DNA of 64,000 bases from an uncultured Spirochaetaceae bacterium (GTDB lineage: Bacteria; Spirochaetota; Spirochaetia; Sphaerochaetales; Sphaerochaetaceae): assembly GCA_944389505.1 (NCBI GenBank), contig CALXMP010000003.1:62001-126000 (forward strand). The letters run 5' to 3'. Below are positions 1 through 64,000 of this stretch, piece after piece (the stretch's first letter is position 1; every line of letters starts with the position of its first letter). A program made the translations under genes and the position numbers. Under the pieces are notes generated by a model, which did no database searches, was not told the origin of the DNA, and was given only the letters and a program-made list of their open reading frames with translations.

Positions 1-915
1 TTCCATACCGCATTCATCCGCGATGCATGGAGGAATGGTGCTGTATTCAACACAGCAATCTCAGGAATCGAGATCGCCATGTGGGATATAATCGGCCAGA
101 AGCTTGGACAGCCTGTGTACAATCTCCTCGGAGGAAAGCTCAGGGATTGCATCCCTTTATATGCGAATTCATGGTTCGATGGTGCAAAGACTCCCGATGA
201 TTTTGCAGAGGCAGCAGTGAAGGTAGTTGCAAAGGGATTCAAGGCAATCAAATGGGATCCTTTGAAGACGCTTCCGGCTGATGCTCCGGAGATGAAGCGT
301 GTCGATGCTGGCATAAAGTGCCTTGAAGCGGTAAGAAAAGCTGTTGGAGATGATATTGAGCTCTTTATTGAGCTTCATGGTTCTCTGTCCTACGATGGAG
401 CATTGCGCTATGCGAGGCTTTCCGAGAAATACAACCCAGGTTTCATAGAGGAACCTATGCATCCCGATGACTTCACAGGCTACAGAAAGCTTGCGGTTAA
501 GTCCAATGTTCCGATAGCTGCAGGGGAGAGGTATTTCACCAGATTCTCCCACAGAGCATTGAACGAGGAAGGTTTCTATTCAATTGTACAGCCGGATCTC
601 ACCCATTGTGGAGGAATCCTTGAGACAAGGAAGATTGCCGCAGCTGCAGAGACCTACGGCCTTAAGTTCGCCCCGCATAATAGCAGCGGGCCTGTTGCGA
701 CAATGGCCAGCGCGATGGTTGATACGCTGGCTCCGAACTTCTTCTATCAGGAATTCTCTGTTGAGAACTTTGACCTGTCCAGTAAGTTCTTCAAGCGGGG
801 CCTCGATTATAGTGACGGAGCGCTGCACCTTTCGGATGCTCGTCCCGGCATTGGCCTCATCCCGGACTGGGATGCAATCGAAGAAGAGGATTACAGGCAT
901 ATACAGACATTCTAG
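1..915 (+). CDS. Enolase-superfamily sugar-acid dehydratase, mandelate racemase/MLE type (5' end outside window)
   Basis: The reading frame is open from base 1, so the N-terminus lies upstream; 304 residues are visible. The product is a TIM-barrel enolase-superfamily enzyme. Acidic metal-ligand positions are seen in ELHG (about 370), IEEP (about 447), AGER (about 520) and QPDL (about 589), and a catalytic His in APHNSSGP (about 670). Members of this family remove water from sugar acids such as galactonate or related aldonates and uronates. The exact substrate cannot be read from the sequence. A hairpin follows the stop codon. It probably belongs to a sugar-acid catabolic operon that lies mostly outside the window. 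Confidence 0.85.
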   Translation, partial: FHTAFIRDAWRNGAVFNTAISGIEIAMWDIIGQKLGQPVYNLLGGKLRDCIPLYANSWFDGAKTPDDFAEAAVKVVAKGFKAIKWDPLKTLPADAPEMKRVDAGIKCLEAVRKAVGDDIELFIELHGSLSYDGALRYARLSEKYNPGFIEEPMHPDDFTGYRKLAVKSNVPIAAGERYFTRFSHRALNEEGFYSIVQPDLTHCGGILETRKIAAAAETYGLKFAPHNSSGPVATMASAMVDTLAPNFFYQEFSVENFDLSSKFFKRGLDYSDGALHLSDARPGIGLIPDWDAIEEEDYRHIQTF

Positions 916-923
916 CATTACGG

Positions 924-953
924 TCCTGCCTCATGGCAGGATCACTGTTTTCT
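924..953 (+). terminator. Hairpin terminator after the dehydratase
   Basis: A perfect 7-bp stem, TCCTGCC (924-930) and GGCAGGA (935-941) with loop TCAT, is followed by a T-rich stretch. It lies 8 bases after the dehydratase stop and abuts the convergent hicB stop. Confidence 0.65.
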
Positions 954-1322
954 GTACCTGTATTCATGTATTGCATTATCATTCATGGAAAGCAGCATTG
1001 TGCAGTATTGATTCATGCTCACCCCTGAATCCCGGGAGTGCATATAGAGCTTTCTATGCAGCTCCTTTGGAATCCTGATCTGGAACTGGCCGGAAAAATT
1101 CTTCAGTGAATCCGGGAGTGGAATTTCTATGCCTTCCTCTATGCATGCTTTGAACCAGCTTCTTTTAGCATCTTCCGCATTTCTTACAGCATCCTGAATT
1201 GTCATTCCTGAGGTCAGGCATCCCCTGAGTTCAGGGAATGATACCGTATAGCCAGCTTCTTTGTCTGCTTTGACGATTTCCATGCGGTATGGCAGATCCA
1301 TATAGTATTCAGCATCTTTCAT
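942..1322 (-). CDS. hicB: HicB-family antitoxin
   Basis: The product has the partial RNase-H fold of HicB at its N-terminus (YRMEIVKADKEAGYTVSFPE, then LRGCLTSGMTIQDAVRNAE). The C-terminus is Arc-like ribbon-helix-helix (QIRIPKELHRKLYMHSRDSG, then SMNQY). It should neutralise HicA and repress the operon through the C-terminal domain. The start at 1322 is chosen because GAGGAG sits 7 bases upstream; an upstream ATG at 1337 has no good ribosome site. It overlaps the end of hicA, so the two are translationally coupled. The order is toxin first. Confidence 0.85.
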   Translation of the reverse strand: MKDAEYYMDLPYRMEIVKADKEAGYTVSFPELRGCLTSGMTIQDAVRNAEDAKRSWFKACIEEGIEIPLPDSLKNFSGQFQIRIPKELHRKLYMHSRDSGVSMNQYCTMLLSMNDNAIHEYRYRKQ

Positions 1323-1563
1323 CTGATTTCTCCTCATCTTCGATGGTCTTTCTTATAAGATTTACATACGGACCGGGAATTGGATTATGCCTTGGTATTG
1401 TAATCGGCATTTTCCCTTTCTTTCTGAATGTATAATGGCTGCTTCCTGATCCTGGTTGATGCATAGAGTATCCCATCCTTCTCAGAATTCCTGCTACTTC
1501 CCTGAATTGCAGTTCTGCAGGTCTGTTCCGTATTTTCTCTATCAGTTTTTCCCATTGGGACAT
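1309..1563 (-). CDS. hicA: HicA-family mRNA interferase toxin
   Basis: This 84-residue protein has the HicA double-stranded-RNA-binding-like fold: FREVAGILRRMGYSM, then GSGSSHYTFRKKGK carrying the expected catalytic His, then ITIPRHNPIPGPYVNLI. HicA cleaves mRNA when it is not bound by HicB. The start is preceded by AAAGGAGG. It is the first gene of a two-gene operon with hicB, lying between the dehydratase and the nucleoside transporter operon. Confidence 0.88.
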   Translation of the reverse strand: MSQWEKLIEKIRNRPAELQFREVAGILRRMGYSMHQPGSGSSHYTFRKKGKMPITIPRHNPIPGPYVNLIRKTIEDEEKSDERC

Positions 1564-1575
1564 GTATCCTCCTTT

Positions 1576-1604
1576 AGAATATGACTAACTATATTCAGTG
1601 TCAA
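1576..1604 (-). promoter_or_regulatory. Candidate hicAB promoter
   Basis: On the minus strand TTGACA (1604-1599) is separated by 17 bases from TATTCT (1581-1576). The predicted start would fall at about 1569, inside or after the hicA ribosome site. The transcript would then be nearly leaderless, so an AT-rich -10 further upstream (around 1605-1620) is an alternative. The rest of 1564-1879 holds only this and the bmp promoter; no gene is seen. Confidence 0.35.
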
Positions 1605-1815
1605 ACTTATATAATCTATATACGCGCTGAGTTGTTGTTTCTGCCAACTATTCACAGAAAAAAGCAGAATTATCTGTTTGAAAAAACATATATGATTGCC
1701 GCCGTGGTCGCCCAGAATGTTTGTGTCAGCTGCATGCATTATGATCGACACTAGGGCTGTTTGTTTTTATTTCCTTGCTATATAAAGTATTAAATTGAGA
1801 AATCAATAAATTTAT

Positions 1816-1844
1816 TTGACAGCTCAATACTCTCTCTGTAGAAT
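1816..1844 (+). promoter_or_regulatory. Sigma70-type promoter of the nucleoside uptake operon
   Basis: A consensus -35, TTGACA (1816-1821), lies exactly 17 bases from a -10, TAGAAT (1839-1844). The expected start is near 1851. The bmp ribosome site (AAGGAG, 1867-1871) and ATG at 1880 follow. Confidence 0.8.
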
Positions 1845-1879
1845 CATAGTAGCGATTTGAAATCGGAAGGAGAGTCTTG

Positions 1880-2932
1880 ATGCTGAAGAAAATCTTTGCG
1901 GTGATGCTTGTTGCATGCCTTTGTTTCTCCATCTATGCCGGAGGCAGTCAGGAATCTGACAGCCTGATGCTCGGAATGGTAACTGATTCCGGGACAATCG
2001 ATGACCGTTCATTCAATCAGGGAACGTATGAAGGCGTGAAGAAGGCAGCTGATGAGCTGGGTCTTGCATGCACATATCTCAGGCCGGCTGGAACGACCAC
2101 GACTGATTATCTTACAGCGATCTCCGATCTCTATGATCAGGGATATAGATTCATTGCATGCCCTGGTTATCTCTTCGCGGATGCTGTCTCCCAGGCACAG
2201 GAGATGTATCCTGATCTGATGCTCATCATCATTGATGATGCGCTCGTTGCGGGAATAGGCGAGAATACTGTTGCCATTACATTCAAGGAAGAGGAGTCAG
2301 GCTTCATGGCAGGTCTTGCAACAGCTCTCAAGCTTCAGGATGGTGAGGTAGGATTCGTTGGAGGGCTTGAGATTCCTGCGGTCCAGAAGTTCAACTGGGG
2401 ATTCCAGCAGGGTGTACAGTATGCCAATGACAATTTCGGAACCTCAATCGGCATGAACCCAAGCAACTTCGTGTATCAGGGATCATTTGCAGATCTTGCA
2501 GGAGGACAGCAGCTTGCTGTTGCCATGTATGATAACGGCGTTGATGCAATCTTCGCAGCAGCTGGCGGTACAGGCGTTGGTGTCATAAATGAAGCGAAGA
2601 ACAGAAGACTTTCCGGAGAGGATGTCTGGGCTGTCGGCGTTGATGTCGATCAGTACTCTGTTGGCGATATGGGAAATGGCGAGTCTTGCATACTCACATC
2701 GGCTATGAAGGATGTCACAGGCGTTGCTTATGATCAGGCAATGGCAGCAGCCAATGGCACATTCAAGGGCGGTGTCCATCTCGTGCTTGGTGCTGCAGAT
2801 GGAAGAGCGGGAATACCTGCATCCAATCCTAATCTCACACCTGAGATTGAGGCCGAGGTCGCTGAAGTCGCAAAGCTTATCGCTGACGGAAGCCTCGTCG
2901 TGCAGGATACTGCTGATGGTCTTATAAAATAA
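1880..2932 (+). CDS. BMP/PnrA-family nucleoside-binding protein of an ABC transporter
   Basis: The protein has 350 residues. A signal peptide ends around YAGGSQES, and the BMP-family fold follows (LGMVTDSGTIDDRSFNQ, then FACPGYLFAD-like and GFVGGLEIPAVQKF segments). PnrA-type members bind purine nucleosides in the periplasm. The start is ATG 1880 with AAGGAG 7-8 bases upstream; a TTG at 1877 is less likely. It heads an operon with an ATPase, two permeases and purine nucleoside phosphorylase, which supports nucleosides as substrate. A Cys at residue 13 could be a lipobox, but it is unusually early, and cleavage after the YA before GGS is equally plausible. Confidence 0.9.
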   Translation: MLKKIFAVMLVACLCFSIYAGGSQESDSLMLGMVTDSGTIDDRSFNQGTYEGVKKAADELGLACTYLRPAGTTTTDYLTAISDLYDQGYRFIACPGYLFADAVSQAQEMYPDLMLIIIDDALVAGIGENTVAITFKEEESGFMAGLATALKLQDGEVGFVGGLEIPAVQKFNWGFQQGVQYANDNFGTSIGMNPSNFVYQGSFADLAGGQQLAVAMYDNGVDAIFAAAGGTGVGVINEAKNRRLSGEDVWAVGVDVDQYSVGDMGNGESCILTSAMKDVTGVAYDQAMAAANGTFKGGVHLVLGAADGRAGIPASNPNLTPEIEAEVAEVAKLIADGSLVVQDTADGLIK

Positions 2933-2951
2933 AGGATTCAATTCCAGATAT

Positions 2952-2979
2952 GGCCGCCTGATAACGGCGGCCTTCTTTC
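2952..2979 (+). terminator. Intercistronic hairpin, likely attenuator
   Basis: A perfect 7-bp stem, GGCCGCC (2952-2958) and GGCGGCC (2966-2972), is followed by TTCTTTC. It sits 20 bases after the binding-protein stop and before the ATPase gene. This is a common arrangement for making more binding protein than membrane components. Confidence 0.65.
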
Positions 2980-3002
2980 GATTCATTCAGAGGAAAGTCC
3001 AG

Positions 3003-4523
3003 TTGGAATATGTAATTGAGATGATCGGCATCCGGAAGGAGTTTCCGGGGATTGTTGCCAATGATGATATAACCCTTCAGGTCCGTGAAGGGGAGATACA
3101 CGCGATACTCGGAGAGAACGGGGCCGGGAAATCAACATTGATGAGCATTCTCTTCGGCCTGTACCATGCTGACCGTGGCACAATAAGGATCAGAGGAAGG
3201 GAAGTAAGCATAAAGAACCCTAATGATGCATTTGCCCTAGGTATCGGCATGGTCCATCAGCATTTCCAGCTGGTCCATAATTTCACCGTTGCAGAGAATA
3301 TCATTCTGGGGAAGGAAGGCGGATTCGTATATGATATCCGCAAGGCCTCTGAAAGGATAAAGGAGATATCTGAGCGCTATGGGCTTTCGATAGAGCCTGA
3401 TATGGTGATTGAGGATATAACTGTTGGAATGCAGCAGCGTGTCGAGATCCTCAAGATGCTATACCGCGATGCCGATATCCTTATATTCGATGAGCCGACA
3501 GCTGTCCTTACTCCTCAGGAGATCGATGAGCTTATGCAGATAATGAGGAATCTTGCTGCAGAGGGCAAGTCCATAATCCTCATCACCCATAAGCTTGAAG
3601 AGATCAAGGCAGTAGCTGACCGGTGCACAATCATCAGGAGAGGAAAGCTTATAGGTGTTGTCGATGTAAAAGAGGCATCACCTGCCGAGATGGCGGCGAT
3701 GATGGTCGGACGCCCTGTATCCTTCACAGTTGAGAAAGCTCCTGCTTCCATTGGAGAACCCATTCTTGAGATAAGGAATCTCTCTGTGATGAGCGCACGG
3801 CACGTTCTTGGCGTAAAAGACTTCAGCCTGAGCGTTCATAGAGGCGAAATAGTCGGAATCGCAGGTGTTGATGGCAATGGCCAGTCTGAGCTTGTAGAGG
3901 CAATCACTGGGCTGAGGCGGATTGAATCAGGTTCCATTCTGTTTAAGGGACAGGATATTTCAGGAATATCGATCAGAAAGCGTAATGAGCTTGGTATGGG
4001 GCATATCCCGGAGGACAGGCAGAAGCGTGGCCTGATACTCGGTGCATCCCTTACCGATAACATGGTGATTAAGGAATTCTACAAAGAGGGTTTCAGCCAT
4101 CGTGGCATCCTTGATTATCCCTGCATCCAGGACTACGCTGAGGGAATCATAGCGAAGTTCGATGTGAGATCCGGAGAAGGCGCAGACTCGCTTGCGGGCA
4201 AGCTTTCAGGAGGCAATCAGCAGAAGGCGATAATAGGCAGGGAGATTGAGAGCAATCCTGATCTGCTCATCGCTGTGCAGCCAACGAGAGGACTCGATGT
4301 TGGAGCTATCGAATTCATCCATTCGCAGCTTGTGAAGGAACGTGACAACGGCAAGGCCGTCCTGCTTGTCTCTTTCGAGCTCGATGAGATATTCAATCTC
4401 TCTGACCGCATAGCCGTAATCAATTCAGGGCATCTGATTGATGTCGTGGATACGGATAAGACCGATGTGAATGCGGTTGGGCTTATGATGGCAGGCATAA
4501 AGGCGTCAGGAGGTGAGGCATGA
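3003..4523 (+). CDS. Nucleoside ABC transporter ATP-binding protein, two ATPase domains
   Basis: The protein has 506 residues with two tandem ABC domains, as in the sugar/nucleoside (NupO/YufO) class. Domain 1 has Walker A GENGAGKST and Walker B ILIFDEPTAV. Domain 2 begins around EPILEIRNLS, has the degenerate P-loop GVDGNGQSEL, and has signature KLSGGNQQK and LLIAVQPTRGLD. It powers import through the two permeases downstream. The start is probably TTG 3003, with AGGAAA 6-7 bases upstream; an in-frame ATG at 3021 is the alternative. It overlaps the next gene by 4 bases (ATGA). Confidence 0.92.
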   Translation: MEYVIEMIGIRKEFPGIVANDDITLQVREGEIHAILGENGAGKSTLMSILFGLYHADRGTIRIRGREVSIKNPNDAFALGIGMVHQHFQLVHNFTVAENIILGKEGGFVYDIRKASERIKEISERYGLSIEPDMVIEDITVGMQQRVEILKMLYRDADILIFDEPTAVLTPQEIDELMQIMRNLAAEGKSIILITHKLEEIKAVADRCTIIRRGKLIGVVDVKEASPAEMAAMMVGRPVSFTVEKAPASIGEPILEIRNLSVMSARHVLGVKDFSLSVHRGEIVGIAGVDGNGQSELVEAITGLRRIESGSILFKGQDISGISIRKRNELGMGHIPEDRQKRGLILGASLTDNMVIKEFYKEGFSHRGILDYPCIQDYAEGIIAKFDVRSGEGADSLAGKLSGGNQQKAIIGREIESNPDLLIAVQPTRGLDVGAIEFIHSQLVKERDNGKAVLLVSFELDEIFNLSDRIAVINSGHLIDVVDTDKTDVNAVGLMMAGIKASGGEA

Positions 4524-5722
4524 GGAAGGCAGCAAAAACCCTTGAGGCAAGGAACGCTTCTCCTCTTCTTGTATCGCTCTCTGCGGTATTCCTTGGGATA
4601 ATAGCGGGAAGCATCTTCATCCTCTTTATCGGCAAGAACCCATTCGATGGGTTTGAGAAGATTCTTTTTGGAGCACTTTCGAGCCGCAGGCGTATCGGGA
4701 ATACGCTCGGCATGTCGACACAGCTGATTCTAATAGGTCTTTCCGTTGCGTTTGCATTCAAGACAGGACTCTTCAATATCGGGGCATCGGGGCAGATGCT
4801 GGTGGGAGGCATAACAGGTTCCATCCTTGCATATTACCTTCCGATGGATATGCCAAGGGTATTGTATCTTCCTATCATCGTGATAGCGGCTGCTGTCGCT
4901 GGAGGATTCTGGGGATTCATCTCCGGCCTTCTGAAGGCGAAGTTCAATGTCCATGAGGTTGTTTCCACGATAATGCTCAACTGGATTGCTTACTGGATGG
5001 TCTATGATTTCATACCACGCTTCATAATCGATCCGACGATCTCTGTGAAGTCAAAACCGATTCCGCTTGAGCATACGCTCCGGGCAGAGTGGCTAAGGAA
5101 TATCACAGGATTCTCCACGCTCAACTATGGTTTCTTCATAGCGATTGCAATGGCCGTCGTTGTCTGGTTCATACTGAAGAAGACAACGCTCGGATTCAGC
5201 CTGAAGGCCGTTGGCTCGAACAGATTCTGCGCGGAATATGCCGGTATAAATGTATCCGGATCCATCATGATCTCGATGGCAATAGCCGGAGCGCTTTCCG
5301 GTCTGGCAGGCCTTACATATTACTGCGGATACTCAGAGATAATGGAGATGGGCAAGATGCCGAATGAGGGCTTTGACGGCATTGCTGTGGCGCTTCTCGG
5401 CAACTGCTCTCCGCTCGGTGTCTTCTTCTCCGCAATCTTCTTCGGCATCCTCAAGATGGGAAGGGGCTCACTTGCCGCAACAGGCATTCCCACAGAGATT
5501 GCTGATACAATCATAGCCACCGTGATATATTTCACAGCGACCAATGTCCTTCTCTCCGCATTCTGGAACGAGCGTTTCAGGCAGAGCTTCGAGAAAAAGG
5601 AGGAGGCTGCGAGTGCGGCTATGAAGGCAAATGGCGATGCCCGATCCGTATCGGAGCTCAGCAGAAAGGAATTCGAAAGCCTTGCAAAGGCAGGAAGGCA
5701 TCTTCTGAAGGAGGGCAGGTGA
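4520..5722 (+). CDS. Nucleoside ABC transporter permease 1
   Basis: This 400-residue polytopic membrane protein belongs to the branched-chain/sugar/BMP permease family (NupP/YufP type). It has about eight to ten hydrophobic segments and the conserved stretches FKTGLFNIGASGQM and GMPxEGFDGIAVALLGN-like residues (KMPNEGFDGIAVALLGN). It forms a heterodimeric channel with the next gene product. It overlaps its neighbours by a few bases on both sides, so the operon is tightly coupled. The C-terminal about 40 residues are charged and cytoplasmic. Confidence 0.9.
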   Translation: MRKAAKTLEARNASPLLVSLSAVFLGIIAGSIFILFIGKNPFDGFEKILFGALSSRRRIGNTLGMSTQLILIGLSVAFAFKTGLFNIGASGQMLVGGITGSILAYYLPMDMPRVLYLPIIVIAAAVAGGFWGFISGLLKAKFNVHEVVSTIMLNWIAYWMVYDFIPRFIIDPTISVKSKPIPLEHTLRAEWLRNITGFSTLNYGFFIAIAMAVVVWFILKKTTLGFSLKAVGSNRFCAEYAGINVSGSIMISMAIAGALSGLAGLTYYCGYSEIMEMGKMPNEGFDGIAVALLGNCSPLGVFFSAIFFGILKMGRGSLAATGIPTEIADTIIATVIYFTATNVLLSAFWNERFRQSFEKKEEAASAAMKANGDARSVSELSRKEFESLAKAGRHLLKEGR

Positions 5723-6675
5723 TGGAATTCTGGAGTGTTTTATCAAGCATAATACCTTCGGCCATAGCTTATACTATGCCGCTTCTCATGGGAGCCCTTG
5801 GAGGTCTTTATTCAGAGCGCTCTGGTGTCACGAATCTCTGTATTGAAGGACTGATGCTCTTTGGATGCTTCTCTTCTGCCGCAGTCATTGTCAAGCTTCA
5901 GGCAATCCCTGGCTTTTCATATACGCTTGCGCTTGTTATAGGCATAATCGCGGCGATGGCCGCTTCTGCGCTGCTCTCCCTTCTGCATGCATTCGCGTCG
6001 ATAAACCTCAAGTCGAATCAGGTTATATCGGGAACGGCAATCAATATGCTCTCTACGGCGGTATCGCTGTTTCTTGCACAGACGATAACAGGAAGCGGGA
6101 ATATAACGATAGTAAGAGGAGTCATAAGGAGCAACATTCCATTGCTGTCGGAGATTCCCATAATAGGACAGCTTTTGTTCTCAAGGACGTACTGGACGAC
6201 GTGGATCTGCCTCTCGCTATGGCTTTTCTCCTGGTTCCTGCTATACCGGACGTCGTTCGGACTGCGGCTCAGAGCCTGCGGTGAGCATCCTTCTGCTGTA
6301 GCATCCGCTGGTGTGAATGTGCACAGGATGAGATATATCGGTGTAATCGCCTCTGGATTGCTTTCCGGTCTTGGGGGAGCCTGCATCCTCGTAACCTATG
6401 CAGGTGAATACAATGCTGGAAGCGGCATAAACGGACTTGGCTTCCTTGCGATTGCCGCCTTGATATTCGGACAGTGGAAGCCTCTTGGCATACTGGGCTC
6501 GACATTCTTCTTCGGGCTGTGTATGACAATTGCGAATATGGGGAAGGTATTCCCAGTATTCCAGGGTATTCCCGCAGGTTATCTCGGGATGTTCCCGTAT
6601 GCGGCGACGCTTATCGCGCTGATACTCTCGAGCAGGAAGAGCTCTGCGCCTCTTGCTTCCGGAGAACCATTCTGA
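5722..6675 (+). CDS. Nucleoside ABC transporter permease 2
   Basis: This 317-residue permease (NupQ/YufQ type) starts with hydrophobic helices and carries GALGGLYSERSGVTNLCIEG, the typical early motif, and later GAGLNGLGFLAIAALIFGQW-like sequence (GSGINGLGFLAIAALIFG). ATG 5722 is used because GGAGGG precedes it at a good distance; a GTG one codon earlier is the alternative. It overlaps the preceding permease by one base and leads directly into the phosphorylase gene. Confidence 0.9.
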   Translation: MEFWSVLSSIIPSAIAYTMPLLMGALGGLYSERSGVTNLCIEGLMLFGCFSSAAVIVKLQAIPGFSYTLALVIGIIAAMAASALLSLLHAFASINLKSNQVISGTAINMLSTAVSLFLAQTITGSGNITIVRGVIRSNIPLLSEIPIIGQLLFSRTYWTTWICLSLWLFSWFLLYRTSFGLRLRACGEHPSAVASAGVNVHRMRYIGVIASGLLSGLGGACILVTYAGEYNAGSGINGLGFLAIAALIFGQWKPLGILGSTFFFGLCMTIANMGKVFPVFQGIPAGYLGMFPYAATLIALILSSRKSSAPLASGEPF

Positions 6676-6686
6676 TGGAGGATAGT

Positions 6687-7520
6687 ATGGACCTTATGGA
6701 TATGCTTAAAGAGTCTGCTGATTATATCAGGAGCAGAGCAGGCAATGACAGGATCGATGTCGCAATAGTCCTTGGCTCAGGCCTTGGGGACATGGCTGAT
6801 GAGATTGAGGATGCCATCGCTATTGATTACCATGATATCCCTCATTTTCCGGTATCGACCGTTCCAGGGCATAAAGGACGGCTTGTCATAGGCATACTTG
6901 AGGGACATCGTGTGATGTGCATGCAGGGCCGCTTCCATTACTATGAAGGCTATTCCATGGCTGAGGTTGTCTATCCTGTAAGGGTGATGAAGGTCATGGG
7001 CATCGATTCCTTGTTCCTTACCAATGCTGCAGGATGTGTTAACAAAGACTGGAAGCCCGGCGATCTCATGATCATAAAGGATCATATAAAGCTCATTGCT
7101 GACAGTCCGCTCAGAGGGGCGAACCCCGATGCGCTTGGCCCTCGTTTCTTCGATATGACAAGAGCATATGATAAAGCTCTTATCGAAACGGCAGAGAGGA
7201 TTGCTGCAGAGCAGGGGATAAGTATCAGGAAAGGGGTCTATATGCTTTTCACAGGTCCTGCTTTCGAGACTCCTGCCGAGATAGGATTCGCACGCATAGC
7301 CGGTGCCGATGCAGTGGGAATGTCCACTGTACCGGAGGCTATTGCAGCTTCCCACATGGGTATGCATACGCTTGGTATAAGCTGTCTTACGAACATGGCT
7401 GCGGGAATTCTTGATCAGCCTCTGAATCATGAAGAGGTTCTGGAGACAGGGGAAAGGGTGAAGAAGGACTTCTCCGCTCTTGTACGCGGTGTGATAAAAG
7501 CCTGGCCGGTATTCTTCTGA
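6687..7520 (+). CDS. punA: Purine-nucleoside phosphorylase (trimeric type)
   Basis: The protein has 277 residues, close to the usual length of trimeric PNP. VLGSGLGDMADE (phosphate-binding loop), FPVSTVPGHKGRL, MQGRFHYYEGY and the substrate region FETPAEI and VGMSTVPE, SCLTNMAAG are all visible. It splits purine nucleosides with phosphate into base and ribose-1-phosphate in the cytoplasm. The start at 6687 has GGAGG five bases upstream; the reading frame is open further up inside the permease. Cotranscription with the BMP transporter indicates uptake and immediate phosphorolysis of nucleosides. Confidence 0.93.
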   Translation: MDLMDMLKESADYIRSRAGNDRIDVAIVLGSGLGDMADEIEDAIAIDYHDIPHFPVSTVPGHKGRLVIGILEGHRVMCMQGRFHYYEGYSMAEVVYPVRVMKVMGIDSLFLTNAAGCVNKDWKPGDLMIIKDHIKLIADSPLRGANPDALGPRFFDMTRAYDKALIETAERIAAEQGISIRKGVYMLFTGPAFETPAEIGFARIAGADAVGMSTVPEAIAASHMGMHTLGISCLTNMAAGILDQPLNHEEVLETGERVKKDFSALVRGVIKAWPVFF

Positions 7521-8425
7521 TGAAGATCTCTGCGCGTATTGTTATCGATTATGCATATATAATACTTGGCTCTGCCATCACAGCCTTTGCAGTAGCGATA
7601 TTCCTCAATCCTGCAAAGCTGGCTCCAGGCGGGGTGTCTGGTATTGCGACGATACTTTTCCATCTCTTCGGATGGAGCCTTGGAACGGTCATATTCTGCC
7701 TGACGGTGCCTGTCTTCCTGATTGGGGTAAGGCTATTCGGCAAGCAGTATGGCTTCCGTACGCTTCTTGGCTCTTTGCTTCTCTCCATCTTCACATCGAT
7801 GTGGATTATGATCCTGGGCGAGAATGGGATACTGGATTATTCCAAGGACATGTCAGTAATGCTGTCAGCTCTCTATGGAGGTGTTCTTTCCGGTGTAGGA
7901 ATGGGGCTTGTTATGAAATCGGGGTCGAATACAGGAGGGACGGATATAATAGCGCAGATTATCGCACGCTATACTCCGCTCTCGCTGGGAACCTCTCTTT
8001 TCATCGTCGATGGCGTGATAATCGCAGTTTCTGCGCTCTTCTTCGGCATAGAGAATGCTCTTTTCGCGATTCTGGTTGCGTATATCACGACGGTCGTGAT
8101 CAACAAGATTGTCCTGTCCATGGGGACAAGTTATGCGAAGACAGTCTTTATCGTTTCCGATAATTACCATGAGATAGGACAGTTCATCATCAACGAGATG
8201 GAACGGGGTGCAACACTTCTGGATGCAAAGGGATTCTATTCAAACAAATCGCGTCCAATGCTGATGACAGTCATCCCGAATCAGGAGATTGCGAAGCTGA
8301 CAAGGGCTGTGCATGAATCAGATCCCAGAGCATTTATGGTTATAAGCGAGACCTACCATGTCCTCGGTGAAGGCTATACTCCCATTGAGCATATCGCTGA
8401 TGCAAGCGATGTGACACAGCATTGA
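7520..8425 (+). CDS. YitT family membrane protein (DUF2179)
   Basis: This 301-residue protein has five or six membrane segments in the first 200 residues (FLNPAKLAPGGVSGIATI, then GMGLVMKSGSNTGGTDIIA). A C-terminal cytoplasmic DUF2179 domain follows (TLLDAKGFYSNKSRPMLM, then DPRAFMVISETYHVLGEG). The family is widespread, but its transport substrate is not established. The start codon overlaps the phosphorylase stop (TGATG), so it is the last member of the nucleoside operon. A nucleoside-related role is possible but not shown. Confidence 0.85.
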   Translation: MKISARIVIDYAYIILGSAITAFAVAIFLNPAKLAPGGVSGIATILFHLFGWSLGTVIFCLTVPVFLIGVRLFGKQYGFRTLLGSLLLSIFTSMWIMILGENGILDYSKDMSVMLSALYGGVLSGVGMGLVMKSGSNTGGTDIIAQIIARYTPLSLGTSLFIVDGVIIAVSALFFGIENALFAILVAYITTVVINKIVLSMGTSYAKTVFIVSDNYHEIGQFIINEMERGATLLDAKGFYSNKSRPMLMTVIPNQEIAKLTRAVHESDPRAFMVISETYHVLGEGYTPIEHIADASDVTQH

Positions 8426-8427
8426 TT

Positions 8428-8454
8428 GCTGATTTATCTCGTGACTGTGATAAA
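8428..8454. repeat. Inverted repeat between operons
   Basis: GATTTATC and GATAAATC form perfect 8-bp arms around a 10-base spacer in the gap between yitT and the phosphoesterase gene. There is no T-tract, so it may be a regulator binding site or a weak terminator. Confidence 0.4.
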
Positions 8455-8518
8455 TCTTCACATCTGAAGAAGGGAGTTTACTTTCTTCCATAGAATTAAT
8501 ATATTTGCCTTGGAATCC

Positions 8519-9211
8519 ATGAAGCTCTTGTGTATTTCTGATGCGACGGATACTTTGATCTACTCTTCGATAGCACCTGAATTGTACAGGGATGTGGATT
8601 TCGTCATCTCAGCCGGCGATCTTCCTCTTAGGTATTATGATTACATCCAGACGATGCTCAGGAAGGATGTGTATTATGTGTATGGCAATCATAACCTCGA
8701 GGATTTCGGAAGGATGATGAAGGGATCTTCGGATAGCTTCATCTATGCAGGCGGGCATGACGCGCATGATATGCCGATATTCGGAGGACATTTCCTCGAC
8801 GGCAAATGTATCTATGACAAGAGACGCAATCTTATTATTGCGGGCCTTGGCGGATCGATGCTTTACAACTATGGCGATAGCCAGTATTCGGAGAAGCAGA
8901 TGCAATGGCGCATCAATAAGCTTGTTCCGAGACTGATATATAACAAAAAGAGGTTTGGAAGGGCGCTGGATATCCTCGTAACCCATGCTCCTCCTTTAGG
9001 AATGGGGGATGGAGAGGATCTCTGCCACCGTGGATTCAGCTGTTTTCTCTCGTTCATGGAGAAGTATAGGCCAAAGTATCTTCTTCATGGGCACGTTCAT
9101 CTTGATGATATCAATGCACCGAGAGTCTCTGTCTTCGGTGATACGAAGGTCATCAATATCTATAAGAATTACATCCTTGAGGATGAAACGCTTGGAGTGA
9201 AAGATGTATAA
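8519..9211 (+). CDS. Calcineurin-like metallophosphoesterase
   Basis: The product of 230 residues shows the metal-ligand blocks of the calcineurin-like fold: VISAGDLPLRYYD (GDxxx), VYGNHNLEDF (GNH[D/E]), VTHAPP and LLHGHVHLDD (GHxH). It likely cleaves phosphoesters, but the substrate is not evident. The start at ATG 8519 is assumed; an in-frame TTG lies at 8510 and neither has a strong ribosome site. It overlaps the next gene by 8 bases. Confidence 0.82.
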   Translation: MKLLCISDATDTLIYSSIAPELYRDVDFVISAGDLPLRYYDYIQTMLRKDVYYVYGNHNLEDFGRMMKGSSDSFIYAGGHDAHDMPIFGGHFLDGKCIYDKRRNLIIAGLGGSMLYNYGDSQYSEKQMQWRINKLVPRLIYNKKRFGRALDILVTHAPPLGMGDGEDLCHRGFSCFLSFMEKYRPKYLLHGHVHLDDINAPRVSVFGDTKVINIYKNYILEDETLGVKDV

Positions 9212-10109
9212 CAACAGAGCAGCCGTGGATGACTTCATCAGAGCAAGGAACAAGGCAAGGATGCAGGGTATTCTTTCTGCCCTGCATTGGAAGAGCAATG
9301 ATCTCATGTCCCTCTACGAAGTAACCTCGATAATCAAGCCGAAGTCTGAGACATATATGGGAATGCAGACCATTCCTGTTGATAAGATAATCGGATCAGA
9401 AGGACGTTATCATGACTTCTCGTCGGCATTCTTCCCGAAGCGCGAGCAGCTTAAGTCGAGGTGGTGCAGCATTGACAGCGCGATGCTGAATGATGTGATT
9501 CTGCCGCCTATATCCGTATACAGCCTTGGCGGATACTACTTTGTAAGAGATGGGAACCACAGAGTATCGGTTGCGAAGTCGCAGGGAGTGGAGTTCATAG
9601 ATGCAGAGGTCGTAGAGCTCGATTCGGAGATCCCGCTCTCTCCAGGCATGAGCATGCGCGAGTTGAGGCACAAGGTTGTCGGGTATGAGCGTGATATGTT
9701 CATATCGCAGTATAAGCCATCATATCTCCCGATGGGCGATATAGTGTTCACAACTCCCGGTGCATATCCGGAGATGGTGAACCATATCCTTGTTCATAAG
9801 TACTACATCAACCAGAATATCGACCATGAGATATCATTCGAGGAAGCGGCTAAGAGCTGGTATGACAATGTTTACTTCCCGATAGTCCGTGAGATCCGCA
9901 AGGAGCATCTCCTCGCAGCATTCCCTGGTCAGAGCGAGGGCGATATGTATATGTGGATCGTCAGAAAGTGGGATGAGTACAAGCACCAGAATAAGGATAT
10001 GACTGCGGAGGAGGCAGTCCAGAAGATAAGCAGAGAGACGGCGAAGGATATCTTCCACCGTCTCCTCAGATATTCAAAATACTATATCTCACGCCTTTCA
10101 CAGGGCTGA
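9204..10109 (+). CDS. ParB-like nuclease-domain protein
   Basis: The protein has 301 residues. A central ParB/sulfiredoxin-like segment includes MQTIPVDKIIGSEGRYHDF, PPISVYSLGGYYFVRDGNHR and VSVAKSQGVEFIDAEVVEL; the DGNHRVSVAK box is the family's hallmark. It is unlike chromosomal ParB because it lacks a clear helix-turn-helix. It is coupled to the phosphoesterase gene upstream. Its function is unknown; candidates are a CTP/ATP-dependent DNA-binding or nuclease-like enzyme. The 3' end overlaps the convergent flavodoxin-like gene by 12 bases. Confidence 0.7.
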   Translation: MYNNRAAVDDFIRARNKARMQGILSALHWKSNDLMSLYEVTSIIKPKSETYMGMQTIPVDKIIGSEGRYHDFSSAFFPKREQLKSRWCSIDSAMLNDVILPPISVYSLGGYYFVRDGNHRVSVAKSQGVEFIDAEVVELDSEIPLSPGMSMRELRHKVVGYERDMFISQYKPSYLPMGDIVFTTPGAYPEMVNHILVHKYYINQNIDHEISFEEAAKSWYDNVYFPIVREIRKEHLLAAFPGQSEGDMYMWIVRKWDEYKHQNKDMTAEEAVQKISRETAKDIFHRLLRYSKYYISRLSQG

Positions 10110-10637
10110 GATAATCATTGCAAGATGCTCTGCCGTCATGTCTATATCATCGGACGGGCGGTTGGGCATCAACTCTCCTTCCTTATGAACATATGGATTG
10201 AATGGGATATTTATAAGCCCCATCATCCTGCTCCAGTTATAGAGACAGAGAGCAGCTTTCTCTCCATCCTCAATCGATACCGATGAAGATGAGAAGGAAT
10301 AGAAGTACTTGTCCTTCAGAGCACCTGACTTATAAAGAGGCCATGTTGAATCTATGAAGGCTTTCATCTCTGCAGTTGGCATGCCGAAGCGGGATGGAGT
10401 GCCAAGGATTATAACATCGGCTTTTTCAAGCTTCCTGTTGTTTGCCTCTGGCAGCGCTATGATCTCCTCGTAGTATTCATTGACTTCGGTCCTTTCATTT
10501 GCCTCTATATGCAGGTCCGAGTCGGTAACCCTGTACAACCTTGCATCGATGCCACGTTCTATGAGCTTTTCCCTGAAGGTCTCTGAGATAAGATAGAGAT
10601 TCCCGGAGATGGAGTGGATTATTATATTCGCTCTCAT
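10098..10637 (-). CDS. Flavodoxin-like fold NAD(P)H:quinone oxidoreductase (WrbA-like)
   Basis: This 179-residue protein has a flavodoxin fold: IIIHSISGNLYLISE is the phosphate-loop region, ADVIILGTPSRFGMPTAEMK is the typical WrbA/flavodoxin central block, and FIDSTWPLYKSGALKDKYF follows. It would bind FMN and reduce quinones or act in electron transfer. AAAAGGAGG precedes its start. It is monocistronic and convergent with the ParB-like gene. Confidence 0.75.
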   Translation of the reverse strand: MRANIIIHSISGNLYLISETFREKLIERGIDARLYRVTDSDLHIEANERTEVNEYYEEIIALPEANNRKLEKADVIILGTPSRFGMPTAEMKAFIDSTWPLYKSGALKDKYFYSFSSSSVSIEDGEKAALCLYNWSRMMGLINIPFNPYVHKEGELMPNRPSDDIDMTAEHLAMIISAL

Positions 10638-10690
10638 CGTTTCCTCCTTTTAATGATTATATCCCAGCAATTCCTCCGTATGGGAAAGAA

Positions 10691-11467
10691 TCAGCAGAAA
10701 GCTGTGAAAATGCCGTCTTTCTCCGCTACGGACACCTTTCTCCCATAGAGATCCGAGAGAATGTCAGATCTGATGAGGTCCTCCTTCTTTCCATCCGCGG
10801 CAATCTTTCCATTCTTCATGAGTATTACACGGTTTATTGACGGAAGGATCTCAGATAGCTCATGGGTGACCATTACGATTGTCCTGTCGCCTGTTGCATA
10901 GCTTTCAATCGTGCCTCTGAGATCGGCACGGGACGGGAAGTCCAGCCCTGATGATGCCTCATCGAGAAGGAGGATATCCGGAGCAGTGATAGCAGCTCTG
11001 GCAAGCAGCACTCTCCGCTTCTCGCCTGTTGAGAGCGTGTTCATTGTCCTGTCCTTCTTCATAAGCATTCCGGTCTTCTCAAGTTCCCTGTCCGCCTTTA
11101 CCCAGTCCTCATCCTTCACTGCATGATGGAAATCGAAACCAAGGGAGGAGTAGAGGCCGGATGCCACGATTTCTCTGGCGGGGTAGGCCGATGTGAAGAA
11201 CTCATCCTGCGATGGCGATACGAGGCTTATGCGCATCTTCAGATCCTGTATCATCCAGCGCTCTTCACCAAGGATGGATGATCTATATTCATCAAGAGCC
11301 AATGGATATGTTCTCCTGGCTATAACATCAATCAGCGTTGATTTGCCGGCTCCGTTTGGACCGATTATGGCGATATGCTCTCCCATGTCAGCATGGAGAG
11401 AGACATCCTCGAGAATATATTTCCCATCCCTTCTGACTGAGGCGTGTTCGATTGTGAATGCTTCCAT
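10691..11467 (-). CDS. Stand-alone ABC transporter ATP-binding protein
   Basis: The single ABC domain (258 residues) has Walker A GPNGAGKST (about 36-44), signature LSTGEKRRVLLA, Walker B DILLLDEASSGLD and switch His in MVTHELSEI. No permease or binding protein lies beside it. It resembles YlmA/ModF-type soluble ATPases, whose partner is usually unknown. It is divergent from the cytidine deaminase gene, with only 42 bases between them. Confidence 0.85.
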   Translation of the reverse strand: MEAFTIEHASVRRDGKYILEDVSLHADMGEHIAIIGPNGAGKSTLIDVIARRTYPLALDEYRSSILGEERWMIQDLKMRISLVSPSQDEFFTSAYPAREIVASGLYSSLGFDFHHAVKDEDWVKADRELEKTGMLMKKDRTMNTLSTGEKRRVLLARAAITAPDILLLDEASSGLDFPSRADLRGTIESYATGDRTIVMVTHELSEILPSINRVILMKNGKIAADGKKEDLIRSDILSDLYGRKVSVAEKDGIFTAFC

Positions 11468-11509
11468 GCCTGAATGATATTGCGAATCGGTACGTGATAC
11501 AATTGAGTC

Positions 11510-11890
11510 ATGGGAATTATCAGAGATGAACTTATAGCTGCTGCGGAATCTGTCGCCGGAGCAAGGAGCCTTACGGATGATTCGGAATGTTGGAGCGTTG
11601 CAGCTGCGCTGATTACGGAGAAGGGGAATATATACAGAGGCATCTGCCTGGATACTCCCTGCTCGCTCGGTTTCTGTGCAGAACAGGCTGCGATAGCCTC
11701 AATGCTCACTGCTGGAGAGAGCCGCATAGAAGCGATTGTTGCTGTAACAGAGGATGGTCATATACTCCCACCTTGCGGCAGGTGCAGGGAACTTATGTAT
11801 CAGGTGAATCATGAGAACATCAGCACACAGATTTTCCTTGAGGATGGCAGTACAACGCTGCGAGAACTTCTCCCACATGTGTGGAATTGA
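11510..11890 (+). CDS. cdd: Cytidine deaminase
   Basis: The protein has 126 residues with the zinc-binding, catalytic motifs CAEQAA (Cys56, Glu58) and PPCGRC (Cys89, Cys92). It deaminates cytidine or deoxycytidine to uridine for salvage. Its length and single domain match the homotetrameric type. It may be somewhat divergent, since the usual substrate-loop FNVGA stretch is not obvious; a blasticidin-S-deaminase-like member is the alternative. Confidence 0.85.
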
Positions 11891-12123
11891 ATTGGCAATA
11901 CGTACAATGATAGTAAAACATAAGCATATATGTTTAAGTTTGGAGCAAAGAAAATTTAACATTTTATTTGCATTCCTTCATAACCTGTGAGACAATTGAT
12001 TTATCCGGGAAGGATGATTGATCCAGCACCTTCACGGATTCTCAGTAGAATGGGAACAAGGAGGTTTGCCACTGGTGCTCAGCCAGTGGTGATTTTTTTG
12101 CCAGTGTTCTCAACAATTTATGT
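11891..12123. other. AT-rich intergenic region upstream of the hsd locus
   Basis: No gene is convincing here. It contains ttttatttgcat (11962-11973), repeated exactly at 18114-18125 on the far side of the restriction locus. An AAGGAGG stretch near 12058-12065 and a terminator at 12069-12099 follow. Confidence 0.5.
12069..12099 (+). terminator. Rho-independent terminator upstream of the hsdS cassette
   Basis: CCACTGG (12069-12075) and CCAGTGG (12083-12089) form a perfect 7-bp stem followed by TGATTTTTTT. It would stop plus-strand transcription before it reaches the silent hsdS cassette, which therefore has no evident promoter. Confidence 0.8.
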
Positions 12124-12843
12124 TTGAAGATAAACGATAATTTAGCTGATAAAGCGCTGATAATATTCAAGGAATGGTTCATTGACAATCCTTCCGCTGC
12201 ATCTTGGAAAGAAGGCACCTTCTCTGATCTTATAGAAAGAACAATAAGTGGAGATTGGGGGAAAGATGCTCCATCAGGTAATAATACAGAAATGGTCTAT
12301 TGTATTCGTGGAGCTGATATTCCTGAAGTTCGGGCTGGGAATAAAGGTAAAATGCCAATCCGATATATTCTTCAAAAGAACTTTGCAACAAAGCATCTTG
12401 AAGCAGGAGACATTGTTGTCGAGATATCAGGAGGAAGCCCCACTCAATCAACTGGTCGAGCTGCTGAAATATCTGATTCACTTCTTAAGCGATATGCAAA
12501 AGGCATGGTGTGTACAAACTTTTGTAGAGCATTGAAGCCAATAAGTGGATATAGCATGTATGTTTATCATTATTGGCAATATTTCTACAATAAGGGAATT
12601 TTCTTTAATTTTGAAAATGGAACCACAGGTATAAAGAATCTTGACCTAAATGGATTTATTGAAACACAACCTATCAATATAGCGCCTGACAATCTTGTAA
12701 TAAAATTTGATACCCTTTGTCAGTCTATCTACTCAGCAATATATGCAAATGGTATGGAAAATGAGAGGCTCTCTCTGTTAAGAGATACCCTTTTACCTAA
12801 ACTATTATCAGGAGAAATTGACATTTCAAATATTGGATACTAG
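12124..12843 (+). CDS. hsdS: Silent hsdS half-cassette: second target-recognition domain of type I specificity subunit
   Basis: The open frame (239 codons from TTG 12124) begins KINDNLADKALIIFKEWF, the central conserved region of HsdS. It continues through one target-recognition domain (WKEGTFSDLIERTISGDWG, then RALKPISGYSMYVYHYWQYF) and ends with RLSLLRDTLLPKLLSGEID, a typical HsdS C-terminus. It has no ribosome site, and a terminator lies just upstream, so it is probably not expressed in this orientation. It lies inside the invertible segment. Inversion would attach it in frame to the hsdS gene on the other strand at the NL of KINDNL. Confidence 0.85.
   Translation: MKINDNLADKALIIFKEWFIDNPSAASWKEGTFSDLIERTISGDWGKDAPSGNNTEMVYCIRGADIPEVRAGNKGKMPIRYILQKNFATKHLEAGDIVVEISGGSPTQSTGRAAEISDSLLKRYAKGMVCTNFCRALKPISGYSMYVYHYWQYFYNKGIFFNFENGTTGIKNLDLNGFIETQPINIAPDNLVIKFDTLCQSIYSAIYANGMENERLSLLRDTLLPKLLSGEIDISNIGY
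12126..12145 (+). repeat. Left 20-bp inverted repeat of the hsdS invertible segment
   Basis: Gaagataaacgataatttag at 12126-12145 is the exact reverse complement of 12848-12867. The flanking bases on both sides differ, so the match is exactly 20 bp. It lies in coding sequence for KINDNL, the link between the two recognition domains. Confidence 0.9.
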
Positions 12844-13394
12844 GCCACTAAATTATCGTTTATCTTCTCATTGAGAGCAATTTTATCGTCGAAAGCGGAT
12901 AGGATGGACACAACCTTGACTTGCATATCATAATCCGGTAGCAGGATTGTGCATTTTAGAAGTTCCGGTTGCCTTAAACCTGTTACTGTAGTCCCTGTAG
13001 ATCGAGCATTTATTTCACCCCTGAACTTAGGAGACTGCATGTAATAATAGACATATTTCGAACAAACACTTTCCTTTATGCGAATACAAAATAGTCTTTG
13101 GCTTAGTACTATTTTCTCATTGGAATCCCAATATAACACCTCCCCTGCAGGCGCCTCTGATGTGATAAGGATATCTCCTCTCTGTACTTCTTCCTTCATC
13201 CATGCTGAATATAATTTTTCGTCAACAAATCTAATTGAATCTGCATTTGTAATCTTTCCAGTTTTGACGTTTTTTGCCGAGAGCGCTCGATAACCAGAAA
13301 CTGCCCAATCAGAGCCAAGCTTTGCAGGGGTTTTCCCTCTACAGTCTATAATTGTCTGAGTAATCGAACTAAGAGGGACTGAATTAAATCTCAT
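12840..13394 (-). CDS. hsdS: Type I restriction specificity subunit, half-length (one target-recognition domain)
   Basis: The protein has 184 residues instead of the usual 380-450. It begins MRFNSVPLSSITQTIIDCRG, contains one recognition domain (GYRALSAKNVKTGKI, then GDILITSEAPAGEVL, GTTVTGLRQPELLKCTILLP) and the first conserved helix (KVVSILSAFDDKIALNEKI). It runs across the inverted repeat and stops at once (NDNLVA, stop). The ATG at 13394 is preceded by GAGGGGG; a TTG lies two codons upstream. It overlaps the end of hsdM. In the inverted orientation the fused product would be 414 residues. A half-subunit may still work as a dimer and recognise a palindromic site. Confidence 0.88.
   Translation of the reverse strand: MRFNSVPLSSITQTIIDCRGKTPAKLGSDWAVSGYRALSAKNVKTGKITNADSIRFVDEKLYSAWMKEEVQRGDILITSEAPAGEVLYWDSNEKIVLSQRLFCIRIKESVCSKYVYYYMQSPKFRGEINARSTGTTVTGLRQPELLKCTILLPDYDMQVKVVSILSAFDDKIALNEKINDNLVA
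12848..12867 (-). repeat. Right 20-bp inverted repeat of the hsdS invertible segment
   Basis: This is the reverse complement of 12126-12145. Recombination between the two would flip the 742-bp segment 12126-12867 while keeping both HsdS reading frames in phase. Confidence 0.9.
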
Positions 13395-14901
13395 ATCCAA
13401 TCCCCCTCAGCTGCTTTCTAATCTCTTTTTCAAGGTCATGAGACTGTCTGAAAAGATCTGAGAGCTCTAATGTAAGAGCTTTCATCTTCTCCTCAAATGG
13501 GATGCCGTCATCTTCCTTTTCTGGAATTCCGACATATCGCCCAGGAGTAAGGATGAAATCTTGTTGAGCTATATCTTCTGTTGTTGCTACCTTGGCAAAG
13601 CCAAGTTCATCAACATCTTCTCCATTACGGAATTTTGTGAATGCATTAGCAATTCTTTTGATTTCTTCTTCTTTTATTTCCTTCTGAGTTCTTGAAACCA
13701 TCTCACCTAAGTTTCTTGCATCGATGAACAGTGTTTTACCTTTCAGTTCTTTGTTTCTTGAGATAAACCAAAGACTCACAGGAATCTGTACTGTATAGAA
13801 CAGCTGAGCAGGAAGAGAGATTATACCCTCAACCAGGTCTGCCTTTATGATGTTCTGTCTGATTACCCCTTCATTACTTGTATTAGATGCCAATGCACCA
13901 TTTGCAAGAACAAGTCCGATTCTTCCTGTATTGGAAAGGTGAGAGATCATATGCTCAATCCAAGCAAAGTTTGCGTTTCCTACAGGAGGAATACCATAAA
14001 CCCAGCGAGGATCATCTGTGAGCTTATCACCTCCCCATGCAGAGAGATTGAATGGAGGATTTGCAAGTATGAAATCTGCTTTCAATGTTGGATGCTTATC
14101 GTTGAGGAATGTATCAGCTGCAGAATCACCAAGATCAGCTTCAATTCCTCTGATTGCAAGATTCATCTTACATAGTCTCCATGTCTCAGGATTTGCATCC
14201 TGTCCATAGATTGAAACTTCATTGATCCTGCCCGAGTGGGCTTCGATAAATTTTCTAGATTGGACAAACATACCACCAGACCCACAGCAAGGATCGTAAA
14301 TTCTCTTGCCTTTATACGGTTGTATGACTTCAACCAGAATCTTTACAATGCAGGGTGGGGTGAAGAACTCACCACCCTTGCCGGCATTTTTCGAAAACTT
14401 GGTTAAGAAATACTCGTATGTACGCCCAAGAACATCTCTGTCATTCTCATCAACTTCCATAAGAATATTAGAGAATTTAAGGATTACATCACCAAGCTTT
14501 TGCTTATCCCAGTCCGGCTTTGCGTAGTCTTTGGGAAGAACACCTTTAAGATTTGGGTGATGATTCTCTATGGCAACCATTGCATTATCGATGATTGTTC
14601 CGATTTCCTCCTTGCCAGCAAATTGCTGAATATAAGACCATCTTGCCTTTTCAGGAACATAGAAGATTCCAATAGCTTTATATTCATCTTCATCTTCCTC
14701 ATCGCCATAACCTTCAGCCTTCAGCTGATTGTATTTCGTTTCAAATCTGTCAGAGATATATTTGAGGAAAACCAGTCCTAGCACGATATTCTTGTAGTTC
14801 TCTGCATTCATTGAACCCCAGAGAATCTCTGCTGCTTGCCAAAGCTGCTCTTCAAATCCAATATTCCCTGTATTCTTGGTAGAATCCTTTCGTTTTGCCA
14901 T
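13384..14901 (-). CDS. hsdM: Type I restriction-modification DNA N6-adenine methyltransferase subunit
   Basis: The protein has 505 residues: an N-terminal helical HsdM domain (FEEQLWQAAEILWGSMNAEN), then an N6-MTase domain. The AdoMet motif DPCCGSGGMF sits at about 203 and the catalytic NPPF at 281-284 in ANPPFNLSAWGGDKL. With two HsdS recognition domains it forms the M2S methylase, and with HsdR the full restriction complex. The gene lies between hsdR and hsdS on the minus strand, 12 bases after hsdR starts downstream transcription order R-M-S, and overlaps hsdS. Confidence 0.95.
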   Translation of the reverse strand: MAKRKDSTKNTGNIGFEEQLWQAAEILWGSMNAENYKNIVLGLVFLKYISDRFETKYNQLKAEGYGDEEDEDEYKAIGIFYVPEKARWSYIQQFAGKEEIGTIIDNAMVAIENHHPNLKGVLPKDYAKPDWDKQKLGDVILKFSNILMEVDENDRDVLGRTYEYFLTKFSKNAGKGGEFFTPPCIVKILVEVIQPYKGKRIYDPCCGSGGMFVQSRKFIEAHSGRINEVSIYGQDANPETWRLCKMNLAIRGIEADLGDSAADTFLNDKHPTLKADFILANPPFNLSAWGGDKLTDDPRWVYGIPPVGNANFAWIEHMISHLSNTGRIGLVLANGALASNTSNEGVIRQNIIKADLVEGIISLPAQLFYTVQIPVSLWFISRNKELKGKTLFIDARNLGEMVSRTQKEIKEEEIKRIANAFTKFRNGEDVDELGFAKVATTEDIAQQDFILTPGRYVGIPEKEDDGIPFEEKMKALTLELSDLFRQSHDLEKEIRKQLRGIGYEI

Positions 14902-14913
14902 TATTCCCCTCTT

Positions 14914-17900
14914 TTATACCACTTGATTGTCTGTCCAGAGTTCACACTGTTCAAGAACCGTCTTGAGAGCACTTGCCACCTCTTTTGGTGGATAATCGTA
15001 TTTTCTGAGGAGATGCTTTATCATCACACGCATCTCTGCTCTTGCTGATTCTTTCTTATTCCAGTCGATAGTTCTGCTCTTCTTAAGTTTTTCAGTGAGT
15101 TCTTTTGTCATCGCAACAAGCTGATCATTCTCATAGAAATCTTTTACAGCCTGCGGTTTTGTTAGGGCATCATAGAAGGCCATTTCCTCGTCTGTTAATC
15201 CAAGAGAATTTGCCTCAGATGATGCATCCTTGATTTCTTTTGCAATCTTTAAGAGTTCTTCGATGACTTCGGCATTGGTAATCTGCATATTGCGCCATCG
15301 ATTCATAATATCTTCCATCTTCTCAGAGAAAACCTGGGCTTTTACGAGATTGGTCTTTTTGTAGTCGTGGACCTTATCTTGAAGAAGTCGTCTGAGAAGC
15401 GTAGAAGCAATATTCTTTTCCTTGAGGGCACTCACTTCCTTAAGGAAATTCTCATCAAAGAGAGAGAACTCAGTATCGATATTCTCAAAGACATTGATGA
15501 CTCCATTGCTTGTGACAGACTGGTTCAGCAGTTCTTTAATCTGCTTTGAGAGCTCTTTAAGGCTCTGGCCAGTCTTTGCCCCAGGATCATCGATCTTATG
15601 GATTGATACCCTGATTGTCTCAAAGAATGACGCATAATAGCGTTCTTTTTTATCCAGAAGACTTCGACAAAGAGAAGCAGCCTGTCTTAGCTGGTAAGCA
15701 GCATCAAGGAAGGTCTTTTTTTTCTTCTGGTCTTCTAGAATGAAGTTTAAACCGTTTGTGACAGTCTTTGCCCTGTCGTAATCAGAACCTGTAATGAATG
15801 GATTGATGTTGAAGCCATGGAACAAGGCGATACAGACTTCAAGCTTATCGCGGAATGTTATGAGAGCGGTTCTTGAGATATCAGTATCACCATAATTCTC
15901 CTGATCTCGCTCAGTGTATTCCTTCATAGCTTCTTTGAGCGCTGTCGCAATGCCGATGTAATCGACAACAAGACCTCCTTCCTTGTCTTTGAATACTCTA
16001 TTGACTCTGGCGATTGCCTGCATGAGATTGTGTCCTGCCATTGGTTTGAAAACATACATGGTCGCAAGTGACGGGACATCAAATCCTGTGAGCCACATAT
16101 CAACGACAATGGCTATCTTCATTGGGTCATTGTCATCTTTAAACTTTTTTGCAAGCTCTTTCTTTGTGTACTCTGTCCCAAGAATTTCATACCATTCTGC
16201 AGGATCTTTATTGTCATGCGTCATGACAACTTTAATCTTTTCTTTCCAATCAGGACGAAGCCTTATCATTTCCTGATAGAGAAGGACTGCAATCGGTCTT
16301 GAATATGCGACTATCAGAGCTTTCCCCGTGAGAACATCCTCTCTTGCCTCATAATGATTGATGATATCATTTGCAAGTGTATGAATTGTCTCTGGAGCAC
16401 TCAGAAGAGCCTCCATTGTCGCATTCTCTTTCTTGGTTTTCTCTGCATTGACGCTGTATTCAGGTTCTTCTTCTGCAACATAGTCCTGAAGGATGTGATC
16501 GATATTCTCAAGAATATCCTTGTCAAGGCTCAGATTCATGACACGACTCTCATAATATACAGGTCGTGTCGCTCCATCGATGACGGACTGAGTCATATCA
16601 TAGACATCAATACAGTTTCCAAAGACTTCAATTGTATTGTGATCTTTTTTTGCAATCGGTGTTCCTGTAAACCCTACGAATGTTGCATTTGGTAGTGCAT
16701 CACGAATAACACGGGCTGTACCTTTCTTCATTTTCTGTGCTTTGACATCATATCGCTCCTCAAGGCCATACTGGCTTCGGTGGGCCTCGTCTGCAAGGAC
16801 GATGATGTCATCACGGGTTGAGAACGGTTCATCAGCCTCTTCGAACTTCTGCATAGTTGTGAAGAAGATTCCACCATAGTGTGTAGTAGATAAAGTTTCT
16901 GTCAGATCTTTTGTACTCCCTGCCTGTTTAGGATTTGTCCTGAGAAAATCCTTGCATTTTGAGAACTGAAGATATAGCTGATCATCAAGATCATTTCTAT
17001 CTGTTATGACAACAATTGTAGGGTTAGGAAGTGTGTTCCTAAGAAGATGAGAGAGGAACACCATCGAAAGGGACTTGCCGCTTCCCTGTGTATGCCAGAA
17101 GACACCACCTTTTCTTGACTTGCCAATAGCGGAGACTGTTGTCTGCAAAGCTTTTCTGACCGCGTGATATTGATGATAAGCTGCAAGGATTTTGATATCG
17201 CCCTTTTCCTCTTTCTGGAAAAGGATGAAATTATGGATGATATCAAGCAGTCTTTCTTTTTCCAGCATTCCTTTTATGAGAATAGTAAAATCTGGATTAT
17301 CATTTCTCGTTATTCCGTCTACAGTTTTCCATTGGGAGTATCTATTTTCATCAGCTGTGATTGTTCCAGCTTTGGTAACAATCATATCGCTTATTATGCA
17401 GAAAGCATTGTAATTAAATAGAGTAGGAATAACCATTTTATAATTCTCAAGTTGAAGAAAAGCATCCGAATAGCTTGTTTGCTCCCTGGAACATGATTTA
17501 AGTTCCATAACAACTAAAGGGAAACCATTGATAAAGAGTATAACGTCTGGGCGTTTTTGTTCTTTTTCGATGATGGTCCATTGGTTTGCGACAAAGAAAG
17601 AATTGTTTTCGATGTTTTCATAATCAATGAGCTTTATCAGAGGATAGATAGTTTTTCCATCCTCCATAATGCTGACTGTTATTCCATTTTGAAGATATCC
17701 AAAGAATGTTTCGTTTCTTTGAATGAGGCTTCCTGTTAAACGGTTTTTTAAAGTAAAAATAGCTGTATCAATTGCTTGTCTCGATGCTTTTGGATTTATT
17801 CTCTCCAATGAAGAATATAATTCATCTTCAAAAAGGACATCCGTATAATTACGATCTATATCTGGACCAAATATATGAGTGTACCCAAGCTCATCAGAAA

Positions 17901-17952
17901 GGTATTGAACTAAAGCATTCTCGAAGACTGCTTCATTGAATACATCAGACAC
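14914..17952 (-). CDS. hsdR: Type I restriction endonuclease motor/nuclease subunit
   Basis: The protein has 1012 residues. The N-terminal nuclease of the PD-(D/E)xK type shows PDVILF (Asp136) and VVMELKS (Glu151, Lys152 region). The SF2 translocase follows: Walker A QGSGKS (about 289-294), ITDRNDLDDQL, DEAH at 388-391, GFTGTPI, and later DMWLTGFDVPSL and QAIARVNRV. The C-terminus is helical and should contact HsdM. It is the first gene of the R-M-S operon, and its composition is AT-rich relative to the neighbourhood, consistent with horizontal acquisition. Confidence 0.95.
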   Translation of the reverse strand: MSDVFNEAVFENALVQYLSDELGYTHIFGPDIDRNYTDVLFEDELYSSLERINPKASRQAIDTAIFTLKNRLTGSLIQRNETFFGYLQNGITVSIMEDGKTIYPLIKLIDYENIENNSFFVANQWTIIEKEQKRPDVILFINGFPLVVMELKSCSREQTSYSDAFLQLENYKMVIPTLFNYNAFCIISDMIVTKAGTITADENRYSQWKTVDGITRNDNPDFTILIKGMLEKERLLDIIHNFILFQKEEKGDIKILAAYHQYHAVRKALQTTVSAIGKSRKGGVFWHTQGSGKSLSMVFLSHLLRNTLPNPTIVVITDRNDLDDQLYLQFSKCKDFLRTNPKQAGSTKDLTETLSTTHYGGIFFTTMQKFEEADEPFSTRDDIIVLADEAHRSQYGLEERYDVKAQKMKKGTARVIRDALPNATFVGFTGTPIAKKDHNTIEVFGNCIDVYDMTQSVIDGATRPVYYESRVMNLSLDKDILENIDHILQDYVAEEEPEYSVNAEKTKKENATMEALLSAPETIHTLANDIINHYEAREDVLTGKALIVAYSRPIAVLLYQEMIRLRPDWKEKIKVVMTHDNKDPAEWYEILGTEYTKKELAKKFKDDNDPMKIAIVVDMWLTGFDVPSLATMYVFKPMAGHNLMQAIARVNRVFKDKEGGLVVDYIGIATALKEAMKEYTERDQENYGDTDISRTALITFRDKLEVCIALFHGFNINPFITGSDYDRAKTVTNGLNFILEDQKKKKTFLDAAYQLRQAASLCRSLLDKKERYYASFFETIRVSIHKIDDPGAKTGQSLKELSKQIKELLNQSVTSNGVINVFENIDTEFSLFDENFLKEVSALKEKNIASTLLRRLLQDKVHDYKKTNLVKAQVFSEKMEDIMNRWRNMQITNAEVIEELLKIAKEIKDASSEANSLGLTDEEMAFYDALTKPQAVKDFYENDQLVAMTKELTEKLKKSRTIDWNKKESARAEMRVMIKHLLRKYDYPPKEVASALKTVLEQCELWTDNQVV

Positions 17953-18141
17953 AGGTTTATCCCTCAGTAAAATATGGACCAGAGAGCATTTCTCTTGAAA
18001 CCATAGAATTTTAGATTAACTCCGGAATTTATCTAAGAAATCCTAGAGCTTTTCTTGTGAATTGTAGCATGGTAAAAGCAGGTTTGGTAATTCTATGAAG
18101 AAATAATAAATCGTTTTATTTGCATGAAATTGATACCTTCT

Positions 18142-19785
18142 TTATAGGTTATGAAGATCTTCTTCCCAATCATCGATTGCTTTAGTCATGTCTTTTGAAG
18201 GGGATTTTCCATTGAATTCTATGAAATGATTTAGATAGCTCATAATCTCCTGCCGGCCAAGAAGTCCTTTGTCGATTATTCCCTGTAATATCGAATGGCG
18301 ATCTTTTGCTGTAAGTGGTGAATTGTAACCAACTGTATAACCGCAGAGTTTAAAAATTGATTCTGTTGCCATCGTCCCGTTGTTTCTTCGCACTTTATAT
18401 CCAATGATTTTCATGTCTGGCAACTGAAATTGTGTTCCTATTATCTTCCAGCCTTCACGGTATAAAGGTTCTACTTCCTTACGATAGAAATCAGAATAGA
18501 TGTAATATCTGCCGCATTCTATGCAATATCCGACTTCAATCGGTATATCAATTAAATGGTTATCCAAATCAACCATCCTTATCTTTATCCGCTTGTCTTT
18601 CAGATGATGCCCATTGCCTATACATATGAATTTATCAGCTACAGTGATAATCACATCAGGATAAATATATTTCAATTCAGATAAATCTTCAGAAGATTTA
18701 TCGTTTGTAGCATTAGTGTTTTTAATGCCATTGTTATTACTTAAAAAAGCCGAATTTGATGCTTCTACAGCGCTAGAAGATTCCAATGAGATAATATCTA
18801 CCTGAGATTTATCAAGCCTACTTCCTTTGAAAGCCATATCATTGAAGATTGGTAATGAATAGGCTTGAATTGTCTTAAGATATGGATTATCAACAAAAGC
18901 AAATTCTGCAATATATCCAACGAATGAAGGGATAACATAATTATCTCCCTTTTTTGCTGTGGGATAATAAACCAGCCTATATTCATCTCTAGTATGTTTC
19001 TTATCTCCCCAACTAAAACATCCAGGTTTTGCATAAACAATACCATCAATAACACAATAATCAGGATTATCCTGATTGATGATAACTGTTTGTAAAGAAG
19101 TGCATCCAAAGAATAAAGAGGCTCCAATTAACAAATTAGGCATACTGCTTTCAATAACTACGGTTTTTAAAGATAAGCAACCAGTAAACAAGGAATCCCC
19201 AAGACAAGTAACTGATTCGGGAATGATAATGCTTGAAAGGTTGAAACAATTGGTAAATGCATTTTCCATTATTTCTTCAACAGTATTAGGAATCACAATA
19301 GATTTGAGATACCTTGCTCCGTAAAAAGCCCCTGGTGCTATGTAATCAGTGCCGGAGGGTATTATATATGTTTCTCCTTCTTTCAGAGGAGGATACTTGA
19401 TTAATGAGTGCCCCCAAAAAAGAACCCCATCAATATCCGTTAAATTTTCATTATTTCTAACGATTATTTCTGTTACGGTATAAAGATAGGAAAGATCCTG
19501 CCCCAATTCAAAGGCATCACCAAGTGGCATGAACCCGTCAGGGAAAATCAGTCTGTTGATCCCATTTAGAGTAAAACAAAAATGGTCAGTGAAAGAACAG
19601 ACTTGATAACCATTAATCTCAAGTGGAATCTCAAAGTCGCCACCAACATCAATATGTCCTATATAAGAATGCAGAATGCATCTTTTGTCATTCTCAAAAC
19701 CAGTAAGACTGTAAGTATAATCACCAAAAACCATTGGACGAGGCTGGTAATCTACCCTTGGATATTTCTGTTTTGTTTTACCCAT
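18142..19785 (-). CDS. BspA-like leucine-rich repeat (LRR_5) protein
   Basis: The product is about 547 residues (an in-frame ATG six codons upstream at 19803 is equally possible; neither has a ribosome site). Residues about 100-340 carry LRR_5 repeats such as YIAPGAFYGARYLKSIVIPN and MENAFTNCFNLSSIIIPE, each about 23 residues long. The C-terminal about 180 residues have no recognised domain. Most BspA-like proteins are secreted, but no signal peptide or lipobox is visible here, so this one is probably cytoplasmic. It is AT-rich and lies between the hsd locus and a DUF2971 remnant. Confidence 0.75.
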   Translation of the reverse strand: MGKTKQKYPRVDYQPRPMVFGDYTYSLTGFENDKRCILHSYIGHIDVGGDFEIPLEINGYQVCSFTDHFCFTLNGINRLIFPDGFMPLGDAFELGQDLSYLYTVTEIIVRNNENLTDIDGVLFWGHSLIKYPPLKEGETYIIPSGTDYIAPGAFYGARYLKSIVIPNTVEEIMENAFTNCFNLSSIIIPESVTCLGDSLFTGCLSLKTVVIESSMPNLLIGASLFFGCTSLQTVIINQDNPDYCVIDGIVYAKPGCFSWGDKKHTRDEYRLVYYPTAKKGDNYVIPSFVGYIAEFAFVDNPYLKTIQAYSLPIFNDMAFKGSRLDKSQVDIISLESSSAVEASNSAFLSNNNGIKNTNATNDKSSEDLSELKYIYPDVIITVADKFICIGNGHHLKDKRIKIRMVDLDNHLIDIPIEVGYCIECGRYYIYSDFYRKEVEPLYREGWKIIGTQFQLPDMKIIGYKVRRNNGTMATESIFKLCGYTVGYNSPLTAKDRHSILQGIIDKGLLGRQEIMSYLNHFIEFNGKSPSKDMTKAIDDWEEDLHNL

Positions 19786-19875
19786 ACATTTATTGTAAAA
19801 CATCTTTTTGCGTAAAATCAGCTATAATATCTACCTATTTGATAATTTTATGGCACAGAATTATCATTCAAAGTA

Positions 19876-20025
19876 ATGAATGTAGAATTATATGTTGCGC
19901 AGGAAATTGCGAGATTGAAGGAAACAGCATGCAGAAAAGTGAATAATGGAGATTTAGACATTATTCCATACACCTGTAAAGCAGATGGGGTGCATTCCAA
20001 ACATATGGAAAAATCGATGGATTGA
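19876..20025 (+). CDS. Small hypothetical ORF upstream of the DUF2971 remnant
   Basis: A 49-codon frame starts at ATG 19876 and ends at 20025, overlapping the DUF2971 reading frame by 4 bases. It is too short for domain assignment. It has no clear ribosome site. It could be the frameshifted N-terminal part of the neighbouring gene or a chance frame. Confidence 0.25.
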   Translation: MNVELYVAQEIARLKETACRKVNNGDLDIIPYTCKADGVHSKHMEKSMD

Positions 20026-20975
20026 TTTTTCAGTTTACCAGTTTTGATACTCTGAAACTTATTCTAAAAAACAAGACATTGCATCTCAATAGAGCAATGA
20101 ACATGTCTGATCCTATTGAGAATCAGGGATATTTTGCCGATGAAGCAGCGGGAAAGGAGGTAAATGAGATATTACGAAGGAATGTACGAATAGCATGTTT
20201 TTGTAAACCCTATCTCGAAATCAATGATGAAAAAATACCTGCATATGCTATGTCAAGAATGTGGGATCAATACGCATACAAAACAGATAAAAATGGTAAG
20301 AATTTCAGGGGATGCTACATCGGATTCTACCGCCAGAAACTTGAGAGATTATTAAATGCCTAATATTCGAGGACTTGCAAGATTGGAGATATCATATATG
20401 ATTTAGCCTTGGATCCCGAATATAAAATTTCGATGGGCAACCTTACTATTTATACAAACGAAGCAACAGATCGTATATTTCGAAATAAAGATGGAACATA
20501 CAGCACTTGGGATGAATCCAAGGTTGAAGAATTCAATTTAGAAGGAGATTTATTTGGTTTCCAATTCCATAAATCTTTTGATTATCGAGATGAGAACGAA
20601 ATCAGGTTTTCAATATATGATTCAAGCGTTGAAGATACATTTCTTCATAGTATTCTCCCTGCAATAAAAGTTATAATACTTAACCAGCAAATCAGCGATA
20701 AAGAGGCTTTGCAAGTTGATTTTGAAACTGCTGGCAATGTTTATAAAATGATTTACGAGTCACCGTATGTCTTTGGAGGTAATGCCCTCAATCAGCGTCA
20801 TTCAAAAGGCTTTTGTAAGCTCAAGAAAATAACTACTTTAGAGTCTTATACAATAAAAAGTATATTATTCAGTAACTTGCCGATGTCACCAGAACAACAA
20901 GCAATCATGATAAAGCTTCATTATCATATAAATAGACATAATGCGTTATTAGCAAAGAGAAAAAAGAATAAGTAG
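20022..20975 (+). pseudogene. DUF2971-family gene interrupted by an in-frame stop
   Basis: Codons from 20022 give FTSFDTLKLILKNKTLHLNR and NMSDPIEN, then SRMWDQYA and CYIGFYRQKLERLL, all typical of DUF2971. A TAA at 20361-20363 stops the frame. The same frame then continues open (GDIIYDLALDPEYKI) to 20975 and contains FQFHKSFDYRDENEIRF, the usual C-terminal half. One nonsense change therefore explains the split; a re-start at 20409 (TTG) lacks a ribosome site. DUF2971 genes are often found in defence or mobile regions, which fits the location beside the restriction locus. Function is unknown. Confidence 0.65.
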
Positions 20976-21210
20976 GGAATTCGCCAAGGATGCTCCTTCG
21001 GTTAGATTTATTTATGAGGCAACACGGGGGCTTATTCAGGATGGAAAGGGCTCCAAACCCTTAACGGAGTACGTGGTGATCAGCCGCTTTGACTGGCGCA
21101 GTCTGATTTGACGTGTGGATCACTGGAGTTCGGCACCTGGCTCAGCATGAATCGGGGCACTGGCTCTGCTGTGCCGTTGTACTCACCTTAACTTAAGGAT
21201 ATTGGATAGC
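20976..21210. other. Gene-poor stretch with a short protein-like frame
   Basis: The plus-strand frame 20953-21110 reads EFAKDAPSVRFIYEATRGLI and then KPLTEYVVISRFDWRSLI before a stop. It looks protein-like in composition but has no start, ribosome site or recognised family. It may be the tail of a lost gene. Nothing else is seen. Confidence 0.3.
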
Positions 21211-21330
21211 TTACAGTCTCATTTACAATCTCATTTACAGTCTCATTTACAGTCTCATTTACAGTCTCATTTACAGTCTCATTTACAGTGCCATTTACAG
21301 TGCCATTTACAGTGCCATTTACAGTGCCAT
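21211..21330 (-). repeat. Ten tandem copies of a 12-bp repeat
   Basis: Ten units of ttacagtNNcat run without gaps: six with core tctc (the second has a G-to-A change, ttacaatctcat), then four with core tgcc. On the minus strand one frame, open from about 21387 to 21190, translates the array as GTVN four times, ETVN four times, EIVN and ETVS. This resembles a low-complexity tail after DIAKPNSRAKTAD. No intact gene upstream in that frame is present. Copy number can change without altering the frame. Confidence 0.85.
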
Positions 21331-21387
21331 CGGCTGTCTTTGCCCTAGAATTGGGTTTTGCAATATCCTGTATGCCATATCTTCAAT

Positions 21388-21576
21388 CTATTCCCTCTGA
21401 TATGATACCTTCTCATTCTCTGAGTCATGCTCCTCCTGCACCTTCCGTATTGCTTCCTCATAGCCGGTGAGGGCGGCAAAAGGGGAGAACTGGGCAGCGC
21501 GCTCAGACATGGACATATGATTGTGCTTGTTTGACACATGGTGAGGAAGATTGATTATATCGCTGTAGTCATTCAT
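21388..21576 (-). CDS. YolD-like small protein, probably truncated, partner of the Y-family polymerase
   Basis: The protein has 62 residues and starts with the YolD-type block INLPHHVSNKHNHMSMSERA followed by AQFSPFAALTGYEEAIRKV. Proteins of this family lie immediately downstream of UmuC-like polymerases and are usually 90-130 residues, so the C-terminal half seems missing. The frame ends just before the tandem-repeat region. The start overlaps the polymerase stop by 4 bases (ATGA). The role is presumed to be in polymerase regulation but is not established. Confidence 0.7.
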   Translation of the reverse strand: MNDYSDIINLPHHVSNKHNHMSMSERAAQFSPFAALTGYEEAIRKVQEEHDSENEKVSYQRE

Positions 21577-23060
21577 GCCTTATGACCTCCGATCTGGTTG
21601 TTTCTATCCCTCGCTGTAGCGCCTTCCTCGAAGCTCATGCCGCGGAGTATGGCATTCTTGCCGAACTTCCTTTTGATATCAAGAAGGGCATCCTGCACCT
21701 TCTTCTCACGGTCCTCTTTTTTCTCCTCTTTGCTGCTGTCATCTGCAAAGAGGTCCGGGGTTATGCTCTTCACCTCATCCGAGTCCTCATCGTGTGTGTT
21801 ATTGGATGTTATTGTGATTCTGCGTATAAGCAGGGATTTATCCACAGTCCTGTCAAAGATGTCCATGGCGGCCTTTATGATTGCCGAGGATGATGCGGTG
21901 TAATGGCTGAGCATGTATGTACCTTGTGCATGCTTTGGCACAGCTCTCCCGTAATGGTCAATCTTCACCTGTCCTTTGTAATTTCCTTCGCTTATATTCA
22001 CGATATCATAGCCTACGTACAGGACTATCTGGCTGGCTACAAGCTTCTTCTCCCTGAGATCGAGCGATAGCTGGTCTGCCATCTCCTTTACGACAAGCCG
22101 TGCCTTATCAGCAGTGTATGGAGAGTGTAGAACCTGACCCGAGCTTATGCTGCTTGATGATGGTTTGTAGGCTTTTATGTCTTTTATGGTACAGGGTTCC
22201 CAGCCCCATGCATGGTCTATCAGGAGCTCTGCATTCACTCCGAAGAGCTTGTATAGCAGATCCTCGTTGTAGTAGTCCTCCTCTTTCCCTATTGAGCACC
22301 TGGCTATGTCACCCATTGTGAAGAGCCGTTTCTCCTCAAGCTTTCTTGCGTATCCGTGTCCGACTCTCCAGAAATCCGTAAGCGGACGATGATCCCATAG
22401 TTTCTGTCTGTAGCTCATTTCATCGAGTTCTGCTATTCTCACGCCATTTTCATCTGCTTTCACGTGCTTTGCCATGATATCCATCGCGATCTTGGCCAGA
22501 TAGAGATTCGTCCCTATTCCCGCAGTTGCGGTTATGCCTGTCGTTTCCAGCACATCCTGGATCATCTTTCTTGCGAGTTCGGCCGGCGTCATACCATATG
22601 ATGACAGATAGCTTGTGACATCCATGAAGACCTCATCGATTGAATATACATGGATATCCTCAGGGGCGATGTATTTGAGATATGTGCGGTAGATGCGTGT
22701 GCTGTAGTCTATATACAGTGCCATCCGTGGCGGTGCTGCTATATAGCTGATGCTGAGCTCCGGTCTCTTCCGGAGTTCGGATGCAGACCATGATTCCCCT
22801 GAGAAGCGATGGCCGGGAGCTTTCCTTATGCGTCCTGAATTGCAAGCATCAACAGCTTCCTCAACTTCAAACAGCCTGCATCTGCCAGGGATTCCGAGGG
22901 CTTTCATAGAAGGGGAGACTGCGAGGCAGATAGTCTTCTCGCTTCTTTCCCGGTCTGCTACTACAAGGTTTGTATCCAGAGGATCCAGCCCTCGTTCCCT
23001 GCATTCCACAGAGGCATAGAATGATTTCAGATCGATTGCTATGTAGACTCTGTTCTCCAT
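21573..23060 (-). CDS. Y-family translesion DNA polymerase (UmuC/DinB-like)
   Basis: The protein has 495 residues. VYIAIDLKSFYASVECRERG carries the first catalytic Asp, and VYSIDEVFMDVT (about 138-149) the second acidic pair. TAGIGTNLYLAKIAMDIMAK and DFWRVGHGYARKLEE form the thumb helix-hairpin-helix. It resembles the Gram-positive UvrX/YqjW branch rather than DinB, consistent with its YolD-like partner. It would copy past damaged bases. The length beyond about 400 residues reflects an extended C-terminus. Such pairs often travel on mobile elements. Confidence 0.88.
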   Translation of the reverse strand: MENRVYIAIDLKSFYASVECRERGLDPLDTNLVVADRERSEKTICLAVSPSMKALGIPGRCRLFEVEEAVDACNSGRIRKAPGHRFSGESWSASELRKRPELSISYIAAPPRMALYIDYSTRIYRTYLKYIAPEDIHVYSIDEVFMDVTSYLSSYGMTPAELARKMIQDVLETTGITATAGIGTNLYLAKIAMDIMAKHVKADENGVRIAELDEMSYRQKLWDHRPLTDFWRVGHGYARKLEEKRLFTMGDIARCSIGKEEDYYNEDLLYKLFGVNAELLIDHAWGWEPCTIKDIKAYKPSSSSISSGQVLHSPYTADKARLVVKEMADQLSLDLREKKLVASQIVLYVGYDIVNISEGNYKGQVKIDHYGRAVPKHAQGTYMLSHYTASSSAIIKAAMDIFDRTVDKSLLIRRITITSNNTHDEDSDEVKSITPDLFADDSSKEEKKEDREKKVQDALLDIKRKFGKNAILRGMSFEEGATARDRNNQIGGHKA

Positions 23061-23219
23061 TTTCCCTATATCCTTGAAAAATTATATGGGTAATACGATT
23101 CGCGGACAATGATTCTTTCCTGCCTGTATTATGCAGAGTAGGTGTAGAAATCAATAACCTATTCCACATCCTGCATGCTTTGTGTAACAATCAGCTTAGT
23201 TGAAGGTTAAATATTCTGT

Positions 23220-24065
23220 ATGGTGCGCATTCTTCTTGTATTTATATCTGCTATTGCCATTCTTCTCTCGTCATGTACGACGACGGGCAGCAATGTCTTC
23301 TCTTCTGACAACAGGAAGGCGGATATAGTCGAGGCGCTCTCCTCAGAGAAGCCTGATGACGGGAAGATGGATCTTGCGCTTGAGCTGCCTTTTGCCGATA
23401 CCGTAAGGAATACCCCTGTACAGACCCAGCCTGCAGCTGAGGAGGAAACTGTTCCAGCTCTGACAGAAGAAGCTGTAGAGGAAACAATTCCTGCTCCGGA
23501 GATGGCTCCAGATGTCCTGGAGGTTGCAGAGCCAGATAACGTGAAAACAGCACCAGACGAGCCTTCTGAGACGGAATCCACACCGGTGATTGAGACTGTG
23601 GAGATGCCTGCAGAGGAAGTTAAGCAGGAGGAAGCCCTACCAGAGACTGTAGTATCAGAGGTGCAGCCAGAGAGTGCAGTGACGATTCCGGAAGAACCGG
23701 AAGCAGAGGAGGTTGTAATCCCTCTCTCTGAAACAGCTGAAGTTATTCCTGAAGAGACTGCCGTTCCATCTGTGCAGCCAGCCACGCCTTCGATGCCTCC
23801 TGCAATGAACAGGCTTATCGTTGATGCGATGATAGCCTCTGTCGTCATAGTGATAATGTTCACCGTTGCGACTGCGATAAGAAGCGCATATAAGATGCCT
23901 CTGTCCTATCTCCTTTCGGCAATAATAGCGATTCTTATCTCATTCCTGCCGTTTGTGATCTGCATCATAATAGGTGGAATGTCCAACGTGTGGTGGTCGT
24001 ACTTCCTGCTTCTCCTGTCATTCTTCATATTCCGTTCTGGAAGGGGACGGAGAGATTCTCGATAG
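23220..24065 (+). CDS. Glu/Pro-rich lipoprotein with C-terminal membrane helices
   Basis: The 281-residue product has a lipoprotein signal (ILLSSC at residues 14-19). A long acidic, Pro/Val/Glu-rich linker runs over about residues 60-195 (repeats like PEEPEAEEV and EEAVEET). The end has three hydrophobic helices (IVDAMIASVVIVIMFTVATA, YLLSAIIAILISFLPFVIC, YFLLLLSFFIF) and a basic tail. A lipid anchor plus three membrane spans is unusual. No domain is recognised. The 3' end overlaps the convergent ROK gene by 41 bases. Confidence 0.6.
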   Translation: MVRILLVFISAIAILLSSCTTTGSNVFSSDNRKADIVEALSSEKPDDGKMDLALELPFADTVRNTPVQTQPAAEEETVPALTEEAVEETIPAPEMAPDVLEVAEPDNVKTAPDEPSETESTPVIETVEMPAEEVKQEEALPETVVSEVQPESAVTIPEEPEAEEVVIPLSETAEVIPEETAVPSVQPATPSMPPAMNRLIVDAMIASVVIVIMFTVATAIRSAYKMPLSYLLSAIIAILISFLPFVICIIIGGMSNVWWSYFLLLLSFFIFRSGRGRRDSR

Positions 24066-25101
24066 CCTTAAGCCTCGATAGGAGCTCTGTATTGTAGAAG
24101 AATGTATCAAGGGCTTTGAGCGCAGCGCCTTCCCTTGCTCCATTCTCCCCGGCAGATGACCTGTATATGACCATGTTCTCCCTTCCTGGAGGAAGAAGAG
24201 ATGAGACCAGAGTCTGAAGGTATGCATACATCGCATCCGGCATAGCTGCCATTCTGCCTGTTATTATCACAGAGGAGGCGGAAAGCGCCTGTACAGCTTC
24301 AGATAGAGCTGCTGCCATAGGCCTGAGCATCACCTTGATCATCTCATGGTATTCTCTGTTCCCGAATAATGTCCTGTAGCTGTCTGCCCCTGTCCGGGAT
24401 AGTATAACCTGCCCGGAGGAAACGGCTTCAAGGCATCCCTTGCCGCCGCAGCTGCAGTCCCCGTCTCTCTGCGCCCTGATATGAGGTAAATCCGGAAGCG
24501 GGATCATCATCCCATTCTTCCTGATTGTTGCGGCGATGGTGTCAGACCATGATATGAAAAGGAATGATTCAAGATCCCCAAGCCTTGCGACCTCTGCCTC
24601 CGCCTCAGCTTCTGCCCTTGAAATGAGCACAGAGGGGAAGGGGAGCTCAATCATGGTATTGTAATCCGAAGCGATTGCCGCACCATATATGACTGCATCG
24701 CCTGCGCTCATCTTTCTTATGAGCTTCTGGATATCATCCTGGAAGGATTCACCCTTTGGAAGCCTTTCATATCGAAGGATCCTTCCCTGGAGATCAGAGA
24801 TGGCAACGGAGAATGCCTTCCGTCCCTCTTCGATAGAGAATACACGTCCGGCTTTGCTGTTTATGGAAAGAAGTGTTCCAGGGCGTCCCTGGGCTGTCTG
24901 CTCCCTTCCTGTCTCCTCGATCAGTCCTTCCTTTATCATCTTGTCACAGATCTCACCGATTGAGACCTTGTTGATATCAAGACGGCGGGACAGCTCTGCT
25001 TTTGAGCATGTTCCCTTCCTCAGTTCCGAGAGAACCTTCAGTCTGTTGATTCTCCTTGCGTTGTCAGGTCTTGAGAAATCCATACTGAGATGATAAGCCA
25101 T
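24025..25101 (-). CDS. ROK-family transcriptional regulator (NagC/XylR type)
   Basis: The protein has 358 residues. Residues about 1-75 form a winged helix-turn-helix (KVLSELRKGTCSKAELSRRL, then INKVSIGEICDKM). A ROK domain follows, with the zinc motif CSCGGKGCLEA (Cys216, 218, 223). The sugar-kinase catalytic and sugar-binding residues are not well conserved, as is usual for repressors. It probably responds to a sugar or sugar phosphate; the target is not evident. It is divergent from htpG. The ATG at 25101 has GGGA upstream. Confidence 0.82.
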   Translation of the reverse strand: MAYHLSMDFSRPDNARRINRLKVLSELRKGTCSKAELSRRLDINKVSIGEICDKMIKEGLIEETGREQTAQGRPGTLLSINSKAGRVFSIEEGRKAFSVAISDLQGRILRYERLPKGESFQDDIQKLIRKMSAGDAVIYGAAIASDYNTMIELPFPSVLISRAEAEAEAEVARLGDLESFLFISWSDTIAATIRKNGMMIPLPDLPHIRAQRDGDCSCGGKGCLEAVSSGQVILSRTGADSYRTLFGNREYHEMIKVMLRPMAAALSEAVQALSASSVIITGRMAAMPDAMYAYLQTLVSSLLPPGRENMVIYRSSAGENGAREGAALKALDTFFYNTELLSRLKAIENLSVPFQNGI

Positions 25102-25187
25102 CCTTACTTCCCGGGCAATGGTGTTTCACCTACAGTTGCCGTTTTGCCGTACTGTTAGTATTTTTTCTTCTGTTGAGAGGAGAAAAT

Positions 25188-27065
25188 ATGTCCAGCAGAA
25201 AATTCAAGACAGAGGTCGCAGACCTTCTGCACCTCATAATACATTCGCTCTATTCAAATAAGGAGATATTCCTCCGTGAGCTTATCTCCAATGCATCCGA
25301 TGCCATCGATAAGCTCAGGTATCTTTCCCTTACCGATGAGAAGCTGAAGGGCTTCTCCTTTGAGCCGAGGATCGATATCTCATTCACAGAGGAAGGGGAG
25401 AGAACCCTGACCATCAGCGATAACGGCATCGGAATGGATGAGGATGATCTGAACAACAACCTTGGAACAATCGCATCATCCGGGACTAGGAAATTCCTTG
25501 CTTCCCTTACCGATGAGCAGAAGAAGGATTCCAATCTGATCGGACAGTTCGGTGTAGGATTCTATTCCGCATTCATGGTTGCGAAGCATATTACCGTGAT
25601 AAGCCGCAAAGCCGGTGATGATAAAGCCTGGAAATGGGAGTCCGATGGCGAAAGCTCATATACGGTCGAGGAAGCTCAGAGAGATGAGCAGGGCTCTACA
25701 ATAATACTCAGGCTTAACAGCGAGGGAGAGGAATATGCCAACAGATGGGAGCTCCAGAATCTCATCAAGAAGTATTCCGATAATATCGCTTACCCGATAT
25801 TCCTCTCCTATGACCAGGTCCATTATGACAACGACAAGAAGGATGCGGAAGGCAATCCTGCTAAGACTACTGAGCATAAGAGGGAGCAGGTCAATACTGC
25901 ATCGGCTCTCTGGAAGAGATCCAAGAGCAGCATAAAGGATGAGGACTATAAGGAGTTCTATAAGAATACCTTCTATGACAGCGACGATCCGCTCTTCTAT
26001 GTCCATACGCAGGCAGAAGGCGCCCAGGAGTACACAACGCTGTTCTATATTCCTGCGAAGGCTCCTTTTGATATGTACTATGCCGATTACCGCCCTGGTG
26101 TGAAGCTCTATGTGAAGAGGGTGTATATCACGGATGATGACAAGGATCTCCTTCCATCCTATCTCCGCTTTGTCCGGGGAATAATCGATAGCGAGGATCT
26201 TCCACTCAATGTCTCCAGGGAGATTCTCCAGGAGAACAGGGTGATGGCATCAATCAGAAGCGCTTCCGTAAAGAAGCTGCTGTCTGAGTTCAGGAAGCTC
26301 TCCGAGAATAATCCTGATCTCTATGATAAGTTCATAAGCCAGTACAACAGGCCGCTGAAGGAAGGCCTCTATTCCGATTATGCGAATAGGGAGACACTTC
26401 TTGAGCTTGTCCGCTATAAGAGCAGCGCGGAAGATGGGTATGTATCCCTAAAGAAATACAAGGAGAGAATGAAGGATGGCCAGAAGGCAATCTACTATAT
26501 CTCCGGAGGAAGAGAGGATGTGCTCAAGGCTTCTCCGCTTGTAGCCGCATACAAGGAGAAGGGATATGAAGTCCTGATCATGTCCGATGATATCGATGAT
26601 ATCGTTACAGCCACTATCGGCAAGTATGGCGATATTCCTCTCAAGGCCATAAACAAGCAGGGCGCGCTCGATGATCTGAAGAGTGATGAGGATAAGAAGA
26701 AGGAAGAGGAGAAGAAGCCTGTTGCGGATAAGATAAAGAAAGCTCTTGGGGAGAGGGTGCGCGATGTCGTGGTTTCCTCAAGGCTTACCGATTCTCCTGC
26801 TGCGGTCATCATGGGAGATGATGATCCATCGGTGCAGATGCAGCGGCTTATGAAGCAGATGGGTGCTGGCGATATGCCTGAGATAAAGCCTCTTCTTGAG
26901 ATCAATCCCGATTCTCCTGTGATAAGGAAGATCGAGAGCTCGGATGATGATGACTATGTTTCGGCAGCAAGCTCAGTCATACTCGATCAGGCTCTGCTCC
27001 AGGAAGGTGTGATGCCATCCGATCCTGCTGCTTTTGCCAGAAATCTCACAAAGCTTCTTTCCTGA
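25188..27065 (+). CDS. htpG: Hsp90-family chaperone HtpG
   Basis: The protein has 625 residues, the full family length. The N-terminal GHKL ATPase includes LISNASDAIDKLRY, ISDNGIGMD, GTIASSGTRKF and IGQFGVGFYSAFMVA. The middle domain has VRGIIDSEDLPLNVSREILQ with the conserved catalytic Arg region, and a C-terminal dimerisation domain follows. The ATG at 25188 is preceded by GAGAGGAGA; a TTG five codons earlier overlaps that site and is rejected. It is probably transcribed alone, since a terminator follows. Confidence 0.97.
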   Translation: MSSRKFKTEVADLLHLIIHSLYSNKEIFLRELISNASDAIDKLRYLSLTDEKLKGFSFEPRIDISFTEEGERTLTISDNGIGMDEDDLNNNLGTIASSGTRKFLASLTDEQKKDSNLIGQFGVGFYSAFMVAKHITVISRKAGDDKAWKWESDGESSYTVEEAQRDEQGSTIILRLNSEGEEYANRWELQNLIKKYSDNIAYPIFLSYDQVHYDNDKKDAEGNPAKTTEHKREQVNTASALWKRSKSSIKDEDYKEFYKNTFYDSDDPLFYVHTQAEGAQEYTTLFYIPAKAPFDMYYADYRPGVKLYVKRVYITDDDKDLLPSYLRFVRGIIDSEDLPLNVSREILQENRVMASIRSASVKKLLSEFRKLSENNPDLYDKFISQYNRPLKEGLYSDYANRETLLELVRYKSSAEDGYVSLKKYKERMKDGQKAIYYISGGREDVLKASPLVAAYKEKGYEVLIMSDDIDDIVTATIGKYGDIPLKAINKQGALDDLKSDEDKKKEEEKKPVADKIKKALGERVRDVVVSSRLTDSPAAVIMGDDDPSVQMQRLMKQMGAGDMPEIKPLLEINPDSPVIRKIESSDDDDYVSAASSVILDQALLQEGVMPSDPAAFARNLTKLLS

Positions 27066-27090
27066 AGTGATTGATTCTGATAGCATCAGT

Positions 27091-27117
27091 GGGCGGCAGC
27101 GATGCCGTCCATTTTTA
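27091..27117 (+). terminator. Rho-independent terminator of htpG
   Basis: GGGCGGCA (27091-27098) pairs with TGCCGTCC (27103-27110), one G-T pair, loop GCGA, then ATTTTT. It lies 25 bases after the htpG stop. Confidence 0.75.
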
Positions 27118-27127
27118 AGGAGTTCTT

Positions 27128-28000
27128 ATGCTTTTACTTGAAGCTGCTGCCGCAGCAGCAGATGATGTCGCAGAGCTTACGGAGATGGTGACCGATATAT
27201 CCTCCGGGTTCCATCTTCATCCACTGCTTGTATCCCTCATACTTTCCGCTATCACGGTTGTTATTGCAAGGATAATCGCTGCGATAATACGGCGTACGCT
27301 GTTCAGCGTATCCAAGAAAGTTCCGAAGTTCACGCTCCTGATGGCAGGGCTGGTCTCGAAGATCATATCGTTCATAATATGGGTTATCACAGTAGTGGTT
27401 ATCCTCGGATTCTTCGGTGTTGATCTTACCCCTGTTCTTGCAGGTCTTGGAATCACAGGTGTCGTCCTAGGCTTTGCGCTCCAGGAATCGATAGCTTCGC
27501 TCTTCAGCGGAATCATGATTGCGATAAACAATCCGTTCCGTGTCGGTGACTGGGTCGATATAGGGGATGTATCAGGAACCGTTACTTCAATGGATATAAT
27601 GTGCGTTACCCTTACTTCCGGAGACAACAAGAAGATCACAATGAACAACAAGAATGTCTGGGGTAGCACTATAGTGAACTACTCATATATCGATAAGCGC
27701 CGCCTCGATATGACTGTCTCTGTCGATTACTCCACCGATACAGATAAGGCAAAGAACATCATCCGTGCGCTTATAATGAGCTATCCGGAGATTCTTCCTG
27801 ATCCCGCACCGGTAGTAGAGGTAAACAACTATGGCGCCTCATCGATAGATATCATTGTCCGTCCATATGTTCTTCCTTCCGATTACTGGAAGGTCTACTG
27901 GAGATTCAATGCCGAGGTTCTCAAGACTCTGAGAGCAAACGGTATGGATATGCCATTCAACCAGCTTGTTGTCCATCTCGATAGCGGAGACAAGAACTGA
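27128..28000 (+). CDS. Small-conductance mechanosensitive channel (MscS family)
   Basis: The protein has 290 residues. Three N-terminal membrane helices are followed by the pore helix and the MscS beta domain: GLGITGVVLGFALQESIASL, then NPFRVGDWVDIGDVSGTVT and KKITMNNKNVWGSTIVNYS. It opens on membrane tension and protects against osmotic downshock. AAGGAG precedes the ATG. Its stop overlaps the start of the DUF554 gene. Confidence 0.92.
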   Translation: MLLLEAAAAAADDVAELTEMVTDISSGFHLHPLLVSLILSAITVVIARIIAAIIRRTLFSVSKKVPKFTLLMAGLVSKIISFIIWVITVVVILGFFGVDLTPVLAGLGITGVVLGFALQESIASLFSGIMIAINNPFRVGDWVDIGDVSGTVTSMDIMCVTLTSGDNKKITMNNKNVWGSTIVNYSYIDKRRLDMTVSVDYSTDTDKAKNIIRALIMSYPEILPDPAPVVEVNNYGASSIDIIVRPYVLPSDYWKVYWRFNAEVLKTLRANGMDMPFNQLVVHLDSGDKN

Positions 28001-28689
28001 TGCTCGTTGCGGGAGCCGCGGCCAATGGCCTTGCCGTGGCTGCAGGAGCGGTAGCAGGATGCCTTTTAAGGAAAGGCATTCCTGACCGCATAAGCGGCTA
28101 TCTCTCCGATGGCACGGCACTCGTCGTGCTCTATGTTGGAATCAGCGGGGCAGTGAAGGGGGAGAATGTAATAGCCATCATCCTTTCATTTGTCCTCAGC
28201 GTTCTGGCGATGACATTGATTACTGAGAATCCGGCATCGCATGCGATAGGCAGACGCATGGCATCCTCCCTTTCCTCAGTGACCGGCCGCAGCTCTGGCA
28301 TGGCCGGTTTTGTGAACTCAACGCTCTTCGTCTGTGCCGGTGCTATGGGGATAATAGGATCGCTTGAGAGCGGAATACTCGGCAACAATGATATCCTCTA
28401 CTCGAAATCTGTAATCGACTTTGTCGCTGTGATGATAATAGCCTCCGTCTCAGGCGTAAGTTCCGTCTTAGCGGCAGTCCCTACATTTCTCTATGAAGCC
28501 TTCCTGACGCTCATAGCAGGCTCCATAAGCCCATACCTGACAGATACTGTAGTGCAGGAGATGAGCGCATCCGGCTCTATTGTGATAATAGGAATGGGGT
28601 TGAATATGCTTGGAATCACAAACCTCAGGCTTTCAAGATATATCCTTGCGCCTTTCATCGTGATTCCGCTTTGCTACCTTCCGTTCTGA
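28000..28689 (+). CDS. DUF554 (YdfK/YqgA-type) membrane protein
   Basis: The product has 229 residues and six or seven hydrophobic segments, with the family's GGFLAGxxxx-like start (ANGLAVAAGAVAGCLLRKGI) and FVNSTLFVCAGAMGIIGSLE. Members are polytopic membrane proteins of unknown transport function. It is cotranslated with the mscS gene (TGATG overlap) and overlaps the convergent rlmE by 16 bases. Confidence 0.8.
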   Translation: MLVAGAAANGLAVAAGAVAGCLLRKGIPDRISGYLSDGTALVVLYVGISGAVKGENVIAIILSFVLSVLAMTLITENPASHAIGRRMASSLSSVTGRSSGMAGFVNSTLFVCAGAMGIIGSLESGILGNNDILYSKSVIDFVAVMIIASVSGVSSVLAAVPTFLYEAFLTLIAGSISPYLTDTVVQEMSASGSIVIIGMGLNMLGITNLRLSRYILAPFIVIPLCYLPF

Positions 28690-29288
28690 TCCTTCTTGTC
28701 CAGGCCGATGAGGAAGATCTCGAATGAATCCTCACGGGAAGCCTTGGGCTTGAATGCCTTTGCTTTTGTGAACATCTGACGCATCGTTTTCAGCACTTCC
28801 TGCTCGCCTCCGCCCTGGAAGATCTTTATCACCATATTCCCATGGACCTTCAGCTGCTCTCCTGCAAGGATTACTACCTGCTCGGCAAGCCATTCGGAGC
28901 GGGTGGTGTCGACAATCCTGTTGCCTGTAGTCATAGGAGCGGCATCGGATATGATTGCATCATATGGCCCTTCTTCCACTAGCTTTGCCCTGATCTCCTT
29001 AGAGAAGGCATCACCCGTGAAACTGATGACAGTAGGCGGGATTGGATCAAGAGAGAGAGGATTGAGATCGACAGAGACGATCTTCCCGTTTCCTTTAATG
29101 AGCTCTCTATGGGTGAACAGCGTCCATGATCCTGGAGCTGCCCCGACATCAAGGACAGAGTCCCCGGGCTTGATCAGCCTGTGCGCTGTATTGATCTCCT
29201 CAAGCTTGTATACCGATCTTGCCGGATAGCCTTCGCTGTGGGCTTTCTTTGTGAAGAAATCCGCTTTGTCTCTTCTTGATACTGCCAT
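28674..29288 (-). CDS. rlmE: 23S rRNA 2'-O-methyltransferase RlmE (FtsJ)
   Basis: The protein has 204 residues and starts AVSRRDKADFFTKKAHSEGY then PARSVYKLEEI (RlmE N-terminus with the first catalytic Lys). The AdoMet motif is SVLDVGAAPGSWT, then ISDAAPMTTG (catalytic Asp) and MVIKIFQGGG (catalytic Lys). It methylates U2552-equivalent ribose in the large subunit. The length matches the family. It is convergent with the DUF554 gene. Confidence 0.93.
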   Translation of the reverse strand: MAVSRRDKADFFTKKAHSEGYPARSVYKLEEINTAHRLIKPGDSVLDVGAAPGSWTLFTHRELIKGNGKIVSVDLNPLSLDPIPPTVISFTGDAFSKEIRAKLVEEGPYDAIISDAAPMTTGNRIVDTTRSEWLAEQVVILAGEQLKVHGNMVIKIFQGGGEQEVLKTMRQMFTKAKAFKPKASREDSFEIFLIGLDKKDQNGR

Positions 29289-29744
29289 ACCGAGAGTTTA
29301 TGCGAAAGAACACCATGGGTCAAATGAAACGCCGGACGGCATATGGGGTGGGAGAGAAGGCCGTCCGGCGTAGAAACCAAACCTAAAAGGAGGTCTGAAT
29401 GTTGCTCTGTAACTACAAGATATGACTATTTGGGAAACAAGACTATAGAGTTCATGAAATCAACATTTTCACACAGTATCAACATAAAGCAAAGGCACCG
29501 TTTAGCGGTGCCCTTGAATACACTAAAAAGGAGGTTTGTTGAAAAAAACTGTTTGCTCGTAAATCACTATGCAGGAAGCGTGCCAACTCTTTAAATTGGT
29601 TTTAAATGATTGTTTTCAATGATATTACGGCTTTTAGGTGTGCAGATTTTTCACATCGTGAAGTTTGTGCATGCCGCAATTCTCCATTTCTGTGAAAAAA
29701 TGCATCGATTGACTACGAATAGCGCAAACCGTAATGTATTTTTC
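29289..29744. other. Long intergenic region with palindromes and two tiny ribosome-site-led frames
   Basis: No ordinary gene is supported. Visible are a perfect 11-bp inverted repeat (29330-29340 and 29360-29370), and AAAAGGAGG followed by an 8-codon frame from ATG 29399 to 29425. There is also a hairpin GGCACCG/CGGTGCC near 29493-29512, and AAAAAGGAGG followed by a 7-codon frame from TTG 29539 to 29562. The region may encode a small RNA or leader peptides. Confidence 0.4.
29330..29370. repeat. Perfect 11-bp inverted repeat
   Basis: CGCCGGACGGC (29330-29340) and GCCGTCCGGCG (29360-29370) enclose 19 bases. There is no T-tract and no gene ends just before it on the plus strand, so a terminator role is doubtful; it could be an operator or an RNA stem. 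Confidence 0.6.
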
Positions 29745-30374
29745 ATGGGAAATAGCATACTTAACAGAAGAATGCGCTATGTATTCTGGCCCGGGATGAT
29801 CTCAGGCCTGATTGCATCTAATATCGTGCTTTACGCGCTTGCAGCATTTCTCTTTCCGCGCCTTACATACATATTGTCCATGGTCCCGGCTCTGGTCTAT
29901 TACAATCACTGGTACTGGCAGTTCGTGACATATATGTTCATGCATGGCGGGGTATGGCATCTTGTTTTCAATATGCTTGCCCTGTATATGTTCGGAATGC
30001 CGGTCTCCCGTTCTATCGGGTCGAATGAATTCCTGCTCTTCTACCTCCTTACAGGAACGCTATCGGGCATAGCAAGTTTTTTCACCTTCCTGCTATCAGG
30101 ACATAATTACATCCTTCTCGGTGCTTCTGGGGCGATATACGGGGTTATGCTGCTATTCTCGGTCTTCTTCCCAAACGCTGTAGTCTATGTCTTTGGTATG
30201 ATTCCGGTACGTGCACCTATGCTCATGGTAATCTATTTCCTTATAGAATTCCTCGGTTCTATATCATCGTACGGTGGGGTTGCCCATGTAACACATCTTT
30301 TTGGACTTCTGTTCGCATTTCTCTATTGTCTTATCCGGTTTAGGGTGAAGCCGTGGAGGGTCTGGGGTTTCTGA
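29745..30374 (+). CDS. Rhomboid-family intramembrane serine protease
   Basis: About 209 residues with six membrane helices. YWQFVTYMFMHGGVWHLVFN is the conserved L1-TM2 region with the HxxxN-type motif, LLGASGAIYG carries the catalytic Ser, and VAHVTHLFG the catalytic His. It cleaves membrane-embedded substrates. The frame is open back to 29610; ATG 29745 or ATG 29772 are the likeliest starts and neither has a strong ribosome site. It appears to be monocistronic. Confidence 0.85.
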   Translation: MGNSILNRRMRYVFWPGMISGLIASNIVLYALAAFLFPRLTYILSMVPALVYYNHWYWQFVTYMFMHGGVWHLVFNMLALYMFGMPVSRSIGSNEFLLFYLLTGTLSGIASFFTFLLSGHNYILLGASGAIYGVMLLFSVFFPNAVVYVFGMIPVRAPMLMVIYFLIEFLGSISSYGGVAHVTHLFGLLFAFLYCLIRFRVKPWRVWGF

Positions 30375-30529
30375 TTCTGCCCCAAAAGAATGCAAACTTA
30401 ATCATTTTTTATAAGAACTGCAGTATTATCTTTTTTAAATTTATGAAATTATCATTGATAAAAAGGCATACCTCTTTACATTTTCCCCAAAGATTGTGAA
30501 TATGAGGCTATATTGGAGGAATATCGGAA

Positions 30530-31042
30530 ATGCCGAAAACATCTGATTCAGTAAACAAGAAGCTTCTCGCTGCTGCAATCACAGCAACGAAGGCAAGGGA
30601 TATCAAGGATCTTCTCGACAAGGGAGCTGATATCAACACCCATAATGAGTGGGGCCTTACACCTGTAATGCTCGCAGCTCAGTATAACCACTCTGTAGCA
30701 GTGCTTAATGCTCTCATTGCAGCTGGTGCTGACATCCATGAGGCTGAGCCAAAGTACAGGTCAAATGCTCTCCATCTCGCAGCAAACAGCTCAAAGAACC
30801 CGAAGGTCATCGAGGCTCTTCTCGCAGCTGGTGCAAACATTGAGGCAAGGAACTACCTTGGTGAGACAGCTCTTATCATGGCAGTTAACAGCAATGATGA
30901 GACAAAGATTTCAACACAGCTCATCAAGAGCGGCGCAGACATCAATGCCCGCGACTATCAGGGACATTCTGTTCTCGACTATGCAAAGGCTGCAAAGAGA
31001 ACATACCTTGTCAATCTTCTCAAGGAGAATGGCGCTGTCTGA
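30530..31042 (+). CDS. Ankyrin-repeat protein
   Basis: The 170-residue protein consists almost entirely of four to five ankyrin repeats of about 33 residues: DIKDLLDKGADINTHNEWGL, TPVMLAAQYN, NALHLAANSS, ALLAAGANIEARNYLGETAL, LIKSGADINARDYQGHSVLD. There is no signal peptide, so it is cytoplasmic and probably binds a protein partner. TGGAGGA lies 9 bases before the ATG, and a terminator follows the gene. Confidence 0.88.
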   Translation: MPKTSDSVNKKLLAAAITATKARDIKDLLDKGADINTHNEWGLTPVMLAAQYNHSVAVLNALIAAGADIHEAEPKYRSNALHLAANSSKNPKVIEALLAAGANIEARNYLGETALIMAVNSNDETKISTQLIKSGADINARDYQGHSVLDYAKAAKRTYLVNLLKENGAV

Positions 31043-31070
31043 CATAGCGTCCAATTTATGAGCTTTCGGA

Positions 31071-31096
31071 CCTGCAGGATTCACTGCAGGTTTTTG
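31071..31096 (+). terminator. Rho-independent terminator of the ankyrin gene
   Basis: CCTGCAG (31071-31077) and CTGCAGG (31084-31090) form a 7-bp stem followed by TTTTTG. It isolates the ankyrin gene from the thiamine operon leader. Confidence 0.85.
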
Positions 31097-31260
31097 TTTC
31101 CTGTCAGATATTGTCGGATGAAAATGCCATATTTGCTCCGCTAAGCTCTATGTTGCACAGCTTGCTGGATTATATTTGGTTATCTGCAGCAATCTTCTCT
31201 TTTGTATTGCTTTTGGATTTTTTCATTGATTTCCATCTTCCAATGCCATATAGTTCTTCT

Positions 31261-31345
31261 CAGATGCAGGGGAACTCGGAAGAGTTGAGAAGGTAAAACC
31301 TGACCCTTGGAACCTGTTGGTTAAGACCAGCGTAGGGAGCATCGG
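31261..31345 (+). ncRNA. TPP riboswitch (THI element)
   Basis: The leader contains the conserved thiamine-pyrophosphate aptamer pieces in order: GATGCAGGGG, GTTGAGA (the usual CTGAGA), ACCCTTGGAACCTG, the variable stem, CCAGCGTAGGGA and GCATC closing P1. It is directly upstream of thiD. The rest of the gap 31043-31260 holds the preceding terminator and no gene. Confidence 0.9.
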
Positions 31346-31357
31346 GTCAGTCCCCCT

Positions 31358-31376
31358 CCTCCTTACGCTAAGGAGG
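31358..31376 (+). promoter_or_regulatory. Hairpin sequestering the thiD ribosome binding site
   Basis: CCTCCTTA (31358-31365) pairs perfectly with TAAGGAGG (31369-31376) across a CGC loop. The AAGGAGG arm is the Shine-Dalgarno sequence of thiD (ATG 31380). This is the likely expression platform of the TPP riboswitch, blocking translation initiation when TPP is bound. There is no terminator T-tract. Confidence 0.8.
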
Positions 31377-31379
31377 AAC

Positions 31380-32171
31380 ATGAGAAAAGCACTCACAATC
31401 GCAGGCTCGGATTGCAGCGGAGGCGCTGGGATCCAGGCCGATCTCAAGACAATGTCCGCGCTTGGCGTATTCGGCATGTCTGTAGTCGTATCCGTCGTTG
31501 CAGAAAATACTGCCAGGGTAATATCCGTCGAGGATATTTCTCCCAAAGTGATATCCGATCAGATCGATGCAGTATTCGAAGATATCTTTCCAGATGCTGT
31601 GAAGGTAGGAATGCTTTCCTCCCAGCCTGTGATGGAGACTGTCGCAGCAAAGCTTGCGGAATACAGGCCCCAGCATATTGTCATCGATCCTGTCATGTAT
31701 GCGAAGAACGGCTCACCGCTCATGCATGAGGATGCAGTCAGTGCGCTGATAGCCTCAATCGTACCTGTCGCGACTGTGCTTACGCCAAATATTCCGGAAG
31801 CCGAGAGAATCACAGGCCTCGAGATAAAGACCATCGATGATATGAAGAGAGCTGGTGAGAAGATAGTCTCAATGGGAGCAAAGGCTGCGCTCGTCAAAGG
31901 CGGCCATTATATCGGGGATGCATCCGATGTCCTCTTCGATGGTTCTGATTTCCATATTTACACAACGAAGAGAATCAATACGAAGAATACCCATGGAACC
32001 GGATGCACGCTATCAAGCGCCATCGCTTCCCATCTTGCTCTTGGCTTCGATCTTCCTGAGGCGATAAAGAGATCGAAGGACTATGTCACCGGTGCGATAG
32101 AGAATGCGCTTGAGCTTGGAAAGGGATGCGGCCCGACCAATCATTTCTATAGATTATGGAGGAACCTCTGA
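31380..32171 (+). CDS. thiD: Hydroxymethylpyrimidine (phosphate) kinase
   Basis: The protein has 263 residues. [20 protein letters not shown] (start, HMP-binding and nucleotide region), [18 protein letters not shown] and [20 protein letters not shown] are the ribokinase-fold hallmarks. It phosphorylates HMP and HMP-P to HMP-PP, the pyrimidine half of thiamine. ATG 31380 is used because AAGGAGG sits just upstream; the frame is open further back through the riboswitch. It is the first gene of the thiamine salvage operon. Confidence 0.95.
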
Positions 32172-32824
32172 TGTCAGCGATGGATAGGATAATAGCGGAC
32201 TCAATGGATCTCTGGGAAGCGGCTGCGAATGAGAGCTTTCTGGAAGAGATGGGGAAGAATACTCTGGATAAGAAGCTTTTCTATGAATATATCATTCAGG
32301 ACAGCATCTATCTCAGATACTATCTCAAGGCCTTTGCGATGGGCATGGTCAAGGCAGCTACGCTCCGCGATATGCAGATGCTGTACTCTGTCCTTGGCTT
32401 TGTGAATGACAGTGAGAATGCGACAAGACTGGATTATCTCAAGGATGATGGTCTGACGGATGATGATGTCGAGAAGATTCCGATGAAGATAGCATGCAGA
32501 AGCTATACATCGTTCCTGCTCGATTCTGCAGAGAAGGAGGATTTCGCAGGAATCCTCATGGCTGTCATGCCATGCATGCTTGGGTATGAGTATGTCTTCA
32601 GGAAGACTAAGGAGAGGCATCCAGAGGTTATGGATGGATACTTTGGTCCGCTGGTAGCGGACTACACATCCTCTATGTACCATGATTGCTGCATAGAATG
32701 GACAGAGTACTGCAACAGATTCATAAACGATGAGAACGAAAAAAGACTTTCCGCGATATTCCGCGAAGCAAGCCGCCAGGAGCTTATATTCTGGCAGATG
32801 GCAGGAGGTGATGATCATGAGTGA
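32171..32824 (+). CDS. tenA: TenA-family aminopyrimidine aminohydrolase / thiaminase II
   Basis: The protein has 217 residues, all helical, with MPCMLGYEYVF carrying the conserved Cys and the TenA FYEYIIQDSIYLRYYLKAFA and YADPEF-like (YTSSMYHDCCIEWTEYC) regions. It releases HMP from degraded thiamine or amino-HMP so that thiD can use it. The start overlaps the thiD stop (TGATG) with GGAGGA upstream. An ATG five codons earlier is rejected. Confidence 0.88.
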   Translation: MSAMDRIIADSMDLWEAAANESFLEEMGKNTLDKKLFYEYIIQDSIYLRYYLKAFAMGMVKAATLRDMQMLYSVLGFVNDSENATRLDYLKDDGLTDDDVEKIPMKIACRSYTSFLLDSAEKEDFAGILMAVMPCMLGYEYVFRKTKERHPEVMDGYFGPLVADYTSSMYHDCCIEWTEYCNRFINDENEKRLSAIFREASRQELIFWQMAGGDDHE

Positions 32825-33617
32825 TTCAATATCTGATCTCAGGGCGAAGTGCCCGGTAGTGCACTGCATTACGAACTATGTTACGGTCAATGATGTGGCC
32901 AATGCGATTCTCGCAATAGGTGGTTCCCCGACCATGGCTGATGCCAAGGAGGAGGTTGCTGATATCCTCGATATAAGCAATGCGCTTGTGATCAATATCG
33001 GGACACTGAACAACTATGTCATCGATGCGATGCTCACAGCTGGCAGAAGCGCCAATGAGAAGGGAGTTCCTGTAGTCCTTGATCCCGTCGGGGCAAGTGC
33101 ATCCCAGCTGAGGAAGGATACTGTCAGAAGACTTCTCGATGAGGTAAGATTCACCGTCATCCGTGGTAATCTCTCCGAGATTTCATATATATCAGGTATA
33201 GATGCTGTGATGCGCGGTGTCGATTCCGGAATCGATGAGAATGCTGTCGATGCCGTCTCTGTCGCTAAGAAGGTCTCTGAAAGCACTGGAGCTGTCGTTG
33301 CCATCACAGGACGTATCGATACTATCGCATACAAGGATAGGATTGCACGTGTATCATCAGGAACAGCTGCCATGTCCAAGGTGACGGGAACAGGATGCAT
33401 GCTTACAGGCATTATCGGAGCATTCGTGGGAGCGTATTCCGATCCTTTCATTGCTACAGCCTCTGCAGTGGGCTCGATGGGAGCTGCTGGTGTCAGAGCT
33501 TATGAGAAGGCTGGGAATATCGGTACAGGAAGCTTCCATATCGCAATGATTGATCAGCTGAGCCTGATGGATGATGTGATTCTTGCAGAGGAAGGCGGTA
33601 TAGACTATGTCTCCTGA
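32817..33617 (+). CDS. thiM: Hydroxyethylthiazole kinase
   Basis: The protein has 266 residues. CPVVHCITNYVTVNDVANAI, GGSPTMADAKEEV, VLDPVGA, IRGNLSEI and SKVTGTGCMLTGIIGAF are classic ThiM blocks. It phosphorylates the thiazole alcohol HET for coupling by ThiE. AGGAGG lies 8 bases before the ATG at 32817. It overlaps tenA by 8 bases and thiE by 11. Confidence 0.95.
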   Translation: MSDSISDLRAKCPVVHCITNYVTVNDVANAILAIGGSPTMADAKEEVADILDISNALVINIGTLNNYVIDAMLTAGRSANEKGVPVVLDPVGASASQLRKDTVRRLLDEVRFTVIRGNLSEISYISGIDAVMRGVDSGIDENAVDAVSVAKKVSESTGAVVAITGRIDTIAYKDRIARVSSGTAAMSKVTGTGCMLTGIIGAFVGAYSDPFIATASAVGSMGAAGVRAYEKAGNIGTGSFHIAMIDQLSLMDDVILAEEGGIDYVS

Positions 33618-34227
33618 TTATACGCTCTACGTATGTACGGACAGGGATCTGATGTCGTCTGCAACTGTCGAGGAATCCGTGGAGAAGGCAATCCTCGGAG
33701 GAGCTGGGGTGATACAGCTCAGGGAGAAGGATGTCTCTGGCAAGGTCTTCTATGAGACGGCTGTAGGTGTCAAGGCAGTGACTTCGCATTATGGCATCCC
33801 TCTTATTGTCAATGACCGTATCGATATCGCGATGGCTGTAGGAGCGGAAGGAGTCCATGTAGGGCAGAGTGATATGCCGTGCAGAGCTGTCCGTGAGCTT
33901 GTAGGCCCCGATATGATCGTAGGGGTGTCTGCTTCAAGCGTGGAGGAGGCTGCCCAGGCAGAGAAGGATGGTGCTGACTATCTTGGAGTAGGGGCGATGA
34001 ATCCTACCGGTACGAAGACCGATGCCGATCTTGTGACTCTCGATGAGCTGAAAGCTATACGGAAGGCTGTCAGCATTCCCATCGTGATAATAGGCGGTAT
34101 CAATCTGGATACAATCCATTACTATAAAGGTCTTGGTATTGATGGCATCGCCGTTGTATCGGCGGTAATCGCCAAGGAAGATATAGCTAAGGCTGCAGAG
34201 GAGCTTAAGAGGGAATGGCTAGCATAA
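33607..34227 (+). CDS. thiE: Thiamine-phosphate synthase
   Basis: The protein has 206 residues with the TIM-barrel ThiE motifs VIQLREKDVSGK, IVNDRIDIAMAVGAEGVHVG, QSDMPC, YLGVGAMNPTGTKTD and PIVIIGGIN. It joins HMP-PP and thiazole phosphate to thiamine phosphate. It overlaps thiM upstream and the HAD gene downstream, so all five genes are coupled. Confidence 0.95.
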   Translation: MSPDYTLYVCTDRDLMSSATVEESVEKAILGGAGVIQLREKDVSGKVFYETAVGVKAVTSHYGIPLIVNDRIDIAMAVGAEGVHVGQSDMPCRAVRELVGPDMIVGVSASSVEEAAQAEKDGADYLGVGAMNPTGTKTDADLVTLDELKAIRKAVSIPIVIIGGINLDTIHYYKGLGIDGIAVVSAVIAKEDIAKAAEELKREWLA

Positions 34228-34874
34228 AAGGTGCCATATTCGATCTCGATGGGACTCTCTTCGATTCCATGGGGATATGGGATGATGTCGATAGGGCATT
34301 CTTCCATCTCCATGGACGTGAGATGCCTTCAGGTTATGTCGATGCGCTTAATTCAATGAGCTTCTCTGAGGGCGCTGAATATACCCGTGCCCTCATAGGC
34401 TATGAGCTTACGGCAGATGAGATAATCGCCGAATGGCATGGTCTGTCCGTAAAGCTCTATGCGGAGGATGTGAGGCTGAAACCAGGGGCGGAGGAGCTTC
34501 TCGGGAGGTTTTCCGAATCCGGAATATCAATGGCAATAGCCACTGATCTCGATGAGGAGCTTGCGCTCCCTGCATTAAGGAATAATGGCATAGATAGATT
34601 CTTCCCTGTTGTCTCGACAACAAAAGCAGTGGGGAAGGATAAGCGCAGTCCGGATGTGTATCTGAATGCGGCCCATGCCCTTGGACTAAGGCCGGAGGAG
34701 TGCCTGGTCTTTGAGGATATACTGAAGGGAATACGTACAGCATCAGCTGCAGGCTTCTGTACCGCAGCCATATACGATTCATCCTCCGATAAGGACTGGG
34801 AAGATATAGTGAAGCTCTCCGATATGTCCTTCAGGACACTTCGCGATGCCTTAACGATTGTGCTGGATAGCTAG
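34215..34874 (+). CDS. HAD-superfamily phosphatase of the thiamine operon
   Basis: The protein has 219 residues of the beta-phosphoglucomutase/phosphatase type: nucleophile motif IFDLDGTLFDS (Asp10, Asp12), helical cap, AIATDLDEELA (motif II), KDKRSPDVYLNAA (motif III Lys) and CLVFEDILKGIRTA (motif IV). Its start overlaps the thiE stop. The position suggests dephosphorylation of thiamine phosphate or HMP-P; this is inference from context. A general sugar-phosphate phosphatase is the alternative. Confidence 0.82.
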   Translation: MASIKGAIFDLDGTLFDSMGIWDDVDRAFFHLHGREMPSGYVDALNSMSFSEGAEYTRALIGYELTADEIIAEWHGLSVKLYAEDVRLKPGAEELLGRFSESGISMAIATDLDEELALPALRNNGIDRFFPVVSTTKAVGKDKRSPDVYLNAAHALGLRPEECLVFEDILKGIRTASAAGFCTAAIYDSSSDKDWEDIVKLSDMSFRTLRDALTIVLDS

Positions 34875-34888
34875 TATCCAGCTCATTT

Positions 34889-35182
34889 TCATTTCTTAGC
34901 AGCCGAGACCTTTGAATTGGCCCTTATCTTTCCTGTCTTGCTCTGTATGACGATTGAGCCGGGAAGACCGGAGTTCTTTATATGGGTCTTTGCCGCCTCG
35001 ATAGCCTCCTTCTGGGTCTTGTAGTACTTCGTGACTCTTACATTGTCCCTTTCCTTCTCGAACCAGCCTTTCTCAGGATCCTTGAAGATGTATCTTACCT
35101 GCTTGACCTTGGCTTTCTTCTCATCCGCACTGCCTGCGACATCTATCGTTGTTCCTTCCGCCAGGATTTTCTCTTCTGCCAT
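34889..35182 (-). CDS. DUF2188 domain protein
   Basis: This 97-residue basic protein has a C-terminal DUF2188-like motif, with YKTQKEAIEAAKTHIKNSGL and SIVIQSKTGKIRANS. The N-terminal half is unassigned. AGGAGG lies 7 bases before ATG 35182; an upstream TTG at 35188 is rejected. Its function is unknown, and a small nucleic-acid-binding role is possible given the composition. It is convergent with the HAD gene. Confidence 0.72.
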   Translation of the reverse strand: MAEEKILAEGTTIDVAGSADEKKAKVKQVRYIFKDPEKGWFEKERDNVRVTKYYKTQKEAIEAAKTHIKNSGLPGSIVIQSKTGKIRANSKVSAAKK

Positions 35183-35256
35183 GATCAATCCTCCTTTTCC
35201 CTGATTCTAACATCACATCCCGGGATTCTGCTATAATCAGTCCGAGGAGAATTCAT

Positions 35257-35997
35257 ATGTATGATCTTATCATTGTCGAAGATGAGGACGAGGTAAGGAA
35301 TGGCCTGATGGAGTTCTTCCCATGGGAGAAGTTCGGTTTCCATGCCGTAGCCGCGTTCGATAATGGGCGGGCGGCGCTCGAATACTGCAGGAAGAACAAG
35401 GTCGATGTTGTTCTTACTGATATCCGCATGCCGTTCTTTTCAGGCTTTGATCTTATCAGGGAGCTGTCCTCAGAGCAGGATCCTCCTCTCTTCTGCATAA
35501 TGACAGCCTATTCTGACTTTGAGTATGCAAAGGAAGCGATACGCTATTCGGTCCAGGATTATATCGTAAAGCCGGCCTCCTTTGATGAGATAAGCTCCTC
35601 ATTCCTACGGATAAAGGAACGCCTCGATTCAGCGAAGGTCACGATAGCGCCTGCCAATAATGATAATCCCCTTATAAGCCAGGCTCTTGAGATAATAGAG
35701 AGGAAGACTGCAAGCTGCACCCTCTCTTCTGTATCTGCAGAGCTTGGGGTCAACAGCTCGCATCTCTCGAGGCTCTTCAAGGAGAAGACGGGGGAGAATT
35801 TCCAGAACTATCTCATAAAGCAGAAGATGCGTATAGCTGTATCGATGCTTGAGAGCCATATAGGCTACAAGAATAATGATATAGCGGCAGCGACAGGCTA
35901 TTCGGATGTACAGAACTTCTGCAGGATATTCACCAAATACTATGGCGTCTCTCCTCAGCAGTACAGGAAGAACTTCCTGAGAGGGCAGAATGCGTAG
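35257..35997 (+). CDS. Response regulator with AraC-type output (YesN-like)
   Basis: The protein has 246 residues. The receiver domain has the acidic pocket (IVEDEDEVRNGL), phospho-acceptor in VVLTDIRMPFFSG and signalling Lys in DYIVKPASF. The C-terminal AraC/XylS pair of helix-turn-helix motifs includes LGVNSSHLSRLFKEKTGE and IAAATGYSDVQNFCRIFTKY. It pairs with the kinase gene that overlaps its end and probably controls the ABC transporter encoded convergently downstream. Confidence 0.9.
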   Translation: MYDLIIVEDEDEVRNGLMEFFPWEKFGFHAVAAFDNGRAALEYCRKNKVDVVLTDIRMPFFSGFDLIRELSSEQDPPLFCIMTAYSDFEYAKEAIRYSVQDYIVKPASFDEISSSFLRIKERLDSAKVTIAPANNDNPLISQALEIIERKTASCTLSSVSAELGVNSSHLSRLFKEKTGENFQNYLIKQKMRIAVSMLESHIGYKNNDIAAATGYSDVQNFCRIFTKYYGVSPQQYRKNFLRGQNA

Positions 35998-37603
35998 ATC
36001 CGATATCCCCAGGCTGTTTTTACGGCACAGCCTGCCTATGATTGTCGTCGTGCTTGTATTCGCCGTCTCAGTCATCGCAATCACGGAGGGGTTCGTATCG
36101 CGGGCTAACTTCAATCAGGCGAGCCAGACGCTTTCCCAGGCTGCGGTATATTACGATTCGATACTCGAGGAGATATCTGCCCTGAACCTTGTGTTCAGTA
36201 CGAATAATGATGCTATAAGGGTTCTCCGGGCTATTACTGATATGAGAGCCGATTACAACACATACAATGAGATCAGGCTTGTCACCTCATTCCTGACCGC
36301 TACCGTAAGCTCACAGCGCTATATTGATGGCATATACATATTCATTCCAGAGCAGTCGGGATTCATAATCAGTGATGCAGGACTCATAGCGCTTGAGACG
36401 TATCCTGACAGATCCTGGTTCCTTGATTATATGGCATCGCCCGAGGCTCCGACACGCACCGAGATGCTAGAAGAAGGAAGCGTTATACGCATAAGCCAGC
36501 CAATACTCAGCACAGTAGGCGAGTATGCAGGTGTTATTGCCGTCGATCTTGATTCGGAGAATATAAAGGATGATTTCATATCATACTTCTCTTACAGGGA
36601 TATGTACCTTACTGTCAGCAACAGTGAAGGAACTATGCTCTTCACGACGATGCCTGAAGGAGGGGAATCCAACCTTGAGCACTTCTCCGGCGTAAGCGAA
36701 GCCTATGGCTGGGTGTTCGACCTCTATATAGAGAAGGGCGAGCTCTACAATCTGCCGAGGACAATCATCGTACTGACAATCCTGCTGAGTGCTGTGATCA
36801 TTGCGATAGGTCTTCTTATGTCATACCGGATGAACCGCGAGGAGCGTGAATTCATGAATGTGCTTGTGGAGGGATTGTCCGGAAAGAATACCGCTGTCCA
36901 GCATTCCACAGGGGGCTTCTACAGGCAGCTTACGGTCTCTGTCGTCGATGAGTTCATGCGCAATGACTATCTTAAGCTTCAGAAGGAGGTCTCTGATTAC
37001 CGCGCGCTGCAGATGCAGATCAATCCTCATTTCCTCTTCAATACTCTCGATAACATCTACTGGAAGACGATAAGGCTTGCAGGCGGTGAGAACGATGCAA
37101 GCCATATGATCATGCTTCTCTCGTCGCTCTTCAAGGCATCCCTCGCTGTCGATACGCTGGAGGGCATACCTCTCTCCGATGAGCTTCAGCATGCCAGAGT
37201 CTACCTCCAGCTCCAGGAATACAGATTCCATGACAAGTTCAGATACAGCGAGAAGATCAGCTGCTCTACAGCTGTCAAAGTCCCGAATATGATGCTTCAG
37301 CCGATTCTGGAGAATGCAATCTCCCATGGAATGGTTGAAGGGGAGATCCTCAGCATAGAGCTTGAGGTGCATCAGAAGGATGGCATTCTCTATATCTCTG
37401 TCTCCGATGATGGCAAGCCTCTGTCCGCAGATGAGCTTGATAAACTCAATAGTCCCGAAGGAAGCGCTCTTATGAAGAGCAGGTCAATCGGCATAAGGAA
37501 TATAAAAGACCGCCTCAGGATATTCTCGAGAGGCGGATCATCCATGGTAATCTCCTCCGATGGCACCAGAGGTGTTACCGTGAGGATAAGCATACCGCTC
37601 TAG
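35990..37603 (+). CDS. Sensor histidine kinase (YesM-like, His_kinase/PF06580 type)
   Basis: The protein has 537 residues. An N-terminal membrane helix (LPMIVVVLVFAVSVIAI) is followed by an extracytoplasmic dCACHE-like region (about 45-250) and a second helix (IIVLTILLSAVIIAIGLLMS). The kinase core has LQMQINPHFLFNTLDNIYW (phospho-His) and ATPase motifs MMLQPILENAISHGM and GIGIRNIKDRL-like (SIGIRNIKDRLRIF). It senses an external sugar. It overlaps the regulator gene by 8 bases and the convergent permease by 4. Confidence 0.9.
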   Translation: MRRSDIPRLFLRHSLPMIVVVLVFAVSVIAITEGFVSRANFNQASQTLSQAAVYYDSILEEISALNLVFSTNNDAIRVLRAITDMRADYNTYNEIRLVTSFLTATVSSQRYIDGIYIFIPEQSGFIISDAGLIALETYPDRSWFLDYMASPEAPTRTEMLEEGSVIRISQPILSTVGEYAGVIAVDLDSENIKDDFISYFSYRDMYLTVSNSEGTMLFTTMPEGGESNLEHFSGVSEAYGWVFDLYIEKGELYNLPRTIIVLTILLSAVIIAIGLLMSYRMNREEREFMNVLVEGLSGKNTAVQHSTGGFYRQLTVSVVDEFMRNDYLKLQKEVSDYRALQMQINPHFLFNTLDNIYWKTIRLAGGENDASHMIMLLSSLFKASLAVDTLEGIPLSDELQHARVYLQLQEYRFHDKFRYSEKISCSTAVKVPNMMLQPILENAISHGMVEGEILSIELEVHQKDGILYISVSDDGKPLSADELDKLNSPEGSALMKSRSIGIRNIKDRLRIFSRGGSSMVISSDGTRGVTVRISIPL

Positions 37604-38448
37604 TTCTTCATACCTGTCGTCGCAATACCTTCGACGAAGTACTTCTGTGCTGCGAAGAAGATGATGACAGGAGGAAGAATCGAGATCAGAGACATGGCCA
37701 TGATCTGGTTCCAGTCAAATTCCGTAGCGATATCCATCGACATTCTCAGTCCCAGCGATACAGGGTATTTCACAACCGAGCTGACATAGATGAGAGTGTT
37801 GAGGAAGTCGTTCCATATCCATACGAACTGGAAAACGATTGCAGAGAAGATCGCTGACTTGCAGAGCGGCAGCAGAATCTGTATGAGAATCCTGAAGCTG
37901 TTGCAGCCATCGAGCTTAGCTGACTCATCAAGCTCAAGCGGCAGCCCTCTGAAGAACTGTATGAACATGTAGTTGAAGAATGTCGTACAGCCTAGAAGCG
38001 CAGGAATCCAGAATGGCATATAGGAATCAAGCCATCCCAGCTGCTTGAAGTAGATGTATCTCGGGATGATGATGACCGTCGAAGGCAGCATCAGCGTCGA
38101 GAGCATGATCGCGAACCAGAACTTCTTCAGAGGGAAATCGAAGCGGGCAAAGCCGTATCCGATCAGCACACCGGAGATGACGGTGAAGAGAACAGTTGGA
38201 AGAACGAGCTCGAATGAGTTGATGAGATAGGTGGAGAAACCATATCTTCCTGTTCCTTCCCAGCCTGCCTTGAATGCTCCGAATACAGGTTCCTTCGGCA
38301 GGAGACCGACCGTGCTGAATATCTCGGCATTGCTCTTGAATGATGCACCGACCATCCAGAGCAGAGGATAGATCATCACATACGCAAGCACGATGAGGAT
38401 GACGTATGAGATTATAAGCGAACTGTGTTTCTTCTTAAGCATAATCAT
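37600..38448 (-). CDS. Sugar ABC transporter permease (MalG-like)
   Basis: The protein has 282 residues and six membrane helices, with the CUT1 motif ESAKLDGCNSFRILIQILLP (EAA loop). It is the second of two permeases and the last gene of the operon. Start at 38448 or, two codons on, 38442; both are served by GGAG in the end of the preceding gene. Partners are the MalF-like permease and the binding protein. The ATPase is absent here and would be a shared one encoded elsewhere. Confidence 0.92.
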   Translation of the reverse strand: MIMLKKKHSSLIISYVILIVLAYVMIYPLLWMVGASFKSNAEIFSTVGLLPKEPVFGAFKAGWEGTGRYGFSTYLINSFELVLPTVLFTVISGVLIGYGFARFDFPLKKFWFAIMLSTLMLPSTVIIIPRYIYFKQLGWLDSYMPFWIPALLGCTTFFNYMFIQFFRGLPLELDESAKLDGCNSFRILIQILLPLCKSAIFSAIVFQFVWIWNDFLNTLIYVSSVVKYPVSLGLRMSMDIATEFDWNQIMAMSLISILPPVIIFFAAQKYFVEGIATTGMKN

Positions 38449-39323
38449 TCATCTCCATAGTGCACGTGAAGTTCTGAGAACTTGAATATGACGAGTGTGA
38501 ACGCAATGATGATTGCGAAGAGGATCCATGAAAGCGCAGATGCGTATCCCATATGGAAGAACTCGAATCCTGTCTCATAGAGCATGAGTCCATAGAGATA
38601 AGTCGATTTCAGCGGACCTCCGTTCGTGATAACATATGCAGGAGTGAACTCCTGGAACGCATTGATCATCTGCATGACAACGTTGAAAAGAACGATAGGG
38701 GAGAGCTCTGGGAGGGTTATCGAAAAGAATCTCCTGAGCTTGCTTGCTCCATCGATCTCTGCTGCTTCGTAGTACGTCACAGGAATCTGCTTAATGCCTG
38801 CGAGGAAGAGAAGCATGGAGGATCCGAACTGCCATATTGTTACGAGGCTTATCGTTCCAAGCGCATACTTGGGATCTCCAAGCCAGTTCGGTCCCTGGAT
38901 TCCGATTACGGAAAGCAGGTTGTTGATGACACCTCCCTCCATGAAGAGGTATCTCCACAGAACGGAGATAGCTACGCTTCCGCCAAGGATGGACGGAATG
39001 TAATACAGTGTTCTGAAGATATTTATCGCTCTCAGCTTCTGTGAGAGTATGAGCGCGATTATAAGCGCGAATATGATCTTGCCTGGTACTGCTATGAGAA
39101 CATATTCAAATGTGACTTTCAGAGAAAGCAGGAAGTCCGGATCCTTGAATATATCCGCATAATTTCTGATTCCGATGAAATCGGCACCGCCAATCATCTC
39201 GAAATCCGTGAACGAATACCAGAATGAGGTTACAAGTGGGGCAAGCTGCAGTGCGAAGAATCCGAAAAGCCAGATTCCTATGTAAGCATAGCCCTCGAAC
39301 CTCTTAAGGGTTTTGTTTTTCAT
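38445..39323 (-). CDS. Sugar ABC transporter permease (MalF-like)
   Basis: The protein has 292 residues with six membrane helices and the EAA loop YYEAAEIDGASKLRRFFSIT then LPELSPIVLFNVV. It is of the CUT1 family for oligosaccharides. It follows the binding-protein gene after an intercistronic hairpin and overlaps the MalG-like gene by 4 bases. Confidence 0.93.
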   Translation of the reverse strand: MKNKTLKRFEGYAYIGIWLFGFFALQLAPLVTSFWYSFTDFEMIGGADFIGIRNYADIFKDPDFLLSLKVTFEYVLIAVPGKIIFALIIALILSQKLRAINIFRTLYYIPSILGGSVAISVLWRYLFMEGGVINNLLSVIGIQGPNWLGDPKYALGTISLVTIWQFGSSMLLFLAGIKQIPVTYYEAAEIDGASKLRRFFSITLPELSPIVLFNVVMQMINAFQEFTPAYVITNGGPLKSTYLYGLMLYETGFEFFHMGYASALSWILFAIIIAFTLVIFKFSELHVHYGDE

Positions 39324-39343
39324 ATGTCCCCCTCTCTAGGTCG

Positions 39344-39370
39344 GCAGAGCCGCATTTCCTGCGGCCCTGC
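39344..39370 (-). terminator. Intercistronic hairpin after the sugar-binding protein gene
   Basis: Minus-strand arms GCAGGGCCGCA and TGCGGCTCTGC form an 11-bp stem with one G-U pair and a 5-base loop. There is no strong T-tract. It probably stabilises the upstream message or attenuates permease expression. Confidence 0.6.
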
Positions 39371-39400
39371 AAAAGGTTTTATCCGATTGTCTTTGATAGA

Positions 39401-40663
39401 CTACAGGCGTGAGAGTGTGCTCTCGAGCGATGTAACCATGCTCTCAGCTGCTTCTCTTGCAGTTGTCCTGCCGTATCCGAATTCATCGATGACCTGCTGC
39501 ATTGTGTCGATGACCTCAGAGTTCATCTGCCATGTTGACTGTGGCTTTCCTGCCTGTGCGATACCTTCGTTGGTTGCAGTTACTGTGAGTTCGGAGAGAA
39601 CGTTCGCATCCTCAAGAACCTTGAGAGCCTTTGATGAGGATGGGATTCCTCTTGCTGTTCCGAGGATAGCTGCTGCCTCTTCGTCATTGACCATGTACTC
39701 AAGAAGCTTGAGAGACTCTGTGACGCTTGCTGAGTTGCTTGCTACAACATAGAGCTGGGAAGGTCTCATAAGGACACCTGTATCAACAGCGTTCTCCATG
39801 ACAGGGAACTGTGTTGTCTCCATATCTCTCTGTCCGATATCCTTATCCATCGAGCTTACCCATGACCAGCATGCTGCATACTGTCCATTGATCCAGTTAG
39901 GATCCTCGTTCAGCCTCTGATAGAAGAGGGATGTCTGTGAGTATGGAGGAATGATGCCATTGTCATAGAGAGACTGGATGTAGTTGAATGCCTGCTCAGC
40001 CTGATCAGCTGTGAAGAGAAGCTCCTTATCCGGTCCTACGACTCCGCCAGCGATCTGCGCCATGAGGACTTCGAACCAGAATCTTACGTGGTCAGGAGTT
40101 GCTGCGAGGAGGTACTTTGAAGGATCCTTCTCGTGGATCTTCTTTCCTTCGGAGATGAGGTTCTCCCATGTCCACTGGATCTCAGGATCGATACCTGCAT
40201 CAGCGAGCATGTTCTTGTCGATAACGAGCGTGTTCACATTGACTCCGGTAGGAAGTGCCATGAGCTTGCCCTCGTATGTGCAGTATCCATCGAGGAATGC
40301 CTTATCGAATGTCGATGTGTCTACGATTGATGTGTCGATCTCTGCGAATACCTCGCCCCTTGAGCAGAGCTCATTGAACCAAGGCTGGTCGATCTGGATG
40401 AGATCAGGAGCTGTGCCGCCAGCGAGCTGTGTGACTATCCTCTGATAGTAGCCGTCCCAGCCAGCATACTCGCCCTCTACGCTGATACCGGTTCTCTCGG
40501 TATATTTATCAAGTGCTGCGAGCGTAGGTGTATGTCTTGTATCACCGCCCCACCAGAGCATTCTGAGTGTAAGATCTTCAGGATCAGCTTCCTTTGAGCC
40601 GCCTGCGAATACCATGGAACATACCATGAGTACGGTAATCATTATTGCTAAAGCTTTTTTCAT
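39401..40663 (-). CDS. Extracellular sugar-binding protein of ABC transporter
   Basis: The protein has 420 residues. The signal peptide ends CSMVFA before GGSKEADPED. Family 1 solute-binding features include LRMLWWGGDTRHTPTLAALD, TGISVEGEYAGWDGYYQRI, QLAGGTAPDLIQIDQPWFNE and NGQYAACWSWVSS. Start 40663 has GGAGGT five bases upstream; an upstream frame extension is rejected. It captures an oligosaccharide, likely pectin-derived given the neighbouring GH28 gene. Confidence 0.93.
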   Translation of the reverse strand: MKKALAIMITVLMVCSMVFAGGSKEADPEDLTLRMLWWGGDTRHTPTLAALDKYTERTGISVEGEYAGWDGYYQRIVTQLAGGTAPDLIQIDQPWFNELCSRGEVFAEIDTSIVDTSTFDKAFLDGYCTYEGKLMALPTGVNVNTLVIDKNMLADAGIDPEIQWTWENLISEGKKIHEKDPSKYLLAATPDHVRFWFEVLMAQIAGGVVGPDKELLFTADQAEQAFNYIQSLYDNGIIPPYSQTSLFYQRLNEDPNWINGQYAACWSWVSSMDKDIGQRDMETTQFPVMENAVDTGVLMRPSQLYVVASNSASVTESLKLLEYMVNDEEAAAILGTARGIPSSSKALKVLEDANVLSELTVTATNEGIAQAGKPQSTWQMNSEVIDTMQQVIDEFGYGRTTAREAAESMVTSLESTLSRL

Positions 40664-40721
40664 ATTACCTCCGATATTTCGATTTTCTGATGGTATTCCA
40701 GAGCTGAATAGATGGTTTTTC

Positions 40722-40734
40722 TTGATAATCATTA
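40722..40734. promoter_or_regulatory. Perfect 13-bp palindrome in the divergent promoter region
   Basis: GATAATCATTATC lies in the 141-bp gap between the divergent binding-protein and amidohydrolase genes. It is a plausible operator for both. It matches the inner part of the Fur-box consensus, but the outer third does not match, and neither gene concerns iron, so a sugar regulator is at least as likely. Confidence 0.4.
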
Positions 40735-40804
40735 TCTTTTTTTGACTTTCTTTTCAAAAAATAATGGATTTACAGTACCTGTTGAGTCACTTAGCATTCA
40801 TGTT

Positions 40805-41722
40805 ATGAGAATAATCGACGCGCATGCACACGCGTTCAGGACTCTTGCTGGGTTCGGTGCGGATGGAGAGCTTAGGGCTATAGGGAATGGCAAGGCCATG
40901 TGGGCCACTGGCGATATAGCGGATATCGTCCCTGAGGGGTATGGTGACAGGGATTTCACAGCAGAATCACTGCTCAGGCTGATGGATGAGAACGGAATCG
41001 AGAAGGCTGTGCTTCTTCAGGGCGGGCTTCTTGGCTTTGATAACCATTATCTCTATGAGGTAAAGGGAAGATACCCTGAGAGATTCCAGGCTGCAGCGAC
41101 GCTTGATCCGTTCTGCAGGAGCCATGAGAGGATTCTCCGCCATCTCATCGATGATCTTGGATTCAAGGTCTTCAAGTTCGAGATGTCTACGGGCTGCGGA
41201 ATAATGGGGGAGCATCCTGACTTTCCGCTTGATGCACCTTTCATGATGGATATCTACAGGGAGATTGCGAAGATAGGTGGAGTCGTGGCATTCGACCTCG
41301 GCAGTCCCGGGGATGGGAGCAACCAGCCCGAGGCTGTGCGCCGCATAGCAGACAGCTTCCCTGATATGAAAATTGCTGTATGCCATCTTATGAGTCCAAG
41401 AAGAAATCACAGAGAACAGCTTATAAATGGGCTGACTGCCATGAACAGGGAGAATATCTATTTCGATCTCGCGGCACTTCACTGGAAGGTGAGACCGGAG
41501 GAGTATCCATTCCCGACAGCACAGGAGTTCATACGCATTGCTCTGGATATCATTGGGGCGGACAGGCTGATGTGGGGAACGGATGTGCCTACAACGATAG
41601 CGCGTCCTGTCCTGACTGTGCAGATGTTCATCGACTATATAAAGGATGCTGTTCCTGCCGATTCCGTGGACAGGATATTCTACAGCAATGCTGAGAGATT
41701 GTACTTTGGAGGGAATATATAA
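40805..41722 (+). CDS. Amidohydrolase-family metal-dependent hydrolase (Amidohydro_2)
   Basis: The 305-residue TIM-barrel protein has the metal motif IIDAHAHAF (His7, His9) near its start, a later AVCHL and the C-terminal LMWGTDVPTTIA with the catalytic Asp. Such enzymes include lactonases and decarboxylases. ATG 40805 is the first codon that starts at the fold's beginning, though its ribosome site is weak; the frame is open upstream to 40712. It overlaps the GH28 gene, suggesting a role in pectin-sugar metabolism. Substrate unknown. Confidence 0.82.
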   Translation: MRIIDAHAHAFRTLAGFGADGELRAIGNGKAMWATGDIADIVPEGYGDRDFTAESLLRLMDENGIEKAVLLQGGLLGFDNHYLYEVKGRYPERFQAAATLDPFCRSHERILRHLIDDLGFKVFKFEMSTGCGIMGEHPDFPLDAPFMMDIYREIAKIGGVVAFDLGSPGDGSNQPEAVRRIADSFPDMKIAVCHLMSPRRNHREQLINGLTAMNRENIYFDLAALHWKVRPEEYPFPTAQEFIRIALDIIGADRLMWGTDVPTTIARPVLTVQMFIDYIKDAVPADSVDRIFYSNAERLYFGGNI

Positions 41723-43053
41723 TGATATTCAACGTATTCGATTACGGCGCAAAAGGAGACGGCAGAACCAACGATGCTGCCGCTATACAGAAAGCTATCG
41801 ATGAATGCTCAGCGAAGGGCGGTACGGTTCTTCTTCCTGGAGGATATACATTCAGGTCCGGAAGCATTGTCCTTAAGAGCAATACCGAGCTCCATATAGA
41901 GAATGGAGCTGTCCTCAAGGCCTCTGATGACATTGAGGATTTCAACCTTTTCTCAGAAGCCAGGCAGGAGGCAGGGCTGGATGTCCCGACCTATGAGAAC
42001 TGTGATTACGAGGGACGGCCAAAGCTCTTCTTCCTCTATGCCTGCTCTGCAGACAATGTAAGGATCACGGGATCCGGAACGATAGATGGAAATGAGGAAA
42101 TATACTATGGAAAGGTTACGAAGTGGCATATTGATGGCTCTTTCTATCCGAGGATGCCTCTCTTCTATCTTGAGGATATCCATAATCTGACGATAAAGGA
42201 TGTGACACTCACGCACAGCGCTTTCTGGACTGTCCATATGATAGGCTGCCGCGATGTGCTGATCGATGGAATACGCATCTATAACAATACACGTCTTGCC
42301 AATTCCGATGGTATCGATCCAGACCACTGCCAGAACGTCAGGATTGCAAACTGCTTCATCGAGGGGGCAGATGACTGCATCGTATTCAAGAATACCGAGA
42401 GCGCGAAGAAGTACGGTCCTTGCCAGAATATCACGGTATCGAACTGCATACTGTCCTCTACAAGCGCTGCTATCAAGTTCGGCTCCGAAAGCACGATGCT
42501 CTTCAGGAATATCGTTGTCAATGGCTGCGTGATACGCGGAACGAACCGTGGAATATCGCTCCAGCTGCGTGATGAAGGCTCGATTGAGAACTGTATATTC
42601 TCGAATATTTCAATAGAGACAAGGATGTTCTCATCAGAGCACTGGTGGGGCAAGGCTGAGCCGATTGCTATCACAGCTGTGCCCAGACGCGAAGATACGA
42701 AGATCGGCCATGTGAAGAATCTTGTATTCATGAATATCATGGCGGATACGGAAAATGGCATAACCGTATATGGTACGACGGATGCTGATGGTAAGCCTAA
42801 TATCTCGGGTCTTCACTTCGAGAATATCTCAATCGATATGAGCTGGAAGACAAGGTGGCCGAAGAATCTCCATGATCTTAGACCTTACCATGGCAAGTCC
42901 ATCATCGAGAGTCCTCTGGCCGCTATCTATATGCGCAATGCGGAATGGATATCATTCAGCAATTTCAGATGGAATGCCGATGAGAGGATAAGCGCTGAGA
43001 TGGGACCGGCTTTCGATATAGAAGACTCTGAGAACATCACAGGACTGAACTGA
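41722..43053 (+). CDS. Glycoside hydrolase family 28 (polygalacturonase-like)
   Basis: The protein has 443 residues with a right-handed beta-helix. It begins FNVFDYGAKGDGRTNDAAAI, the usual pectate-lyase-superfamily start. Catalytic acids are in NSDGIDPDHC (Asp196, 199 region) and GADDC (Asp217, 218). The classical GHG and RIKT motifs are changed, which is common in exo-acting rhamno- or digalacturonan members. No signal peptide is seen, so it acts in the cytoplasm on imported oligosaccharides. It is coupled to the amidohydrolase gene. Confidence 0.88.
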   Translation: MIFNVFDYGAKGDGRTNDAAAIQKAIDECSAKGGTVLLPGGYTFRSGSIVLKSNTELHIENGAVLKASDDIEDFNLFSEARQEAGLDVPTYENCDYEGRPKLFFLYACSADNVRITGSGTIDGNEEIYYGKVTKWHIDGSFYPRMPLFYLEDIHNLTIKDVTLTHSAFWTVHMIGCRDVLIDGIRIYNNTRLANSDGIDPDHCQNVRIANCFIEGADDCIVFKNTESAKKYGPCQNITVSNCILSSTSAAIKFGSESTMLFRNIVVNGCVIRGTNRGISLQLRDEGSIENCIFSNISIETRMFSSEHWWGKAEPIAITAVPRREDTKIGHVKNLVFMNIMADTENGITVYGTTDADGKPNISGLHFENISIDMSWKTRWPKNLHDLRPYHGKSIIESPLAAIYMRNAEWISFSNFRWNADERISAEMGPAFDIEDSENITGLN

Positions 43054-43058
43054 TGGCT

Positions 43059-43083
43059 GAGGGAGCTGCGGCTCCCTCTTTTT
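43059..43083 (+). terminator. Rho-independent terminator of the GH28 operon
   Basis: GAGGGAGC (43059-43066) and GCTCCCTC (43071-43078) form a perfect 8-bp stem, loop TGCG, then TTTTT. It separates the convergent FAD-subunit gene. Confidence 0.88.
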
Positions 43084-43084
43084 C

Positions 43085-43984
43085 TCACATCTGCGAAGGC
43101 ATCGTAAGCGTCTTCTCATTCAACTCATCTACAAGTGCTCTCAAGACGCCTCTTGTCCGTACTTTCTGCAGGGGGGACAGCTCCTGGAATGTCGAATCGA
43201 TGAATGTGAAGATTATCATCTCGAGGGATCTGAACTCCCTTTCATCAAGCGGGAATCTCAGCGATGAGAATACGTTGTCGATATCCCTGGAGTAGAGGAT
43301 TCCATGGTTCGGATATGTGAATGCTATTGTCGGATTGTTCAGCACATCCTGATCCAGCGAAGCCGTGAAAGCCACAGCCATTGAATCCTCGGGGGATGTC
43401 ATCAATGCTCCGACAGACCTGAAGAACTGGCAGTTCTTGTCGGAGAATGCGATACGTACCCTCGATATCATGCTCTGGGGAGGCAGTACTATGGTTCCGT
43501 TCCTGTCCAGAAGCCTTGTGAGCTGAAGCCATCTGGAATGGAGCCTTTTCTTCTTTATGATCCTCACTTCGACATTAGCATCAAGCGCGACGAGCGTGCC
43601 GGGAAAGGATGTCGTAAGCTCCTTTGTGCATATAGCGCCTCCAATCGTTGCCCTGCGTGTGATCAGCTTGGAGCCTATCTCCATGATATTATCCGTGAGG
43701 ACCTTCGGCAGAACTGCTTTTCCTGCACTCATCACCTCATCAAGCGTTACCATCGCTCCGAATTCAGCGAATCTGTCATTCCTCTGGAATCTATGGAGTT
43801 CTTCAATCTCTCCCAGGTATATAACTTCTGCATTCATCACTTTCGATGGATATGCATCAGGACGTGTCATGATGAATGTCCCTCCAGCCCACAGCGTGGA
43901 TGAGGGGTAGTGGGTTATGATTGAGGAATACTCCGCCATATTGTGCGGGGTATGGATGTTTGGAGAGCTAAGACCTTCGTACAC
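43085..43984 (-). CDS. Molybdenum hydroxylase FAD-binding subunit (CoxM/XdhB-like)
   Basis: The protein has 299 residues. THYPSSTLWAGGTFIMTRPD and later ITRRATIGGAICTKELTTSF match the FAD-binding domain of the xanthine dehydrogenase family, followed by a CO-dehydrogenase-flavoprotein C-terminal region. It passes electrons from the iron-sulfur subunit to NAD or another acceptor. It is the last gene of the set and overlaps the iron-sulfur gene by 17 bases. Confidence 0.82.
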   Translation of the reverse strand: MYEGLSSPNIHTPHNMAEYSSIITHYPSSTLWAGGTFIMTRPDAYPSKVMNAEVIYLGEIEELHRFQRNDRFAEFGAMVTLDEVMSAGKAVLPKVLTDNIMEIGSKLITRRATIGGAICTKELTTSFPGTLVALDANVEVRIIKKKRLHSRWLQLTRLLDRNGTIVLPPQSMISRVRIAFSDKNCQFFRSVGALMTSPEDSMAVAFTASLDQDVLNNPTIAFTYPNHGILYSRDIDNVFSSLRFPLDEREFRSLEMIIFTFIDSTFQELSPLQKVRTRGVLRALVDELNEKTLTMPSQM

Positions 43985-44447
43985 GTCTCTTCCTCCTTAT
44001 ATCTATGCCCTTGAGGACAATCTTCACAGCATCCTCCGGATCAAGGCAGTGGCATCGTATTATCGAAAGCTCCTTGAGTATCTCATCAGGTTCTGATACT
44101 CCATCAGAGATCAGCGATTCGAAGATCATTGTCTTTGATTCATAGCAGTCAGGGCAGGGGGCTGCTCCAACCATTTCATAGGCCTTCTCTATATCCTTCA
44201 TTCCCCGGGTCTTCTGGAAGCCCTCGAATGTTATGATTTCTTTGCCCCTTATCTCGAAGGCCGGTACCATACAGCTCAGCATCGGCTTGCCATCTACAAG
44301 AACTGCGCAGAGCCCGCACATCTGGCCTTTGCAGTGGTTCACAGCAGATCCATCCCCTATATTCTCGGAAAGAATTAGCGAGAGAGGCTTATTGGAATTG
44401 AGGGAGAGTGTCAGAGTCCTGCCATCTATGGAACAGTCTATCTTCAT
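43968..44447 (-). CDS. Molybdenum hydroxylase [2Fe-2S] subunit (CoxS/XdhC-like)
   Basis: The protein has 159 residues with two iron-sulfur clusters. The plant-ferredoxin type is HCKGQMCGLC then C after 11 residues (PMLSC). The helical type is APCPDCYESK with CHC thirty residues on. Spacing matches the xanthine dehydrogenase family. It links the molybdenum and flavin subunits. The start overlaps the large-subunit stop by 4 bases. Confidence 0.88.
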   Translation of the reverse strand: MKIDCSIDGRTLTLSLNSNKPLSLILSENIGDGSAVNHCKGQMCGLCAVLVDGKPMLSCMVPAFEIRGKEIITFEGFQKTRGMKDIEKAYEMVGAAPCPDCYESKTMIFESLISDGVSEPDEILKELSIIRCHCLDPEDAVKIVLKGIDIRRKRRVRRS

Positions 44448-46387
44448 ACCTTTCCTCCTTTGCCGAATACCTCTTCAAGATTCCTTGCGGAGGTGGGCAG
44501 GACCGCGGCATCTTTGCCGCCTGCCTGATACAGCGCATTGGCAAGGGCCCCCTCTGTCAGAGCCCGGACAAGCTCGCCGATTGCGGCTACAGGCCCCTCC
44601 ACTCCCGTTGCGTTTATCGTGATATGCATCCTGAAATCGAGAGGAATCGTAACCCCGTTCTCCGAAAGCGAGGTAAGGAAGGCTCTCTTCACAGAGCCAA
44701 GCAGTGTGGATTCATCGAGGATCTCAGGGAAGGTGAGAGCAGCCCAGAGCTCTGTCACGACAGGGGTGTAATCGCTCTCGCTTATCATAATCTCGCAGAT
44801 AGCCGTACCACAGCCTGCATTTTCGAATTCACATGGATAATATGTATTCTCAGCATCGAATCTGAGTGATACAGGAAGGGCTTCGCTTTCCTTCAGTACA
44901 GCAAGATTCTTTGCCGCGCTGTCAAGTTGGGAGGTGAATGAGGCTGTTATCCTTGAGAGGACATCAGGACCTGTGTCGGCAGTCTCTCCTGAGTAGTCAA
45001 GGAACATGACGTGCTCGGGATGGCCTGGTATGACCCTGTCGGATATTATCTTCTTCCATTTCCTCATTATCCCGGGATGGCAGAGCGCTGATGTATTGAC
45101 CGTCACATTACCCTTCTGGGTGAATGTCATCACAGCGCTGAATCCGGATTTCTTTGAGAATCCTGTAGAGAATCCAGATATACCGGATCCTGTTGCCATG
45201 CCTATGCCTCGTATGTATCCAAGGAGCGAGAAGTCTCCTTTCTGGAACATGTTCGCCGACCATTTGCGTTCATAGGTACTTGCCTGTACAGCTCTCGCAG
45301 CGGTTTCCTTCTGCTCCTCGAGCTCGAAACCTGGAAGGTAGTCTGTGAATTTGCGCTTCTCCTTCTCCATTGAGAGCCTATATTGATATGGCGTCATCGA
45401 GGCCTCTTCCGCAAGCCTTGATATATGGAACTCCGTGGATGCAAGGGCTTCGCTGTATCCAAGGGAGCCTGCAAACGATGCAGGATACCGTCCTGATGTC
45501 TTTACCGATACAGTGGCCTTGAACTCCTTAAGAGGATATGGAGGAATGAGTCCTGCCATTGCCTGTCTCTGATACTCATCCGGCATGATGGGATACGCTC
45601 CCATATCTATGGACATGGACACAGTCTCAGAAAGCGGCTTTCCATCCTCATCGGTCAGTGTCGTTCTCTTTACTTCTATGCCAGGCCTTGAGAATACTGC
45701 AGTATCCCTTATCTCTGTCGGCAGTCCTGTCTTTATCGTCGCAGTGGCTGCAAGCGCTGCAAGAACTGCGGGTGCTGTAAGATACTCATCATGCTTCGAT
45801 GCGTATCTTGCAGGATGGACATGGATGTTCTTCCTTGGATAACCCGTAGCTTCCGATACAGCCGAGCGCACAAGCTCCATCCACTCGCATGGAGCTTCGA
45901 TATGCAGGTTGGCGTTATCCATCCATGCAGTCACTGTATAGTTTCTCAGAGATGGCTCTGCGATATGTCTGAGCCTGAACTCGGTCTCTACTGACTTGTA
46001 TTTCTTCTCGCCATCTTCCTGTGGAGTGAATTCGCCCCATCCGTATTCAAGGGCCGAAGGCAGTTCTGCAGTCTCCTCCGCATTCTCCGCTTTCTCCGTC
46101 TCTATCTTCAGCTCCCTTCGCATTATCTCCGCACTCTCATAGTCTGGAGCAAAGAGCGCCATTATGATCTCTCCAGAAAATGCTGATCTTTCCGATGCCA
46201 TGAGGGGGAAGGGCCTGTCCAGGATATGTATCGTATTCGATCCCGGTAGATCAGAAGCTGTGAGAAACAGGTATCTGGAATCCGTCTCCGGCTTCTTGAT
46301 CTCCTTTACATGCAATGCCTCCTCTTCTGCACGTATGAGGATGCCGCAGCGCATGTTATAACGCGAGAAGTTCTTTCGCTCTGCCAT
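44444..46387 (-). CDS. Molybdenum hydroxylase large subunit (xanthine dehydrogenase-like)
   Basis: The protein has 647 residues, shorter than the usual 700-780. It keeps family blocks such as SEATGYPRKNIHVHPARYAS, EYLTAPAVLAALAATATIKT and the C-terminal TGVEGPVAAIGELVRALTEG. The canonical GGGFG-type molybdopterin loop is not recognisable (PARYASKHDEY in its place). It is probably a purine or heterocycle hydroxylase, but substrate and even activity are uncertain. It leads the large-small-medium operon and is divergent from ligA. Confidence 0.75.
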   Translation of the reverse strand: MAERKNFSRYNMRCGILIRAEEEALHVKEIKKPETDSRYLFLTASDLPGSNTIHILDRPFPLMASERSAFSGEIIMALFAPDYESAEIMRRELKIETEKAENAEETAELPSALEYGWGEFTPQEDGEKKYKSVETEFRLRHIAEPSLRNYTVTAWMDNANLHIEAPCEWMELVRSAVSEATGYPRKNIHVHPARYASKHDEYLTAPAVLAALAATATIKTGLPTEIRDTAVFSRPGIEVKRTTLTDEDGKPLSETVSMSIDMGAYPIMPDEYQRQAMAGLIPPYPLKEFKATVSVKTSGRYPASFAGSLGYSEALASTEFHISRLAEEASMTPYQYRLSMEKEKRKFTDYLPGFELEEQKETAARAVQASTYERKWSANMFQKGDFSLLGYIRGIGMATGSGISGFSTGFSKKSGFSAVMTFTQKGNVTVNTSALCHPGIMRKWKKIISDRVIPGHPEHVMFLDYSGETADTGPDVLSRITASFTSQLDSAAKNLAVLKESEALPVSLRFDAENTYYPCEFENAGCGTAICEIMISESDYTPVVTELWAALTFPEILDESTLLGSVKRAFLTSLSENGVTIPLDFRMHITINATGVEGPVAAIGELVRALTEGALANALYQAGGKDAAVLPTSARNLEEVFGKGGKV

Positions 46388-46482
46388 GTTCTGAGATTAC
46401 CATCAGCAAACTCTTTCAGCAAGGGATTCATGGTACAGCCTGCTTCTTCCCTGTCCGCGTACAGTATTTTATAATCTGTTCC

Positions 46483-48588
46483 ATGGGCATAAAGGAAGAA
46501 ATAGATAAGCTTACCGCTGATCTTAAGGTTTATCAGGATAAATACTACAAGGAAGGGATCTCGCTTGTATCGGACAGTGAGTACGACCGGCTGTCTGACA
46601 GACTGTCCGAGCTGGAAAAGGATCATCCGGAGCTGATGCATCCCGATTCCCCGACGAAGCGCATAGGCTCCGATCTTACCAATGATTTCCCGGAAGTGAG
46701 GCACACAATCCCTGTGCTGTCCCTTGATAAAGCCTATTCCGGAGAGGCCGTATCTGAATTTTTCTCCAGATCGATTGCAAAGGAGGGAGGTTCTCTCTCG
46801 TTCGCTGCAGAGGAGAAGATCGATGGTATCTCCATGGTCCTGTATTACGAGGATGGCATCCTCGTGCGGGCCGTGACACGCGGCAATGGCATTATCGGGA
46901 ATGATGTCACCTCGAATATAATGACAATACACAGCGTGCCTCTATCCATCCCAGAGAAGATAGACATCGCAGTCCGCGGTGAGGTCTATATAAGCAAAGA
47001 AGGCTTCAGGAAATTCAATGAGGCGGAGACAGATGATGCCAAGAAGGCTGCAAATCCACGCAATCTCGCAGCAGGAGCTGTAAGAAGGCAGAAATCGATT
47101 GAGGCAAGCCAGGTTCCCCTTGATATCTTCTGCTACGAGGGCTTCTGGGGCGATAAAGCGCAGACTCCTGCCGATCATCTCCATATACTTTCAAAGCTCA
47201 AGGAATTCGGATTCAGGATCAATCCCCATCTTGCATTCTTTGATTCTACAAAGGAACTTGCAGCTGAAAAGCTGAAGAACGCAGGATTGGAGGGAGAGGC
47301 ATATGCCTTCTCTGATATCTCGGAATTCGTGAAGGAGAAGACCGCAGAGAGGGGCAGCCTCGGGTATGATATCGATGGGCTGGTATTCAAGATCAATGAG
47401 CTTGATGTACGCGATAGATTCGGCTATACGGAGCACCATCCGAGGTGGGCTATCGCATATAAGTTCGAATCTCCGCAGGCGGAAGCGAAGCTCCTTGGCA
47501 TAACTGTACAGGTTGGAAGAACAGGACGCATAACTCCTGTCGCAGAGATCTCCCCGACAAAGCTTGGAGGTTCCACGATCAGGCGGGCGACGCTGCATAA
47601 CCAGGAGTATATCGATGAGCTTGAGCTTGCGATCGGTGATACCGTATCCATTTCAAAGCGTGGCGATGTCATTCCTGCAGTTGAGAATGTCATTGAGAAG
47701 AATGATGAGGGCAATACCACATACAGGATTCCTCCTGCATGCCCGTGCTGCGGCACTGAGCTTGTGCAGATAGGAGGTCTTCAGTACTGTCCTGAGTATA
47801 CATGTCCCGATCAGGTGAAGGGGAGGATATCATTCTTCGCATCATCGGATCAGATGGATATCGATACCCTTGGTCCTAAGACTGTCGAGGTGCTTTATGA
47901 AGCAGGGCTTCTAAGGGGCATTGAGGATATCTACACAGCAGATTTCACAAAGGCTGCAGGACTGCCAGGAATGGGAGAGAAGAGCATATCATTGCTCATC
48001 AAGGGCGTAGAGGAAAGCAGAAACAGGCCCTATGCGGTCGTTCTTTCCTCTCTTGGTGTTGCAGATATTGGCAAGAAGAGCGCAGAGCTCCTTTCTTCCA
48101 ACGGCTTCGGTTCTATTGATAGGATACTCGAGGTCTCAGATAGTGGTGATACCTCAGCCCTGACTGCTATTCCATCCATCGGAGAGGTCACCGCAGAGAG
48201 CATAATCGAGGCTTTCAGGTCGCCTCGGCTGCGCAGGACAATCGAAGTTTTAAAAGAGCATGGCCTTCATCTTGATTCCAGCATGGATGAAGAGGAGGAG
48301 AAAGCCGATCAGGTGCTTTCCGGGCAGGTCTGGTGCATCACTGGCTCATTCGATAACTTCAATCCGCGCTCGCTTGCGCTTAAGGAGATCGAGAAACGCG
48401 GTGGGCGCACTGTCTCATCCGTCACATCGAAGACAACCCATCTTCTTGCAGGCAAAGGTGGCGGTTCCAAGAGAGCTGAGGCTGAGAGGCTCGGTGTCAC
48501 TATTGTCGATGAGGAGGAATTCCTCAGGATTATCGGAGGGAAGCAGGCTGGATCCTCTTCGGAAGATGCCCAGCTGACGCTTTTCTGA
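46483..48588 (+). CDS. ligA: NAD-dependent DNA ligase
   Basis: The protein has 701 residues, full length. The Ia domain and adenylation domain include DSEYDRL, LSLDKAY and EEKIDGISMVL with the adenylated Lys112. An OB fold follows, then a four-Cys zinc finger (CPCCGTEL and YCPEYTC, about 421-443), helix-hairpin-helix repeats and a C-terminal BRCT (VWCITGSFDNFNPRSLALKE). It seals nicks in replication and repair. The motif reads EEKIDG rather than the usual EPKIDG. Confidence 0.96.
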   Translation: MGIKEEIDKLTADLKVYQDKYYKEGISLVSDSEYDRLSDRLSELEKDHPELMHPDSPTKRIGSDLTNDFPEVRHTIPVLSLDKAYSGEAVSEFFSRSIAKEGGSLSFAAEEKIDGISMVLYYEDGILVRAVTRGNGIIGNDVTSNIMTIHSVPLSIPEKIDIAVRGEVYISKEGFRKFNEAETDDAKKAANPRNLAAGAVRRQKSIEASQVPLDIFCYEGFWGDKAQTPADHLHILSKLKEFGFRINPHLAFFDSTKELAAEKLKNAGLEGEAYAFSDISEFVKEKTAERGSLGYDIDGLVFKINELDVRDRFGYTEHHPRWAIAYKFESPQAEAKLLGITVQVGRTGRITPVAEISPTKLGGSTIRRATLHNQEYIDELELAIGDTVSISKRGDVIPAVENVIEKNDEGNTTYRIPPACPCCGTELVQIGGLQYCPEYTCPDQVKGRISFFASSDQMDIDTLGPKTVEVLYEAGLLRGIEDIYTADFTKAAGLPGMGEKSISLLIKGVEESRNRPYAVVLSSLGVADIGKKSAELLSSNGFGSIDRILEVSDSGDTSALTAIPSIGEVTAESIIEAFRSPRLRRTIEVLKEHGLHLDSSMDEEEEKADQVLSGQVWCITGSFDNFNPRSLALKEIEKRGGRTVSSVTSKTTHLLAGKGGGSKRAEAERLGVTIVDEEEFLRIIGGKQAGSSSEDAQLTLF

Positions 48589-48623
48589 AAATGTTATATA
48601 AGAATGGGCGGAGGATGACGTTT

Positions 48624-49925
48624 ATGAACAGCCTTGCTATTGAGCTTAATGAGATCCTTAAGGATTCTGCTGCTTATGGTTTTCTTTCCCCGATAGGGAA
48701 GAGGATGTATTTCCCGAAAGGTATCGTTGCACAGAGCGATGAGGCAAAGGAGAAGGCAAAGCGCTTCAATGCAACTGTCGGTCTCGCGACAAGCAAGGGA
48801 GAGCCCTTCTATCTTTCCGACATCTATTCATCTTTCAAGGATGGCATCTTCAGGCCTTCGCAGATCTTCTCCTATGCGCCGGGCGGCGGCAACAAGGAGC
48901 TGAGGGCTCTGTGGAAGGATATGATGATCAGGAAGAATCCCCATCTTTCTGGCAAGAAGACATCAACACCGATAGTCACCGGTGGTCTTACGCATGCGAT
49001 AAGCCTTATCGCGGATCTTTTCGTAGCCCCAGGTTCAGAGGTTGTCTGCCCTGATCTCTTCTGGGACAACTATGATCTCATCTTCACCGATCTCGCCGAT
49101 GCGAAGCTGAAGCTCTTCCCATTCTATGATGGCAATGGCGGCTTCAATGTCGAGGGCATGAAGAAGGCTCTTGAGGAGACAGAAGGCGATTATGCCCGCA
49201 TTATCCTCAACTTCCCGAATAATCCGACGGGATACACTCCTTCCAGGGAGGAGGCTCTGAGAATCGTCGATGCAGTGAAGGCTGTCGCTGATACAGGCAA
49301 GAAGATCATGGTCATCTCTGATGACGCGTATTTCGGCCTTTTCTTTGAGAATGATACGGAGAAGGAATCTCTTTTCTCCTACTTTGCAGATGCTCACGAG
49401 AATATCTTCGCGATCAAGGGCGATGCTGCGACCAAGGAAGAGATGGTCTGGGGCTTCAGGGTTGGTTTCCTGACATATGCCTCAAAGGGCTTTACCGATG
49501 CCCATATCGATGCTCTTACGAAGAAGACGCTCGGTGCTATTAGGTGCACGGTATCCAACTGCGATATGCCTGGACAGAGCCTCATACTCAATGCAATGAG
49601 GAACGGCAAGTCCTATGAAGCGGACAAGGCAGCGCTCTTTGATGAGATGTCAAAGCGCTATAAGGCAGTCCATGTCGCTGTTTCAAAGCACGATGGAGAC
49701 CGCTTCCTTACGCCATATCCTTTCAATTCTGGTTATTTCATGGCATTCAGCACGAATGGGCGTGATGCGGAGGATCTGAGAAGATATCTTCTTGATAAGT
49801 ATCAGATCGGTGCGATAAACATCATGGGAAGGACTCTTCGTCTTGCATACTGCTCTGTTGAGCTTGAAGGTCTGACCGAACTGGTTGATACTATCTACAA
49901 GGCGGCCGAGGAGCTATGGAGCTAA
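48624..49925 (+). CDS. PLP-dependent class I/II aminotransferase
   Basis: The protein has 433 residues. FSYAPGGGNKELRALWKDMM, VTGGLTHAISLIADLF, ILNFPNNPTGYTPSREEA, VISDDAYFGLFF and AIKGDAATKEEMVWGFRVGF are present; the last holds the Schiff-base Lys and phosphate-binding Arg region. The amino-acid substrate cannot be named. ATG 48624 has GGAGG nine bases upstream; in-frame ATGs at 48591 and 48615 are less well placed. It overlaps the ModE-like gene. Confidence 0.85.
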   Translation: MNSLAIELNEILKDSAAYGFLSPIGKRMYFPKGIVAQSDEAKEKAKRFNATVGLATSKGEPFYLSDIYSSFKDGIFRPSQIFSYAPGGGNKELRALWKDMMIRKNPHLSGKKTSTPIVTGGLTHAISLIADLFVAPGSEVVCPDLFWDNYDLIFTDLADAKLKLFPFYDGNGGFNVEGMKKALEETEGDYARIILNFPNNPTGYTPSREEALRIVDAVKAVADTGKKIMVISDDAYFGLFFENDTEKESLFSYFADAHENIFAIKGDAATKEEMVWGFRVGFLTYASKGFTDAHIDALTKKTLGAIRCTVSNCDMPGQSLILNAMRNGKSYEADKAALFDEMSKRYKAVHVAVSKHDGDRFLTPYPFNSGYFMAFSTNGRDAEDLRRYLLDKYQIGAINIMGRTLRLAYCSVELEGLTELVDTIYKAAEELWS

Positions 49926-50299
49926 GTACGAAGCTGTATATTCTCGATGATGATGGCAACAAGTTCATGGGAGCGGGTGTCCTGTGGCTTCTGGAGGGAA
50001 TAAAGGAAACTGGTTCCCTCCTCGCAGCATCGGAGAGGATGGGGCTATCGTACTCCAAGGCGCGTGGCATGCTTGAGCATATCGAGCAGGCCACAGGCCA
50101 TAGCATGATCGATCGCCGTAAGGGCGGTGCTGACAGGAAAGGTGCTGTTCTTACGCCATATGCAGAGAGATACATCCTTCTGTACAGAAAGTTCCAGGAG
50201 GATGCCAAGAATGATGCAGAGCGGCGATTCAGGGAATTCCTGAATAACCTTGATACACTGGAGGCTGATTATGGGCGGCAAGACGACACAACAGTATGA
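49916..50299 (+). CDS. ModE N-terminal-domain winged-helix regulator
   Basis: The protein has 127 residues. GVLWLLEGIKETGSLLAASE, then MGLSYSKARGMLEHIEQATG and GGADRKGAVLTPYAERYILL match the DNA-binding half of ModE. The molybdate-binding TOBE/MOP domains are absent, so it cannot sense molybdate in the classical way. It overlaps the genes on both sides. A link to the molybdenum hydroxylase 3.5 kb away is only a conjecture. Confidence 0.82.
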   Translation: MELSTKLYILDDDGNKFMGAGVLWLLEGIKETGSLLAASERMGLSYSKARGMLEHIEQATGHSMIDRRKGGADRKGAVLTPYAERYILLYRKFQEDAKNDAERRFREFLNNLDTLEADYGRQDDTTV

Positions 50300-51605
50300 T
50301 TTCACGATTGACAGGCTTGGGGAGGCAAAGCTCAATTCTCCCATCAGGATGTCCAAAAGCGGCGGCGATGGTGTCGCAGACTACGTAAAGGACACCGACA
50401 GGATCCTGTATTCAATAGAGACAGAGGAGGTTGACGGCAACGTCCGCCCTGTCCATTCCGATACGCTTGAGCTGGCCGGACCAAGGGAGAAGATCTATTT
50501 CAACCCCGCGCATGTCCATGCTGCTATCTGCACATGCGGCGGTCTCTGCCCTGGTCTGAATAATGTCATACGTTCCGTCGTAAGATGTCTTTGGTACCGC
50601 TATGGTGTCAGGAGGATCTCCGGAGTTCAGTATGGCTATCTTGGTCTTCTTGAGAATTCGCCATGGCCGCTTCTTCCGCTCGATCCGGATGTTGTTGATG
50701 ATATCCAGGAGAAGGGAGGTACGATACTTGGATCAGCCAGAGGCGGTGGAAAGCAGGTGGAGGAGATCGTTGATTCGCTCGAGAGACTGAATATAAATAT
50801 CCTCATCTCCATCGGCGGTGATGGAACGCTCCGCGGTGCCTATGATATAGGGGAGGAAATCAAGAGAAGAGGTCTGAAGATTGCTGTCGTAGGCGTTCCT
50901 AAGACCATTGATAACGACCTCTCATTCATCGATGATTCCTTCGGTTTCGATACTGCTGTCTCAATGGCGGTTCCAAGCATCAGGTGCGCACATGTCGAGG
51001 CAAAGGGTGCTATCAACGGTATAGGACTCGTGAAGGTCATGGGCCGTGAATCAGGGTTCATCGCGGCATCTGCTTCGCTTGCGCAGTCCGATGTCAATTT
51101 CTGCCTTATCCCGGAGTCCCCGTTCGATCTCGATGGTCCTAATGGACTCCTTGAGAATATCAAGAGGAGAATCCTTGAGAGAGGACACGCTGTCATACTC
51201 GTTGCAGAGGGAGCAGGACAGGAGTTCGCTCCTCCTACAGGTGAGACCGATGCTTCAGGGAATATCAAGTACCATGATATCGGAATATTCCTCAAGAACA
51301 GGATAAAGGAGTTCTTTGCCGAGCAGGGTATAACGACGTCAATCAAGTACATCGATCCGTCATATATCATCAGATCTGCCCCTGCAAACAGCTATGATTC
51401 CATCTACTGTGCCAGAATCGGTGCTCATGCTGTCCATGCAGCGATGGCTGGAAAGACCCAGTGCATTGCGTCACGCGTGAACAACCAGTATGTCTATGTT
51501 CCTATCAAGGTCGCTGTCTCAAAGCGCAGCCATGTTGATACAGAGGGTTCTCTCTGGAGAGACGTCCTTGAGAATACAAGACAGCCATTCAGCATGAAGA
51601 ATTAA
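50271..51605 (+). CDS. pfkA: 6-phosphofructokinase, long form
   Basis: The protein has 444 residues of the group II type. ICTCGGLCPGLNNVIRSVV is at the start, GGTILGSARGG follows, ISIGGDGTLRGAYDI has Gly where pyrophosphate enzymes have Asp, and VVGVPKTIDNDLSFID has the Lys-Thr-Ile-Asp motif. GGDG with PKTIDND matches ATP-dependent long forms of plants and trypanosomes rather than PPi enzymes. GGAGG precedes ATG 50271; the frame is open from 50250. Confidence 0.92.
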   Translation: MGGKTTQQYDFTIDRLGEAKLNSPIRMSKSGGDGVADYVKDTDRILYSIETEEVDGNVRPVHSDTLELAGPREKIYFNPAHVHAAICTCGGLCPGLNNVIRSVVRCLWYRYGVRRISGVQYGYLGLLENSPWPLLPLDPDVVDDIQEKGGTILGSARGGGKQVEEIVDSLERLNINILISIGGDGTLRGAYDIGEEIKRRGLKIAVVGVPKTIDNDLSFIDDSFGFDTAVSMAVPSIRCAHVEAKGAINGIGLVKVMGRESGFIAASASLAQSDVNFCLIPESPFDLDGPNGLLENIKRRILERGHAVILVAEGAGQEFAPPTGETDASGNIKYHDIGIFLKNRIKEFFAEQGITTSIKYIDPSYIIRSAPANSYDSIYCARIGAHAVHAAMAGKTQCIASRVNNQYVYVPIKVAVSKRSHVDTEGSLWRDVLENTRQPFSMKN

Positions 51606-51615
51606 GGTGCGGGGC

Positions 51616-52692
51616 ATGCAGAAAGAGCCTACATTCACACTCCGGCTTTCTGAGCTTGATAATGTGCTGATGGGATCGAATCCATACTTCCGCATTATCC
51701 CCCTGAGGATAACCATGGAGTTCAAAAGCCTGTCGGCTGACCAGCTCCGTGATATGCGGGAGTATGCTGATGCGGAAGATGGCAGGATCGAAAGATGGGT
51801 TCTTGTGCCATCTGCCATGCCTCTTTCTGTGCTTGCCTATACGATTGACAGGGCGTTTGGCCTTATACCATCGCCCCAGTCATCATCATTCCTCCTTCCC
51901 GATGACATCCTCAACGTCCATGCGCCTGATGTGGCATCATTGCTCTCCCTTGGTGGGCTGATGTTCTTCCTGCCTGTGGATGATGAGTATCTGAACAGTG
52001 TCTATGAGGAATCGATCCACTATGAGAATTTCATTGCCGCTTATCCTTATGATTTTCCCTCCTTGTCCTACAAGGCAGCCCAGAGGGAGATAGCCAGGAT
52101 CTTCGGCAAGGTCATGACTGAAGGCTTTGAGTATATGGGAAGGCATTATCAGCTATCGGAGCTTCCTGTTGAGAATAAGGTGCTTCATGCACTGATGAGC
52201 GCTGTAAGGTTTCCAATAACTGCGGAAATCAATCCAGCCCTCCCTGTTTCGTATGTGATTGCTCCCGAGGGGCAGAAGCTTCCATCGAAAGAAGAGACTA
52301 GGAAGGCTCTCGATAAGGAGCATCTCAATCCATTCGGACGCGGAGCACGGCCTTTTACCCATACGCTTATATTCGAGCATCTTTCCACAGCACCTGAGGA
52401 CAGGGGAGAGGGCTTCTGGTTCTCGATAACAAGGCCCCATGATGTCAGAGAGATAATCAATGATGGTTATCTCCGCTTCAGCGATTATCTTAACTCCATG
52501 GCATATGTCCAGCGTGAGCTTCTTCCCGACTGCATCGCCAAGAAGGGATACGATCTCTTTGGTGAGACCGAGAAGGATTACTATTCATTCATAATGAATC
52601 TCCATGGCCCGGATAGAGTCAGCTACAGAGCGCTTGCAGATGCGGCGGGGTGGAGAGAGCCGAATCCCGATGCAAAGAAGATTCTAAGGTAA
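51616..52692 (+). CDS. Protein with pRiA4b ORF-3-like features, function unknown
   Basis: The protein has 358 residues. The first part, IPLRITMEFKSLSADQLRDM, then MPLSVLAYTIDRAFGLIPSP and FLLPDD, resembles the plasmid pRiA4b ORF-3-like family, but this is a weak recognition. The rest shows no known domain. There are no membrane segments and no signal peptide. It starts 10 bases after the phosphofructokinase stop and is probably cotranscribed. A GTG at 51607 is an alternative start. Confidence 0.6.
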   Translation: MQKEPTFTLRLSELDNVLMGSNPYFRIIPLRITMEFKSLSADQLRDMREYADAEDGRIERWVLVPSAMPLSVLAYTIDRAFGLIPSPQSSSFLLPDDILNVHAPDVASLLSLGGLMFFLPVDDEYLNSVYEESIHYENFIAAYPYDFPSLSYKAAQREIARIFGKVMTEGFEYMGRHYQLSELPVENKVLHALMSAVRFPITAEINPALPVSYVIAPEGQKLPSKEETRKALDKEHLNPFGRGARPFTHTLIFEHLSTAPEDRGEGFWFSITRPHDVREIINDGYLRFSDYLNSMAYVQRELLPDCIAKKGYDLFGETEKDYYSFIMNLHGPDRVSYRALADAAGWREPNPDAKKILR

Positions 52693-52821
52693 AAACGGCT
52701 ATTCTTATTCATGCCAAAGATTAAGAGCGATAGGATTTTCTGTTTATTTTATGTAAAAGTCGGAAAAATCCAATAAATTAGTCGCTAAAGTACTTTTCAA
52801 AACTCCGACATCTCACTATAT

Positions 52822-52851
52822 TCATAGACGAATTGGAAGCAAGACTTCCAT
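52822..52851 (-). other. Tiny ribosome-site-led frame upstream of the integrative element
   Basis: On the minus strand AAAAGGAGG is followed, 5 bases later, by ATG and nine codons. The frame includes the small hairpin GGAAG/CTTCC. A second AAAAAGGAGG lies 30 bases further upstream. The rest of 52693-52898 shows no gene. Confidence 0.25.
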
Positions 52852-52871
52852 TCTAACCTCCTTTTGTTCCC

Positions 52872-52920
52872 CACAACGCGGTTTACCTCCTTTTTCCCCG
52901 CGGTGGGGCTTTTTCTTTTC
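52872..52920 (+). terminator. Strong hairpin terminator containing the left attachment repeat
   Basis: CCCCAC and CGCGG pair with CCGCG and GTGGGG (ending about 52908) with a 2-base bulge, followed by CTTTTTCTTTTC. It could terminate the pfkA operon. The right arm is the first part of the direct repeat used by the integrative element. Confidence 0.65.
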
Positions 52921-52936
52921 TATAGCATGTGAATAT
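52899..52936 (+). repeat. Left attachment site (attL) of the integrative element
   Basis: A 38-bp sequence repeated at 58532-58569 with two mismatches. The first 22 bp (52899-52920) are identical, then ATAGCATGTG and ATAT match. It lies next to the integrase gene. Confidence 0.85.
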
Positions 52937-53012
52937 TGTGCGTGACGCATTTATATACATGACTAGGGGTTAGAGAACAGCTCATAGCTCAGCGGGCCTT
53001 TATTACGGAGCA

Positions 53013-53034
53013 ATTTAGCTCGTTATTTAGCTCG
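53013..53034 (+). promoter_or_regulatory. Candidate integrase arm-type binding sites (left)
   Basis: ATTTAGCTCG occurs twice with 12-bp spacing (53013-53022, 53025-53034), between attL and the integrase gene. A third copy is at 58401-58410 near attR. Confidence 0.5.
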
Positions 53035-53081
53035 AAATCCAGTTCTGACTATTTCCCATAGGCCTCTGGGAGGTGGCCTAT

Positions 53082-54242
53082 ATGGGTAGGCACAAAGAAC
53101 CTGTAAGGTACAAGATGATTGGTAGGTACTGGTACTATAAGACACCAGACATGGATGGATTCAAAACAACGGGTGAAACAACAAAGGCTTTGGCTAAGCA
53201 TGTTGTCACAAAACTGATGCAGCGCAAGGTAGCTGGCAATCCCAATCCGTTATTCAATAACTATGCAGAACCATTCTTTGACTGGGAACGGTGCCCTCAT
53301 GTATTACGTCTAAAGGCTGAGGGAAAACATATCGGGGAACGTTACTGCCATTCAGAAAGGGTGCTGCTTGAACAGTATGTATTCCCATCATCATTGGGAA
53401 AGATGCATATAGCTGATATCAGGCGGGGTGATCTGCTTGATTATAGGGCAAGGCTTCAAGCTAAAGGGGTATCTGGCAATACCATCAATAAGATCATGAA
53501 GGCAGTCAAGGTTATATTCAGTGAGGCTGTATACAGGGAGGATCTGCCATATAACCCCGCATTAGGGCTAGGTAATGTAGTGACAAACAACAAGGAGGCC
53601 GGCATATTCTCAGAGCTTGAGCTCAGAGCCTTGTTCCGTAACCCTTACGACAGTCTGCTATGGCGGTCCCCCTCAGACTATATCTGTTTCCTTATTGCGG
53701 CATCTACTGGTATGCGCAGTGGGGAGGTTCTGGCTTTAAGGTGGTGCAATGTCCATGTGGCTGACAGGTATATTCATATATGTGAAGCATGGAAGGATAA
53801 CAACCATACTGTATCAGGACTCCCAAAGAGCTATAAGCCAAGGGATGTGATAATACCGCAGTATCTTGCTGACAGGCTGGTTGAATACCAGCGCATAACA
53901 GCTTTTGGTGCTCCGGGAGATCTTGTGGTATGTACTGATGATGGCAGGCCGTATACCATAGTGCGCTGGCAGAAGGTATTCAAAAGAGCACTGTATGGTA
54001 TTGGTATAACAGAAGAGGATCGTGTAGCCAGGCACCTCAAACCTCATAGTTTCAGGCATACCCTGAATACCCTTATGAGGGAAAAAGGTGTCAATCCCGA
54101 TGTCATACGGCTTATGCTTGGCTGGTCTGATGCCAAAATACAGAACAACTATACCCACTTTGATGTTGCTCGTATGGTAAGGCAGGGAGAGCTTATGGAT
54201 GCTGTATTTACAGATCAGCAAGCACTGCCTGTAAGCGAATAG
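53082..54242 (+). CDS. int: Tyrosine recombinase/integrase
   Basis: The protein has 386 residues. An N-terminal arm/core-binding region (IADIRRGDLLDYRARLQAKG) is followed by a catalytic domain with Arg in STGMRSGEVLALRW, HxxR box in HLKPHSFRHTLNTLM and the Tyr nucleophile in QNNYTHFD; LMLGWSD is the usual Leu-Gly-His/Trp box. It should catalyse integration and excision between the 38-bp repeats. ATG 53082 has GGAGGT upstream; GTG 53073 is the alternative. Confidence 0.93.
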   Translation: MGRHKEPVRYKMIGRYWYYKTPDMDGFKTTGETTKALAKHVVTKLMQRKVAGNPNPLFNNYAEPFFDWERCPHVLRLKAEGKHIGERYCHSERVLLEQYVFPSSLGKMHIADIRRGDLLDYRARLQAKGVSGNTINKIMKAVKVIFSEAVYREDLPYNPALGLGNVVTNNKEAGIFSELELRALFRNPYDSLLWRSPSDYICFLIAASTGMRSGEVLALRWCNVHVADRYIHICEAWKDNNHTVSGLPKSYKPRDVIIPQYLADRLVEYQRITAFGAPGDLVVCTDDGRPYTIVRWQKVFKRALYGIGITEEDRVARHLKPHSFRHTLNTLMREKGVNPDVIRLMLGWSDAKIQNNYTHFDVARMVRQGELMDAVFTDQQALPVSE

Positions 54243-54276
54243 TTTCACGACTATTTAGAGACATAGGAGAAAACAT

Positions 54277-54504
54277 ATGGTAACAGAAAACATTACAGCA
54301 AACGTTCTTCCCTTTGTGCCTCACCATTACTGGTTCAACCTCAAAGAATGCTGTTCTTTAAAGGGGCTGTGCTATAAGACTGCCTGTAACAAGAAATGGC
54401 TTCAGCCCAAAGGTGGTCTGCCTGATGGAATGGTTGGAGGTCGCAAAGTCTGGGCTTATAGCACAGTAGCTGACTGGATAACAAAATCAGATTCAGAGCT
54501 GTAA
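54277..54504 (+). CDS. Small HTH-like protein, possible excisionase
   Basis: The 75-residue protein contains WFNLKECCSLKGLCYKTACN and a C-terminal GMVGGRKVWAYSTVADWI, reminiscent of the winged helix of excisionase/MerR-like DNA-binding proteins. It follows the integrase by 34 bases with TAGGAG upstream, so it is probably cotranscribed. Assignment as excisionase is by size and position. Confidence 0.6.
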   Translation: MVTENITANVLPFVPHHYWFNLKECCSLKGLCYKTACNKKWLQPKGGLPDGMVGGRKVWAYSTVADWITKSDSEL

Positions 54505-54509
54505 GAGTC

Positions 54510-54533
54510 ATGGGTGGCTGTATGGCCACCCAT
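54510..54533. terminator. Bidirectional hairpin between convergent genes
   Basis: ATGGGTGGC (54510-54518) and GCCACCCAT (54525-54533) form a perfect 9-bp stem with a 6-base loop between the HTH-like gene and the convergent initiator-like gene. Confidence 0.7.
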
Positions 54534-54563
54534 TTATGTAAGGGTCTTTATTACGGTTGATTT

Positions 54564-55619
54564 TCATACCTGTATAAGTATGTTTCTGAGTAAATACTGC
54601 TCATCAGGTATGATATCAATGAGCTTATGAAAGTGAATGTTCATCTTCTTCCTCATATATCTGACAATGTAGGGGGTGAGATATTCAGCAAGCTCAGTGT
54701 AGGTTCTGTTGAGAATATCGGAGTGTGTAAGCACATGGAAGTTCCTGCTGTAAATCCTGAACTCTATCCTTGTGATATCTTGTGTTGTCCTTATTCCTTT
54801 CTTCTTCCTAAGCTGAAGCGTTTTATCGTAAACACAGAGTATCGACTTGCGTCTATGCCCATCTTCTGTACAATGGTAGTCCTTTGAGTATAAGGTGTTT
54901 TCTTCCTCCGAATCTGGGTTGAAATCAGTTTCATATAAGTATTCCTTAACCATCTTGGAATAAGGAATATTGAAGTCAAAACAGAGTTCAATGACATTCA
55001 GTTTCTTCATACTATAGATACGCTCAAAGAACTCCCCGGAATTCTTGACTTCATTCTCTAGAGGTATTTCCTCGCTGTATATTTCTCCAGTGTCACAGTC
55101 CTGTATGGTCTTGCTATATGGTATCTGGAATATATCAGTTCCATAAACGGTATGTTCGAATGTATGCAGAACCTGATTCTCTAAGTTAGTATTCAGCGAG
55201 ATATATTCGTTATTGATGTTATAGAGGAAGTAAGCCCCAATTGGTACAAGGGATATAGCTCCATTCTTGTATTTCATGGTGTTATCTTTGGCATTGAAAT
55301 AGTCTCTGCTGAATGTGAAGCCAATCTTATCTATGCCACTGGGTGTAATAAGTCCTTTGTTGTACCTGTGCAGGGCCTTATAGGACATAAAGTCTGGGTC
55401 TACAGTATAAGCTCCATACTCTATCAATCTCCGTATGGTTTTCTTATCCTCCGCAAATCTCGGTGAAACATAGTTGACGTCATTGAGTTCCATCCTTGTG
55501 GATGCCGAAATTCCAGTTCCGTTTTCATTAAAAATATAATCAGATATATTCATATTATTTATTGTACCGACTGGAATTAGAACTTCAGGAAAAAAGCCGG
55601 AATTTCTTCCAATACCCAT
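54564..55619 (-). CDS. Replication-initiator-like protein A (paralogue of 55710-56651)
   Basis: The product is up to 351 residues; the first 23 codons are uncertain, since ATG 55619 and a later ATG (about 55553) both lack ribosome sites. Features shared along the whole length with the next gene are DKIGFTFSRDYFN, LNVIELCFDFN, SILCVYDKTLQ and TRIEFRIYSRNF. The combination of YDK and R-x-E-x-R resembles rolling-circle initiators or MobT-type relaxases of the Rep_trans class. This is a fold-level guess. It probably acts on element DNA. Confidence 0.6.
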   Translation of the reverse strand: MGIGRNSGFFPEVLIPVGTINNMNISDYIFNENGTGISASTRMELNDVNYVSPRFAEDKKTIRRLIEYGAYTVDPDFMSYKALHRYNKGLITPSGIDKIGFTFSRDYFNAKDNTMKYKNGAISLVPIGAYFLYNINNEYISLNTNLENQVLHTFEHTVYGTDIFQIPYSKTIQDCDTGEIYSEEIPLENEVKNSGEFFERIYSMKKLNVIELCFDFNIPYSKMVKEYLYETDFNPDSEEENTLYSKDYHCTEDGHRRKSILCVYDKTLQLRKKKGIRTTQDITRIEFRIYSRNFHVLTHSDILNRTYTELAEYLTPYIVRYMRKKMNIHFHKLIDIIPDEQYLLRNILIQV

Positions 55620-55709
55620 CAAGATAGTTGACTTTTATTTGACATTGCATCAATAAACAAATGATATTACTGTATGTTCCATATACGTACTGATGTATAG
55701 TTACGTCCC

Positions 55710-56651
55710 TTAATTACATAAATAATTCATTGATGCTTCCAGTATCCTGCGGAGTATCCTCTGATTTTCTGGTAGGGCATTCAGTAGTCTTGTGAAATCA
55801 ATACCAAGCCTCTTCATATGCTTCACGATATGTGGCATCAGTATATCAACAAGCTCCTCATAGGTATGGCTTAAAAGCATATCAGCATGATCTTTCATAA
55901 TGGTATATGACGTATCGAACAACCGAATCTCGAACCTTTCCATGTGACCTAATATCTTCCTGTGCTTTTTGTCTTCTTGTTGTTTGGACTTATCATATAT
56001 ACAGATCAGTGAGCGTTTTTTGTTCTTGCTTTCATATACCCTGTAGTCCTTGATGGAATAAAGTGTTCCTTTGTGGTTACGGAAATCATTGGAATCAACA
56101 AGTTCCCGTATTCTCAAATTCATATCAAAGCACAGCTCTATACATTTAAGCTTGGCTTCTTCCAGTATCCTTTCAAGGAACTCTTCTGCAGATGTTACAT
56201 TGTTATTCGGGAATTCTGTTTCTGTAACAAGTCCATCTTCATAATCCATTACTGTCTTCTTTATAGGTAACTGGAACAGGCTTATATTGAAGGCAAGGAA
56301 TCTGAACATAGAATCAACATATTCCTTTATGTTGCTATATATAGGAACATATTCTTTGTTAAGGTTTATGCTGAAGTACTTTCCATGCTTTCGTATTACT
56401 ATCGCACCACCTGTATACTTCGTCCCATAAGCATCATCATTAAGGTAATCGGTGCTGAGACTAAATGTGAGTTTATCAATGGAATGGTAGTAGAAGTCTC
56501 CTACATATGGTGTCTTAATTGCGGAAGAATACTTCTGAGCTTCCTGAAGAGAGGTTTCTAGGATTACTGCTTTATACTCGATTTCCCGGTATGCATTACC
56601 GTCTTTGTCTTTAGGAGTTCTTCTCCTATTTTCAATATGTAAATTCAACAT
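55710..56651 (-). CDS. Replication-initiator-like protein B
   Basis: The protein has 313 residues, homologous over its full length to the gene downstream: DKLTFSLSTDYLN, LKCIELCFDMN, SLICIYDKSKQQ and MERFEIRLF, then a basic C-terminus. It may be a rolling-circle-type initiator or relaxase. There is no Shine-Dalgarno before the ATG. Instead the start codon lies in the loop of a 12-bp hairpin, and a second hairpin upstream shares one arm, so translation or initiation is probably structurally controlled. Confidence 0.62.
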   Translation of the reverse strand: MLNLHIENRRRTPKDKDGNAYREIEYKAVILETSLQEAQKYSSAIKTPYVGDFYYHSIDKLTFSLSTDYLNDDAYGTKYTGGAIVIRKHGKYFSINLNKEYVPIYSNIKEYVDSMFRFLAFNISLFQLPIKKTVMDYEDGLVTETEFPNNNVTSAEEFLERILEEAKLKCIELCFDMNLRIRELVDSNDFRNHKGTLYSIKDYRVYESKNKKRSLICIYDKSKQQEDKKHRKILGHMERFEIRLFDTSYTIMKDHADMLLSHTYEELVDILMPHIVKHMKRLGIDFTRLLNALPENQRILRRILEASMNYLCN

Positions 56652-56666
56652 AAAGAAAATAGGAGA
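56622..56666 (-). promoter_or_regulatory. 12-bp hairpin enclosing the start codon of the initiator-like gene
   Basis: TCTCCTATTTTC (56622-56633) and GAAAATAGGAGA (56655-56666) are perfect inverted repeats with a 21-base spacer that contains the ATG at 56651. Confidence 0.75.
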
Positions 56667-56697
56667 GGGAATCTCAAAATCCTGATTTTCCTCTCCT
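56661..56697 (-). promoter_or_regulatory. Second hairpin competing with the start-codon hairpin
   Basis: AGGAGAGG (56661-56668) and CCTCTCCT (56690-56697) form perfect 8-bp arms enclosing a further AAAATC/GATTTT hairpin. Six bases (56661-56666) are also needed for the start-codon hairpin, so the two are mutually exclusive. Confidence 0.65.
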
Positions 56698-56727
56698 GTG
56701 CAATATCTGGTTATTGTTGCTTATTAT

Positions 56728-56952
56728 TCAACAGGAACGAGAGTATAAAGGCTGTCCTGTACAATCAAACACCTGTATAGCTTTCCCACTCCTTATGGCA
56801 AATGTTCTACAGGTATAACCAATTACTTCATCACCGGTCTTGATACATAAAGTATCTCCCTCTTCGTTGAAAACGATAATCCTATTGGCTCTATTAATGA
56901 CTGCACCTATGGTGGCACTTTGATTAATATTATTCTGAGAAAATCTATACAT
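56728..56952 (-). CDS. Small protein of the integrative element, unknown function
   Basis: The 74-residue frame has no recognised domain. Its middle part (IIVFNEEGDTLCIKTGDEVI) has the alternating pattern of a small beta-barrel. The ATG directly follows the T-tract of the lipoprotein terminator and has no ribosome site, so the gene call is moderate. It lies just upstream of the initiator-like genes on the same strand. Confidence 0.45.
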   Translation of the reverse strand: MYRFSQNNINQSATIGAVINRANRIIVFNEEGDTLCIKTGDEVIGYTCRTFAIRSGKAIQVFDCTGQPLYSRSC

Positions 56953-56989
56953 AAAAGAAAAAGGATGCCAGTTATACTTCCAGCATCCT
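56953..56989 (-). terminator. Terminator of the element lipoprotein gene
   Basis: On the minus strand AGGATGC and GCATCCT (56989-56983 and 56968-56962) form a 7-bp stem with a 14-base loop, followed by TTTTTCTTTT. Confidence 0.75.
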
Positions 56990-57020
56990 CGTAAATAGAA
57001 ATTTGATATTGGTATTCAAA

Positions 57021-57893
57021 TCAATATGGAAGCCACCATGGCCAGAAATAAGTACCATCTAATTTTTCATAACCTTCTTTTAAGGTTTCACCATGAGGAT
57101 CTCCTATATTGTAAGTATTGAATAATTCTTCATAAATGTGGCTCTTATCATTATTATCAATAAAATTGCAATAGAGATATATAGAGCTTAATAATTTATC
57201 ATTTCCAGTTTCTTGGTTATTAAGGGAAGTTAAATTTGTATAATAAATAAAATTTCCTTCAGTTATCAAAAATCTAGGATCATCATCCCCGTCTTCATAG
57301 TTTTGTAAATAATTTTTTATCTCTCCATTAACAAATTTGGTTTTTACATCATCATTACCTACTCCTGTATAATTAGCTTTACCGGATATCTTATATTCCC
57401 CTCTTTCGTGATTGCCTATAAGCTCATATGACGTTATATCTGCTTCCCACGTAAATTGGTTATCAATTCGATCTAAAACATTGAAAACACCCTTGATTGA
57501 TTTTCCATTTTCAGAGGAATCAATAATATATTTTGTGCCTGGTAGACTAGTGATAATCGCATTATTCCTAGTCATATTTCCTATATAGCTTTCGAGATAA
57601 TTTATGATTCTATAAGATATGAGCTTGCCTGATGAATTTCTTATGCCTTGCAGCATTAAAAATTCTGTTTCATCAGGTTTCTTTGGAGGAGAAACAGGTT
57701 CTTCAGGTATTTCTTCACTTGGAGGGGTCGATGGATCTGATGGCTCCTCTGGTGTTTGTGGAGTGTTAGGATCTGCCGGGTCAGAAGGTTCTTCTACTGG
57801 AGGGTTCTCTGGTAAGTCATCGTTATTATTTGGTGCTGTGCAACCAAATAATATAAGGATGATGATAATCAATAAGGCAAAAAGTTTTTTCAT
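57021..57893 (-). CDS. Surface lipoprotein carried by the integrative element
   Basis: The protein has 290 residues. A signal peptide with lipobox LFGC at residues 15-18 is followed by an Asn/Pro/Glu-rich linker (about 20-75, repeats such as PEEPSDPS) and a globular domain of about 215 residues with no recognised family. It should be anchored to a membrane facing outward. It is divergent from the XRE gene, and the shared gap holds a palindrome, so it may be the controlled cargo of the element. Confidence 0.78.
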   Translation of the reverse strand: MKKLFALLIIIILILFGCTAPNNNDDLPENPPVEEPSDPADPNTPQTPEEPSDPSTPPSEEIPEEPVSPPKKPDETEFLMLQGIRNSSGKLISYRIINYLESYIGNMTRNNAIITSLPGTKYIIDSSENGKSIKGVFNVLDRIDNQFTWEADITSYELIGNHERGEYKISGKANYTGVGNDDVKTKFVNGEIKNYLQNYEDGDDDPRFLITEGNFIYYTNLTSLNNQETGNDKLLSSIYLYCNFIDNNDKSHIYEELFNTYNIGDPHGETLKEGYEKLDGTYFWPWWLPY

Positions 57894-57900
57894 GCTTACA

Positions 57901-57926
57901 ACTATAGCCTACAAATAGGCTATAGT
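57901..57926. promoter_or_regulatory. Operator-like palindrome between lipoprotein and XRE genes
   Basis: ACTATAGCCT (57901-57910) and AGGCTATAGT (57917-57926) are perfect inverted repeats with a 6-base spacer in a 72-bp divergent promoter region. TATAGT/TATACT boxes overlap it on both strands. It is the expected binding site for the neighbouring XRE protein. Confidence 0.7.
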
Positions 57927-57965
57927 ATAGTATTTGATTTTCCTTTTGTTGGTTACCCTCATAGC

Positions 57966-58268
57966 ATGAGGCTTGCTAAAGAGATATTCATTGAGAATCT
58001 TAAAGCTATAAGAATAGCGAAGGGATTAACTCAGGTAGATCTGTCAGAGCTTGCTGATTTATCTCCAAGCATAGTAAGTGATATTGAAACTGGTAGACGT
58101 AATCCAACACTCATTACAATAGAGAAAATTGCTTTAGCTCTTGAGGTTCCAGTACATCAACTCTTCTATGATGTGCAAGAAGACTTACCACCTAGTGCGT
58201 TAGAGTCTAAAGAGGAGCTTAGAACTCTGATTCATCAACTGGTAGATAAAGCCATTGATATGAATTAA
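57966..58268 (+). CDS. XRE-family transcriptional regulator of the element
   Basis: The protein has 100 residues. IRIAKGLTQVDLSELADLSP, then IVSDIETGRRNPTLITIEKI form the HTH_3 domain in residues about 10-65. A short C-terminal helix could mediate dimerisation. No ribosome site precedes the ATG, so the message may be leaderless. It likely represses itself and the divergent lipoprotein gene through the palindrome at 57901-57926. Confidence 0.88.
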   Translation: MRLAKEIFIENLKAIRIAKGLTQVDLSELADLSPSIVSDIETGRRNPTLITIEKIALALEVPVHQLFYDVQEDLPPSALESKEELRTLIHQLVDKAIDMN

Positions 58269-58531
58269 CTAACTATAGGTACCAGCTCTTCATAGTAATA
58301 CTTTGAGCATAACTCCTGAATTCTGTTGGGAGATTTCACCTCCGATACTAAGACAGAAAAAGCTATTTTCATTTGTCTTTATCAATTGTCACATGAACAG
58401 ATTTAGCTCGATATTTACCCTGATATTCAGGGAATTATTGGGTATAGTAGGGTTTATCAATAAGTAATGATAAGGTATAATTCTTTTCAGTAGAGAGAGT
58501 TAGGGAGTTGGTAAGAATTTGCGATTTATAG
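58269..58531. other. Non-coding right end of the element
   Basis: No gene is seen. The stretch contains an ATTTAGCTCG copy (58401-58410), matching the two left arm-type sites, and an imperfect hairpin around CCTGATATTCAGGG (58419-58432). Confidence 0.5.
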
Positions 58532-58569
58532 CGCGGTGGGGCTTTTTCTTTTCCATAGCATGTGCATAT
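58532..58569 (+). repeat. Right attachment site (attR) of the integrative element
   Basis: This copies 52899-52936 with two substitutions (T to C and A to C) and marks the right boundary; adenine deaminase lies just beyond. Confidence 0.85.
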
Positions 58570-58584
58570 GATGCATCATGATAT

Positions 58585-58608
58585 TGCCCTGGGATTCCTC
58601 TCAGGGCA
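58585..58608 (-). terminator. Hairpin downstream of ade
   Basis: TGCCCTG and CAGGGCA form a 7-bp stem with a 10-base loop just after the ade stop. There is no clear T-tract. Confidence 0.5.
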
Positions 58609-58615
58609 GGTGCTT

Positions 58616-60358
58616 TCAGTCTTTCATTGCAATATCCGTGAATGAGAATGCATTGACATCAAACAGGCCGCAGTCGGTAAGTTTCAGCGCAGGTATTACA
58701 GGCAGTGCCATGAAGCATAGTGTCATGAAAGGATCTATGTCCTCTGATACTCCAAGTTCTTCATATGCGGTCCTGTGCATATCATCAAGGCATTCCTTGA
58801 CTTCCTCAAGTGTCAGGTCTGTCATAAGGCCCGCTATCTCAAGTCTGTGCGTGCCAAGCTCTTTCCCATCCCTGTACATAGTTATGCCACCACCGATGTC
58901 TATGAGATTCCTTACAGCATCAGCCATATCCTTATCGTTATCGCCTATAACAATGATGTTGTGTGAATCATGGGCAATCGATGTGGCAATGGCGCCATGC
59001 TTCATGCCATATCCACGGATCAGCGCTGTAGCAGCATTGCCTGTTCCATGATGACGTTCGATTACAGCAATCTTAAGGATATCTTTGCCAGCCTCATGGA
59101 TCCATTCGCCATTGTCATCCCTTTTGATATAAGCCTCTCCATTTCCTGTGACGACACCTCCAGGGATTATATCTATGACTTTCACATGGTCAGAGCCTGG
59201 GCGGAGCGACAGCTTCTTCTCAGAGAAATCCTTTACATCCATCCTGCCAGAAACTCTTTCCGGTGCAGTATGAGGAGCTTTCCTGAGTATCCTTCCTCTC
59301 TCAGCTTCCTTATTTCCCAGTATGAAGACCTCCTCTGGGATTATTCCTGCATCGATGGATGATGCAAGGAAGAAATCGGCTCTGCGGCCAGGAGCAATGG
59401 CTCCGCGGTCATTCAGTCCATAGCACATAGAGGCATTCAGCGTTGCTGCTGTTATCGCGGTTATAGGATTCATGCCGTTTTGTATCGCTATATTCACTCC
59501 TTCATTGACATGGCCGTTGCTTACGATGGTTTGTGGCTGCTTGTCGTCTGTGCAGAACAGGACGCGTGAAGCATTGTTCTCATCGACACCAGGAAGGAGC
59601 TGCAGCACATTCCTGCACGCCGTTCCCTGTCTGAGCATGATATACATTCCCTTGCGTATCTTCTCTCTGAGCTCCTCCGGAGTCTCGCACTCGTGATCGG
59701 TTGTTATCCCTGCAGCGGTATAGGCATCGAGTCCCTGTCCTGTTATCGAGGGAGCATGACCATCGATATTCTTCTTCCTGGAATAAGCTTCCTGAAGCTT
59801 ATCCATCACCGTTTCATCGTGCGATGCGACACCTGGATAGTTCATCATCTCTCCCAGTCCCAGTACTCTTGGATTGCCGATGAATTTCTCTATCTCAGAT
59901 GCATTCAGGATAGCTCCGGAGTGCTCAAACGGCGTTGCGGGAACGCATGATGGGAACATGAGGAATACGGAGAGAGGTATATTCTCAGATGCTTTGAGCA
60001 TGTATTCCATACCATCAAGCCCTGTCACATTGCATATCTCATGGGGGTCAGCAATCACAGTTGTCGTTCCCATCGGTATGACCGCATCGGAGAATTCCGA
60101 TGGTGAGAGATGTGAGCTTTCGATATGGCAATGGGCGTCGATGAAGCCTGGGATGAGATACTTTCCTCCTGCATCGATCTCCTGCTTTGCCTTCATTCCT
60201 TCCCCGAATCCTGCAATCAGGCCATTGATTATATATACATCGGATACGAATGTATTCTTGCTGAATACATCAATGATGTTTGCGTTGCGGATAACCGTAT
60301 CGCATTCTACTCTTCCCATAGCCGCATCGATGAGAAGAGAAGCAGTTTTCTTATCCAT
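58616..60358 (-). CDS. ade: Adenine deaminase
   Basis: The protein has 580 residues, full length for the Ade family. YLIPGFIDAHCHIESSHLSP holds the metal-binding His pair, and TVIADPHEICNVTGLDGMEY, LGEMMNYPGV and VLFCTDDKQPQTI are further metal-site blocks. It converts adenine to hypoxanthine. It is divergent from the NCS2 permease gene, making an uptake-plus-deamination pair. An Ade C-terminal domain is present. Confidence 0.95.
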   Translation of the reverse strand: MDKKTASLLIDAAMGRVECDTVIRNANIIDVFSKNTFVSDVYIINGLIAGFGEGMKAKQEIDAGGKYLIPGFIDAHCHIESSHLSPSEFSDAVIPMGTTTVIADPHEICNVTGLDGMEYMLKASENIPLSVFLMFPSCVPATPFEHSGAILNASEIEKFIGNPRVLGLGEMMNYPGVASHDETVMDKLQEAYSRKKNIDGHAPSITGQGLDAYTAAGITTDHECETPEELREKIRKGMYIMLRQGTACRNVLQLLPGVDENNASRVLFCTDDKQPQTIVSNGHVNEGVNIAIQNGMNPITAITAATLNASMCYGLNDRGAIAPGRRADFFLASSIDAGIIPEEVFILGNKEAERGRILRKAPHTAPERVSGRMDVKDFSEKKLSLRPGSDHVKVIDIIPGGVVTGNGEAYIKRDDNGEWIHEAGKDILKIAVIERHHGTGNAATALIRGYGMKHGAIATSIAHDSHNIIVIGDNDKDMADAVRNLIDIGGGITMYRDGKELGTHRLEIAGLMTDLTLEEVKECLDDMHRTAYEELGVSEDIDPFMTLCFMALPVIPALKLTDCGLFDVNAFSFTDIAMKD

Positions 60359-60417
60359 GAAATCACTCCTTTACTCAGGGTAATCCCCTTTGTCTGACGA
60401 TGCAAATGAATTCCATT

Positions 60418-60469
60418 TCCAATCAGAATGGCCCTCATATGAAATAGTTTGCATGCCTTGGATTGGAAT
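60418..60469. promoter_or_regulatory. Inverted repeat overlapping the permease promoter
   Basis: TTCCAATC (60418-60425) and GATTGGAA (60462-60469) are perfect 8-bp arms 36 bases apart. The right arm lies in the spacer of the predicted promoter. It may be a two-site operator shared with ade. Confidence 0.4.
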
Positions 60470-60478
60470 TCTATAATA
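60450..60478 (+). promoter_or_regulatory. Sigma70-type promoter of the NCS2 permease
   Basis: TTGCAT (60450-60455) and TATAAT (60473-60478) are separated by exactly 17 bases. The start is expected near 60485, giving a leader of about 75 bases. Confidence 0.7.
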
Positions 60479-60559
60479 ACAATGGTTGCTGTGGATGGAT
60501 CTTCCTGCCGCTGCATGGAAGGTTTCCATTTCGTAAGTTGGACGCATGGAGGAGAATTT

Positions 60560-61927
60560 ATGAATGATTTCTTCTGTCTGAAGGAGAAGGGAACGAATAC
60601 GAGGACCGAGATCGTCGCTGGTCTGACTACGTTCTTTACTATGGCCTACATCATATTCGTCAACCCGAATATGCTGGCAGAGACTGGCATGAGCTGGCAT
60701 GGTGTCTTTGTCGCCACCTGTCTTGCCGCTGCGGTCGGCACGCTTGTAATGGCTTTGTTTGCCAATGTTCCATATGCTGTAGCGCCAGGAATGGGCCTTA
60801 ACGCTCTTTTCACGTATACGATATGTCTGGCAGGTGGGTTTGTCTGGCAGGAAGCTCTCGCGATGGTATTCATCTGCGGTGTGATAAACATAATCATCAC
60901 CGTCACGAAGCTCCGCAAGTCGATAGTCAAATCAATCCCTGAGAGCCTCCAGAATGCAATCGGCGGAGGAATAGGTCTCTTCATTGCATATCTTGGTCTC
61001 AATAATGCTGGTCTCGTATCGTTCACTGGTGCGTATCCAAGCGTCACACCTGGAATGCAGCCATTCAATCAGCCCCATCTCCTGCTTGCTGTGATCGGAC
61101 TGCTTATCATAGTCATCCTCATGGTCATGAAGGTGAAGGGTGCTATGCTTATCGGTATCGTAGCAACAACCATAATCGGTATCCCGATGGGTGTTACGCA
61201 GCTGCCTGAGACTATCTTCTCCGGAAGCGAGACGATGGAAGGATTCAAGGAAGTCGCTTTCAGCTTCTTCGGTAATCCGGGATTCGGATCGCTCTTCTCC
61301 GATCCTGTGAAGATCCCATTCGTAATCGTAACGATATTCTCGATGAGCCTTTCCGATACATTCGATTCAATCGGAACATTCATTGGTACAGGCCGCAAGA
61401 GCCATATCTTCGATGCTGAGGATGAGAAGGCTCTCGAGGGCTCTGGATTCAAGAGCCGCCTTGACAAGGCACTCGTTGCAGATAGTGTCGCAACAAGTAT
61501 TGGCGCATGCTTTGGAACAAGCAATGCAACTACATTCGTAGAGAGCTCAGCAGGTATTGCTGCTGGCGGACGCACAGGTCTTACTAGCCTTGTCACAGCC
61601 ATAATGTTCCTGATCTGTCTGCCGTTCTCCGGTCTTATCGGCATGGTGCCGGGCGCTGCTACATCGCCGGCTCTTATCGTTGTCGGTATTCTCATGGTTG
61701 AGCCATTCGCGGAGATCGAATGGAAGAAGTTCGAGGACGCTGTCCCGGCATTCTTCACCGTTGCCATCATGAGCTTCACATATGGAATCACAAATGGTAT
61801 CGCTGCAGGCTTCATCATGTACTGCATCGCTAAGATATTCACAGGAAAGGCCAGAGAGATCCATCCGATCATCGCAGGCGCATCAATCCTGTTTGTTGTT
61901 GATTTCATTCTTAAGGCTATCGGCTGA
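60560..61927 (+). CDS. NCS2-family purine permease (AdeP/GhxP-like)
   Basis: The protein has 455 residues and about 12-14 membrane helices. EIVAGLTTFFTMAYIIFVNP, YAVAPGMGLNALFTYTICL, LQNAIGGGIGLFIAYLGL and ACFGTSNATTFVESSAGIA are the AzgA-type blocks; the last holds the substrate-binding Glu region. It is a hypoxanthine/adenine/guanine proton symporter. ATG 60560 has GGAGGA upstream; the frame is open to 60449. It is divergent from ade. Confidence 0.93.
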   Translation: MNDFFCLKEKGTNTRTEIVAGLTTFFTMAYIIFVNPNMLAETGMSWHGVFVATCLAAAVGTLVMALFANVPYAVAPGMGLNALFTYTICLAGGFVWQEALAMVFICGVINIIITVTKLRKSIVKSIPESLQNAIGGGIGLFIAYLGLNNAGLVSFTGAYPSVTPGMQPFNQPHLLLAVIGLLIIVILMVMKVKGAMLIGIVATTIIGIPMGVTQLPETIFSGSETMEGFKEVAFSFFGNPGFGSLFSDPVKIPFVIVTIFSMSLSDTFDSIGTFIGTGRKSHIFDAEDEKALEGSGFKSRLDKALVADSVATSIGACFGTSNATTFVESSAGIAAGGRTGLTSLVTAIMFLICLPFSGLIGMVPGAATSPALIVVGILMVEPFAEIEWKKFEDAVPAFFTVAIMSFTYGITNGIAAGFIMYCIAKIFTGKAREIHPIIAGASILFVVDFILKAIG

Positions 61928-61950
61928 TCCATCAGGGATGCCGTATCCAG

Positions 61951-61974
61951 GGCTGCCTGCGGGCAGCCTTTTTC
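61951..61974 (+). terminator. Rho-independent terminator of the permease gene
   Basis: GGCTGCC (61951-61957) and GGCAGCC (61962-61968) form a 7-bp stem, loop TGCG, followed by TTTTT. Confidence 0.88.
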
Positions 61975-62077
61975 CATCTCTTACGGCTAATATTGCAAGA
62001 CTTCCTTGGCCTGTACGTGCTAAAGTACCAGAAAACGGTCTGTTCCGGCAAATGCTTCATGATAGAGGAGGCCAGCT

Positions 62078-63379
62078 ATGGTAAGGGAAAAAGATGCCGC
62101 TCTCATAAGGTTGTCAGGTGGAAAGGAATACCATGCGGATATCATCACGGATAGCATGGGTGAGAAATCTGTTGATATCACGACACTCAGGAAAGAGACT
62201 GGATACATTACGTATGATCCAGGGTATGTGAATACCGGTTCATGCATGTCATCCATATGCTATATCAACGGGGAGAAGGGAATCCTGAGATACCGTGGAT
62301 ATGATATCGCGGATCTTGTTGCCAGCTGCGATTTCATAGAGGTCGCATACCTTCTCATAAAAGGAAGGCTTCCTACGGCAGAGGAGCGTATCGGATACCA
62401 GAAGCTCTTGAATGAGAACTCATTGCTCCATGTGAATATGAGGAATTTCTTCAGGGCATATCCCCATGATGGGCATCCGATGGGAATCTTAGCTGCTATG
62501 GTCGCTTCTCTTTCGGCTTTCTATCCCGAGCTTGATGACAGGGATCCCGAGGAGAATCTCGACCTGACCGTGACAAGGCTTCTGTCTAAGATGAGAACCA
62601 TTGCGGCGTTCACATACAGGCAGATGGAGGGCCTTGATTTCGTCGAGCCTCAGTACAGCTACTCGTACTGCGCAAATTTCCTCAATATGATGTTCCACAC
62701 ATCGGTCAATAACTATCTGCCGAATCCTGTCCACGTCAATGCGCTCAACAAGCTTCTGATTCTCCATGCCGATCATGAGCAGAACTGCTCCACAAGCGCT
62801 GTCCGTCTTGTAGGTTCGTCAGATGCGAATCTCTATGCATCAGTGACGGCTGGCGTATGCGCGCTCTGGGGATCAAAGCATGGAGGAGCGAATCAGGCTG
62901 TCATGGATATGCTGCAGAAGATAAAGAATGAGGGACTCTCCATCGATTCCGTAATAGAGAAGGCCAAATCGAAGGATGAGCCATTCCGCCTCTTCGGATT
63001 CGGCCACAGGGTATATAAGACATTCGATCCAAGGGCAAAGATCGCAAAGGAGCTTTCAAAGTCCGTTATGGAGGCTACAGGTGTCAAGGATGATCTTCTC
63101 GATATAGCTCTTGAGCTGGAGGAGAGGGCAACGCATGATGATTACTTCATTGAGCGCAATCTCTATCCGAATGTCGATTTCTATACAGGCATAACATTCC
63201 ATATGATGGGAATCCCCGTATCGATGTTCACCGTGCTGTTCGCAATGGGACGGCTTCCGGGATGGATTGCCCATTACCTTGAGTGGAGACATGATCCTTA
63301 TCAGAAGATAGGAAGGCCGAGGCAGGTCTATTCGGGACCGGAGAAGATGACGGTCGTGCCTATCGCTGAAAGGCGCTGA
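62078..63379 (+). CDS. gltA: Citrate synthase
   Basis: The protein has 433 residues of type II. LRYRGYDIADLVASCDFIEV at the start, LLILHADHEQNCSTSAVRLV (catalytic His), LWGSKHGGANQAV (second His) and LFGFGHRVYKTFDPRAKI, then AMGRLPGWIAHYLEW are all present. It condenses acetyl-CoA with oxaloacetate. GAGGAGG precedes the ATG. It faces isocitrate dehydrogenase, so both make 2-oxoglutarate for glutamate synthesis. Confidence 0.96.
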   Translation: MVREKDAALIRLSGGKEYHADIITDSMGEKSVDITTLRKETGYITYDPGYVNTGSCMSSICYINGEKGILRYRGYDIADLVASCDFIEVAYLLIKGRLPTAEERIGYQKLLNENSLLHVNMRNFFRAYPHDGHPMGILAAMVASLSAFYPELDDRDPEENLDLTVTRLLSKMRTIAAFTYRQMEGLDFVEPQYSYSYCANFLNMMFHTSVNNYLPNPVHVNALNKLLILHADHEQNCSTSAVRLVGSSDANLYASVTAGVCALWGSKHGGANQAVMDMLQKIKNEGLSIDSVIEKAKSKDEPFRLFGFGHRVYKTFDPRAKIAKELSKSVMEATGVKDDLLDIALELEERATHDDYFIERNLYPNVDFYTGITFHMMGIPVSMFTVLFAMGRLPGWIAHYLEWRHDPYQKIGRPRQVYSGPEKMTVVPIAERR

Positions 63380-63387
63380 TGGACTAT

Positions 63388-63408
63388 CCTGCCGCGCTTT
63401 GCGGCAGG
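63388..63408. terminator. Hairpin between convergent gltA and icd
   Basis: CCTGCCGC (63388-63395) and GCGGCAGG (63401-63408) form a perfect 8-bp stem with a 5-base loop. It has no T-tract on either strand but is the only barrier between two convergent genes. Confidence 0.6.
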
Positions 63409-63411
63409 GTG

Positions 63412-64000
63412 TCAGAGCAGGGCGATGAGATTATCGGTGAACGCCGATGTGGAGAGACACTCTCCAGAGCGGCCTTCCTTCTCAAGAAGCGTATAGAAGT
63501 CCTTTGTGACCTTCCCTGAGGCAATGGCTTTGCGTACAGCTATGCGTATCATCTCTGCAGCTTCTATCCATCCGATGTACTCCAGCATCATCACGCCTGA
63601 GAGTATTATTGATAGGGGATTCACTATATCCTTGCCTGCAATATCGGGCGCAGTGCCATGGGTTGCCTCGAATACGGCAGCACCTGTGGAGTAGTTGATG
63701 TTCCCTCCAGGAGCTATTCCTATTCCTCCGACCTCAGCAGCAAGAGCATCTGAGACATAATCGCCATTGAGGTTCAGGGTTGCAATGACATCATAGTCCT
63801 CCGGGCGCAGAAGGATATTCTGCAGGAATGCGTCACAGATGCAGTCCTTCAGTTCTATCTCCCCGGAAGCAGATGGAATGTATGTCCTGCCATCCTTTCT
63901 GTATGCACCATATTCCTCTTCCGCAAGCTCATAACCCCAGCTTCTGAAACCGCCTTCGGTGAATTTCATGATGTTGCCTTTATGCACCAGTGTTACCGAG
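63412..64000 (-). CDS. icd: Isocitrate dehydrogenase, C-terminal part (5' end outside window)
   Basis: The frame runs off the right end; 195 residues are visible. [80 protein letters not shown] are the NADP-type Icd blocks (metal-binding Asp, substrate and cofactor regions). It oxidises isocitrate to 2-oxoglutarate. It is convergent with gltA. Confidence 0.93.

What the first reader, a model, noticed from the sequence alone, without database searches (positions are those of the whole stretch)
12126..12867. Invertible hsdS segment giving a binary specificity switch
Perfect 20-bp inverted repeats (12126-12145, 12848-12867) lie within the two HsdS frames. In this orientation hsdS is a 184-residue half-protein that stops three codons after the repeat. 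The other recognition domain lies on the opposite strand behind a terminator and without a ribosome site. Inversion would join residue 182 of one frame to the remaining 232 codons of the other in phase, giving 414 residues, the normal HsdS length. The switch therefore toggles between half-S (dimeric, likely palindromic target) and full-S (bipartite target).
Basis: partly seen in the sequence, partly recalled or inferred. Interest (0 to 1): 0.75.

Follow-up and report, generated by a model that had tools for sequence, protein, structure and literature searches.

The report
Invertible full-or-half hsdS switch cassette
A 742-base piece of a DNA-restriction gene can probably flip over, so that the bacterium makes either a complete or a half-size DNA-recognition protein; the same design recurs in distant bacteria, and one pair of sequenced dairy plasmids shows it flipped both ways.

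Summary
Two perfect 20-bp inverted repeats (12126-12145, 12848-12867) flank the second half of a Type I specificity gene. As assembled, hsdS is a 184-aa half protein; in-silico inversion gives 414 aa. Each repeat holds a TAAA-N6-TTTA site inside the CR1 codons 'INxNL'. Across Spirochaetota, Fibrobacterota and Bacillota the same sites flank a two-faced cassette: one end opens into TRD2-CR2, the other gives a two-codon cap and stop ('NL[AV][AV]*'). Lactococcus cremoris plasmids pJM2A and pJM1A have identical flanks and differ by exact inversion of such a cassette, so hsdS is full in one and half in the other. A sister species' assembly branches exactly at the site, and a family member (L026) holds the full form. 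Open: the own genome lacks the cognate recombinase found beside the multi-cassette relatives, so this copy may be slow, driven in trans, or frozen in the half state; its 272-kb contig shows no mixed orientation. Whether half-S is an active dimer with a palindromic target (as for NgoAV) or an OFF state is untested; half-S keeps 29 of about 40 predicted CR1-helix residues. New variant of a known kind (inverting hsdS).

The parts
12126..12867 (.). invertible segment (two-faced cassette: TRD2-CR2 one way, 2-codon stop cap the other)
   Evidence: repeats; in-silico inversion; same cassette type inverted between L. cremoris pJM2A and pJM1A
12126..12145 (+). left repeat; core site TAAACGATAATTTA at 12131-12144; 'orphan' site opening into the C-half
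12848..12867 (-). right repeat inside hsdS CR1; core site 12849-12862 coding (K)INDNL
12840..13394 (-). hsdS, half state: TRD1 plus part of CR1, 184 aa, ends INDNLVA*
   Evidence: dN/dS about 0.1 against G060 N-half; AlphaFold helix 155-183
12840..12848 (-). cap GTG GCC TAG (V A stop); its stop overlaps antiparallel the C-half stop 12841-12843 (CTAG)
12124..12843 (+). silent C-terminal half of HsdS (TRD2-CR2), no N-half or ribosome site in front
12066..12092 (+). terminator-like hairpin plus T-run outside the segment, shielding the C-half from rightward transcription
13384..14901 (-). hsdM (505 aa), overlaps hsdS start
14914..17952 (-). hsdR (1012 aa), intact

Best explanation
[quoted passage not shown] Two copies of a short tyrosine-recombinase-type site (TAAA-6-nt spacer-TTTA) lie head to head: one in the CR1 codons of hsdS, one beyond the C-half. 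In one orientation TRD1-CR1 is joined in frame to TRD2-CR2 and a full 414-aa S subunit is made. In the other, assembled here, TRD1 and most of the CR1 helix are closed by a conserved two-codon cap and stop, giving a 184-aa half-S, and the C-half is silent. Shown: the anatomy; in relatives the opposite state; in L. cremoris plasmids exact inversion between otherwise identical loci. Inferred: that the window's copy is or recently was switchable, probably by a recombinase acting in trans or since lost; and that half-S works as a dimer with an interrupted palindromic target, as NgoAV and engineered half-S proteins do. My estimates: invertible by design about 0.93; still switching in this species about 0.55; half-S catalytically active about 0.5.
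For: Perfect 20-bp repeats far beyond chance. In-phase fusion to normal HsdS length. The site core has fixed TAAA/TTTA arms and a 6-nt spacer that is identical within a locus but differs between loci: CGATAA, CAGGAA, CAATCA, TCATCA, TACTAA. L. cremoris pJM2A and pJM1A: identical flanks, segment 4277-4939 exactly reverse-complemented at the sites, 379-aa S against a 168-aa half-S with the same N part. pUCCL627F carries the two cassettes exchanged between modules; L. salivarius BNS11 has both hsdS in the half state. L026 (HsdM 86% identical) is in the full state with the cap just behind the stop. In G047 a k127 contig ends at the last base of the site and shares exactly 127 nt with the contig that continues into the open C-half, as expected of a branch there. 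26 cap sites among paired loci, several of them repeat copies in sister plasmids, all stop at the third codon after NL; codons mostly G[CT]N GCN TAR, conservation ending at the stop.
Against: No cognate recombinase in the own genome: only XerC and XerD and one phage-type integrase, all distant, nor in G012, G006 or G047. The window lies in a 272-kb contig that crosses both repeats unbroken (contig length), so one orientation dominated the sample. No reads were available. Half-S stops within CR1 (29 of about 40 helix residues), whereas the engineered half-S in PMC6158711 was cut at the end of CR1. G047's second site was not found on its continuing contig.
Confidence: 0.8

Rival explanations
1. 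Frozen relic: the cassette once inverted by a cognate recombinase, the recombinase (and perhaps a second N-half) was lost, and the locus is locked in the half state.
For: No cognate recombinase in the own genome while the multi-cassette relatives have it adjacent; unbroken contig; a same-genus relative with the same TRD1 (75.6% identical) is also in the half state with hsdR and hsdM deleted or broken.
Against: Silent C-half still open over about 230 codons, repeats still 20/20 identical, hsdM and hsdR intact; G047, also without cognate recombinase, shows an assembly branch exactly at the site. XerC/D or the integrase at 53073-54242 could act in trans.
Confidence: 0.35
2. ON/OFF switch: half-S is inactive, so the half orientation simply turns the restriction-modification system off.
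For: Half-S ends inside the CR1 helix; PMC3874165 notes that homodimeric S subunits had been reported only for Type IC systems; most multi-cassette loci keep a second N-half that can take the C-half.
Against: The cap is conserved at exact codon position with synonymous-type variation across three phyla, which suggests a selected protein end; L. salivarius BNS11 keeps both S genes in the half state with intact hsdR and hsdM; NgoAV half-S is active in nature (PMC9577141).
Confidence: 0.4
3. The half state is only a silent by-product of a shufflon whose real output is alternative full-length S proteins, as in SpnIII.
For: In L007, L028, L029, JC4 and the Lactococcus plasmids C-halves are shared between two N-halves.
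Against: In the window and L026 no second N-half exists around the cassette, so inversion can only yield full or half; L023 shows the same layout on a contig that ends 54 bases beyond the site start.
Confidence: 0.15
4. Assembly artefact or chance repeat.
For: Draft metagenome-style assembly, no reads seen.
Against: Repeat length beyond chance; the same architecture in many independent assemblies including complete plasmids.
Confidence: 0.03

Closest known systems
Inverting (phase-variable) Type I hsdS loci / shufflons: SpnD39III, S. suis, L. monocytogenes ST8, L. reuteri LreRMII (PMC4190663, PMC7394358, PMC4783014, PMC6122466)
   Same: inverted repeats inside hsdS, TRD exchange by inversion, tyrosine recombinase usually adjacent
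   Different: those are described as swapping one full S for another full S; here the cassette has a stop-capped face, so inversion toggles full against half S; no adjacent recombinase in the window
NgoAV of Neisseria gonorrhoeae (PMC9577141, PMC6789123)
   Same: one locus switches between an active half-S (208 aa, GCAN8TGC) and a fused S (GCAN7STCA)
   Different: switch is poly-G slippage, not DNA inversion; no recombination site or cap cassette
EcoR124I delta50, EcoDXXI::Tn5 and engineered CC398-1 half-S (PMC3874165, PMC6158711)
   Same: half-S dimerises and recognises an interrupted palindrome
   Different: mutant or engineered truncations; the CC398-1 half-S keeps the whole CR1
Type I RM 'shufflon' on lactococcal megaplasmids pMPJM1 and pMPJM2 (PMC6458302)
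   Same: very probably the system compared here as pJM1A and pJM2A; same site type, cap and recombinase family
   Different: named a novel shufflon; the passages I found do not mention the half-S output

Membership tests
Type I restriction-modification system | hsdR, hsdM and hsdS genes together with the family domains | tested here: met
   HSDR_N/T1RH-like_C, HsdM_N/N6_Mtase and Methylase_S hits above cut-off;
Inverting hsdS phase-variable system | inverted repeats inside hsdS whose inversion makes another in-frame hsdS | tested here: met
Inverting hsdS phase-variable system | inversion observed (two orientations of the same locus) | tested here: inconclusive
   not for this species; shown between L. 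cremoris plasmids with the same cassette type, assembly branch in G047, opposite state in L026
Inverting hsdS phase-variable system | locus-encoded recombinase (usual, not universal) | tested here: not met
   none near hsd in the window; own genome has only XerC, XerD and a distant integrase
NgoAV-like full/half S switch | both full S and half S can be encoded by one locus | tested here: met
NgoAV-like full/half S switch | half-S active with palindromic bipartite target | not testable with these tools
   needs methylome or expression
NgoAV-like full/half S switch | switching by homopolymer slippage | tested here: not met
   the fusion point is an inverted site, not a poly-G tract

The most novel reading that the evidence does not exclude
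A widespread, purpose-built two-faced cassette (TRD2-CR2 on one face, a selected two-codon stop cap on the other) lets Type I systems in at least three phyla switch by inversion between a bipartite target (full S) and an interrupted palindromic target (half-S homodimer), both active.
Probability: 0.4. Interest if true: 0.7.

Novelty: new variant of a known kind. Interest (0 to 1): 0.56.

Why it matters
Inverting hsdS loci have been read as swapping one complete specificity for another; the half-length ORFs beside them are annotated as extra or truncated S genes. If the half state is a selected, active output, each such locus has a further methylation specificity, of a different symmetry class, that has gone uncounted. 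Long reads and methylomes of existing lactococcal and lactobacillar isolates could test this at once.

Tried and rejected
Serine recombinase as the inverter: none in the genome. The integrase at window 53073-54242 as cognate recombinase: only distant matches (22-33% identity) in the relatives. Search for the same species' other orientation in viral contigs: the site pattern gave 7 stretches that I did not follow up; the half-S protein gave no relatives. Nucleotide search in plasmids: no match. Pfam Methylase_S does not see the C-half; PADLOC profiles do. Cap conservation as mere recombinase-binding sequence: judged less likely because open sites differ at the same positions and variation follows codon positions, but shared ancestry is not excluded.

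Full report
OBSERVATION. The two 20-bp repeats are perfect, are the longest close-spaced exact inverted repeat in the window (20 bp, against 12-16 bp in 20 shuffled windows) and occur nowhere else in the 2.12-Mb genome. hsdS starts at ATG 13394 behind GAGGGGG, overlapping the end of hsdM, and ends ...NEKINDNLVA*. Inverting 12126-12867 in silico gives one 414-aa frame from that ATG, stopping at 12150. The opposite-strand frame is a genuine HsdS C-half. It has no ribosome site and lies behind a terminator-like hairpin at 12066-12092. hsdM and hsdR are intact. No other HsdM or PF01420 hit was found in the genome, although PF01420 misses some halves.

SITE. Across relatives the shared element is shorter than the repeats: TAAA-N6-TTTA, placed in the most conserved codons of CR1, INxNL. 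The 6-nt spacer is identical within a locus and differs between loci (CGATAA, CAGGAA, CAATCA, TCATCA, TACTAA), while the arms stay. That is what is expected of a simple tyrosine-recombinase site with a 6-bp crossover region (general knowledge). A tyrosine recombinase of one family (NCBIfam XerA-like; 52-66% identity across phyla) sits beside the multi-cassette loci: L007, L018, L028, L029, Treponema JC4, and Lactococcus, Ligilactobacillus and Enterococcus plasmids.

TWO-FACED CASSETTE. In these loci one end of the segment opens into TRD2-CR2 and, in most of them, the other closes the N-half with two small residues and a stop. 26 capped sites were counted, several of them repeat copies in sister plasmids, against a background of 33 of 585 unpaired motif occurrences with a stop at that codon (the background still includes some caps whose partner lay outside the fetched stretch). 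In 14 caps from Spirochaetota, Fibrobacterota and Lachnospiraceae the codons are mostly G[CT]N GCN TAR; conservation drops at the base after the stop. In the window the cap stop and the C-half stop share one CTAG. Archaeal (Methanobrevibacter) loci have paired sites that are open on both sides, swapping full for full, with no cap. G122 (L092/L131) has paired sites without a cap.

BOTH STATES EXIST. hsdM-linked hsdS is half in the window, L009, L023, JC4 (L024) and G060, and full in L007, L018, L026, L028 and L029. L. cremoris pJM2A and pJM1A are identical on both sides and differ by exact reversal of 4277-4939, bounded by the sites, turning a 379-aa S into a 168-aa half-S with the same N part. 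pUCCL627F carries the two cassettes exchanged between modules; L. salivarius BNS11 has both hsdS in the half state with hsdR and hsdM annotated. In the sister species G047, a k127 contig (MEGAHIT-style name) ends at the last base of the site and shares exactly 127 nt with the contig that continues into the C-half. That is the mark of a graph branch at the site: reads with a second continuation existed. This last step is inference from how the assembler works.

WHAT IS NOT SHOWN FOR THE WINDOW. Its genome lacks the cognate recombinase; what it has are XerC- and XerD-like genes in the hslV/ftsZ region and a phage-type integrase 41 kb away. The locus sits unbroken in a 272-kb contig. So the copy may invert rarely, by a recombinase acting in trans, or be frozen in the half state. 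G012 (full state, L026) and G047 also lack the recombinase yet hold the same architecture.

HALF-S. AlphaFold gives a confident TRD1 with a terminal helix 155-183 (pLDDT 85.8); the CR1 helix of the full protein L026 runs 158-197. Half-S thus keeps about three quarters of the dimerisation helix. Known active half-S: NgoAV 208 aa (PMC9577141), EcoR124I delta50 and EcoDXXI (PMC3874165), and CC398-1 cut at the end of CR1 (PMC6158711). PMC3874165 notes that homodimers had been seen only in Type IC. N-half evolution against G060 is strongly constrained (dN 0.15, dS 1.3), which fits use in either state. I put activity of half-S at about one half.

PLACE AMONG KNOWN THINGS. It belongs to the inverting hsdS kind (PMC4190663, PMC7394358, PMC4783014, PMC6122466) by repeats and frame logic, fails the usual local-recombinase feature, and works like NgoAV in output but by inversion. 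The literature I could search names the lactococcal relative a shufflon (PMC6458302) without the full/half reading in the passages found. A systematic study of gene-altering programmed inversions (cited in PMC11892184) could not be read here, so prior description cannot be excluded.

Noticed in passing
window 53073-54242 (+) and 54564-56651 (-): Phage-type tyrosine integrase followed by two related ORFs that look like replication-initiator proteins (by eye): probably an integrated element; distant matches to the integrase in relatives.
   Followed up: partly
L165 (G060:C2:131000-137000): Same-genus relative with the same TRD1 in the half state, where a deletion joins the HsdR N-terminus to the HsdM C-part and a kinase-like ORF lies between the half-S and the silent C-half: a decaying version of this locus.
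   Followed up: partly
L186 3822-7115 (Ligilactobacillus salivarius BNS11): Both hsdS genes of one Type I locus are in the half state, with hsdM and hsdR annotated intact: a natural test strain for half-S activity.
   Followed up: partly
L007 10726-12369: An OLD/AAA-type ATPase-like ORF lies between two invertible hsdS modules.
   Followed up: no
window 20022-20363 and 20409-20975 (+): Two consecutive ORFs that look like one gene split by a stop or frameshift; no Pfam or PADLOC hit; resembles by eye an ORF next to hsdR in Treponema JC4 (L163 2772-3689).
   Followed up: no
window 18142-19803 (-): BspA-type leucine-rich repeat protein upstream of hsdR.
   Followed up: no
window 31258-31355 (+): TPP riboswitch, 61.9 bits.
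   Followed up: no
L011, L017, L083 (Methanobrevibacter): Same site grammar and recombinase family in archaeal hsd loci, but sites open on both sides (full-for-full swap), no caps.
   Followed up: partly
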